Shown piece by piece: positions 1 through 40,470 of a stretch of 40,470 nucleotides of DNA. Within the stretch, counting starts at the first letter, position 1, and each line of letters opens with the position of its first letter. The translations under genes were made by a program, and so were the position numbers. Under the pieces are notes generated by a model. The model saw only the letters and a list, made by a program, of their open reading frames with translations, did not search any database and was not told where the DNA came from. Source of the DNA: Clostridia bacterium (lineage in GTDB: Bacteria; Bacillota; Sulfobacillia; RBS10-35; JAJYVM01). The stretch spans positions 1-40,470 of the forward strand of contig DAHVAF010000327.1 of NCBI GenBank assembly GCA_027314765.1. Reading direction: 5' to 3'.

Positions 1-38
1 GGGTTCTGCAACGTCCAGGTCTGGAGGCGGAACCCCCC

Positions 39-1907
39 ATGTGCGGCATCACCGGCTGGATCGACTGGGAGCAGGACCTGACCCGCCCCGAGGCCATGGC
101 GACGCTTGCCGCCATGACCGCGACCCTGGCCCACCGCGGCCCCGACGCCGAGGGCTGCTGGCACGAGCGGCACGCCGCCTTCGGCCACCGCCGCCTGTCG
201 GTCATCGACCCTGCCAACGGCGCGCAGCCGATGCTCCGGCGCCGCGGCAGCGAGGCGCCCTACGTCATCACGTATAACGGGGAGCTCTACAACACCGCGG
301 AGGTCCGCGCCGAGCTGGAGGCCCGCGGCGAGACCTTCCGCACGCGCTGCGACACCGAGGTGGTGCTCGCCGCCTACATGGTCTGGGGACCGGCCTGCGT
401 CAGCCGGTTCAACGGCATCTTCGCCATCGGCATCTGGGACGGCCCGGCCCGGTGCCTCTTCCTGGCCCGCGACCGCATGGGCGTCAAGCCCCTCTTCTTC
501 ACCCGCCGCAGCCAGTCGACGCTGCTCTTCGCCTCCGAGCTGAAGGCGCTGCTCCGCCACCCCCAGGTGCCGGCCGAGCTGGACGCCGACGGCCTGGCCG
601 AGGTGCTGGTGATGGGCCCCTCGCGCACCCCCGGCCACGGGATCTTCAAAGGCGTGGAGGAGCTGCGTCCGGGCTGGGCCCTGCTCCACGACCGCGAGGG
701 GACCCGCGCCTACCCCTACTGGCAGCTGGAGAGCCACCCGCACCCGGACGGCGTCGAGGCCACGGCGGCCCGCGTGCGCGAGCTGCTGCTGGATTCCATC
801 GAGCGCCAGCTGGTGTCGGATGTGCCGATCTGCACGCTGCTGTCCGGGGGTCTGGACTCGAGCACCATCAGCGCCGTGGCCGCCCGCGCCCAGGCCCGCG
901 ATGGCAAGGGGCAGCTGCACACCTATTCCGTGGACTTCCTGGGCAGCAACGAGCACTTCCCGGGCAACCAGTACTACACCAACCCCGACGCCCCGTTCGT
1001 CGAGCGCATGGTGGAGGCGATCGGCAGCCGCCACCACGGCGTGATCTTCGACACCCCCGAACAGGTGGCGAGCCTGCCCGAGGCCGCCCTCGCCCGCGAC
1101 CACCCCGGCATGGCGGATGTCGACGCCTCGCTGCTGCTCTTCTGCCGCGAGATCAAGCGGGGGGCGACCGTGGCCCTCTCGGGCGAGTGCGCGGACGAGG
1201 TCTTCGGCGGCTACCCGTGGTTTCACCGGCGCGAGCTGATCGAGGCGGACGGCTTCCCCTGGATGCGCATGGTGCCGGAGCGCGCCGCCCTGCTGGCGCC
1301 CGAGGTCCGCGCCGCCATCCGGCCCACCGCCTACGTCGAGCGGCGGTACCGGGAGGCAACCGCCGAGGAGCCGCGCCTCGCATCGGAAGCCGCCGGCGAC
1401 GCGCGCATGCGCGAGCTACTCTATCTCTGCCTCACGCGCTTCATGCCGACGCTCCTCGACCGCAAGGACCGCATGAGCATGTGGAGCGGCCTGGAGGTTC
1501 GCGTACCCTTCTGCGACCACCGCCTCGTCGAGTACGTGTGGAACATCCCGTGGGCGATGAAGTGCGACGCCGGCACGGGCGAGCCGGCCGCCAAGGGCAT
1601 TCTGCGCCGGGCCCTGGCCGGGGTGCTGCCCGAGGACGTGCGGCTGCGCCGCAAGAGCCCGTACCCGAAGACCCACAACCCCAGCTTCCTGGCGGCGACG
1701 CGGGCGTGGGCGCGTGAGGTGGTGGAGGACCCCGGCGCGCCCGTGCGGCAGTGGCTGGACCTCGGCGCCGTCCGCGAGGCCCTGCGCACGGACGCCGCCA
1801 GCCTGGCGCCGGCCTGGTTCGGCCAGACGATGGGCGCGGCGCAGTGGTTCGCGTACGTGGGCATGACGGACGCGTGGATGCGCGAATACGGGGTGTTCGT
1901 GAGGTAG
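39..1907 (+). CDS. asnB: asparagine synthase (glutamine-hydrolysing)
   Basis: MCGITGWI N-terminal Cys class II amidotransferase start; SGGLDSS PP-loop; 622 aa; SD GGAGG at 23-27. Confidence 0.95.
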   Translation: MCGITGWIDWEQDLTRPEAMATLAAMTATLAHRGPDAEGCWHERHAAFGHRRLSVIDPANGAQPMLRRRGSEAPYVITYNGELYNTAEVRAELEARGETFRTRCDTEVVLAAYMVWGPACVSRFNGIFAIGIWDGPARCLFLARDRMGVKPLFFTRRSQSTLLFASELKALLRHPQVPAELDADGLAEVLVMGPSRTPGHGIFKGVEELRPGWALLHDREGTRAYPYWQLESHPHPDGVEATAARVRELLLDSIERQLVSDVPICTLLSGGLDSSTISAVAARAQARDGKGQLHTYSVDFLGSNEHFPGNQYYTNPDAPFVERMVEAIGSRHHGVIFDTPEQVASLPEAALARDHPGMADVDASLLLFCREIKRGATVALSGECADEVFGGYPWFHRRELIEADGFPWMRMVPERAALLAPEVRAAIRPTAYVERRYREATAEEPRLASEAAGDARMRELLYLCLTRFMPTLLDRKDRMSMWSGLEVRVPFCDHRLVEYVWNIPWAMKCDAGTGEPAAKGILRRALAGVLPEDVRLRRKSPYPKTHNPSFLAATRAWAREVVEDPGAPVRQWLDLGAVREALRTDAASLAPAWFGQTMGAAQWFAYVGMTDAWMREYGVFVR

Positions 1908-1982
1908 GCGCGGCACTGCCGCCGCGCCTACTGATCCGCACGTTGGCAGCAGCCGCCGACGTTGAGGGCAGGGTGCGATGGG

Positions 1983-4733
1983 CTACCCGATCTGGACGGC
2001 GGTCACCTGCCCGCCGGCCAGGGTGACCGTCACGGTGTCGCCGGCGGCGATCGCGCTCGCAGTGTTCGCGAGTCCGTCGACCGTGGTGGCCGATGTCAGG
2101 GCGAAGGTCTCGTCCACACCGCCGACCTCGACCACCACGACGTAGCCCGCGGCGGACGCCACGACACCGGTGACGGAATAGGAGCCGTCCGCCGAAAGGA
2201 TCCGGACCGCGGTCACCTGGCCGCCGACGGCCGACAGGCTCACGGTCTGGCCGGCCACCAGGGCGCTCAGGTCGCTCAGGGACCCGTCGACCGTCGTGCT
2301 CGCGGTGAGGGTGTACGCCTGGCTGACGCCGGCCACGTCCACGACCAGGGAATCGGCGGCCACGGACTGCACCAGGCCGACCGCGCCGCTTCCGCCCGTG
2401 GCCGAGGTGATCTGGATGGCGGTGGCGTTGCCGCCCGACCCGTAGACGGTCACGGTCTGCCCCGCGGCCAGGGCGCTGGCGTTGTCCAGGGCGCCGTCGA
2501 CCGTCGTGGATCCGGTCAGGGTGTACGTGTCGTACGTCCCGGCCACATCCACCTCCAGCGTGGTGCCCGAGACGGAGACGACCGAGCCCGTCACCGACCC
2601 GGCGTTGCTGGTGAGGATGGCCGACACGGCCGTGCCGCTCACCGTCACCGTCACGGTCTCCCCGATGAAGAGGGCGCCCAGGTCGTTCAGGCGGCCGTTG
2701 ACCGTCGTGGCGGCCGTGACGGTGTAGGCCTGCCCGGTGCCAGATACATCCAGGTCCAGGGTTTCGCCCGCCAGGGACAGCACCTGGCCGGTCACGGTGG
2801 TGCCGCTCGTGGGCTCGACCTGGACCGCCGTGACGGTGCCGCTGCTCAGCGTCAGCGTCACGGTCGTGCCCGGCACGAGGAGGCTGAGGTCGCCGGCGAG
2901 GCCGTCGACGGTGGTGGCTGGGGTGACGGAGAAGACCTGCGCCGAGCCCGCGATGTCGAGGACCAGGTTGTTGCCGGCCAGCGACTCGACCACGCCCGTG
3001 GCGCTGGTGCTCGAGGGAGCGCCCCCGACCTCCGCGTCCGTCACCTGGTTGCCGGCCAGGGTGAGCGTCACGGACGCGCCCACCGCCAGCGCGCCAAGGT
3101 TGTCGGAGACGCCGTTCACCGTGGTCGCACCGCTGAGCGTGTAGACCTGGTTGGTCCCGGCCACGTCCACCACCAGCGTGTCGCCTGCCACCGACGCGAC
3201 ATTGCCGGTGACGGCGGTCGCGGCGCCGGTAGCCACCGCCGTGACCTGCCCGCCGCTGACGGTCAGGGTTACCGTCTGGCCAGCGGCCAGGACCCCGAGG
3301 TCCCCGGCCAGCCCGTTGACGGTGGCGGAGGGGGCCAGGGCATAGGTCTGGCTGGTTCCGGCGGTATCCAGCACGAGCGTGTCGCCAGAGACCGCGGTGA
3401 TGGTACCGGTGGCGGAGGACCCCGCGGCCGGCGCATCCACGGCGATGGCCGTGACCTCTGCGGCCGGCAGCGCCACGGTCAGCGTCACCTGGGCCCCCGG
3501 GGTCAGCCCGGCCGTGGCCGCCAGGTCGGCCGAGAGCGAGAACATCTCGTCCGTGCCGGAGATATCGAGCACCAGAGAGCTGCCCGCCAGGGAGACGACT
3601 GTCCCGGTCATCGACGTGGTGGAGCCGCTGCCGGCGGCGCCGACCGCCACGGCCTGGCCGGCGGCATTCAGCGTCAGGGCCACCGCTTCGCCCGCCGCCA
3701 GGTCACCGAGCCCGCCGGCCTGGCCGCCCGCCAGCGTGAGGATGGCGCCGCTGGCCGCCGGCACGTCGACCGTGCCCACCCCGGTCAGGTCCACGCCGAG
3801 CTCGGTGCCCGTGGCAAAGGCCAGCGTGCCGGTCACCCCGGCGGTCAGACCGACGGGCTGGCTCACCGTGGGACCGGTGGTGATGTCCACCGCGGTGGCG
3901 ACGCCCCCGGACCCGGCCAGGATGACGCTGTCCCCAACCTGGAGATCGCCGAGGCTCCCCGGCATGGCTCCGTCGTAGACCGCGGCCCCGGACGAGACGG
4001 CGATCTGCTGGCTGCCCGTGGCTGTCTGGACGGTGGCCTGCTGCCCGCCGAATGCGGTGAGTTGGCCGCTGAGGACGGAGGCTCCCGGCTGCGCCTGGGC
4101 GAGGAAGGCGGCCAGCTCGGCCCGGGTCACGGCCTGCTGCGGCTGGTACAGGTCCGCCAGCACGCCCGTGAAGTCGCCCGCCTGCACCGCTTCGGCGACG
4201 GCCTGCTGGGCCCACTGCGGCGTGCTGGGGCCCTGGGGGAGCTGGCTCAGCAGGGCGGCCACGCCGTCCGCCGGCACCGGCGCGCCGTTCAGGGCCCTTG
4301 CGGCAATCGTGGCCAATTCCGGCCACGTGAGGCTCCCCTGCGGCGCGAAGGCCCCGCCGGGCAGGCCCAGCATGATGCCTCGGGACGCGGCCAGGGCGAC
4401 GTAGGGAGCGGCGTAGGCCGGGATGGCGGCGGCGTCGGTGAAGGGGAGCGGGGCGCCAGCCGGACCGGCCGGCCAGCCCAGCATGCGGCCGAGGACCGCG
4501 GCCGTCTCGGCGCGGGTCAGCAGGCCTCCGGGGTCGAAGGTGCCGCTGCTGGCGCCGGTGATGGCACCCTCGCCCTGGAGGGTGACGATGCCCGGAGCCG
4601 CCCAACCGTAGGCCGCGAGGTCGTCAAAACCGGCGGCGCGGGCACCCGGAGGGGCGGCAAGGGGTGCGGCGAGCAGGGTCGCCGCCAGCAGCGCGGTGCT
4701 CCCCCATCCCCGACGCCGCCGGCCACGCTCCAT
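1983..4733 (-). CDS. secreted S-layer-homology (SLH) domain protein with tandem ~68-aa beta-rich repeats
   Basis: Signal peptide MERGRRRRGWGSTALLAATLLAAPLAAPPGARAA; three N-terminal SLH-like segments (e.g. GTFDPGGLLTRAETAAVLGRMLG); then repeats of form TGxVxSVxGxxLVVDVAGTxxxYTLTxxTTVDGxxxDLxALxxGxTVTLTxxGGQVTAVxI. Confidence 0.88.
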   Translation of the reverse strand: MERGRRRRGWGSTALLAATLLAAPLAAPPGARAAGFDDLAAYGWAAPGIVTLQGEGAITGASSGTFDPGGLLTRAETAAVLGRMLGWPAGPAGAPLPFTDAAAIPAYAAPYVALAASRGIMLGLPGGAFAPQGSLTWPELATIAARALNGAPVPADGVAALLSQLPQGPSTPQWAQQAVAEAVQAGDFTGVLADLYQPQQAVTRAELAAFLAQAQPGASVLSGQLTAFGGQQATVQTATGSQQIAVSSGAAVYDGAMPGSLGDLQVGDSVILAGSGGVATAVDITTGPTVSQPVGLTAGVTGTLAFATGTELGVDLTGVGTVDVPAASGAILTLAGGQAGGLGDLAAGEAVALTLNAAGQAVAVGAAGSGSTTSMTGTVVSLAGSSLVLDISGTDEMFSLSADLAATAGLTPGAQVTLTVALPAAEVTAIAVDAPAAGSSATGTITAVSGDTLVLDTAGTSQTYALAPSATVNGLAGDLGVLAAGQTVTLTVSGGQVTAVATGAATAVTGNVASVAGDTLVVDVAGTNQVYTLSGATTVNGVSDNLGALAVGASVTLTLAGNQVTDAEVGGAPSSTSATGVVESLAGNNLVLDIAGSAQVFSVTPATTVDGLAGDLSLLVPGTTVTLTLSSGTVTAVQVEPTSGTTVTGQVLSLAGETLDLDVSGTGQAYTVTAATTVNGRLNDLGALFIGETVTVTVSGTAVSAILTSNAGSVTGSVVSVSGTTLEVDVAGTYDTYTLTGSTTVDGALDNASALAAGQTVTVYGSGGNATAIQITSATGGSGAVGLVQSVAADSLVVDVAGVSQAYTLTASTTVDGSLSDLSALVAGQTVSLSAVGGQVTAVRILSADGSYSVTGVVASAAGYVVVVEVGGVDETFALTSATTVDGLANTASAIAAGDTVTVTLAGGQVTAVQIG

Positions 4734-5307
4734 ATGGAATTGGTCGTGGATTATCCGCCGTTCCGTGACATCGCCAGCGAGCCCGCCAGCGCGGAATCAG
4801 CATCGGCACCTCGCGCGCGTAGCGGACATACGCCTCGCCGAAGAGATCCCGCAACTCCCGCTCCTCGAACGGGATCTGGACGAGGCGCAACCACAGCAGG
4901 ACCAGCACGGCACCGAGCATCGAGCCCGGATCGCCCGTCACCAGGGCCCAACCCAGGAACACGGCGGTGGCGCCAAGGTACAGCGGGTGGCGGACGTACC
5001 GCTGCGGGCCGCGTACGACCAGGGGCTCAGGCCGCGCGGTCCCGCGCCGGCCCGTCAGCATCCGCACGAAGGTGAAGTGGGTCGAGACGATCATGACCGC
5101 CGGGCGCCGGTACCGCAGAAGCCACAGCACGAGCGCCACGCCTGCCAGGGCCGCCGCGCCGCCCAGCAGCCGCACCCCGAGGGGTGGGGAAACCGCGGCC
5201 GGCCAGCCCAGGAGCCGGGTGATCCAGCCCCCCAGGGCGAAGAGCCCCCACAGGATGGCGCAGATGGCCAACCCGGCGCCGGCGACGGCCTTGGCGAGCG
5301 TCCTCAT
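4624..5307 (-). CDS. isoprenylcysteine carboxyl methyltransferase (ICMT/PEMT)-like membrane protein
   Basis: Hydrophobic N-terminus, then RGPQRYVRHPLYLGATAVFLGWAL...FEERELRDLFGEAYVRYAREVPMLIPR, typical of ICMT-family proteins. ATG at 5307 preceded by GGAGGTTG. The 3' ~110 nt overlap the SLH gene. Confidence 0.75.
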   Translation of the reverse strand: MRTLAKAVAGAGLAICAILWGLFALGGWITRLLGWPAAVSPPLGVRLLGGAAALAGVALVLWLLRYRRPAVMIVSTHFTFVRMLTGRRGTARPEPLVVRGPQRYVRHPLYLGATAVFLGWALVTGDPGSMLGAVLVLLWLRLVQIPFEERELRDLFGEAYVRYAREVPMLIPRWRARWRCHGTADNPRPIPYGAWPAASGMGEHRAAGGDPARRTPCRPSGCPRRRF

Positions 5308-5354
5308 CAACCTCCACGACGCGCTTTCACGCCGGTCTGTGACAGGGGCGGTGC

Positions 5355-6251
5355 ATGGCGATGGGCGAGGACGCCTTCGACATCGTCGGGATTGGGATCC
5401 CATACACGGACGTCCTGGTGCGGGTGTCGCACCTGCCGGCCGCCGACGAGGCCCTGCGCGTGCTCGAGCGGGACGTGCAGGGTGGCGGCAAGGTGCCGAC
5501 CGCGTGCGCCGCGGCAGCCCACCTGGGCGTGCGGGTGGCCGTGATGGGCCAGGTCGGCGGCGGCCCGCGGGCCGCGGGCCTCGCCGCGGAGCTGGCGGCC
5601 GGCGGGGTGGATGTGGCTGGCCTGAGGAGCCAGCCCGACCGGCGCGGGCCGCTCTCGGTCATCCTGATTGAGGCGGGCACCGGCGCCCGCTCCATCCTCT
5701 GGGATCCCGGCGACCTGGCGGACCACACCCTGACCGACGCCGATCGCGCCCGCATCGCCGCCGCGCGCTGCCTGCTGGTCTCCGAGCCCTTTCCGGCCGC
5801 CCGCGAGGCGGCCGCCTGGGCCCGCGCGCACGGGGTGACGGTGGTCTGGGATGCCGATGTGCCGGATCCGGCCTGGCCCGGCCTTGCCGCCAGCGTCGAC
5901 CACTGCGTGGCCTCGGCCGCCTTCGCCGCGACCCTGGGCGGTCCCGAGCTGGCCCTCCGCCGGCTGCCGGGCTCGGTGGCGATCATCACCCTGGGCGGCG
6001 ACGGCCTCATCGGCCGCACGCCGGCTGGCCCCTTCCGCCTCCCGGCCTTCGCTGTCGAGGTGGTCGACACGACCGGCGCCGGTGACGTCTTCCACGGCGC
6101 GTACGCGGCGGCCCTGCTCCGGGGCCTTGAGCCAGCGGCGGCCGCACGCTACGCGAGTGCGGCCGCCGCCCTGAAGTGCCGGTCTCTGGGCGGGCGGCGC
6201 GGCCTCCCCAGCCACGCCGCCGTCCGCGCGCTGCTGGACCGTCCGGACTAG
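5355..6251 (+). CDS. PfkB/ribokinase-family carbohydrate kinase
   Basis: GGGKVPTACAAAAHLG and C-terminal VVDTTGAGDVFHGAYAAALLRG PfkB signature. Confidence 0.9.
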   Translation: MAMGEDAFDIVGIGIPYTDVLVRVSHLPAADEALRVLERDVQGGGKVPTACAAAAHLGVRVAVMGQVGGGPRAAGLAAELAAGGVDVAGLRSQPDRRGPLSVILIEAGTGARSILWDPGDLADHTLTDADRARIAAARCLLVSEPFPAAREAAAWARAHGVTVVWDADVPDPAWPGLAASVDHCVASAAFAATLGGPELALRRLPGSVAIITLGGDGLIGRTPAGPFRLPAFAVEVVDTTGAGDVFHGAYAAALLRGLEPAAAARYASAAAALKCRSLGGRRGLPSHAAVRALLDRPD

Positions 6252-7933
6252 GTCTGCTTGCTCTTCCAGGCCTTCTCGGCCCGGCACACCCCGTACTCGG
6301 ACGGCGCGATCAGGCCATGGACCCAGGGCTGCATCGCCGAGATGTTCTGCGTGTGCCAGAGCGGGATCACCGGCAGGTTGTCGATGACCATCTGCTGGAA
6401 CTGGTAGCACAGCTGCTGGTACTTGGTGGGGTCGATGGCCGACTGGGCCGTCTTGATCACGGTGTCGAACTGCTGGCTCAGGGTCTTGAACTGCGGGTTC
6501 TTGGTGATCTGCGACACGTTCCAGTACTGGGTCGACTCGAGGTTGGCCGTGTAGCTGATGCCGGAGAAGGTGAACCCGCCGAGGGACCAGTAGGCGATGT
6601 CGTAGCTGCCGGCCCGCATGTTGTTCAGGAACGTGGGCCAGTCCGTCTGCTGGATGTTGACCTGGATGCCGATCTGCTTCAGCTCCTGCTGCACGATCTG
6701 GCAGATGAGCAGCCAGGTGGGGTCCGTCTGCGTCGCCATGTTCAGCGCCAGGCGCTGGCCGCCCTTGGCCAGGATGCCGTCGGAGCCCGCGACCCAGCCG
6801 TCCGAGGCCAGGATCTGCTTGGCCTTGGCCGGGTCGTAGCCGTAGCCCGTCAGCGACTTGTCGAACTGCGGCGAGTTCGGGATGACCAGGGCCACCGCCG
6901 GCGTGGCGTAGCCGTACAGGACCTTCTGGATGATGGCGTTCCGGTCCAGGGCGTACGCGATGGCCTTGCGCACGTTCACGTCCGCCAGGATGGGGTTGTT
7001 GAGGTTGACGGAGAGCATCTGCTCGCCCGGCGAGACGCCGGCGCTGATGAGGATGCCCTTGTCCTTCAGCGTCTTCACGTTCTGAGCGGGCACCCCGAAC
7101 TGGAAGTCCGCCGCGCCGGCCAGCATCTGGTCGAGCTGCGTCGCCTGGTCCGTGATGATCTTGACGTCCACGTAGTCGAGGTAGGGCTTGCCGCCCCACC
7201 AGCCGTCGAAGCGCTTCATGCGCAGGTGGTTGTCGGCCACGTAGCTGTCGAAGGCGAAGGGGCCCGAGCCCACCGGGTTCGTGTTGAACTTGCTCGCGTT
7301 GGCGAAGGCCGTCGGACTGCCGATGAGCGGGCCGAAGAGGAAGTCGGGGAAGAAGTTGTCCGGAATCTTCGGCACCTTCATCACGATGACGAAGGTCTCC
7401 GGATCCGGCGCGGCGACGTGGTCGAGGTCGGTGAAGAAGTTGCCGTAAAGCGGCGCCTTGTTGGCCGGATCCCCGTACCAGGCCATGTTCGCCTTGAGCG
7501 CGTTCGCGTCGCAGGGGGTCCCGTCCTGGAACTTCATGCCGTTGCGGATCTTGAAGGTGAACGTCTTGGCATCGGTCGAGGCCGACCAGCTCGTCGCGAT
7601 CAGGGGCAGCGGCTTGTTGTTGCTGTCGTAGGTCAGCAGCGGGTCGAACATGTTGTAGAGGGCCTGGTCGGTGTTCCAGTCAGCCTCGTGGACCGGGTTG
7701 ATGGCTGCGATGCTGGCGGGCGTGATCAGCGTCAGGGTTCCGCCCGTGATGGGCGTGGTGGCGGCCGCGCTGGCCGTCGCGGCGGCCGTGGAAGCCGTGC
7801 CCGTCGCCGCGGTGCCGCCCGTCCCCGCGCTGCTGGTGGTGCCGCCGCTGCCGCAGGCGGCCAGCAGGCCGCCGGTCGCGGCCAGCAGCCCGAAGCCACC
7901 CGCCCGGCGGATCAACTCGCGCCGAGTCAACAT
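6248..7933 (-). CDS. ABC transporter substrate-binding lipoprotein, oligopeptide/SBP_bac_5 family
   Basis: MLTRRELIRRAGGFGLLAATGGLLAACGS twin-arginine signal plus lipobox; SBP_bac_5-type body (YNMFDPLLTYDSNNKPLPLIATSW...RNGMKFQDGTPCDANALKANM). Confidence 0.9.
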   Translation of the reverse strand: MLTRRELIRRAGGFGLLAATGGLLAACGSGGTTSSAGTGGTAATGTASTAAATASAAATTPITGGTLTLITPASIAAINPVHEADWNTDQALYNMFDPLLTYDSNNKPLPLIATSWSASTDAKTFTFKIRNGMKFQDGTPCDANALKANMAWYGDPANKAPLYGNFFTDLDHVAAPDPETFVIVMKVPKIPDNFFPDFLFGPLIGSPTAFANASKFNTNPVGSGPFAFDSYVADNHLRMKRFDGWWGGKPYLDYVDVKIITDQATQLDQMLAGAADFQFGVPAQNVKTLKDKGILISAGVSPGEQMLSVNLNNPILADVNVRKAIAYALDRNAIIQKVLYGYATPAVALVIPNSPQFDKSLTGYGYDPAKAKQILASDGWVAGSDGILAKGGQRLALNMATQTDPTWLLICQIVQQELKQIGIQVNIQQTDWPTFLNNMRAGSYDIAYWSLGGFTFSGISYTANLESTQYWNVSQITKNPQFKTLSQQFDTVIKTAQSAIDPTKYQQLCYQFQQMVIDNLPVIPLWHTQNISAMQPWVHGLIAPSEYGVCRAEKAWKSKQT

Positions 7934-8066
7934 TGCGCTCTTGCCTCCCACTCTTTCACTGCCAGCCGAGAAAGTTCGCGACGCGGGCGCGGTTCTCCTC
8001 GCGCCTGCCCCGCCAGCCTTTGCCCTGCGATAGAATGCTGCCTAGATTCTGCGCGGAGGGTTGCAC

Positions 8067-9530
8067 GTGGAAGCGCTCGACATGCCGGTGATCGCTTACG
8101 GGGACGGCGTCGGCGCCGCCCTGGCGGGCCTCGGGTTCACGCGCGCGGCCGACGGGATCTTCCGCGACGCCGCGGGGCGCAGCTTCGCGCAGGCCCTGGC
8201 CGGACCCGTCGTGCCGAAGGCGCTGGCCCGCACGTACGGGTGCCAGATGAACGTGATGGACAGCGAGACGCTGCTCGGCCAGCTGGCCACCCTGGGCTAC
8301 GGCACCACCGACGCCGAGGACGAGGCCGACCTGATCTTCATCAACACATGCGCCATCCGCGGCAGCGCCGCCGAGCACGCGCTGGGCGAGGTCGGCCGCC
8401 TGAAGGCCCTGAAGCAGGAGCGGCCGGACGTGCTGCTCGCCGTCTGCGGCTGCCTCACGCAGATGCCGGAGACCGTGCGCCACCTGCAGCGCTACGCCCC
8501 GCACGTCGACCTGGTGTTCGGCACCCACAACCTGCACGAATTGCCGCAACTGCTGCACCGGGCCTACGTGGGCGAGCAGCAGGTCGTGGACATCTGGCGC
8601 CAGAGCGATGCGGTCGTCGAGGCCCTGCCCAGCCTGCGGGCTCCTGGCGCGCGCGCCTGGGTCAACATCATCTACGGCTGCGACAAGTACTGCACGTACT
8701 GCATCGTGCCCTACACGCGCGGCAAGGAGCGGAGCCGCCGCCCCGGCGAAATCCTGGCCGAGGTCGAGGACCTGGCGGCCCGCGGCTACACCGAGATCAC
8801 GCTGCTGGGCCAGAACGTCAACTCGTACGGCAAGGACCTGGCCGGCGGCTACGACTTCGCCGACCTGCTGCGCGACCTGGACCGCGTGCCCGGCATCCGC
8901 TGGGTCCGCTATATGACGTCGCATCCCCGCGACTTCACGCAGAAGATGGTGGAGGCGATCGCCGCCTCCGACAAGGTCTGCGAGCACTTCCACCTGCCCG
9001 TGCAGGCCGGCGCGGACCGCGTCCTGCGCTGGATGAACCGCGGGTACACCCGCGCCGCCTACCTCGACCTCGTGGCCAGCGTCCGCGCGGCCATCCCGCA
9101 CGCCGTCATCACGACGGACATCATCGTCGGCTTCCCCCGTGAGACCGAGGATGACTTCGCGGAGACCCTTTCGCTGGTGGAGGAGGTCGGGTACGACAAC
9201 GCCTTCACCTTCATGTACTCGCCGCGCGATGGCACCCCGGCCGCGCGCTGGGCCGACCCGGTGCCGCCGGAGGTCAAAAAGGAGCGCCTGCTGCGGCTGA
9301 ACGACCGCGTGTACGCCATCGGGCGCGCCAAGAACGAGGCCATGGTCGGCGGCGAGTACGACGTGCTGATCGAGGGCCCGTCCAGAAAGGACCCGGCCGT
9401 CTACACGGCGCGCACGCGCGGCAACAAGCTGGTGCACGTTCCGGGCGCGCCGGGACTGGAGAACACGTTCGGACGGGCCCGCATCCGCCGGGCCCACACC
9501 TGGACGCTGGACGGCGAACTGGTCGGCTGA
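8067..9530 (+). CDS. miaB: tRNA-2-methylthio-N6-dimethylallyladenosine synthase
   Basis: TYGCQMNVMDSE, radical SAM CDKYCTYCIVPYTRGKERSR, TRAM-like C-terminus. GTG start 6 nt after GGAGGG preferred over the TTG at 8061. Confidence 0.93.
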   Translation: MEALDMPVIAYGDGVGAALAGLGFTRAADGIFRDAAGRSFAQALAGPVVPKALARTYGCQMNVMDSETLLGQLATLGYGTTDAEDEADLIFINTCAIRGSAAEHALGEVGRLKALKQERPDVLLAVCGCLTQMPETVRHLQRYAPHVDLVFGTHNLHELPQLLHRAYVGEQQVVDIWRQSDAVVEALPSLRAPGARAWVNIIYGCDKYCTYCIVPYTRGKERSRRPGEILAEVEDLAARGYTEITLLGQNVNSYGKDLAGGYDFADLLRDLDRVPGIRWVRYMTSHPRDFTQKMVEAIAASDKVCEHFHLPVQAGADRVLRWMNRGYTRAAYLDLVASVRAAIPHAVITTDIIVGFPRETEDDFAETLSLVEEVGYDNAFTFMYSPRDGTPAARWADPVPPEVKKERLLRLNDRVYAIGRAKNEAMVGGEYDVLIEGPSRKDPAVYTARTRGNKLVHVPGAPGLENTFGRARIRRAHTWTLDGELVG

Positions 9531-9531
9531 C

Positions 9532-12156
9532 ATGGCGGCACAGACGCCGATGATGGCCCAGTGGCGGCGGCTTAAGGACGAGGAGCCGCTGGCCCTGCTG
9601 CTCTTCCGCCTCGGCGATTTCTACGAGCTCTTCGCCGAGGACGCGGAGCGCGCCGCGCCGATCCTGGAGCTCGTGCTCACGGCCCGCGACAGCATCCCCA
9701 TGTGCGGCGTGCCGCACCACGCCCTCGACGCCTATGTCGGCAAGCTCCTGGAGCGCGGCCTGCGGGTGGCCATCGCCGAGCAGATGGAGGACCCGTCCCT
9801 CGCCAGGGGCCTGGTCCAGCGCGCGATCATCCGGGTGCTGACCCCCGGCACCGTGCAGGAGCCCGACCTCCTGCCCGCCGCCGTGCCCTCTTACTGCTGC
9901 GCCGTATGGCACCCCGCACCGGATGGCCCGTGGGGCCTGGCCGTGGCGGATGCCTCCACCGGCGAGCTGGCCGCCACGGAGCTGGCGGACGCCGGGGCCC
10001 TGGCCGCCGAGCTCGACCGCCTGCAGCCGCGCGAGGTCCTGGTCCCGCCGGGGCTGGAGATCGCGGCGCCGGGCGTGCGCACGCCCCTGCCGGCGGCCCG
10101 GTTTGACCCCGAGGCCGTCCGCGCCCACTTCGGCGAGATGCCCGATGGCGTCGCCGCATCCGCCCTCCCCGCGGCCGGGGCGATCCTCGCCTACCTGGCG
10201 GACGTGCAGCGCGAGCGCCCGCGCCAGTTCGCGGAGCTCACCCCGTACGCGGCCGAGCGGTTTCTGCTGCTCGATCCGGTCGCCCAGCGCAACCTGGAGC
10301 TGACCCGCCGCCTGGCGGACGGCGCGGGTGCCGGCACCCTGCTCGCGACCCTCGACCACACGCTGACGGCCATGGGTGCCCGGCGGCTGCGCGCCTGGCT
10401 GCTGCAGCCCCTGACCGACCCCCGCGGCATCGGCCGCCGGCTGGATGCCGTCCAGGAGTTGGTGGAGCGGCCCCTGCTCCTCGACGGCCTGCGGCGCGGC
10501 CTGCACGGCGTCCACGACATGGAGCGCCTGGTGGCGCGGGTCGCCTGCGAGCGGGCCACCCCACGTGAGCTGGGCGCGCTGGGCCGCTCCCTGCGCGCGC
10601 TCCCGGGCGCCCTGGCCCCGCTGGCGGCTTGCTCCGCGGAGCTGCTGGAGGCGGGCGTCTCGGCCGCCGACCCGTGCACCGAGCTGGCCGGGCGTCTCGC
10701 CGCCGCCCTTGTGGACGAGCCGCCCCCCAGCGCGGGGGAGCGCGGGATCTTCCGCGATGGCTGGGATCCCGCGCTGGATGAGGTGCGGGCCGCCGCCCGC
10801 GATGGCCGCGGCTGGCTGGCCGCGCTGGAGACGCGCGAGCGCGAGCGCACCGGCATCCGCACCCTGAAGGTCGGCTTCAACCGGGTATTCGGCTACTTCG
10901 TGGAGGTCGGCCGCAGCCGCGCCGAGGACCTCCCGGCCGACTACCAGCGCAAGCAGACGCTTGCATCGGCCGAGCGCTTCATCACGCCCGAGCTGAAGGA
11001 GCTGGAGGAGCGCATCCTCGGCGCGGAGGAGCGCGCCGGCCGGATCGAGCAGGCCCTCTTCGCCGACCTGCGCCGCGAGGCCGCCCGCTTCGGCGCCGCC
11101 CTGCTGCGGACGGCACGCGCCGTGGCGGAGCTGGATGCCCTCGGCAGCCTGGCCGAGGCCGCCGCCCGCGGCCGCTACGTGCGCCCGTCGGTGGATATGT
11201 CGCTGCGGCTGCGCGTGCGCGGTGGCCGCCACCCCGTGCTGGAGCAGACGCTCGGCCGGGCCCGCTTCGTCCCGAACGACGCCGACCTCGATGGCGGCGG
11301 CCGCCGCTTGCTGCTCATCACCGGCCCGAACATGGCGGGCAAGTCCACGTACATGCGCCAGCTGGCCCTGATCGTGGTGATGGCGCAGATGGGCGGCTTC
11401 GTCCCGGCCGAGGAGGCCCAGATCGGCGTCGTCGACCGGATCTTCACGCGCGTCGGCGCCAGCGACGACCTGGCCGGCGGCCGCTCGACGTTCATGGTCG
11501 AGATGGCGGAGGTGGCGACGCTGCTGCGGGCCGCGACCCGGCGCAGCCTGCTGCTGCTGGACGAGGTGGGTCGAGGCACGAGCACGCTCGATGGCCTCGC
11601 CATCGCCTGGGCCGTCGCGGAGTTCGTGGCGGCGCGCGTTCGCGCGCGCGCCCTATTCGCCACCCACTTCCACGAGCTGACCTCGGCCCTGCCCGACGCG
11701 GTCAACCTGCACTCCGCCGTCGCCGAGCGGGACGGCCAGGTGACCTTCCTCCACCGCGTGCTCCCCGGCGCGTCCGACCGCTCCTACGGGGTGCATGTCG
11801 CCCGCCTGGCGGGGCTGCCGGAGGAGGTGGTGGCACGCGCCGAGGATCTGCTTGGCTCCCTCCAGGCGCAGGGCGGCCTCCACCTGGCGATGGCCGACGC
11901 CGCGCCGGCCCGCGAGGCGAGCCCCCTGCCCGATGCGGTCCGCGTGCTGCTCGACCGGCTCGGCGCCTGCAACCCCGAGCACCTGTCGCCCCTGCAGGCG
12001 CTGAACCTGCTGTTCGACCTGCAGGCGGAGGCCAGCCACCTCGATGGAGCGCGCCGGCTGTCCGCGCGCGATCCGGTTCCGGGGGCAAGCGGTCCCTCCG
12101 CGCGCGATCCGGTTCCGGGAGTGCGCAGCCCGTCCGCGCGCGAACCCGGTCAATGA
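9532..12156 (+). CDS. mutS: DNA mismatch repair protein MutS
   Basis: GDFYELF mismatch-binding Phe-x-Glu; GPNMAGKSTYMRQ Walker A; LLLDEVGRGTST Walker B; 874 aa. Confidence 0.97.
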   Translation: MAAQTPMMAQWRRLKDEEPLALLLFRLGDFYELFAEDAERAAPILELVLTARDSIPMCGVPHHALDAYVGKLLERGLRVAIAEQMEDPSLARGLVQRAIIRVLTPGTVQEPDLLPAAVPSYCCAVWHPAPDGPWGLAVADASTGELAATELADAGALAAELDRLQPREVLVPPGLEIAAPGVRTPLPAARFDPEAVRAHFGEMPDGVAASALPAAGAILAYLADVQRERPRQFAELTPYAAERFLLLDPVAQRNLELTRRLADGAGAGTLLATLDHTLTAMGARRLRAWLLQPLTDPRGIGRRLDAVQELVERPLLLDGLRRGLHGVHDMERLVARVACERATPRELGALGRSLRALPGALAPLAACSAELLEAGVSAADPCTELAGRLAAALVDEPPPSAGERGIFRDGWDPALDEVRAAARDGRGWLAALETRERERTGIRTLKVGFNRVFGYFVEVGRSRAEDLPADYQRKQTLASAERFITPELKELEERILGAEERAGRIEQALFADLRREAARFGAALLRTARAVAELDALGSLAEAAARGRYVRPSVDMSLRLRVRGGRHPVLEQTLGRARFVPNDADLDGGGRRLLLITGPNMAGKSTYMRQLALIVVMAQMGGFVPAEEAQIGVVDRIFTRVGASDDLAGGRSTFMVEMAEVATLLRAATRRSLLLLDEVGRGTSTLDGLAIAWAVAEFVAARVRARALFATHFHELTSALPDAVNLHSAVAERDGQVTFLHRVLPGASDRSYGVHVARLAGLPEEVVARAEDLLGSLQAQGGLHLAMADAAPAREASPLPDAVRVLLDRLGACNPEHLSPLQALNLLFDLQAEASHLDGARRLSARDPVPGASGPSARDPVPGVRSPSAREPGQ
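12061..12152 (+). repeat. 36-bp tandem repeat, ~2.6 copies, at the 3' end of mutS
   Basis: TCCGCGCGCG starts at 12061, 12097 and 12133 (period 36 nt); encodes SARDPVPGASGP-SARDPVPGVRSP-SAREPGQ. Confidence 0.9.
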
Positions 12157-13796
12157 GCATCCGCGTGCTGGATGCCGCGACGGCCGGCAAGATCGCGGCG
12201 GGCGAGGTCGTGGAGCGGCCCGCCGCCGCCGTCAAGGAGCTCGTGGAGAACGCGATCGACGCCGGCGCGCGCCACGTCGATGTGAGGGTGGGCGAGGGCG
12301 TCTTCAGCGTCACCGACGACGGCGAGGGCATGGCCCGCGACGAGGTGCCCGTGGCCCTGAAGCGCCACGCCACCAGCAAGATCCGGACCATCGCGGACCT
12401 GGAGCGCCTGGCCACCCTGGGCTTTCGCGGCGAGGCGCTCCCGGCCGTGGCCGCCGTCAGCCGCGGGCGGATCCGGACGCGGCGGCGCCAGGACGCGGCG
12501 GCCCCGGCGGCCGTGTGGGAGGGGGGCAGCGAGCCGGCCCTGGCGGATGCGCCGGCCCCGCCCGGCACGACCGTCGAGGTCGCCGACCTCTTTTACAACA
12601 CCCCGGCCCGCCGCGCCACCCTGCGCTCGCCGCAGACCGAGGCCGCCGCCATCGCGGAGGTGGTGCGCGCCGCCGCGTTCGCCCACCCGGAGGTCGCCGT
12701 CACCCTGGAGATGAGCGGCCGAGGGGTCCTGCGCACGGGCGGGGGCGGCCAGCTCGAGGATGTGGCCCTGGCCGTCTGGGGTGCCCCGGCGGCACGGGGC
12801 CTGCTGCCGGTCCGCGGGCGCGAGGCCGGCCTGGAGATCGGCGGACTCGTGGGCAAGCCGGAGGCGGCCCGGGGGGGTCGGGGCGACCAGTACCTGGCCG
12901 TGAACGGCCGGCCCGTTCGCTCGGACGTCGTGCGCGGCGCGATCGAGGGCGCCTACCGCGGGCTCCTGGAGGTGCACCGCTTCCCGCTCTTCGTCCTGCA
13001 GCTGACCTGCGACCCGGCGGATGTCGACGTCAACGTCCACCCGCGCAAGGCGGAGGTGCGGTTCGCCGACCCGGAGGCCGTGCGGCGGCTGGCCTTCCGG
13101 GCCACGCGCGCGGCCCTTGGCTCCGGCGCCGGCGTGCCTGAGGTCGCCCCGGCCGCCGCCACCCACCTGCGGGAAGCGGCGCCGCCCTGGTGGCCGGCCC
13201 CGGTCCCCGGCCCGGCGCAGGACTGGTCGCCGCTCTACCAGCCGCTGCCCGAGGCCGTGTTTCCGCGCCTGCGTCCCCTTGGCCAGCTGGCGGCCGCATA
13301 CATCCTGGCCGAGGGACCGGACGGGCTGTACGTGGTCGACCAGCACGCCGCCCACGAGCGCGTGTACTTCGAGCGGTTTGAGCGCGCGGTCGCGCGCCAG
13401 ATGCTCCTGCAGCCGGCACCCCTGGAGCTTGCGGACCCGCCGCTACCCGAGCTCACCGCCGCCGGCTTCGCCCTGGAGCCCTTCGGCGAGGCCACCTGGC
13501 TTGTGCGTGAGGTGCCGGGCGACCTCAGCGGGCGCGAGCCGCTGGCCCTGCTGCGCGACTTCGTGGCCCGACTGGGGGAGGAGCCGGCCGCGGAGCCGCC
13601 CCAGCGCCGCGCCGCGCGGGCCCTGGCTGCCTGCAAGGCCGCCGTGAAGGCCGGCGATCCGCTGACCCCCGTCGAGATGGCCGCGCTCCTTGAGGACCTG
13701 GCCAGATGCAAGCAAGCGTATACTTGCCCCCACGGGAGGCCGACGGTGCTGCGCTTCGGCTACCCCGAGCTCGAGCGCCGGTTCGGCCGCACCTGA
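12153..13796 (+). CDS. mutL: DNA mismatch repair protein MutL
   Basis: RVLDAATAGKIAAGEVVERPAAAVKELVENAIDAGA; VDQHAAHERVYFERFE; C-terminal ACKAAVKAGD and CPHGRPT (endonuclease-type MutL). ATGA overlap with mutS stop. Confidence 0.96.
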   Translation: MSIRVLDAATAGKIAAGEVVERPAAAVKELVENAIDAGARHVDVRVGEGVFSVTDDGEGMARDEVPVALKRHATSKIRTIADLERLATLGFRGEALPAVAAVSRGRIRTRRRQDAAAPAAVWEGGSEPALADAPAPPGTTVEVADLFYNTPARRATLRSPQTEAAAIAEVVRAAAFAHPEVAVTLEMSGRGVLRTGGGGQLEDVALAVWGAPAARGLLPVRGREAGLEIGGLVGKPEAARGGRGDQYLAVNGRPVRSDVVRGAIEGAYRGLLEVHRFPLFVLQLTCDPADVDVNVHPRKAEVRFADPEAVRRLAFRATRAALGSGAGVPEVAPAAATHLREAAPPWWPAPVPGPAQDWSPLYQPLPEAVFPRLRPLGQLAAAYILAEGPDGLYVVDQHAAHERVYFERFERAVARQMLLQPAPLELADPPLPELTAAGFALEPFGEATWLVREVPGDLSGREPLALLRDFVARLGEEPAAEPPQRRAARALAACKAAVKAGDPLTPVEMAALLEDLARCKQAYTCPHGRPTVLRFGYPELERRFGRT

Positions 13797-13861
13797 AGCG
13801 CCATCGGCAGCAGGCCCCACCGCGCCGCAACCGGCTACCATGCGCCCCAGGTGGGAGCCAC

Positions 13862-14232
13862 GTGCGCACCCTGGTGCAGGGGCTTGGCTTCGGCGAATCC
13901 GTCCGCAGATATGGCGACCAGTTGTGGCTCTGCGACTGGCGGGCCGGCGTGGTCCTCCGTGTGGCGCCCTCCGGTGACGTGGAGCGTGTGCTTGACGTGG
14001 AGGCGCTGGCGCTCTGCATCGACTGGCTGCCGGACGGCCGGCTTCTCGTCGTCCACGGGCGGGAGGTCCGGGTCCTGCGCCGGGAGCCAGGTGGAGCGTT
14101 GGCGGCGCATGCCGCCGGCGCCTCACGGCCTGTGATGCCGGAGCGGGTGCCGGGCTGGAGAACCGGCGCGTGTGGGCCGAGCGCGGCGAGGACAACCCCG
14201 ACGGCATCTGCCTGAACGCCGACGGCGCCGCC
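13862..14232 (+). pseudogene. SMP-30/gluconolactonase-like remnant, internally deleted and frameshifted
   Basis: Frame 2: VRTLVQGLGFGESVRRYGDQLWLCDWRAGVVLRV...LVVHGREVRVLRREPGGALAAHA. Frame 1 from ~14119: RLTACDAGAGAGLENRRVWAERGEDNPDGICLNADGAA. These match N- and mid/C-terminal SMP-30 motifs without the middle or the C-terminus. Confidence 0.75.
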
Positions 14233-14238
14233 GGCGGC

Positions 14239-14484
14239 TCAGCCACCCGAACGCTGAGCGCCGCCCTCGCCGTCGAGGGCGGCCTTCCACAGCGCGCGAG
14301 GCGCCAGGGCGACCACGCTGCGCAACCCCGCGTTTCGCATCAGCAGCGCGAGCAGGCGAGCCCGCGCCCCCGCGCCTTGCGCGTCGATCAGATGGCCTGC
14401 ATCCGGCTCAAGCTTCTCGGGCGTCCCCCACACGTACATGTCGATGTGGATGGGCTGCGGGTCCAAGCCGGTCGCGACCTCCAT
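14239..14484 (-). CDS. small hypothetical protein (81 aa)
   Basis: MEVATGLDPQPIHIDMYVWGTPEKLEPDAGHLIDAQ...; ATG preceded by GGGAGGGACGGGG; lies just downstream of the HEAT gene on the same strand. Confidence 0.5.
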   Translation of the reverse strand: MEVATGLDPQPIHIDMYVWGTPEKLEPDAGHLIDAQGAGARARLLALLMRNAGLRSVVALAPRALWKAALDGEGGAQRSGG

Positions 14485-14542
14485 CCCCGTCCCTCCCGCC
14501 TCGGCCGGCTGCGAGTGAGCGCGACGCCGGCCCGGCCGGCCC

Positions 14543-15478
14543 TCAACCCTGGCCGGGCGGTGATTCCGGCAGCGCCGCCCGCGCCGCCGCCGCCACCTTG
14601 GGCCGCCGGTCCGTGGCCAGCCGCCGCAGGGCCGCAGCAGCCGCGTCGCCGCGAATGCCACCGAGCGCGACCGTCAGCGCCTCGGCCAGCCAGTCCGGCG
14701 CGGCGGCGATGCGGATGACGACCGGCTCGACGGCGCCGTCGGGGTCCAGCGCGCCAAGCGCTGACGCGGCCGCCACACACGCGGTGCCGTCCCGGCCTGC
14801 GAGCAGGGGGCCGATCCAGGCGGCTGCCCGCGGGTGGTGGAGGCCCATCAGACCGTCGATGCAGGCGGCCAGGACCTCTCCGTCCTCGGCCGGCTCGCGC
14901 AGCCGGACCGCCAGCAGCGCCGCCCCAGCCGGGTCGCCCAGGCGGCCGATGGCCAGCGCCGCCGCCAGCCGCACGCTGCGCAGGGGGTCGCGGCCCGCCG
15001 GGTCGGGCAGGCCCTCGAAGAGCAGCAGCCCCAGCTCCGGCAGGCAGTCGCACCCGAGCTGGGCCATGGCCTGCGCCGCCGAGGCCCGGAGCCCGACCGC
15101 CACATCCTCCATGACCCCGCCGACGTTCTCCATCTGCACGGTGGCCGCCGCCTCCCGCAACGGCGCCTCCACAACCTCCGCCGGCGGCCAGAGCGCGGCC
15201 AGCGCCGCCACTGCCTCCATACGCACCCGACATCCGGGGTCGGCCTGCACGCCCCGTCGGTTCATGGCGGCCAGCAGGGCCGCCAGCAGCTCGCGCTGGA
15301 GATCCGCGGTCCAGCTCCCGGCCGCCGCGCGCCGAATACCACGGGCGGCCGCCTCCGCCACCAGGGCCCGCCGGACACCGAGGCGCTGGATGAGGGCCCG
15401 AAGCGCCTCCGCGTCGCCGGCCGCGACCTGCCTGGCGAGCTCCGTCACCTGCGCAAGGTCTGCCTCAATGGATGGCAT
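14543..15478 (-). CDS. HEAT-repeat protein
   Basis: Ala/Leu-rich helical repeats such as RSVRLAAALAIGRLGDPAGAALLAVRLREP and ACVAAASALGALDPDGAVEPVV. Confidence 0.7.
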   Translation of the reverse strand: MPSIEADLAQVTELARQVAAGDAEALRALIQRLGVRRALVAEAAARGIRRAAAGSWTADLQRELLAALLAAMNRRGVQADPGCRVRMEAVAALAALWPPAEVVEAPLREAAATVQMENVGGVMEDVAVGLRASAAQAMAQLGCDCLPELGLLLFEGLPDPAGRDPLRSVRLAAALAIGRLGDPAGAALLAVRLREPAEDGEVLAACIDGLMGLHHPRAAAWIGPLLAGRDGTACVAAASALGALDPDGAVEPVVIRIAAAPDWLAEALTVALGGIRGDAAAAALRRLATDRRPKVAAAARAALPESPPGQG

Positions 15479-15516
15479 GGGTCGTCATTCGCGCCCATTC
15501 CGCGGCGGGCCTTTCG

Positions 15517-15915
15517 TCAGCTCAGCTGCGCGGGGGTGGCGGTCTCGACGTCGTCCATGGGAAAGTGCCGGCGATTCCGCGTCACGAGGACGGCGCCCCG
15601 CAGAGCGGCAGATGCTGCCACAAGTGCGTCTGGGAGCGTGAGGCCGTGACTGTTGCCGAAGCGCTGGCGGTAGCTGGCTGCCCGCCGCGCGGTCTCTCGA
15701 TCGACGGGCACCGGATTCATGGCGGACAGCAGCTCGACAACGGCCGCCCGGGCTTTCGCGTCCGCCGGGGAGAGGCCGGCGTGGAGCTCCGCCTCCGCGA
15801 CTGTCGAGAACAAGATGCCACCCCGCCCGGCGGCACGCGCGAGCGCGGCGCCCGTTGCCGCATGCCCCTTCAACGCGTCCATCAGCACATCCGTGTCGAG
15901 CAGGTGGTCAGGCAT
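15517..15915 (-). CDS. vapC: PIN-domain toxin, VapC family
   Basis: MPDHLLDTDVLMDALKG...TVAEAELHAGL...LTLPDALVAASAALRGAVLVTRNRRHF; conserved acidic residues of PIN domains; 8-nt overlap with upstream vapB. Confidence 0.87.
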   Translation of the reverse strand: MPDHLLDTDVLMDALKGHAATGAALARAAGRGGILFSTVAEAELHAGLSPADAKARAAVVELLSAMNPVPVDRETARRAASYRQRFGNSHGLTLPDALVAASAALRGAVLVTRNRRHFPMDDVETATPAQLS

Positions 15916-16165
15916 GCGGACGCCGCCCCCACTCGCTGCGGAGGCCCCGCACATACGCCTCGCTGTCGGCGGGCGTGTCGGCCCACGCCCCCGTGACCGC
16001 GCGCAGGGTCGCGACGAAGTCGGGCTTGGTCGCCAGATACCGATCGATCGCCTCTCGGATGACTTCGGCCGCGGAGACGCCGCCACGGTGCGCCTCGGCT
16101 TCGAGCGCATCCCACTGCGCATGGCTGAGATAGAACTGCGTCCGCTTGGCGGCCACCGGGATCAC
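15908..16165 (-). CDS. vapB: ribbon-helix-helix antitoxin, VapB/CopG-like
   Basis: AAKRTQFYLSHAQWDALEAEAHRGGVSAAEVIREAIDRYLA is a classic RHH N-terminus; directly upstream of vapC. GTG 16165 or 16156 start. Confidence 0.8.
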   Translation of the reverse strand: MIPVAAKRTQFYLSHAQWDALEAEAHRGGVSAAEVIREAIDRYLATKPDFVATLRAVTGAWADTPADSEAYVRGLRSEWGRRPHA

Positions 16166-16169
16166 CCCG

Positions 16170-16185
16170 CTGTATATGTATACAG
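16170..16185. promoter_or_regulatory. putative VapB operator within the vapBC promoter
   Basis: CTGTATA-TG-TATACAG perfect 7-bp inverted repeat. On the minus strand TTGTCG (16200-16195), 18-nt spacer, TATACA (16176-16171). Confidence 0.6.
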
Positions 16186-16251
16186 TCCAGGCGTCGACAA
16201 CCCTTGCGGTCATCGGGCGCGGAACGGCATCGTGGATGCGGAGCGGAGGGC

Positions 16252-17163
16252 TTGCGCCTGCAGGGCCGCCTGATCGTCATCGCGGGCCCGACGGCCGTCG
16301 GCAAGAGCGGCCTCGCCATGCGCCTGGCGGAGGCCATGGCCGGCGAGATCGTGTCGGCGGACTCCGCCCAGGTCTACCGGGACCTGGACATCGGCACGGC
16401 CAAGCCGACACCGGCGGAGCGCGCCCGCGTGCGCCACCACCTCATCGACGTGCGCGACCCCCGCGAGGCGTTCACGGTGGCGGAGTACCAGGACCTGGCC
16501 CGCGCCGCGATCACCGAGATCCAGGCGCGGGGCCGCCTTCCGCTGCTGGTGGGCGGCACCGGCCTCTACATCCGCGCCGTGCTGCGGCCGTTCGACTTTG
16601 CCGGCGCGCCGCCGGACCCGGCGCTTCGGGCGACCCTGGAGGCCGAGGAGCCGCTTGCGCTGTACGCGCGCCTGCGCGCGCTCGATCCCGCCGCGGCCGA
16701 GCGCATCGACCCTCGCAACGTGCGCCGGACCATCCGCGCCCTGGAGGTGTGCCTCACCACGGGGCGGCCCTTCTCGGCGGGCTGGCGGCAGGCGCCCGAC
16801 CTTCCGCCCGACGTGGCCTTTTACGCCCTCGACCGGCCCCGCGCCGAGCTCTACCGCCGCATCGCCGACCGGGTGCACGACCAGCTGCGCGACGGCCTGC
16901 TGGAAGAGGTCGCGAGCCTGCTATCCGCGGGCGTGCCGCGGTCGGCCCAGTCCATGCAGGCCCTCGGGTACAAGGAGGCGGCCGCCCGCCTGGCCGGGGA
17001 GCTCACCCTGGATGAAATGACGGATCTGCTGATCCGGCGCACCCGCCAGTACGCGAAGCGGCAGCTGACCTGGCTGCGCCGCGAGCCGGTGCGGCGCTGG
17101 CTGCATCCGGACGAGGCGTTTGACGCCATCCGCCGGCCAGGCACTCCGCCGCGGCCGTCGTGA
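16252..17163 (+). CDS. miaA: tRNA dimethylallyltransferase
   Basis: GRLIVIAGPTAVGKSGLAMRLAEA; VSADSAQVYRDLDIGTAKPTPAERA; LVGGTGLYIRA. Start uncertain (TTG 16252 with GGAG, or TTG 16204). Confidence 0.93.
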   Translation: MRLQGRLIVIAGPTAVGKSGLAMRLAEAMAGEIVSADSAQVYRDLDIGTAKPTPAERARVRHHLIDVRDPREAFTVAEYQDLARAAITEIQARGRLPLLVGGTGLYIRAVLRPFDFAGAPPDPALRATLEAEEPLALYARLRALDPAAAERIDPRNVRRTIRALEVCLTTGRPFSAGWRQAPDLPPDVAFYALDRPRAELYRRIADRVHDQLRDGLLEEVASLLSAGVPRSAQSMQALGYKEAAARLAGELTLDEMTDLLIRRTRQYAKRQLTWLRREPVRRWLHPDEAFDAIRRPGTPPRPS

Positions 17164-17213
17164 TGTCGGGGGGGTGGCCGCCATGAGCCCGTCGGCGACT
17201 GTATCCTCCAAGC

Positions 17214-17981
17214 ATGGAGGGGGCAGTGACCGCGGACGTCCTTGAGCGCCTCGACGCCAAGCAGAGTCGCATCGCGGCGGCGCGCCCGCTGCCCCCGGCC
17301 ACGGCCGCCAGCCTGCGCGAAGCGCTTCGGGTGGAGCACACGTACGCCTCCAACGCGATCGAGGGCAACACGCTCACGCTGCAGGAGACACGGGCCGTGC
17401 TCGAAGGGGTGACGGTGGCTGGGAAGCCGCTCCGCGACCACCTGGAGGCGGTGGATCTCGCCGAGGCCTTTGACCATGTCGCCGAGCTGGGCCGGGGGAG
17501 CGAGCCTGTCACCGAGGCCGCCATTCGGTCCATCCATGCGCTGGTCCTCCGGCGCTCCCAGCCCGACGAGGCCGGACGGTACCGGCGCGTCCAGGTCCTG
17601 ATCAGCGGGAGCCGGCACGTCCCGCCCGAGCCCACGGCGGTGCCCGCCCTGATGGCCGACCTGGTGCGGTGGCTGGGCTCGCCGGACGTCCCATCGCACC
17701 CGGTGGCCATGGTTGCGGTATTCCACGCGCGGCTTGTGACCATCCACCCGTTCGCCGACGGCAACGGGCGCACGGCACGGCTTGCTTCCGACCTGCTTCT
17801 GCCGCGCCACGGCTACCCGCGCGCCAGATGGCGCCCCGAGGACCGCCCCCGCTACCACGCCGCGCTCGAGGCCGCCCACGACGGCCGGACCCCTGAGCCG
17901 ATCACCGCCCTCACGGCGGAGGCGGTCGAGCGCACCTGCGACCTGTATCTCGCGGCGATCGGTCCGGGCAGCGCCGGCTGA
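17214..17981 (+). CDS. Fic-domain protein (putative AMPylase) with N-terminal inhibitory motif
   Basis: HPFADGNGRTAR Fic motif; TYASNAIEGNTLT matches the (S/T)xxxE(G/N) inhibitory helix. Confidence 0.9.
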   Translation: MEGAVTADVLERLDAKQSRIAAARPLPPATAASLREALRVEHTYASNAIEGNTLTLQETRAVLEGVTVAGKPLRDHLEAVDLAEAFDHVAELGRGSEPVTEAAIRSIHALVLRRSQPDEAGRYRRVQVLISGSRHVPPEPTAVPALMADLVRWLGSPDVPSHPVAMVAVFHARLVTIHPFADGNGRTARLASDLLLPRHGYPRARWRPEDRPRYHAALEAAHDGRTPEPITALTAEAVERTCDLYLAAIGPGSAG

Positions 17982-18020
17982 GCCACCCACGCCGGCCCGC
18001 CAGCCCGGGAACCATCCGAG

Positions 18021-18044
18021 CGGCGCGGGCGCATGCCCGCGCCG
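18021..18044. terminator. strong GC hairpin downstream of the fic-like gene
   Basis: CGGCGCGGGC-GCAT-GCCCGCGCCG, 10-bp perfect arms; no long T-tract. Confidence 0.45.
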
Positions 18045-18069
18045 TCACAAAATCGCCTGCGATTGCAAA

Positions 18070-18098
18070 TTGATCTTTGCGTCAAGGTTAGCGATAAT
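18070..18098 (+). promoter_or_regulatory. sigma70-type promoter for the merR-MFS operon
   Basis: TTGATC (18070-18075), 17-nt spacer, GATAAT (18093-18098), ending 8 nt before the ATG at 18107. Confidence 0.7.
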
Positions 18099-18106
18099 CG
18101 GATGGT

Positions 18107-18568
18107 ATGAGCCACAACATCGCCACCGGCGAAATGCGCATCGGCGACCTCGCCCGCCGGGCCGAGGTCACGCCGCGGACGCTCCGCTACTATGAGTCGC
18201 TCGGGCTGCTGCAGCCCGCTGCCCGCCGCAGCGGCGGGTTCCGCCTCTACGATGAGGCCGCCGTGCGCCGGCTGGCGCGCATCCGCCAGCTCAAGGAGCT
18301 GCTCGGGTTCAGCCTCGACGAGGTGCGCGAGATTCTGCGCAGCGAGGACGCGGTGCAGGAGATCCGCGCGCGCTACCTTGGGACCGAGGACGCGGGTGTG
18401 CGCGCCCAGCTGCTGCGCCAGGCGCTCGAGCGGGCCGGCGCGCAGCGCGAGCTCGTGCGGCGCAAGCTGGCGGGCCTGCAGGCCATGGACGATGAGATCG
18501 CGGAGCGCCAGGCGCGCATCCGCCAGCTTCTTCAGCAGAGCACGGGCGCGGGCGGGCGCCAGGAGTGA
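18107..18568 (+). CDS. MerR-family transcriptional regulator
   Basis: MRIGDLARRAEVTPRTLRYYESLGLLQPAARRSGGFRLYDEAAVRRLARIRQLKELLGFSLDEVREIL. Confidence 0.93.
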   Translation: MSHNIATGEMRIGDLARRAEVTPRTLRYYESLGLLQPAARRSGGFRLYDEAAVRRLARIRQLKELLGFSLDEVREILRSEDAVQEIRARYLGTEDAGVRAQLLRQALERAGAQRELVRRKLAGLQAMDDEIAERQARIRQLLQQSTGAGGRQE

Positions 18569-20325
18569 GGCCATTGCTCAGCAGGGTCGACTACAAGTGG
18601 ATCGCGCTCTCCAACACGACGCTCGGCGGCCTCATGGCGGCCATGAACGCCAGCATCATCCTCATCGCGCTGCCGGGGATCTTCCGCGGTATCGCGGTCA
18701 ACCCGCTGGATCCGGCGGAAATCGGCTACCTGCTCTGGATGCTGCTCGGCTACATGGTGGTGACGGCCGTCTTCCTCGTCACCTTCGGGCGCATCTCGGA
18801 CATCTACGGGCGCGTGCGCCTGTACAACGCGGGCTTCGCGGTGTTCACGCTCGGCTCCGTCGGCCTCAGCCTGGTGGGCGGGCACGGCAACGGCGCGGCG
18901 CTCTACCTGATCCTGATGCGGCTGGTGCAGGGCGTGGGCGGCGGCTTTCTGATGGCCAACAGCGCGGCCATCCTGACCGACGCCTTTCCCAGCAACGAGC
19001 GGGGCATGGCCCTCGGGGTCAACCAGATCGCCGCCATCGGCGGGTCCCTCGCCGGGCTCCTGCTGGGCGGCGTGCTCGCCACGGTCGACTGGCGGCTGGT
19101 GTTTCTGGTCAGCGTGCCCTTCGGCCTGATCGGCACCGTCTGGGCGTACCTGATGCTCAAGGAGATCAGCGTGCCGCAGCGCAACCAGCGGATCGACTAC
19201 GTGGGCAACGCGACGTTTGCGCTGGCCCTGACCCTGCTGCTTGTGGGCATCACGTACGGCATCATGCCGTATGGCAGCTCGCCGACGGGCTGGGGCAGCC
19301 CGACGGTGATCATCTGCCTGGTGGCGGGCGCGGTGACGCTGGCCGGGTTTGTGGTCGTGGAGCTGCGGGTGCCGCAGCCGATGTTCCGGCTGCAGCTCTT
19401 CGCGCTGCGGCCGTTTCTGTTCGGCAACGTCAGCAGCTTCATCGCCGCGCTGGCCCGCGGCGGCCTGCAGTTCATGCTGGTGATCTGGCTGCAGGGCATC
19501 TGGCTGCCCATCCATGGCTTCAACTTCGCGCAGACGCCGCTCTGGGCCGCGATCTACATGATCCCGCTGATGGTCGGCTTTCTCATCGCCGGGCCGCTCT
19601 CCGGCACGTTCTCGGACCGCTGGGGCGCGCGCGGGCTCGCCACATCCGGGGTGGCGGTGATGGTGGCCGGCTTTGTCGGGCTCAACACGCTCCCCACCAA
19701 CTTCACGTACGGACCGTTCGCCCTGCTGCTGCTGCTGCTCGGGATCGGCATGGGCATGTTCAGCTCGCCCAACACGGCCTCCATCATGAACGCCGTGCCG
19801 GCCGACCAGCGGGGCGCGTCGTCGGGGATGACCATGACGGTGCAGAACTCCGCCACCATGTTCAGCATGGGGCTGTTCTTCTCCGTGGTCATCGGCGGCC
19901 TGGCCGCCACGCTGCCTGGCGCGCTCGGCACGGGCCTGTCCGCGGCCGGCCTGCCGGCGGCGCTGGCGCACAGGATCGCGGGCCTGCCGCCGACCGCGGC
20001 CCTGTTCGCCGCCTTCCTCGGCTACAACCCCATGGCCACGCTGCTGCCCGCGGCAGCCCTCAACCAGCTGCCGGCGGCCGCCCGGTCGAACCTGCTCAGC
20101 ACCCACTACTTCCCGTCGCTCATGGCCCAGCCGTTCACCGACGGGCTGCACACGGCGTTCTGGATGGCCGCCGCCCTGCTCGTGGGCGCGGTGGTCGCGA
20201 GCGCGCTGCGCGGCGGGCGCTACGTGCATGAGGAGGCGCAGGGGCGCGGGCGGGGGGCGGTCCCGGCCGCGGCCTCGCTGCAGGTGGCGGCCGGGGGCCA
20301 GGGCGGGGAGGGGCCGCGCGGCTGA
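18565..20325 (+). CDS. MFS transporter, DHA2/EmrB-QacA-like drug exporter
   Basis: GRISDIYGRVRLYNAGFAVFTLGS and RLVQGVGGGFLMANSAAILTDAFP motifs; many TM segments; GTGA overlap with merR stop. Confidence 0.92.
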   Translation: MRPLLSRVDYKWIALSNTTLGGLMAAMNASIILIALPGIFRGIAVNPLDPAEIGYLLWMLLGYMVVTAVFLVTFGRISDIYGRVRLYNAGFAVFTLGSVGLSLVGGHGNGAALYLILMRLVQGVGGGFLMANSAAILTDAFPSNERGMALGVNQIAAIGGSLAGLLLGGVLATVDWRLVFLVSVPFGLIGTVWAYLMLKEISVPQRNQRIDYVGNATFALALTLLLVGITYGIMPYGSSPTGWGSPTVIICLVAGAVTLAGFVVVELRVPQPMFRLQLFALRPFLFGNVSSFIAALARGGLQFMLVIWLQGIWLPIHGFNFAQTPLWAAIYMIPLMVGFLIAGPLSGTFSDRWGARGLATSGVAVMVAGFVGLNTLPTNFTYGPFALLLLLLGIGMGMFSSPNTASIMNAVPADQRGASSGMTMTVQNSATMFSMGLFFSVVIGGLAATLPGALGTGLSAAGLPAALAHRIAGLPPTAALFAAFLGYNPMATLLPAAALNQLPAAARSNLLSTHYFPSLMAQPFTDGLHTAFWMAAALLVGAVVASALRGGRYVHEEAQGRGRGAVPAAASLQVAAGGQGGEGPRG

Positions 20326-20350
20326 GCGGCGGCTCCGCGGCGACGGACGC

Positions 20351-20995
20351 CTAGACCCCCGTGAACTGAATGGCGATGTGGCGGCGCTTGTAGTGCTGGT
20401 TGAGGCCGATGATGAGGGCCGTCAGCCGCTCGAGGGTCTGGGCGTTGCGCAGGGGGCCGGCATCCAGGGCGCGCACGCCCATCCGCTCGATGAGGTCGGT
20501 CGCGAGGCCCTTGGCCTCGGCATCGTCGCCGGCCACCAGGGCGTCGACATGGTTCAGGTCCTCGCCGCGCAGCAGCCGGCGCGCGGAGACGGTCTGCAGG
20601 GCGGCGATGACGCGGGTGCGGGGGAGCAGGCCGGCGGCGCGCTCGGCGGCCGAGCCCTCCTGCGGTGGCGCGATGCGAGTCGCATCGCCGGGTGCCAGGC
20701 AGACTGTCGCATCGACCAGGATCTTGCCGGCCAGGCAGTCGGCCAGGGCCCGCAGCGTGTCGACCTGCGCGGTGTCCGGCACGCAGAGGAAGCAGATGTC
20801 CGCGGCGCTTGCGGCCTCCGCGTTGCCGACGCCGCGGACATCGCCCAGCGGGGCGAGGGCGGCGATCTCCTCCGCGGCCTCGCTGGCGCGGGCCGCATCC
20901 CGCGAGCCCAGCCGCACCGGCACGCCTCCGAGCGCAAGCCGCATCGCCACAGCGCGTCCGAGATCGCCCGTGCCACCGATCACCGCCGCAACCAT
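20351..20995 (-). CDS. npdG: coenzyme F420:NADP oxidoreductase-like (NpdG family)
   Basis: MVAAVIGGTGDLGRAVAMRLALGGVPVRLGSRDAARA; C-terminal GLNQHYKRRHIAIQFTGV typical of NpdG. Confidence 0.8.
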   Translation of the reverse strand: MVAAVIGGTGDLGRAVAMRLALGGVPVRLGSRDAARASEAAEEIAALAPLGDVRGVGNAEAASAADICFLCVPDTAQVDTLRALADCLAGKILVDATVCLAPGDATRIAPPQEGSAAERAAGLLPRTRVIAALQTVSARRLLRGEDLNHVDALVAGDDAEAKGLATDLIERMGVRALDAGPLRNAQTLERLTALIIGLNQHYKRRHIAIQFTGV

Positions 20996-21127
20996 ACACA
21001 CGCACCCTCTCCGCCCGAAACCCGCCGTAGTGCGAAATACTCGCTCAGCCCGCGCTTACCTGCCCGGGCCACGCGACGCGCACGTCCCAAACCCATGATC
21101 GGCGGCACACGGGCCGAGGATGCAGAA

Positions 21128-21156
21128 GCGCCCCGGACCCAGGTGGGCCGGGGCGC
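21128..21156. terminator. hairpin downstream of APC copy 1
   Basis: GCGCCCCGGaCCC...GGG-CCGGGGCGC near-perfect stem; same core as the hairpin at 23027-23055. Confidence 0.55.
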
Positions 21157-21179
21157 CCCTTCCGCCAGCGCGGCGCGAT

Positions 21180-22856
21180 CTACTCGTTCCCGCCCCCGGG
21201 CTGGGGCACGGGCAGCGGCACACCCAGGTCCTCGACCACGTGCTCCTCGTGGAAGTCGAGGTTCTTGCCGGCCTTGAGCTCCTTGAGCGCGTCGGTCTCG
21301 TACGCCGAGCCGACGGCCCAGTAGTAGGAGGCGACGCCGAGCCCGATGGCCACGATCTCGTCCAGGGGGAACTTCAGGATGTTCAGGTTGCCCGTCCCGA
21401 ACGAGCCGAGCCAGCTCAGCAGCACCTCGGAGAACAGCAGCACCGGCAGCCAGAGCCCTGCTTTGATGTCCCGCCTCGGCAGCTTCTGCGTATTGGCGAA
21501 GACGATGTAGAGCAGAATCCCGACCGCGTACCAGATGCCGACCTGCATGGTCGTCGGCCAGCCGTACCACAGGAACATCGAGGTCGAAACCGCCATGGCC
21601 GCCGGACCCAGCCAGCGCGCGTGGCGGCCCACCGAGAATGCCCGCGGCACCTCCGGCGCGAGCTTGCGGAAGATGCCCAGCACGCTGCCGGACACCATGT
21701 ACGTCAGGATGCCCACCGCCGAGGCCAGCACGATCATCGCGTGCCAGGACGGGAAGGGCAGGATGCCGAGCAGGCCCAGCACGTACGTCGCCCACTGCGC
21801 CTTCGACGGCACCCCGTGCTGGTTCAGGTACTTCAGCCAGCGCGGCACGCCGAACCCGTTCTTCTCGATCGCGAAGAGGAACCGGGAGTTCACGCCTGTG
21901 ATCAGCAGCCCGGTCCCGGCCGGCGACAGGGCGGCGTCGATGTACAGCACGATGCCCAGCCAGCCGAGCCCGACGCCGATCGCCAGCTGCGCCATCGGCG
22001 AGGTCAGGTTGATCTTCGCCCAGCCCTGCGCCAGAGCCGAGTGCGGGATGGCGACGATGAAGGCCACCTGCAGCAGCGTGTACAGGACAAGGGCACCGAG
22101 AATGGAGCCGAGCAGGGCGAACGGCACGTCCCGCCTGGGATTGCTGCCTTCGGCCGCCATGGCCATGGCCGAGCGCGGCCCGGAGTAGGCGTAGATCAGC
22201 CCGCCCACGGCGATGGCCGTCAGCACCGGCTCGAAGCCGTACGGCATGAAGCCGCCCGCCGAGCTGAAGTTGGACGCCCCGCCCTGGGTGAGGCCGCTGA
22301 TGATCAGCAGAACCATGGCCACTGACGGGACGACCCACTTGATCGTGGTCCAGATGGATACCGTCTTCGAGAAGAGGCGCACGCCGTACAGCGTGAGGGC
22401 CTGGAAGACCAGCATGAGAATCGCGGTCACCAGCAGGCCGAGCACCGTCGCCGTGCCGGTCTTCTGGTCGAACAGGGACGGGATGTAGCCGCCGGCGTAC
22501 TGCACGACCGCGAGACACTCGATCGCGACCCCGAACCCGCCGGCCAGCACGGTCGACCAGGACGTCATGCTCGAGGCCAGGGTGCCGCAGGCCAGCTGCG
22601 GCATCCGAAGGGAAGCTCCCGCCTCCGGGAACATCGTCGCCTGCTCGGCGAAGGGCGCTTCGATGATGAGGAAGAGGATTCCGGCGATGAGCCAGGAGAG
22701 GATCGCCGCTGGGCCCGCGAACTGCGCGGCAAAGAACGCTCCGAAGAGCCAGCCCGAGCCGATGACCGTGCCCACGCTCGCCATGAGCATGTCGTACCGG
22801 GACATGACGTGACGGTATCGTCGACCCTCAGCCGCCGGTTCCTTCGCTGCGGTCAC
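21180..22856 (-). CDS. APC-superfamily amino acid permease (copy 1)
   Basis: RYRHVMSRYDMLMASVGTVIGSGWLFGAFFAAQFAGPAAILSWLIAG...; ~558 aa, multi-TM. GTG start inferred by alignment with copy 3; the 903-aa ORF track entry over-extends. Confidence 0.88.
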   Translation of the reverse strand: MTAAKEPAAEGRRYRHVMSRYDMLMASVGTVIGSGWLFGAFFAAQFAGPAAILSWLIAGILFLIIEAPFAEQATMFPEAGASLRMPQLACGTLASSMTSWSTVLAGGFGVAIECLAVVQYAGGYIPSLFDQKTGTATVLGLLVTAILMLVFQALTLYGVRLFSKTVSIWTTIKWVVPSVAMVLLIISGLTQGGASNFSSAGGFMPYGFEPVLTAIAVGGLIYAYSGPRSAMAMAAEGSNPRRDVPFALLGSILGALVLYTLLQVAFIVAIPHSALAQGWAKINLTSPMAQLAIGVGLGWLGIVLYIDAALSPAGTGLLITGVNSRFLFAIEKNGFGVPRWLKYLNQHGVPSKAQWATYVLGLLGILPFPSWHAMIVLASAVGILTYMVSGSVLGIFRKLAPEVPRAFSVGRHARWLGPAAMAVSTSMFLWYGWPTTMQVGIWYAVGILLYIVFANTQKLPRRDIKAGLWLPVLLFSEVLLSWLGSFGTGNLNILKFPLDEIVAIGLGVASYYWAVGSAYETDALKELKAGKNLDFHEEHVVEDLGVPLPVPQPGGGNE

Positions 22857-23026
22857 CCCACCTGCATCGCCCCCTCTGGTTTCTTGTGCCGTTTCCGGCG
22901 TTGGCGGCGAGATTTCTCTTCTCGGAACTTCACCTCCTGCTTGGCGGCGGCGGGATCGCTGAGCGAGGCCCGCTGGGCGCCGCACGCCGCCCAAACGCCG
23001 CCCAAACGCCGCCCGAAGACGACGAA

Positions 23027-23055
23027 GCGCCCCGGCCCGCGGGGGGCCGGGGCGC
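23027..23055. terminator. hairpin downstream of the truncated APC copy
   Basis: GCGCCCCGGCCC-GCGGG-GGGCCGGGGCGC, perfect 12-bp arms; minus-strand tail TTCGTCGTCTTCG. Confidence 0.65.
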
Positions 23056-23062
23056 GGCAGGA

Positions 23063-23722
23063 TCAAGGGGGCGCAGCGGACCACTCCCCGCCGGGCTCCG
23101 GCGTGGGCACGCGCATGGTGATTCCGAGGTCCACCACGACGAACTCCTCGTGGTGGTCGAGCTTTTTGCCCTCGCTCGCCTCCGACACGGCCGCGGTCCG
23201 GTAGGCCGAATGGACAGCCCAGCAGTAGAACCCGATGCCGGGGGCGATCGCCACGACTTCGTCCAGGGGGAGGGGCAGGACGTGCAGGTTGCCCTTGCCG
23301 AACGAGCCGAGCCAACTCGGCGGGATCTCCGGGAACAGGAGCAGGGGCAGCCGGATGCCCGCGCGGATGTCGCGCCTGGGCGGCTTCTGCGCGCTGGCGA
23401 AGATGGCGTGCAGGACGGGACCCGGGATGTACCAGACGCCCACCCGCGTGGTGGTCGGCCACCCGTACCCCAGGAACATCGACGTGGCGGCGGCCATCGC
23501 GGTGGGCCCGAGCCAGCGCGCGTGGCGTCCGACCGGGAACGGTCGGGGCAGGTTCGGGATCGTCTTGCGGCACGCGCCCAGGGCGCTGCCCGAGATCATG
23601 TAGCCGAGGATGCCGGCCGACGACGTCAGCACGATCTGCAGGTGCCGGGACGGGAAGGGCAGGATGGCGACAAGGCCCGGCACGTGGGCCGACCGCTGCG
23701 CCGTCGCCGGCACCCTTGGCAC
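23063..23722 (-). pseudogene. truncated APC permease (copy 2), C-terminal ~215 aa only
   Basis: GLVAILPFPSRHLQIVLTSSAGILGYMISGSALGACRKT...NLHVLPLPLDEVVAIAPGIGFYCWAVHSAYRT aligns without gaps to the C-terminal part of copy 3; no N-terminal TM half is present upstream. Confidence 0.85.
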
Positions 23723-23903
23723 CCCCTGCCGAGCTCACCGCCAACATGGCGCCTCGCCTGACTTGATCCGGCATACGGCACACCGTCTCCGGTTCAGGGA
23801 CCGGAACCGCACGCCCCGCCCCATGGCGGAACGTCCAAGCAGGCGCGCGTTGGCCACACCCTGTATCTCGACACACGCACCAGCGGACCATCTTATAGAA
23901 CCG

Positions 23904-23933
23904 CGACGGCTCGGCGTGCCCGCCGAGCCGTCG
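23904..23933. terminator. hairpin downstream of APC copy 3
   Basis: CGACGGCTCGGCG-TGCC-CGCCGAGCCGTCG, perfect 13-bp arms. Confidence 0.6.
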
Positions 23934-23967
23934 TCAGGCCGATCGCTGGGCGGCCCGGAGCCCGCCC

Positions 23968-25647
23968 CTACTCCTCGCCGCCAGGCGCCGGCAGCGGCGC
24001 CGCGCGGCCGAGGTCTTCCGCCACGAACTCCTCGCGGAAGTCGAGGTTTCTTCCCTCCATGAGCTCGGTCAACTGCTCCGTGCGGTAGGCGGACGCCACC
24101 GACCAGTAGTACGTGGCCACACCCATTCCCGCCGCGATGGCCTCATCCAGCGGGAAGGGCAGGGCGTGCAGGTTGCCCGTCCCGAACGAGCCGAGCCAGC
24201 TCAGCACGATCTCGGCGAAGAACATGACGGGAAGCCAGAGTCCCGCCCGGATGTCCCGCCGCGGCAGCCGGTAGGTGTTGGCGAAGATCGCGTAGAGAAT
24301 CAGGCCAGCCACGTAGAAGACCCCGACCCGCAGCGTGGTCGGCCAGCCGTACCAGAGGAACATCGAGAAGGCCATCGCCATCGAGGTGGGGCCGATCCAG
24401 CGGGCGTGGCGGCCGACCGAGAAGGGCCGCTTCACGTCCGGCGCCGTCTTGCGCAGGGCACCCAACGCGCTGCCGGACATCATGTAGCCCAGGATGCCGG
24501 CCGCGGAGGTCAGCACGATCAGCGCGTGCCAGGAGGGGAAGGGGAGGATCGCCACCAGCCCGAGGACGTAGGCGGTCCACTGCGAGTTCGCCGGCACGCC
24601 ATGGCGATTCATCCGCTTCAGCCACCGCGGCACCCCGAAGCCGTTCTTCTCGATGGCGTACAGGCGGCGGGCGCTGGTGCCGGTGCCGATGAGCGCAGTG
24701 CCGGCCGGCGAGAGCGCCGCGTCGATGTAGAGGACGACGCCCAGCCAGCCGAGGCCGATGCCGAACGCCAGCTGCGCCATGGGCGAGCTGAAGCTGATGT
24801 GCGACCAGCCGTGGGCAAGGGCCGTGTGCGGGATCGCCAGGATGAAGGCGACCTGCAGGAACACGTAGATGATGCCGCCGCCCACGATCGAGGCGATCAG
24901 GGCAAACGGCACGTCGCGCTTGGGGTTGCTGCCCTCGGCCGCCAGGGCCATGGCCGAGCGCGGGCCCTGATAGGCGTAGATCAGCCCGCCGAGGGCGATG
25001 GCGGTCAGCACCGGGGCAAAGCCGTAGGGCATGAAGCCGCCCGCGGCGCTGAAGTTCGCCGCGCCACCCTGGCTCAGCCCGGCGACGATGAGCACCACGA
25101 ATGACACGGACGGGACGACCCACTTGATGGTGGTCCAGATGGTGACCGTCTTCGAGAACAGCCGCACGCCGTAGATGCTGAGCGCGAGGAACACCAGCAT
25201 CAGCACCGCCGTCACCAGCAGCCCGAGCGGCGTCGCCGTCCCCGCCGCCTTGTTGAAGAGCGCCGGGAGGTAACCGCCGGCGTATTGGACCACCGCCAGC
25301 ATCTCGATGGCGATGCCGAAGCCGCCCAGCACGGCCGGCCACGAGTTCATGGCCGAGGCCAGCGATCCGAAGGCGAGCTGCGGGACGCGGATCGGCGCCC
25401 CCGCCTCCGGGAACATCGCCGCCATCTCGGCGAACGGGAGCTCGATGATGACGAAGAGGACGCCCGCGATCACCCACGACAGGATCGCCGCCGGACCCGC
25501 GTACCGTGCCGCGAAGTACGACCCGAACAGCCAGCCGGAACCGATCACCGTGCCGATGGCCGCCATGAGCAGGTCGTACCGGGACATCACATGCCGATAG
25601 CGCCTGCCCTCCACCTGCTGCTCCCGTGCGCCAGCCCCCACCCGCAA
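23968..25647 (-). CDS. APC-superfamily amino acid permease (copy 3)
   Basis: RYRHVMSRYDLLMAAIGTVIGSGWLFGSYFAARYAGPAAILSWVIAG...; full-length paralogue of copy 1. N-terminal start uncertain (TTG 25647/GTG 25641). Confidence 0.9.
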   Translation of the reverse strand: MRVGAGAREQQVEGRRYRHVMSRYDLLMAAIGTVIGSGWLFGSYFAARYAGPAAILSWVIAGVLFVIIELPFAEMAAMFPEAGAPIRVPQLAFGSLASAMNSWPAVLGGFGIAIEMLAVVQYAGGYLPALFNKAAGTATPLGLLVTAVLMLVFLALSIYGVRLFSKTVTIWTTIKWVVPSVSFVVLIVAGLSQGGAANFSAAGGFMPYGFAPVLTAIALGGLIYAYQGPRSAMALAAEGSNPKRDVPFALIASIVGGGIIYVFLQVAFILAIPHTALAHGWSHISFSSPMAQLAFGIGLGWLGVVLYIDAALSPAGTALIGTGTSARRLYAIEKNGFGVPRWLKRMNRHGVPANSQWTAYVLGLVAILPFPSWHALIVLTSAAGILGYMMSGSALGALRKTAPDVKRPFSVGRHARWIGPTSMAMAFSMFLWYGWPTTLRVGVFYVAGLILYAIFANTYRLPRRDIRAGLWLPVMFFAEIVLSWLGSFGTGNLHALPFPLDEAIAAGMGVATYYWSVASAYRTEQLTELMEGRNLDFREEFVAEDLGRAAPLPAPGGEE

Positions 25648-25842
25648 CGCCCCCTTCCCGAGTGGGGGCGGGATTTCGCCACCCAGAACCCTGTTCCTGC
25701 CGGTTCGTGCGGCGAACTGTGCCGTCCAGCCGGGGCACCATGGGCCTGGCGGCGTCGGCGATTGCCGCTTTCCCGGCAGGACTCGCCAGAGCCCCTATGG
25801 AACGGGAGCGAACTGGAGACGCCCACCAGGAGGGATGGCCGC

Positions 25843-26748
25843 ATGTCCGCCCTGACCCCGGACCAGGCCCGCGCCCGCCTGCGCGGCTCGATCGTGCCGA
25901 TGGTCTCGCCGTTTCGCGACGGCCGCCTGGACGAGCAGGGCCTGCGCACGCTGATCGACTGGCAGATCGCCTCGGGCAGCCACGGCATCTCGGTCGCCGG
26001 CACGACCGGCGAGCCGTCCGCCCTCACGGCGGACGAGCGCGAGCGCCTGATCGCCGTCGCCGTGGAGCAGGTGGCCGGCCGCGTGCCCATGCTGGCCGGC
26101 ACGGGCAGCAACAACCTGGAGGAGACGCTGCGCTTCACCCGTTTCGCCGAGGTCCACGGCGCGGACGCGGTCCTGGTGATCGTGCCGTACTACAATAAGC
26201 CCAGCCAGGAGGGCATGTACCGCCACTTCGCCGCCGCCGCCAGCGCCACATCGCTCCCGTTGGTGATCTACAACATCCCCGGCCGCACGGCCGCCAACAT
26301 GGAGCCCGCCACCATGGCCCGCCTGCGCCGCGACCACCCCAACGTGGTCGGCGTCAAGGAGGCCAACGTGGACATGCAGCACGTGAGCCGCGTGCTGGCC
26401 GAGTGCGGGCGCGACTTCCTCGTCTACTCGGGCATCGAGGCCCTCTGCTTCCCGATGCTGGCCCTGGGCGGCGCCGGCCACGTGAGCGCCACGGCCAACG
26501 TGCTGCCGGCGGAGGTGGCGCGCCTCTATGACCTCTGCGCCGCCGGCCAGTGGGAGCAGGCGCGGGACCTGCACTACCGGCTGCTGGCCCTGAACGAGGC
26601 GCTGTTCATCGAGACCAACCCCGGCCCCCTGAAGTTCGCCCTCGGCGTGCTCGGCCGGTGCTCGCCGGAGATCCGGCTGCCGCTCTGCGAGCCGTCACCG
26701 CCCAACCAGGCCAAGATCCGGTCGGTGCTGGCCCAGTACGGCCTCTGA
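25843..26748 (+). CDS. dapA: 4-hydroxy-tetrahydrodipicolinate synthase family aldolase
   Basis: GSIVPMVSPFRDG; AGTTGEPSALT; VPYYNKPSQEGMYRHF; YNIPGRTAANM; GVKEANVDM (Schiff-base Lys); SD AGGAGGGATGG before ATG. Confidence 0.88.
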   Translation: MSALTPDQARARLRGSIVPMVSPFRDGRLDEQGLRTLIDWQIASGSHGISVAGTTGEPSALTADERERLIAVAVEQVAGRVPMLAGTGSNNLEETLRFTRFAEVHGADAVLVIVPYYNKPSQEGMYRHFAAAASATSLPLVIYNIPGRTAANMEPATMARLRRDHPNVVGVKEANVDMQHVSRVLAECGRDFLVYSGIEALCFPMLALGGAGHVSATANVLPAEVARLYDLCAAGQWEQARDLHYRLLALNEALFIETNPGPLKFALGVLGRCSPEIRLPLCEPSPPNQAKIRSVLAQYGL

Positions 26749-26835
26749 TTGCGGATTTGGTCGGGCCGCGCGTACGCGCGGCCCGTCGCGAAACGCGCTC
26801 GGGAACACGCGGGTCCGCCCGCGTGTTTGCGGATT
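26749..26835. repeat. two-hairpin intergenic element flanked by 9-bp direct repeats
   Basis: TTGCGGATT at 26749-26757 and 26827-26835; inside, 22-bp perfect palindrome GGGCCGCGCGTACGCGCGGCCC (26763-26784) and AACACGCGGG-TCCG-CCCGCGTGTT (26804-26827). Confidence 0.6.
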
Positions 26836-26855
26836 CAAAGGGAGGGATCCCACGG

Positions 26856-27602
26856 ATGAAGCACGCGCGCTTTCTCGCCGACGGCCGCGCCCTCGCGGGG
26901 GTGCTCGATTCCGACGGCAGCCTCCGGGCCGAGGACGGCTCCCGCCACGACCCCGCCAAGGTCCGCTGGCTGCTGCCCATCCAGCCCGGCAAGGTCATCG
27001 GCCTGGCCCTCAACTTCCACACCCACGCCGGCGAGCTTGGCCTGCAGACGCCCGAGGCGCCGACCCTGTTCTGGAAGCCCAACAGCTCGCTGATCGCCCA
27101 CGGTGACGAGGTCGTCTACCCGGCGGGAGCCGAGTACATGCACTACGAGGCCGAGCTGGCCGTCGTCATCGGGCGCCGCTGCCGCAAGGTCAAGCCGTCG
27201 GAGGCCATGGCCTGCGTGAAGGGCTACACGGTGGCAAACGATGTGACCGTGCGCGACTTCGTCACGAACATGTTCCGGCCGCCCATCAAGGCCAAGGGGT
27301 TCGACACGTTCGGGCCGCTCGGGCCCTATTTCGTGGATGCCTCCGACGTCGACCCGCGCGACCTGGCCGTCACCACGCGGGTCAACGGGCAGGTCCGGCA
27401 GGCGGGGCAGACCAGCCAGTTCGTGCACGACATCCCCAGCATCATCGCGTTCATCACGTCGTTCATGACCCTGGAGCCGGACGACGTGATCCTGACGGGG
27501 ACGCCCGAGGGGCTTTCGCATGTCTACCCGGGGGACGTCATGCAGTGCGAGGTCCAGGGGGTCGGCGTGCTGGAGAACCGGATCGTGGCGGAGACGGCTT
27601 AG
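26856..27602 (+). CDS. hpaG: fumarylacetoacetate hydrolase family, HpaG-like isomerase/decarboxylase
   Basis: YEAELAVVIGRRCRKVKPSEAMACVKGYTVANDVTVRDF; DVILTGTPEGLSHVYPGDVMQCEVQGVGVLENRI; located directly before hpaB/hpaD. Confidence 0.8.
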   Translation: MKHARFLADGRALAGVLDSDGSLRAEDGSRHDPAKVRWLLPIQPGKVIGLALNFHTHAGELGLQTPEAPTLFWKPNSSLIAHGDEVVYPAGAEYMHYEAELAVVIGRRCRKVKPSEAMACVKGYTVANDVTVRDFVTNMFRPPIKAKGFDTFGPLGPYFVDASDVDPRDLAVTTRVNGQVRQAGQTSQFVHDIPSIIAFITSFMTLEPDDVILTGTPEGLSHVYPGDVMQCEVQGVGVLENRIVAETA

Positions 27603-27619
27603 CGGGGGGGCGGCGGCGT

Positions 27620-29065
27620 TTGGGCGCACGCACTGGGGAGCGGTTTCTGCGCGAGCTGGCGGCGCAGCGGCGCGACGTCTGGATCGGCGGCGAGCAGGTC
27701 AGCGCCAATGTGACGGAGCATCCGGCCTTCCGCGGGATCGCCCGGAGCCTTGGGGGCCTCTACGACCTTCAGCACGAGGCGCCGCCCGTGATGTACGCGT
27801 CGCCCAGCAGCGGGGAGCAGGTCGGCTTCAGCTTCCTGCAGCCGCGGACGCCCGCCGACCTCGAGCTGCGGCGGGCCGGGATGCTGCGCTGGGCGCGGTC
27901 CAGCTGCGGCATGCTCGGGCGCTCGCCCGACTACCTCAACAGCAGCGTGATGGCGCTGGCGGCGGCCTCACCGTTCTTCGCGACGGCCGACCCGCGCTTC
28001 GCGCGCAACATCGAGGCCTACTACGAGCACTGCCGCGAGCGCGACCTCTGCCTCACGCACACGCTGATCACGCCGCAGAGCAACCGCGCGGCCGGCCCGT
28101 CGGCCCAGGCCGACCCGTATGTGGCGGCGCGCATCGTGAAGGAGACGGACAACGGGGTCATCATCCGCGGGGCGCGCATGCTGGCCACGCTGGGGCCCGT
28201 GTCGGACGAGATCATGGTGTTCCCGTCGACGGTGCTGAAGGCGACGGCCGAGGATGCGCCCTACTCGTTCGCCATCGCGCTGCCCTCGGACACGCCCGGG
28301 CTGCGGTACATCTGCCGCGAGACCTTCGACCTCGGGCGCAGCGTGTTCGACCACCCCTTCGGCGCGCGCTTTGAGGAGATGGACGCGGTCGTCGTGTTCG
28401 ACGACGTGGAGGTGCCGTGGGAGCGGGTCTTCCTGATGGGCCACCCCGAGCACTGCAACCGCGTGATGAACGAGACGGGCGCCGTGGCGCACATGACCTA
28501 CCAGGTCGTCTGCAAGAACGTGGCCAAGGCTGAGTTCTTCGTGGGCCTCAGCACGCTCATCTGCGACGCCATCGGCATCGACGGCTTTCAGCACGTGCAG
28601 GAGAAGGTCGCCGAGATCATCCTGGCCCTGGAGTCGATGAAGGCGTTTCTGCGGGCGGCGGAGGCCGACGCGGCGGTGGATCAGTGGGGGCTGCTGCGGC
28701 CGGCCTGGAATCCGCTGAACGCGGCCCGGAACCTGTTCCCGCGGCTCTACCCGCGGCTGGCCGAGATCGTGCAGCAGCTGGGGGCCAGCGGGCTGATGGC
28801 GCTGCCGGCGGCGGCGGACTTCGCCGGGCCGCGGCGGGCGGACCTGGACCGCTACCTGCAGGGGCGGGCGGCCTCGGCGGAGGACCGGGTGCGGCTCTTC
28901 CGTCTGGCGTGGGACGCGGCGGTCAGCAGCTTCGGGTCGCGGCAGGTGCTGTACGAGCGGTTCTTCTTCGGCGACCCGGTGCGGATGGCGGGGGCGCTGT
29001 TTCAGAGCTACGACCGCGCGGCGCTGGCGGCGCGGGTGCAGGAGTTCCTGGCGCGCGAGGACTGA
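27620..29065 (+). CDS. hpaB: 4-hydroxyphenylacetate 3-monooxygenase oxygenase component (HpaB family)
   Basis: SLGGLYDLQHEAPPVMYASPSSGEQVGFSFLQPRT...ITPQSNRAA...FDDVEVPWERVFLMGHPEHCN. TTG start inferred. Confidence 0.88.
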   Translation: MGARTGERFLRELAAQRRDVWIGGEQVSANVTEHPAFRGIARSLGGLYDLQHEAPPVMYASPSSGEQVGFSFLQPRTPADLELRRAGMLRWARSSCGMLGRSPDYLNSSVMALAAASPFFATADPRFARNIEAYYEHCRERDLCLTHTLITPQSNRAAGPSAQADPYVAARIVKETDNGVIIRGARMLATLGPVSDEIMVFPSTVLKATAEDAPYSFAIALPSDTPGLRYICRETFDLGRSVFDHPFGARFEEMDAVVVFDDVEVPWERVFLMGHPEHCNRVMNETGAVAHMTYQVVCKNVAKAEFFVGLSTLICDAIGIDGFQHVQEKVAEIILALESMKAFLRAAEADAAVDQWGLLRPAWNPLNAARNLFPRLYPRLAEIVQQLGASGLMALPAAADFAGPRRADLDRYLQGRAASAEDRVRLFRLAWDAAVSSFGSRQVLYERFFFGDPVRMAGALFQSYDRAALAARVQEFLARED

Positions 29066-29094
29066 GCGGAGGGGCGCGAGGACTGAGCGGAGGG
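29053..29094 (+). repeat. perfect 21-bp tandem duplication spanning the hpaB stop and hpaD ribosome-binding site
   Basis: GCGCGAGGACTGAGCGGAGGG at 29053-29073 and 29074-29094. Confidence 0.95.
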
Positions 29095-29103
29095 GTGGCG
29101 CGC

Positions 29104-30078
29104 GTGTTTGACGTGGTGCGGGCCGCGCACGGCGAGCTGCTGGTCACCGACCTCGGGCGCGCGCGGGAGTTCTACTGCGACCTGCTGGGTTTCGTGGTGA
29201 CGGAGGCGGCCGGTTCGGCCCTGTATCTGCGGGGATACGAGGACGTCGTCCACCACAGCCTTGTGCTGCGGCGGGCGGCGGCGGCCGGGTGCGGGCACAT
29301 CGCCTACCGGGTCGCGGGGCCTGACGATGTGGAGGCGGCGGCCCGGTGGTACGCCGAGCGCGGGTGCCGGGTGCGGCATCTGACGGCGGGGGAGGAGCCG
29401 GGTCAGGGGGTGGCCGTACGGGTGCAGGACCCGCTGGGCTTTCCCGTGGAGTTTTACGCGTCGATGGCGCCGGCCGAGCGGCTGCTGCAGCGCTTCGAGC
29501 TGCACCGCGGGGCCGTGCCGCTGCGCCTGGACCACTTCAACCTGCACGTGCCGGACGCGGCCGTGGCCGACCGCTACTACCGGGAGTCGCTGGGGTTTCG
29601 CTGCTCGGAGTACACGGACGCCGGCGGCCAGGTCTGGGCGTCCTGGCTGCACCGGAAGGACAACACCCACGACGTCGCCGTCATGAACGGGCCCGGGCCG
29701 CGCCTGCACCACCTGGGCTTCATGGTGGGCGAGCCGATGGGCGTGATCCGCGCCTGCGACGTGCTGGCGGGCGCCGGGCGCGAGGCGGCGATCGAGCGCG
29801 GGCCGGGGCGCCACGGCATCAGCAACGCGTTCTTTTTGTACCTGCGCGACCCTGACGGCAACCGCATCGAGCTGTTCGCGGGGGACTATCTGACGGCCGA
29901 CCCCGACATGCCGCCCCTGCGCTGGAGCATCGACGACCCGCGCCGCCAGACCTTCTGGGGGCACGCGGCGCCGTCGTCGTGGTTCGAGCAGGCCATGCTC
30001 GTCGAGTCGATCGACACGGGGGCGCTGATCACGCCAACGGCGCCGAAGCTGCGCGACCGGCCGGACTTTGTGACGTAG
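29104..30078 (+). CDS. hpaD: extradiol ring-cleavage dioxygenase of the VOC type, 3,4-dihydroxyphenylacetate 2,3-dioxygenase-like
   Basis: Two VOC modules; LRLDHFNLHVPD and NAFFLYLRDPDGNRIELFAGDYLTADPDMPPLRW; next to hpaB/hpaG. GTG 29104 (or 29095). Confidence 0.85.
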   Translation: MFDVVRAAHGELLVTDLGRAREFYCDLLGFVVTEAAGSALYLRGYEDVVHHSLVLRRAAAAGCGHIAYRVAGPDDVEAAARWYAERGCRVRHLTAGEEPGQGVAVRVQDPLGFPVEFYASMAPAERLLQRFELHRGAVPLRLDHFNLHVPDAAVADRYYRESLGFRCSEYTDAGGQVWASWLHRKDNTHDVAVMNGPGPRLHHLGFMVGEPMGVIRACDVLAGAGREAAIERGPGRHGISNAFFLYLRDPDGNRIELFAGDYLTADPDMPPLRWSIDDPRRQTFWGHAAPSSWFEQAMLVESIDTGALITPTAPKLRDRPDFVT

Positions 30079-30132
30079 GGGCGGGCCCCGGGGGCCGCCC
30101 GGGGCCGCCCAGGGCCGCATGGCGGTGGGGGT

Positions 30133-31149
30133 TCACGTGGGCGTGGCGGCCAGCACCACCCGGTTTTTGCCGTTCTTGGCGTCGTAGAGGCTGCGGTCCG
30201 CGCGGCGCAGCAGGTCCGCGACCGTGAGCCCCGGCTCGGCCTCCGTCAGTCCGACACTGGTGGTCAGCCGCAGCTCCGCCGGCGGCACCGCAAGTGTGAA
30301 CGGCGCGTCCGCGAGGGCGGCACGCATCTGGTCGGCGGCGTCGCGGGCGGCCGGTCCCGCCCTTCCCACCCACACCAGCAGGAACTCGTCGCCGCCGTAG
30401 CGCGCAAGGACGTCGCCGCCGTGCAGGTGCGCCGTGATGCGCTGGGTCGCCTCCTGGAGGACCCGGTCGCCCGCGTCGTGGCCGTAGGTGTCGTTCACCC
30501 GCTTGAACCCGTCGAGGTCAAGCAGGGCTACGGTGAACGGCAGGGCGGCCTGGCGCAGGAGGTGCTCGATACGGAACATCGCGTATGGACGGGTGAAGCA
30601 GCCGGTCAGGGGGTCGCGCAGGCTCGCCCTGCGGTCGTTTTGGATCACCGAGGTCCAGGCGGTCAGCGCGCCGCCCAGCAGCGCGATGTAGCCGGCGAAG
30701 AACCGCTGGTCGGGGGGTGCCACCAAGCCCCACACGGCGGCGAAGACGACCGTGACAGGGATGGCGCCGGCCGGGGGTAGCCGAAGCGGCGCCGCCATGA
30801 CGGCGATGAAGATGAACGGCAGGAAGGGGCTGCGCCCGAGGCCCGTCGCCCAGATCCAGGCCAGGATGATCACCTGGTCGGCGAGGGCAGACCCGTGGGG
30901 GAACCGCGCCGCCAGGTCCGGGCGCCGGTAGACGAGGAGGAAGTCGATCACGACGTAGACGGCCGCAGCGGCGACGGTCGCCCACACGCGGGCGGGATCG
31001 GCGCCGGCCGGCTGCGGCTGGCTGACCCAGGCGGCGACGCTCAGGGCGACGATCGCGGCCCGGACGGGCGACATGCGGCGCTCGACCTGCAGCTGGAGCC
31101 GCCAGCGCCACGCCGCCTCGTCCGGGAGGTGCTCCGCCCGTCTGCCCAC
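30133..31149 (-). CDS. membrane-anchored GGDEF diguanylate cyclase
   Basis: Several N-terminal TM segments, then RDPLTGCFTRPYAMFRIEHLL...HGGDVLARYGGDEFLLVW. Start uncertain (GTG 31149 or ATG 31074). Confidence 0.85.
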   Translation of the reverse strand: MGRRAEHLPDEAAWRWRLQLQVERRMSPVRAAIVALSVAAWVSQPQPAGADPARVWATVAAAAVYVVIDFLLVYRRPDLAARFPHGSALADQVIILAWIWATGLGRSPFLPFIFIAVMAAPLRLPPAGAIPVTVVFAAVWGLVAPPDQRFFAGYIALLGGALTAWTSVIQNDRRASLRDPLTGCFTRPYAMFRIEHLLRQAALPFTVALLDLDGFKRVNDTYGHDAGDRVLQEATQRITAHLHGGDVLARYGGDEFLLVWVGRAGPAARDAADQMRAALADAPFTLAVPPAELRLTTSVGLTEAEPGLTVADLLRRADRSLYDAKNGKNRVVLAATPT

Positions 31150-31486
31150 CGCCGCCCGCCCCCCGGCGGCCCCGGTCTGCCCGTGGCGCGGGAGAGCCGC
31201 CACACTGGTTATCGGGCGCGCATGGCCCGCGCGGCAGCCCTTGCACGCCACGCTGGAGCCGGAATCGGCGGCGGTGCGCCGCCGATTACGGCTCCCGGGG
31301 GGCAGGCTGCGCGCGTGGCGGACTGCGGTGGAGTCGGCGCCCCGCCGTCCGGCGTCAGGCCGGGGACGTGGTCCATTTGGCGGACCTCGGCGCGCCCTTC
31401 GTGGGAGGACGCGCCCCGACGCGAACCACGATGGCACTGGCCGCCCCATCGGGGGGCGGCCCGTGCCGCAGCCAAGGGGTCGGCGG

Positions 31487-31837
31487 TCACCGGTCCTGAA
31501 TCAGGCCGAGGACGTTGCCGTCGGGGTCCGTGAACGTGGCCACGAGACGGCCGCCGCCGACATCGCGCGCCGGGTCCTTGAGCGTGGCGCCCGCGCCAGT
31601 GACCTCGGCCAACTTCGCCTCGATGTTGTCCACGTGCCAGTAGGCGACGGGCGCGGCCATTCCCTGCGCGGCAGCGCCGGGCACGAGCCCGATCTGCTGG
31701 CCCTGGGCCTGGAACCCGACGTAGTAGGGGCCATCGGCCTGCGGCGCCACGCCGAGCAGGGCGGTGTACACGGCCTTCGCCTTCGCCAGGTCGGACACCG
31801 GATGCAGCACGGTCTTGATGCCATGGGTCGAGCTCAT
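31487..31837 (-). CDS. VOC/glyoxalase family protein
   Basis: IKTVLHPVSDLAKAKAVYTALLGVAPQADGPYYVGFQ...TFTDPDGNVLGLIQ; ATGA overlap with upstream ArsR gene. Confidence 0.88.
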   Translation of the reverse strand: MSSTHGIKTVLHPVSDLAKAKAVYTALLGVAPQADGPYYVGFQAQGQQIGLVPGAAAQGMAAPVAYWHVDNIEAKLAEVTGAGATLKDPARDVGGGRLVATFTDPDGNVLGLIQDR

Positions 31838-32145
31838 GACGTCTCCTCCTTCAGCAACTCCTTCAGCCGGTCGATGCGCTGGGTCCAGAACCGCACGTGG
31901 TACGAGTTCCACCCCTGAATCTCGCGCAGTGGGGCCGCATGGAGACGGAACCGGATCTCCCGTCCCGCCTTCCTGGCCTCGACGAGACCAGCCTCCCTGA
32001 GGATGGTCAGGTGCTTCGACACCGCGGTGCGGCCCATGGGCAGGCTGTCCACCAGTTCGTGCAGCGGCATCTCCCCAACCTGGGCCAGGAGGGCCAGCAA
32101 CCTGCGACCAGTCGGGTCGCCCACCGCGTCGCAAACATCCCGCAT
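31834..32145 (-). CDS. ArsR-family HTH transcriptional regulator
   Basis: DAVGDPTGRRLLALLAQVGEMPLHELVDSLPMGRTAVSKHLTILREAGLVEARKAGREIRFRL. Confidence 0.9.
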   Translation of the reverse strand: MRDVCDAVGDPTGRRLLALLAQVGEMPLHELVDSLPMGRTAVSKHLTILREAGLVEARKAGREIRFRLHAAPLREIQGWNSYHVRFWTQRIDRLKELLKEETS

Positions 32146-32214
32146 GTGCTTGACGTTCCCGTCTATCCCCACCAGCCGGCCGGCTGAAGCGACGCCGTTT
32201 GGTGTCGCGAATTG

Positions 32215-32244
32215 AGAATAGGCCACCGATCGGTGGCGTGTCAA
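32215..32244 (-). promoter_or_regulatory. promoter with embedded operator for the arsR-VOC operon
   Basis: Minus strand: TTGACA (32244-32239), 18-nt spacer containing perfect 16-bp palindrome GCCACCGATCGGTGGC (32237-32222), TATTCT (32220-32215). Confidence 0.75.
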
Positions 32245-32348
32245 GGGCCGTGGGACGACGCGGTCACCCCCTGCCGCTCGACCCCCGGCACCTGGCAGGC
32301 GGGCGGCGTATAATGCTCCGCTTTGCCAAGGGAGGCGCAGCCGCCGCG

Positions 32349-33329
32349 ATGACCGTGAACCTCGAGGGCCTCGCCCCGCGCTCGGTGCGCGAAGTGCTGC
32401 AGTGGATCGAGGACGGGAGGGTCTCCTCAGCCCAGGCCTTCCCCCTGATGCGGTCGGCGGATCTGCCGGGCGCGGCCGGGGGAGCGGGACGCCTGGCGGC
32501 CGGGGACGATGCGGACGTGCGCGCCATCCTGGGTGAGCTCGACGAACTGGTCGGGCTCGGGCGGGTGAAGGAGGTCGTGCGCGAGCTGCACGCCTTCGCC
32601 GAGATCCAGCGGCGGCGCGGCGACCTGGGCCTGCATACCGAGCCGCTCGCGCTGCACATGGTCTTCCGGGGCAACCCCGGAACCGGCAAGACGACCGTGG
32701 CGCGCATCCTGGGCCGCATGTTCAAGGCCATCGGCATCCTGTCCAAGGGCCACATGCTCGAGGTCGCCCGGGCGGACCTCGTGGGCGAGTACATCGGGCA
32801 CACGGCCCAGAAGACGCGCGAGCACGTGCACCGAGCCCTGGGCGGCGTCCTCTTCATCGACGAGGCGTACGCGCTGGCCCGTGGCGGTGAGAAGGACTTC
32901 GGCAAAGAGGCCATCGACACGCTGGTCAAGGAGATGGAGGACCACCGCGACAGCCTGCTGCTGGTGCTGGCCGGGTACCGGACGGAGATGGACTGGTTTT
33001 TGCGGTCAAACCCCGGGCTGCGGTCCCGCTTCCCCATCCACATCGACTTTCCGGACTACGGAGTCGACGAGCTGCTGCGCATCGCCGACCGCATGGCCCT
33101 CGGCCGCCAGTACCAGCTTGGCGAGGAGGCCCGGGCGCGCATGCGTGAGCTGCTCAGCGCCGCCGGCCTGCAGGGCCGGCTGGGCGGCGGCAACGCCCGC
33201 CTCGTGCGCAACGTGGTTGAGCGGGCCATCCGCCGCCAGGCCGTCCGGCTGGTCCGCCAGGGCGCCACACGCCGCGAGGACCTGATGCTGCTTACCGGCG
33301 AGGACCTGGGGCGGGAGCTCGGCGCGTAG
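32349..33329 (+). CDS. spoVK: AAA+ ATPase, SpoVK/CbbX family
   Basis: LHMVFRGNPGTGKTTVARILGRMFKAIGIL; GVLFIDEAYALARGGEKDFGKEAIDTLVKEMEDHRDSLLLVLAGY. Confidence 0.85.
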   Translation: MTVNLEGLAPRSVREVLQWIEDGRVSSAQAFPLMRSADLPGAAGGAGRLAAGDDADVRAILGELDELVGLGRVKEVVRELHAFAEIQRRRGDLGLHTEPLALHMVFRGNPGTGKTTVARILGRMFKAIGILSKGHMLEVARADLVGEYIGHTAQKTREHVHRALGGVLFIDEAYALARGGEKDFGKEAIDTLVKEMEDHRDSLLLVLAGYRTEMDWFLRSNPGLRSRFPIHIDFPDYGVDELLRIADRMALGRQYQLGEEARARMRELLSAAGLQGRLGGGNARLVRNVVERAIRRQAVRLVRQGATRREDLMLLTGEDLGRELGA

Positions 33330-33573
33330 CGGCCCCCGCCACAAACGGCAGGCGGACTGCGAAGAACGGAACCGAGCAGGCCTGGGGCCCACGGGCGAAC
33401 GCCCGGCCAGCCCCGGATTGGAAGTCCATGGTGTTTCTCGGGGTAAGCGGTCCATTCGACAGGATCGGCCTCCCTCACCAAAGGAACGCGGTCTTCATGC
33501 GTGGTATTTCGATGTATTTCCGGTGCCCCGGCGCTGGCGTCGGTGCCAGCGCGACCGGGTGCGAACCAGGCGC

Positions 33574-34254
33574 GTGACGGAGGGGGACGGGCTTCTGCAG
33601 GCGACAGGCGCGGCAAGGCGCTCTCTGACAGAGCGGGTGTACGTTGCGCTGAAGGGGCAGATCCTGCGCCGCGAGCTCGATCCGGGCACGCTGCTGACGG
33701 AGTCCCAGCTCGCCCAGGTCCATGGCGTCAGCAAGACGCCGGCGCGGGAGGCCCTGCGCCGCCTGCAGCAGGAGGGGCTGGTGGAACTCGTCCCGTACAG
33801 CGGCTACCTGGTCGGGCGCACCAGTGTGGAGCAGGCGCGGGACCTGGTTGAGGTACGGCGGATCCTCGAGGGGGAAGCCGCCTGCCTGGCGGCCGCGCGC
33901 CTGCGCGATGAGGACATCGCGCAGCTCCGCGCCCTCGGCCAGGTGATCTACCGCAGGGGCGAGCCGGACAGCTACGCCACCTTCTGCGTCGCGAACCGCG
34001 CCTTCCACGTGGCCATCGCCAAGGGCAGCCGAAACGCGCTGCTGGCGCAGATGGTCGGCGATGTCCTCGACCACCTGCAGATGGCGCTTTACCAGGACCT
34101 CTACGCGTCCGACCCCGCGCAGGTCGCGGCCGACCACGCCGCCGTCGTCGAGGCCCTGGCTGCCCGTGACAGCGCCGCGGCGCGCCGGGCGGTGCAGGCC
34201 GAGGTCGACCAGCTGCGGCACCGTCTGGTCCGCGGCGTGGAGACCCCCATCTGA
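33574..34254 (+). CDS. GntR-family (FadR-like) transcriptional regulator
   Basis: LTERVYVALKGQILRRELDPGTLLTESQLAQVHGVSKTPAREALRRLQQEGLVELVPYSGYLV plus FCD-type C-terminal domain. Confidence 0.9.
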   Translation: MTEGDGLLQATGAARRSLTERVYVALKGQILRRELDPGTLLTESQLAQVHGVSKTPAREALRRLQQEGLVELVPYSGYLVGRTSVEQARDLVEVRRILEGEAACLAAARLRDEDIAQLRALGQVIYRRGEPDSYATFCVANRAFHVAIAKGSRNALLAQMVGDVLDHLQMALYQDLYASDPAQVAADHAAVVEALAARDSAAARRAVQAEVDQLRHRLVRGVETPI

Positions 34255-34289
34255 CCCACCGGATCTGCGGATCTGAGGGAGGGCTGCCC

Positions 34290-35675
34290 GTGCCGACTTA
34301 CGACATCGTCATCCGCGGCGGCCTGGTCGCCGCCGCGACGGGTACCGCCGCCGCCGACGTGGGGATCCGGGGCGAGAAGATCGCCCAGATCGGCGGTGAC
34401 ATGGCGGGCGCGCGCGAGCTGGACGCCAGGGGCCGGCTGGTGCTGCCCGGCGCCGTCGACATCCACGTGCACCTGACCAGCCAGCCCGGCCGGCGCAACC
34501 CGTCCGGCCCAGCCTGGGTGGACGATATGACCAGTGGCTCCGCCGCGGCCTTCGCCGGCGGCATCACCACCCTCGGCAACATGACCTTCCTGGGGGAGGG
34601 CGAGCTGCCCCTGCAGGGCCTGGAGCGCGAGGGCGCGCTGGTGCGCGAGCTGGCCATGGCCGACTTCGTGCTCCACCCCGTGATCCGCCAGCCGGACGAG
34701 GCCACCCTGGCCCAGATCCCGCAGCTGCTGGACCACGGCTGCAACGACATCAAGTTCTTCATCTCCATGCCGGGCTTCGACCTGAACGTCGGCGGCTTCC
34801 TGGAGGCGACCGCCCGGGCCGGCGCGGCGGGCCTGATCACCATGATCCACTGCGAAGACCACGCCATCATGGCGCGGGCCGCCCGCGACCTGCTGGCGGC
34901 CGGCCGCACCGGCATGGAGCACTACCCGGAGAGCCGGCCCGTGGTCTCCGAGGTGGTCGCCACCGAGCGGGCCGTCGCCTTCGCCGCCGCCACCGGCGCC
35001 CCGGTCTACATCGTCCACCTCTCCAGCCAGGGCGCCCTTGACGTCTGCCGCCGCGCCCAGTCGGCGGGCCTGCCCGTGTACGTGGAGACGCGGCCGCTCT
35101 ACCTCCACCTCACCCGCGAGCGCTTCTCGGAGCCGGACGGCGCCAAGTACGTGGGCCAGCCGCCCCTGCGCGAGGCGGCGGATGTCGAAGACCTCTGGCG
35201 GGGGCTCGCCCAGGGCGCCATCCACACCGTCTGCTCCGACCATGCCCCCTGGAGCCTGGCCGCCAAGCTCGACCCGGCCCTGACGGTGGCCAGCGTGCGG
35301 CCCGGCGTGGCCGACCTGGAGACGGAGTACCCGATGCTGTACTCCGAGGGGGTGCGGCGGGGCCGCATCTCGCTGGAGCGCTTCGTCGAGCTGACCTCGA
35401 CGAACGTGGCCAAGCTGTTCGGCCTCTACCCGGCCAAGGGGTGCATCGCCGTCGGCTCGGATGCCGACATCGCCATCTGGGACCCTGAGCTGACGCGGCG
35501 GGTGGGCGCGCCCGCCTTCTCGCGCACGGACTACTCGGCCTACGATGGCTGGGAGGTCACGGGCTGGCCGCTCACCACGCTGCGCCGCGGCGAGGTCGTG
35601 TTCGACGGGGGCCGCGTGACGGCGCGGCCGGGCAGCGGCCGGGTGCTGCACCGCGGCCGCACCCGACCCCTCTGA
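34290..35675 (+). CDS. dihydropyrimidinase/hydantoinase-family amidohydrolase
   Basis: LPGAVDIHVHL; NDIKFFISMPGF (candidate carbamylated Lys); HCEDHAIM; IVHLSSQGAL; VCSDHAPW; GTG start after GGAGGG. Confidence 0.9.
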   Translation: MPTYDIVIRGGLVAAATGTAAADVGIRGEKIAQIGGDMAGARELDARGRLVLPGAVDIHVHLTSQPGRRNPSGPAWVDDMTSGSAAAFAGGITTLGNMTFLGEGELPLQGLEREGALVRELAMADFVLHPVIRQPDEATLAQIPQLLDHGCNDIKFFISMPGFDLNVGGFLEATARAGAAGLITMIHCEDHAIMARAARDLLAAGRTGMEHYPESRPVVSEVVATERAVAFAAATGAPVYIVHLSSQGALDVCRRAQSAGLPVYVETRPLYLHLTRERFSEPDGAKYVGQPPLREAADVEDLWRGLAQGAIHTVCSDHAPWSLAAKLDPALTVASVRPGVADLETEYPMLYSEGVRRGRISLERFVELTSTNVAKLFGLYPAKGCIAVGSDADIAIWDPELTRRVGAPAFSRTDYSAYDGWEVTGWPLTTLRRGEVVFDGGRVTARPGSGRVLHRGRTRPL

Positions 35676-36469
35676 TGGCCACGGACCGGCGCGCGGAGCT
35701 CCGCGGCATCTTCGCCGAGGACGCGGAGCTGTACGACCGTGCCCGCCCTGGCTATCCCGAGGCCCTGTTCGACGACATCGCGGCCCTGGCCGACCTCCCG
35801 GCCGGCGCCCGGGTGCTGGAGATCGGGCCCGGCACGGGCCAGGCCACCCTGCCGATGGCCCGGCGCGGCCACCGCGTGACCGCCGTCGAGCTGGGGGAGT
35901 CGATGGCCGCCGTGGCGCGCCGCAACCTTGCCCCGTACCCGAACGCCAGCGTGCACACGGCCGCCTTTGAGGACTGGCCGCTCCCCGCGACGCCCTTCGA
36001 CCTGGTCTTCGCCGCCACGGCCTTCCACTGGCTCGACCCCGATGTCCGCTGGCGCAAGGCCGCGGCCGCCCTCCGCCCCGGCGGCTCGCTCGCCGTCATC
36101 GAAACCGTCCACGTCGCGGCGGGTGACGTCGACTTCTTCGCGGCCTCGCAGGCCTGCTACGAGCGGTGGGATCCCGACACGCCACCGGGATTCAGATGCC
36201 CGGCGCCTGACGCGGTGTTGGACGACCCCGCTGAGATCGAGGCCACCGGCCTCTTCGCCCCGCCCGCCTTCGGTCGCTACCTGCGCGAGATCGCGTACAC
36301 GCGCGCGCAGTATGTGGACGTCCTCAACACGTACTCCGGCCACCGCGCCCTGGAGCCGCGCCGGCGGGAGGGGCTGCTCACATGCATCGGCGAGCTGATC
36401 GACGGCCGCTTCCGCGGCAGCATCCGCAAGGGCTACCTGACGCGGCTGATGGTCGCGCGCCGGCGATGA
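35675..36469 (+). CDS. class I SAM-dependent methyltransferase (1)
   Basis: ARVLEIGPGTGQATLPMARRGHRVTAVELGESM; start overlaps upstream stop (TGATG). Confidence 0.85.
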   Translation: MATDRRAELRGIFAEDAELYDRARPGYPEALFDDIAALADLPAGARVLEIGPGTGQATLPMARRGHRVTAVELGESMAAVARRNLAPYPNASVHTAAFEDWPLPATPFDLVFAATAFHWLDPDVRWRKAAAALRPGGSLAVIETVHVAAGDVDFFAASQACYERWDPDTPPGFRCPAPDAVLDDPAEIEATGLFAPPAFGRYLREIAYTRAQYVDVLNTYSGHRALEPRRREGLLTCIGELIDGRFRGSIRKGYLTRLMVARRR

Positions 36470-37299
36470 GGCCAAGGCCGGCCCACCTCGGCCCCGGCTA
36501 CGGGGCGCAGTTCCAGGACCGCAGCGTGGTGGAGGCCTACCGGCACCGCGGCGCCTTCCCGGAGGAAGTGTTCCTCGTGCTGCTGGGGCTGCTGGGCCCG
36601 GAGCAGCCGCGTGCCGTCCTGGACCTTGGCTGTGGCGGGGGCGAGATCGCCAGGGCCCTGGTGGCCGCGGTCGACCGCGTCGATGCCGTCGACATCTCGC
36701 CCGCGATGATCGAGGCCGGCCGGCGGCTTTCCGGCGGCGACCACCCGCACCTGCGCTGGATATGCGCCTCCGCCGAGACCGCACCCCTGGATCCGCCCTA
36801 CGCCCTGATCGCGGCCGGTAACAGCCTGCACTGGATGGACTGGGATGCGCTGATGCCGCGCCTGGCCGGGGCGCTCACGGCGACCGGCACGCTGGCCATC
36901 GTCGGGGTGGGGAACGGCTCCACCCCCTGGGATGACGGCCTGCACGCCCTCATCGCGGCCTTTTCGACCAACCGCGACTTCCAGCCCTACGACCTGACGC
37001 ACGAACTGACCGGGCGCGGCCTGTTCCGATTGGACGGCGTGCGGCGTGCGGACCCGGTTCCATACGCCCAGCCGGTGGGGGAGTACGTGGAGTCGTTCCA
37101 CTCGCGCAACGGGTTCTCGCGCGAGCGCATGATGCCCGACGCGGCCGCGGAGTTCGACCAGCGCCTGGCGGACCTCGTCGCGCCCCACGCCCGCGATGGG
37201 CTCCTGCACCTGACCAGCACGGCGCAGATCACCTGGGGCCGGCCCCTGGCGCCATGGTGGACCAGCACCGCATCCTCGAGCGGACCGTCGCCGCCCTGA
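36466..37299 (+). CDS. class I SAM-dependent methyltransferase (2)
   Basis: RAVLDLGCGGGEIARALVAAVDRVDAVDISPAMIEAGR; ATGA overlap with previous gene. Confidence 0.85.
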   Translation: MRPRPAHLGPGYGAQFQDRSVVEAYRHRGAFPEEVFLVLLGLLGPEQPRAVLDLGCGGGEIARALVAAVDRVDAVDISPAMIEAGRRLSGGDHPHLRWICASAETAPLDPPYALIAAGNSLHWMDWDALMPRLAGALTATGTLAIVGVGNGSTPWDDGLHALIAAFSTNRDFQPYDLTHELTGRGLFRLDGVRRADPVPYAQPVGEYVESFHSRNGFSRERMMPDAAAEFDQRLADLVAPHARDGLLHLTSTAQITWGRPLAPWWTSTASSSGPSPP

Positions 37300-38061
37300 C
37301 CGCCGACCCGGAGGTCGCCGGCCTCCACCTTTCGGGGTCGCTGGCCCACGGCACGCCCGACGGCTGGTCCGATCTCGACCTTTACATCGTGGCGGAGCAC
37401 GACGTCGACCGGATGATCGCCCGCCAGCACACGCTGCGCGCGGGCGTGGCGGAGATCCTGACCGCCTTCCCCGCGACGCGCCTCGGCCATGGCGATTCCC
37501 GCCAGCTCATCGTCTTCTGCCGGGGGACCGAGGATCCCATCCACGTGGACGATCAGTACCGGGACCTCCGCGACCCGCGGCCGCGGGCGCGGGACGCGAA
37601 TGTCCGCATCCTCCTCGGCAGGGCCGGGGACCTGGCGCGCTGACGGGGGGCCTGTCGCGCCGAGCGCGAGCCCCCGGCCCTCACGCCCGAGCGCCTGCAG
37701 TACTTTGAGGACCGCTTCTGGAGCTGGCGCTGGTACGCGCACGGCAAGATCGGGCGCGGCGAGCTGTGGGAGGCCCGTGAAGCGATCGAGGACCTGCGAA
37801 ACCCATGTCCTGGCTCCGCTCGCGCACACGGGGGACCAGGTCCTGGAGGGCAACGGGCGCCTGGAGACCAAGCTGCCTTCTGAGGCGCGGCGGCTCCTCG
37901 CGGACACCGTCCCCACTGGGCACACCGCGCCTGATTACGCACGCGCCCTGCGCGCCCTCATCGGCGCCTACCGCCAGCTGTTCCCCGCGCCGGCCCCCGG
38001 CGTCTGCCTGGTCGATCGCGCGTACTTCGAGGACCGCATCCGCCACGATCCCCCGGCATAG
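37254..38061 (+). pseudogene. nucleotidyltransferase (aminoglycoside-nucleotidyltransferase-like), interrupted by a stop and a frameshift
   Basis: Frame 0: LHLSGSLAHGTPDGWSDLDLYIVAE..., TGA at 37641-37643, then same-frame LTPERLQYFEDRFWSWRWYAHGKIGRGELWEAREAIEDLR; then frame 1: HVLAPLAHTGDQVLEGNGRLETKLPSEARRLLADTVP... Confidence 0.7.
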
Positions 38062-38093
38062 CCATCCGCCGGGGGAATCCGCCGCGGCAGGCA

Positions 38094-38728
38094 CGAGCGC
38101 GCGCCCAGCCCGACGCTGCCTGCTCGTCGGCCAGGCCAACGTGGGCAAGACGCTCTTTCTCTGCAACTTCGCCGCCTCGCTCGGCGCCCGCGCCGTCCAG
38201 CTGTTCGCCGTCACCTCCGACGGCAGCCGCGCCGCACAGGACCTGCCCCTGGCGCGCGCCCGCGAGATCCTGGTCAGCGACCGCCCCCACGCCACACTTG
38301 CCCTCCAGGGTGTGCAGATCCGGCTGGGCCGCGGCAAGGCGGACGAGGCCGTCCAGCTGCTCGATAGCGCGGGCCTCGCCGACCGCGTGCACCCGGACGG
38401 CGCCGTCCGCGCGGGAATGGCCCAGGCCCTGCGCGCCCTGCGCGAGGCCGATGCCGTGCTGCATATGGTCGACGCCGCCCTGGCCGGGGGGCCTGATCCG
38501 GCCGCCGCCGTGGGCGAGGTCGACCGCCAGATCGCCGCCTTCGCCGCCGCGCCCGGCCCGCTCCGCGGCCGGTACGCCGTGCTGGCCAACAAGACCGACC
38601 TGCCGCGCGCGGCCGCCGGCCTGCGCCGCGTGCGCGCCGCCTTCCCCGGGAGCCTGGTCATCCCCGTCTCCGCCCTCACGGGTGCCGGCTTCCGCGAGGT
38701 GAGGCTGTTTGTCGCCGACCGCATTTGA
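38094..38728 (+). CDS. small GTPase (Era/Der-like P-loop GTP-binding protein)
   Basis: CLLVGQANVGKTLFLCNF P-loop; LLDSAGL switch-II-like; VLANKTDLP NKxD; PVSALTGAGF. No clear ATG/GTG near the expected N-terminus. Confidence 0.75.
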
Positions 38729-39263
38729 GACCCTCGGCGCCACCGCCGCCGTGGCCATCGCCGTGAAGCTGATGGACGACGGCCTCGACCGCGAGCGCGA
38801 CCTGGCGGCCGGCTTCCCGAACTGGGCCGCGCCCCTGGGACGCGGCGCCCCGGCCTACGCCCTGCTGGCCCTGGCCGTCGCCTGCGCACTGTCGCCCGCA
38901 TGCGCGGTGCCGCTGTTTCTGGCCGCTTACGCCATCGGCATGGGCCGGGGACACGAGCGCCAGCCGTCCGGCCTGCCCGGCTGGCTGGAGGGCGTGGTGG
39001 CGCTGGCGATCGCGGCGGCGTTCTTCGGGCTCGTTCGTGCCGCGGCTGCCGCCGCGGCGATTGCGGCAGTGCAAGCCACGGACGGCCTGTTGGACTGGCG
39101 CGCCGACGCGGGCTACCGGCCCCTGCCCCTGCCGGTCGCCCCGCTCGTGGCCCTTGCCGCGGCCGCGTGGGCCGCCGCCTTCGCCCTCAACCCCCTGCAG
39201 GCGGGTGCTGTCGCGGCCTGTGGCTGCGGCATCGCCCTCGCCACCCGCCATGCGAGGGCGTGA
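38709..39263 (+). CDS. small polytopic membrane protein
   Basis: AVAIAVKLMDDGLDRERDLAAGFPNWAAPLGRGAPAYALLALAVACAL...; TTG start overlapping the GTPase 3' end; hydrophobic segments. Confidence 0.65.
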   Translation: MSPTAFETLGATAAVAIAVKLMDDGLDRERDLAAGFPNWAAPLGRGAPAYALLALAVACALSPACAVPLFLAAYAIGMGRGHERQPSGLPGWLEGVVALAIAAAFFGLVRAAAAAAAIAAVQATDGLLDWRADAGYRPLPLPVAPLVALAAAAWAAAFALNPLQAGAVAACGCGIALATRHARA

Positions 39264-39741
39264 CGTCGCGGCGCTCGGCGGCCGCCGCGCAGGGGCTCGT
39301 ACCCCCGCGGCCGGCGACCGCCGCTTCGTCACAGGCACTCGCCAGGCGTGGGTTGGCGCCACCGCCATCAGCGGTCGCTGCCTCGCCGCGGGTGCCCGCC
39401 ACGCACGGGTAGGCGCCACCGCGGTCGGCGACCGCCGCTTCGCCACCGGCGCCCGCCACGCACGGGTGGGCGCCACCGCGGTCGGCGACCGCCGCTTCGT
39501 CACAGGCACTCGCCACGCACGGGCGGGCAATACCGCCGTCGGGGGGAACTGCTTCGTCACCACGCCCCGCCACGTGGAGGCTGACGCCACGGTCGTAAGC
39601 GGCCGCCGCTTCGCCACCGGCACTCGCCAGGCATGGGTTGGCGCCACCGCCATCAGCGGCCGCTGCTTCGCCACCGGCGCCCGCCGCGCGCGGGCCGGGC
39701 TGGCCACCCCGCGGGCGGCCATTCGCCATGTGGGCGCTTGA
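39250..39741 (+). CDS. candidate 19-aa-repeat protein (163 aa), no recognised family
   Basis: Frame 1 ATG at 39250 overlaps the membrane gene stop by 14 nt; seven units of [GS][DG]R[RC]F[AV]TG[AT]R[HQ]A[RW]VGATA[VI]; TGA 39739-39741 overlaps the next ATG by 14 nt. No clear SD. Confidence 0.4.
   Translation: MRGRDVAALGGRRAGARTPAAGDRRFVTGTRQAWVGATAISGRCLAAGARHARVGATAVGDRRFATGARHARVGATAVGDRRFVTGTRHARAGNTAVGGNCFVTTPRHVEADATVVSGRRFATGTRQAWVGATAISGRCFATGARRARAGLATPRAAIRHVGA
39313..39711 (+). repeat. 57-bp direct tandem repeat array, 7 contiguous units
   Basis: Units start at 39313, 39370, 39427, 39484, 39541, 39598, 39655; no spacers; a truncated unit-like segment lies upstream. Confidence 0.93.
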
Positions 39742-39967
39742 GGGCTGGCTGACGGCGGCCGCGGCGGCGGCCGCCACCGGAGCAGCGGCCTTTGCGGCCG
39801 GGGGGCGGCGCGGGTGGCAGGGCGGCCTGCAACGCGGCACGGCCGAGGCGACCCTCGTCCTCCGCGAGCGGGCGCTGTCCCAGGTCGCCTGCCCCGCCTG
39901 CGGCGCCAAACTGCCAGGTGCGGAGGCGCCCGCCAACCCTCATCCTGGGAGTGAGGGGGGAGCGCGT

Positions 39968-40470
39968 GTGCGCGGACCCAGCTATGAGCCCCTGACGCCG
40001 CTGACCCTGCTGGAGCGAACGGCGGACGTCTACCCCGAGCGGCTGGCGGTCGTCAGCGGCGAGGCCCGCTATGACTACGCAGCGCTGCGGGCGCGGGTCC
40101 ACCGGCTGGCGCGCGCCCTCCGGGTGGCGGGGGTCGGCGACGGCGACCGGGTGGCGGTCCTCTGCCCCAACAGCCCGCCGATCCTGGAGGCCCACTTCGG
40201 GGTACCGCTGGCCGGGGCGCTGCTCGTGGCCATCAACACGCGGCTCAACGGGCGCGAGGTGCGCCAGATCCTCGAGCACGCCGGCGCGCGCCTGCTCATC
40301 GCCGACCCAGGGCTCTGGCGTGAGGTGGCCGCCGAGTGCGCCGGGCTGCCCGAGTTGCGCGAGGTCGTGCTGGACTACGAGGCGTTCATCGCGGGGGTGG
40401 CGGAAGGGCGCGAGCCGCTGCCGGATGTGGACGAGCGCGGGCCCATCAGCATCAACTACACCAGCGGCAC
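39968..40470 (+). CDS. acyl-CoA synthetase / AMP-binding enzyme, N-terminal part, runs off the window
   Basis: YEPLTPLTLLERTADVYPERLAVVSGEARYDYAALRARVHRLARALRVAGVGDGDRVAVLCPNSPPILEAHFGVPLAGALLVAINTRL...ISINYTSGT (start of AMP-binding motif). GTG after GAGGGGGGAG. Confidence 0.88.
   Translation, partial: MRGPSYEPLTPLTLLERTADVYPERLAVVSGEARYDYAALRARVHRLARALRVAGVGDGDRVAVLCPNSPPILEAHFGVPLAGALLVAINTRLNGREVRQILEHAGARLLIADPGLWREVAAECAGLPELREVVLDYEAFIAGVAEGREPLPDVDERGPISINYTSG

Follow-up and report, generated by a model that had tools for sequence, protein, structure and literature searches.

Bacterial VNTR or minisatellite loci consist of direct repeats of 40-120 bp, situated in or beside genes, that are gained and lost by slippage. 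The closest known counterparts of the locus described here are the MIRUs of mycobacteria with regard to layout, and the tandem repeats of Borgs with regard to origin. MIRUs are repeats located at the start codon of genes in operons, where a small ORF overlaps the neighboring gene and could keep translation coupled (PMC12548453). Borgs, which are archaeal, harbor many locus-specific arrays that are independent of one another, often start inside the end of a gene, and are present or absent between relatives; within reading frames their units are divisible by three (PMC9879509).

Here, we describe an array of 57-bp units located between two genes, designated A and B, of a GC-rich and little-known member of the Bacillota. 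The window, that is, the whole stretch of 40,470 nucleotides that was analyzed, is contig 196 of a metagenome assembly (G000) of 4.15 Mb in 361 contigs that is 88% complete. As in MIRUs, the ORF of the array overlaps the upstream stop and the downstream start, in each case by 14 nt (39250-39263 with A and 39728-39741 with B). Unlike MIRUs, which form one dispersed and apparently mobile family, the unit was found at a single locus in G000 and not in the congener G001, and rather than an insertion from elsewhere it appears to derive from the end of the local upstream gene. Like the arrays of Borgs, it starts in the 3' end of a gene from which its unit seems to be derived, and it is absent from the same site in a close relative (G001). 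In contrast with Borg arrays, which are near-perfect, recent, A-rich, and extrachromosomal in archaea, its copies are 53-91% identical, GC-rich, and located on a bacterial contig, and unlike a typical VNTR, the array has apparently separated two overlapping genes, with an overlap remaining on either side. A search of the literature returned nothing specific on gene-junction tandem arrays in Bacillota. Our main reading, to which we assign a probability of roughly 0.7, is that A's final 57 coding bases underwent tandem expansion locally, which produced the array and separated the overlapping genes A and B.

Organization of the array and its flanking genes

The features of the locus are as follows.

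38709-39263, forward strand: gene A, a small membrane protein of 184 aa, with a strong Shine-Dalgarno sequence (GAGGTGA) upstream
39195-39251, forward strand: final 19 codons of A through TRH (LQAGAVAACGCGIALATRH), which align gap-free to the unit and are presumed to be its parent
39246-39263, forward strand: left stop/start overlap, CGCCATGCGAGGGCGTGA, the end of A plus the ATG of the repeat ORF in another frame
39250-39741, forward strand: repeat ORF of 163 codons, inside a 234-aa ORF, without a Shine-Dalgarno sequence or a homologue
39261-39312, forward strand: shortened and degenerate copy of the repeat, lying between A and unit 1, with a 1-nt shift near 39260 and ~21 nt missing
39313-39711, forward strand: array of seven 57-bp (19-codon) units, from TRF and unit alignment
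39724-39741, forward strand: right stop/start overlap, CGCCATGTGGGCGCTTGA, the stop of the repeat ORF plus the ATG of B
39728-40470, forward strand: gene B, continuing beyond the end of the window, with a short membrane segment, a CPxCG motif, and, in the same frame, an AMP-binding acyl-CoA ligase

A sequence-only reading of this DNA had reported seven 57-bp units at 39313-39711 in a single frame, and a direct reading of the units confirmed their number, frame, and coordinates. TRF called the array at 39305-39700, with periods of 57, 114, and 171 bp and scores of 316-426. The units begin at 39313, reading GDRRFVTGTRQAWVGATAI ... SGRCFATGARRARAGLATP, and the final 12 nt of unit 7 are out of register. 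They are degenerate, with 30-52 of 57 positions identical in pairwise comparisons; units 1 and 6 are the closest pair (52/57), and unit 5 is an outlier. When the window was scanned with a 57-column profile of the units, the similarity was found to extend to the left of the reported array, across the 3' end of A (39196-39259) and then, following a 1-nt shift, across 39261-39288, a segment that scored 17.5 bits in the register continuing from the end of A. The ~21 nt missing from the shortened copy at 39261-39312 were presumably lost by deletion.

The two ends of the array had also been reported to look alike, each with a 14-nt ATG/TGA overlap, and this was borne out. The left and right overlaps are identical at 14/18 positions, while none of 39,000 other forward-strand positions in the window matches the left overlap at 14/18 or better. 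The left overlap is also 14/18 identical to the single A/B junction of G001 (CGCCATGGGACCGCTTGA). The right overlap is 15/18 identical to that junction and, by sequence, would correspond to the original A/B junction.

The segment 37805-40470 holds a GTPase-like gene followed by A and B, and the A-B pair is conserved in the class, with homologues of A in 15 other genomes. No Pfam or NCBIfam family matched A, and despite the conservation of the pair, neither A nor stand-alone B matched a Pfam family. In both G000 and G001, B (small membrane/CPxCG) is in frame, without a stop, with the acyl-CoA ligase, and in other families of the class it is a separate short gene.

The A/B junction in relatives and the origin of the unit

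A comparison of the locus in relatives, suggested along with the sequence-only reading, found the membrane gene and the downstream gene directly joined in G001, where there is no array and A and B overlap by 14 nt. The proteins of this congener are 84% (A) and 77% (B) identical to those of the window; the end of its gene A reads GCAACTCGCCATGGGACCGCTTGA, where the ATG is the start of B. The order A then B, again array-free, was also found in the distant class members G014, G034, G013, G035, G036, G024, and G037, mostly with an overlap or a few bases between the genes, and in these genomes B encodes a small membrane protein that carries a CPxCG-type motif. Because the pair is array-free in G001 and in several other families, the array would most simply have been gained in this lineage, with G001 as the one congener on which the comparison within the genus is based. 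Gain before the two species split, followed by loss in G001, may also account for what this single congener shows.

The origin of the unit was addressed by scoring the 57-column profile against a frame-matched background drawn from 424 kb of G000, which comprised 102,328 codon positions. The end of A scored 12.2 bits in the window, a value reached in the same register by 2/102,328 positions, and 12.5 bits in the array-free G001, reached by a single position of the 102,328. With any of 19 registers allowed, 23 (G001) and 28 (G000) positions were as high, i.e., ~2.5e-4 over all registers. None of 277 other gene ends attained the score of A's end. In G001, the 57 bases of A that finish with TRH (LQAGAVAVCGLGIAWATRH) can be aligned to the unit with no gap, as illustrated by ARVGATAVGDRRFATGARH. 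At unit positions 35-57, 16/23 bases match the upstream codons of A in G001, compared to 8/24 for the first bases of B, so that amplification of the next gene's start within each unit, as had been proposed, is not supported; only the terminal overlap (~18-20 nt) occurs at both ends of the array.

Given the profile match of A's end, including that of the array-free G001, the unit was most likely copied from A's final 19 codons ahead of the stop region, as judged by a homology test that spans 57 bases, and its alignment to a local gene end indicates that the repeat is local rather than an inserted element. Together with the empty junction in G001 and the array-free outgroups, this homology supports the central claim of the sequence-only reading, that the array grew out of a gene-gene junction. 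The units differ from the end of A at ~40% of sites, exceeding the divergence of A between G000 and G001. Such a difference would point to greater age of the array, unless its copies are free to evolve unconstrained.

Under local expansion, slippage or unequal recombination would have copied the 3' end of A several times, and the copies would then have decayed, with A and B pushed apart and a 163-codon frame left between them. The original stop of A and its overlap onto B would have been carried to the right end of the array. The left overlap may have arisen as a second copy of the junction, or else a +1 shift or one-base insertion near 39260 may have ended A early at a nearby TGA.

In a different account, the array is a C-terminal extension of A itself, forming one protein, and the 1-nt shift near 39260 stems from a recent mutation or an assembly error, or is bypassed by frameshifting. 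The frame of A is indeed the unit frame up to 39259, the repeat goes on in register after one extra base, and the right end stops at the original stop of A. However, A ends at exactly the same length in both species (TRHARA* in the window and TRHGTA* in G001), and the left end is as similar to the junction (14/18) as it is to the unit, and we consider such an extension unlikely, at perhaps one chance in five.

It is quite improbable that a MIRU-like mobile or dispersed repeat was inserted at the A/B junction, duplicating its target, and later expanded. The ~18-20 nt direct repeats flanking the array are compatible with this, as is the insertion of MIRUs at start codons with an ORF coupled to the gene (PMC12548453), but no second copy of the array was found in G000 (88% complete), where the additional match was a 37-bp chance match, and no copy of the unit was found in G001 or other relatives; moreover, the unit matches the end of A itself in the array-free G001. 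The repeat was likewise not found in plasmids or phages. A dispersed REP-like or hairpin element was rejected as a candidate, as nothing emerged from the inverted-repeat search, folding, Rfam, or genome searches: Rfam returned 0 matches, DNA and RNA folding of either strand was no better than that of shuffles (z -0.6 to -1.0), and weak DNA matches at nine loci were attributable to GC-rich chance similarity.

Coding potential of the 163-codon frame

The repeat ORF might instead be a new functional protein, a 19-residue beta-solenoid under selection, and its 163-codon open frame, its GC3 of 0.87, and a mean AlphaFold2 pLDDT of 73 for the sense frame versus 34 for the antisense frame could be cited in favor. 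However, a run of 163 stop-free codons has a p of ~0.07 at the local base composition and three of the six frames are open across the array, so that openness by itself is weak evidence. The GC2 of the ORF is 0.73 compared to 0.53 in genes, and its codon score lies at the low edge of the gene range; a gene-like composition of this kind is expected for sequence copied in frame from gene A. Codon substitutions between units, a check proposed with the sequence-only reading, gave a synonymous fraction of 0.38 in the sense frame versus 0.37 under neutrality, in a star-tree model of low power, and the sense frame thus appears to show no sign of codon-level constraint.

AlphaFold2 placed beta strands in every unit of the sense frame, in a beta-solenoid with a mean pLDDT of 73, and no such solenoid was predicted for the antisense frame. 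The five sense-frame models disagree, ranging from 72.7 to 41.0, and none of the folds in the PDB matched the solenoid at E<=0.001. Beta-solenoids are a known outcome when AlphaFold2 is given random repeats (PMC11795689). We did not take the solenoid as evidence of a fold.

A protein-level search of 154 genomes of the class gave no homologue of the repeat ORF; its one match, to a G081 protein (E 1.4e-6), was rejected as spurious because the similarity is merely R/A-rich and the repeat is absent. No Pfam or NCBIfam family was matched either; a hit to FwdC at E 0.07 fell far under the family cut-off. With the sense frame unconstrained and no homologue at hand, a new functional gene is hardly to be expected; nothing to date points to a useful protein product of the frame, and the 163-codon peptide is probably a by-product. 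Finally, although this is a metagenome assembly and repeats generally cause assembly errors, it is highly improbable that the copies or the join were produced by the assembler, as both flanks are syntenic with G001 and the longest exact repeat within the array, at 33 bp, is within reach of ordinary reads.

Translation of A and B, and tandem arrays across the genus

B lacks a Shine-Dalgarno sequence in both the window and G001, and since it overlaps A by 14 nt in the latter, the layout suggests that B is likely to depend on ribosomes finishing A. As the repeat frame overlaps each of its neighbors by 14 nt, ribosomes could pass from A to B by two successive restarts. Such a relay, from A through the repeat ORF to B, is plausible from the layout, although an overlap of 14 nt exceeds the 1 or 4 nt that is customary, which is a point against coupling. 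A relay across both overlaps would make the expansion tolerable, as has been proposed for MIRUs (PMC12548453), and the likeliest effect of the array on the operon would be near-neutral.

In a TRF survey, strong arrays numbered 23 over 424 kb of G000 (54 per Mb), 10 over 274 kb of G001 (36 per Mb), and 7 over a total of 929 kb from five relatives (Fisher p 2e-7, with kilobases as trials). The genus would thus carry ~6 times more strong arrays per Mb, a figure that is indicative, given that the relatives differ in assembly quality. In G000, 14/37 arrays are located at gene 3' ends versus 12% expected (p 5e-5, based on our own simple gene calls); G001 alone displayed no 3'-end excess (3/18 arrays). 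There are also arrays whose units copy the stop codon of the upstream gene (e.g., L046 1257, L077 7018, L067 6848, L055 5438, and L054 19343), and at the L055 5438 site G001 is ~230 bp shorter. Units from different loci are seldom alike and the arrays are mostly locus-specific, and in its many independent arrays the genome resembles those of Borgs. The A/B array is therefore one of many in the genus, with the same habit seen elsewhere.

Several individual repeats were also observed. Two arrays near gene ends, at L055 5438-5681 (107-bp units) and 6786-6920 (38-bp units), are missing or reduced in length at the corresponding sites of G001. Within the window, a 36-bp repeat at 12046-12143 (2.7 copies) lies at the 3' end of the gene at 9532-12156, just before the next start, and is dispersed, with 8 further matches in G000 and 8 in G001 at 72-90% identity. 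A perfect 21-bp duplication at 29053-29095 (GCGCGAGGACTGAGCGGAGGG) copies the stop codon of the gene at 27545-29065 along with a Shine-Dalgarno-like GGAGG.

A broader proposition is that, in this genus, frequent tandem copying of 3' ends repeatedly splits overlapping operon genes and plants coupled ORFs between them, and that the 163-codon ORF is translated. We regard this as unlikely; if true, raw frames from which new genes could form would be in constant supply. The locus itself offers a clear before-and-after pair, in which a tandem expansion appears to have separated two overlapping genes while a stop/start overlap was kept on both sides, and such an expansion would be one way for bacteria to gain a new open frame. 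Locus-specific arrays at gene ends are unusually numerous in this one genus, and their load could be compared with its replication and repair genes.
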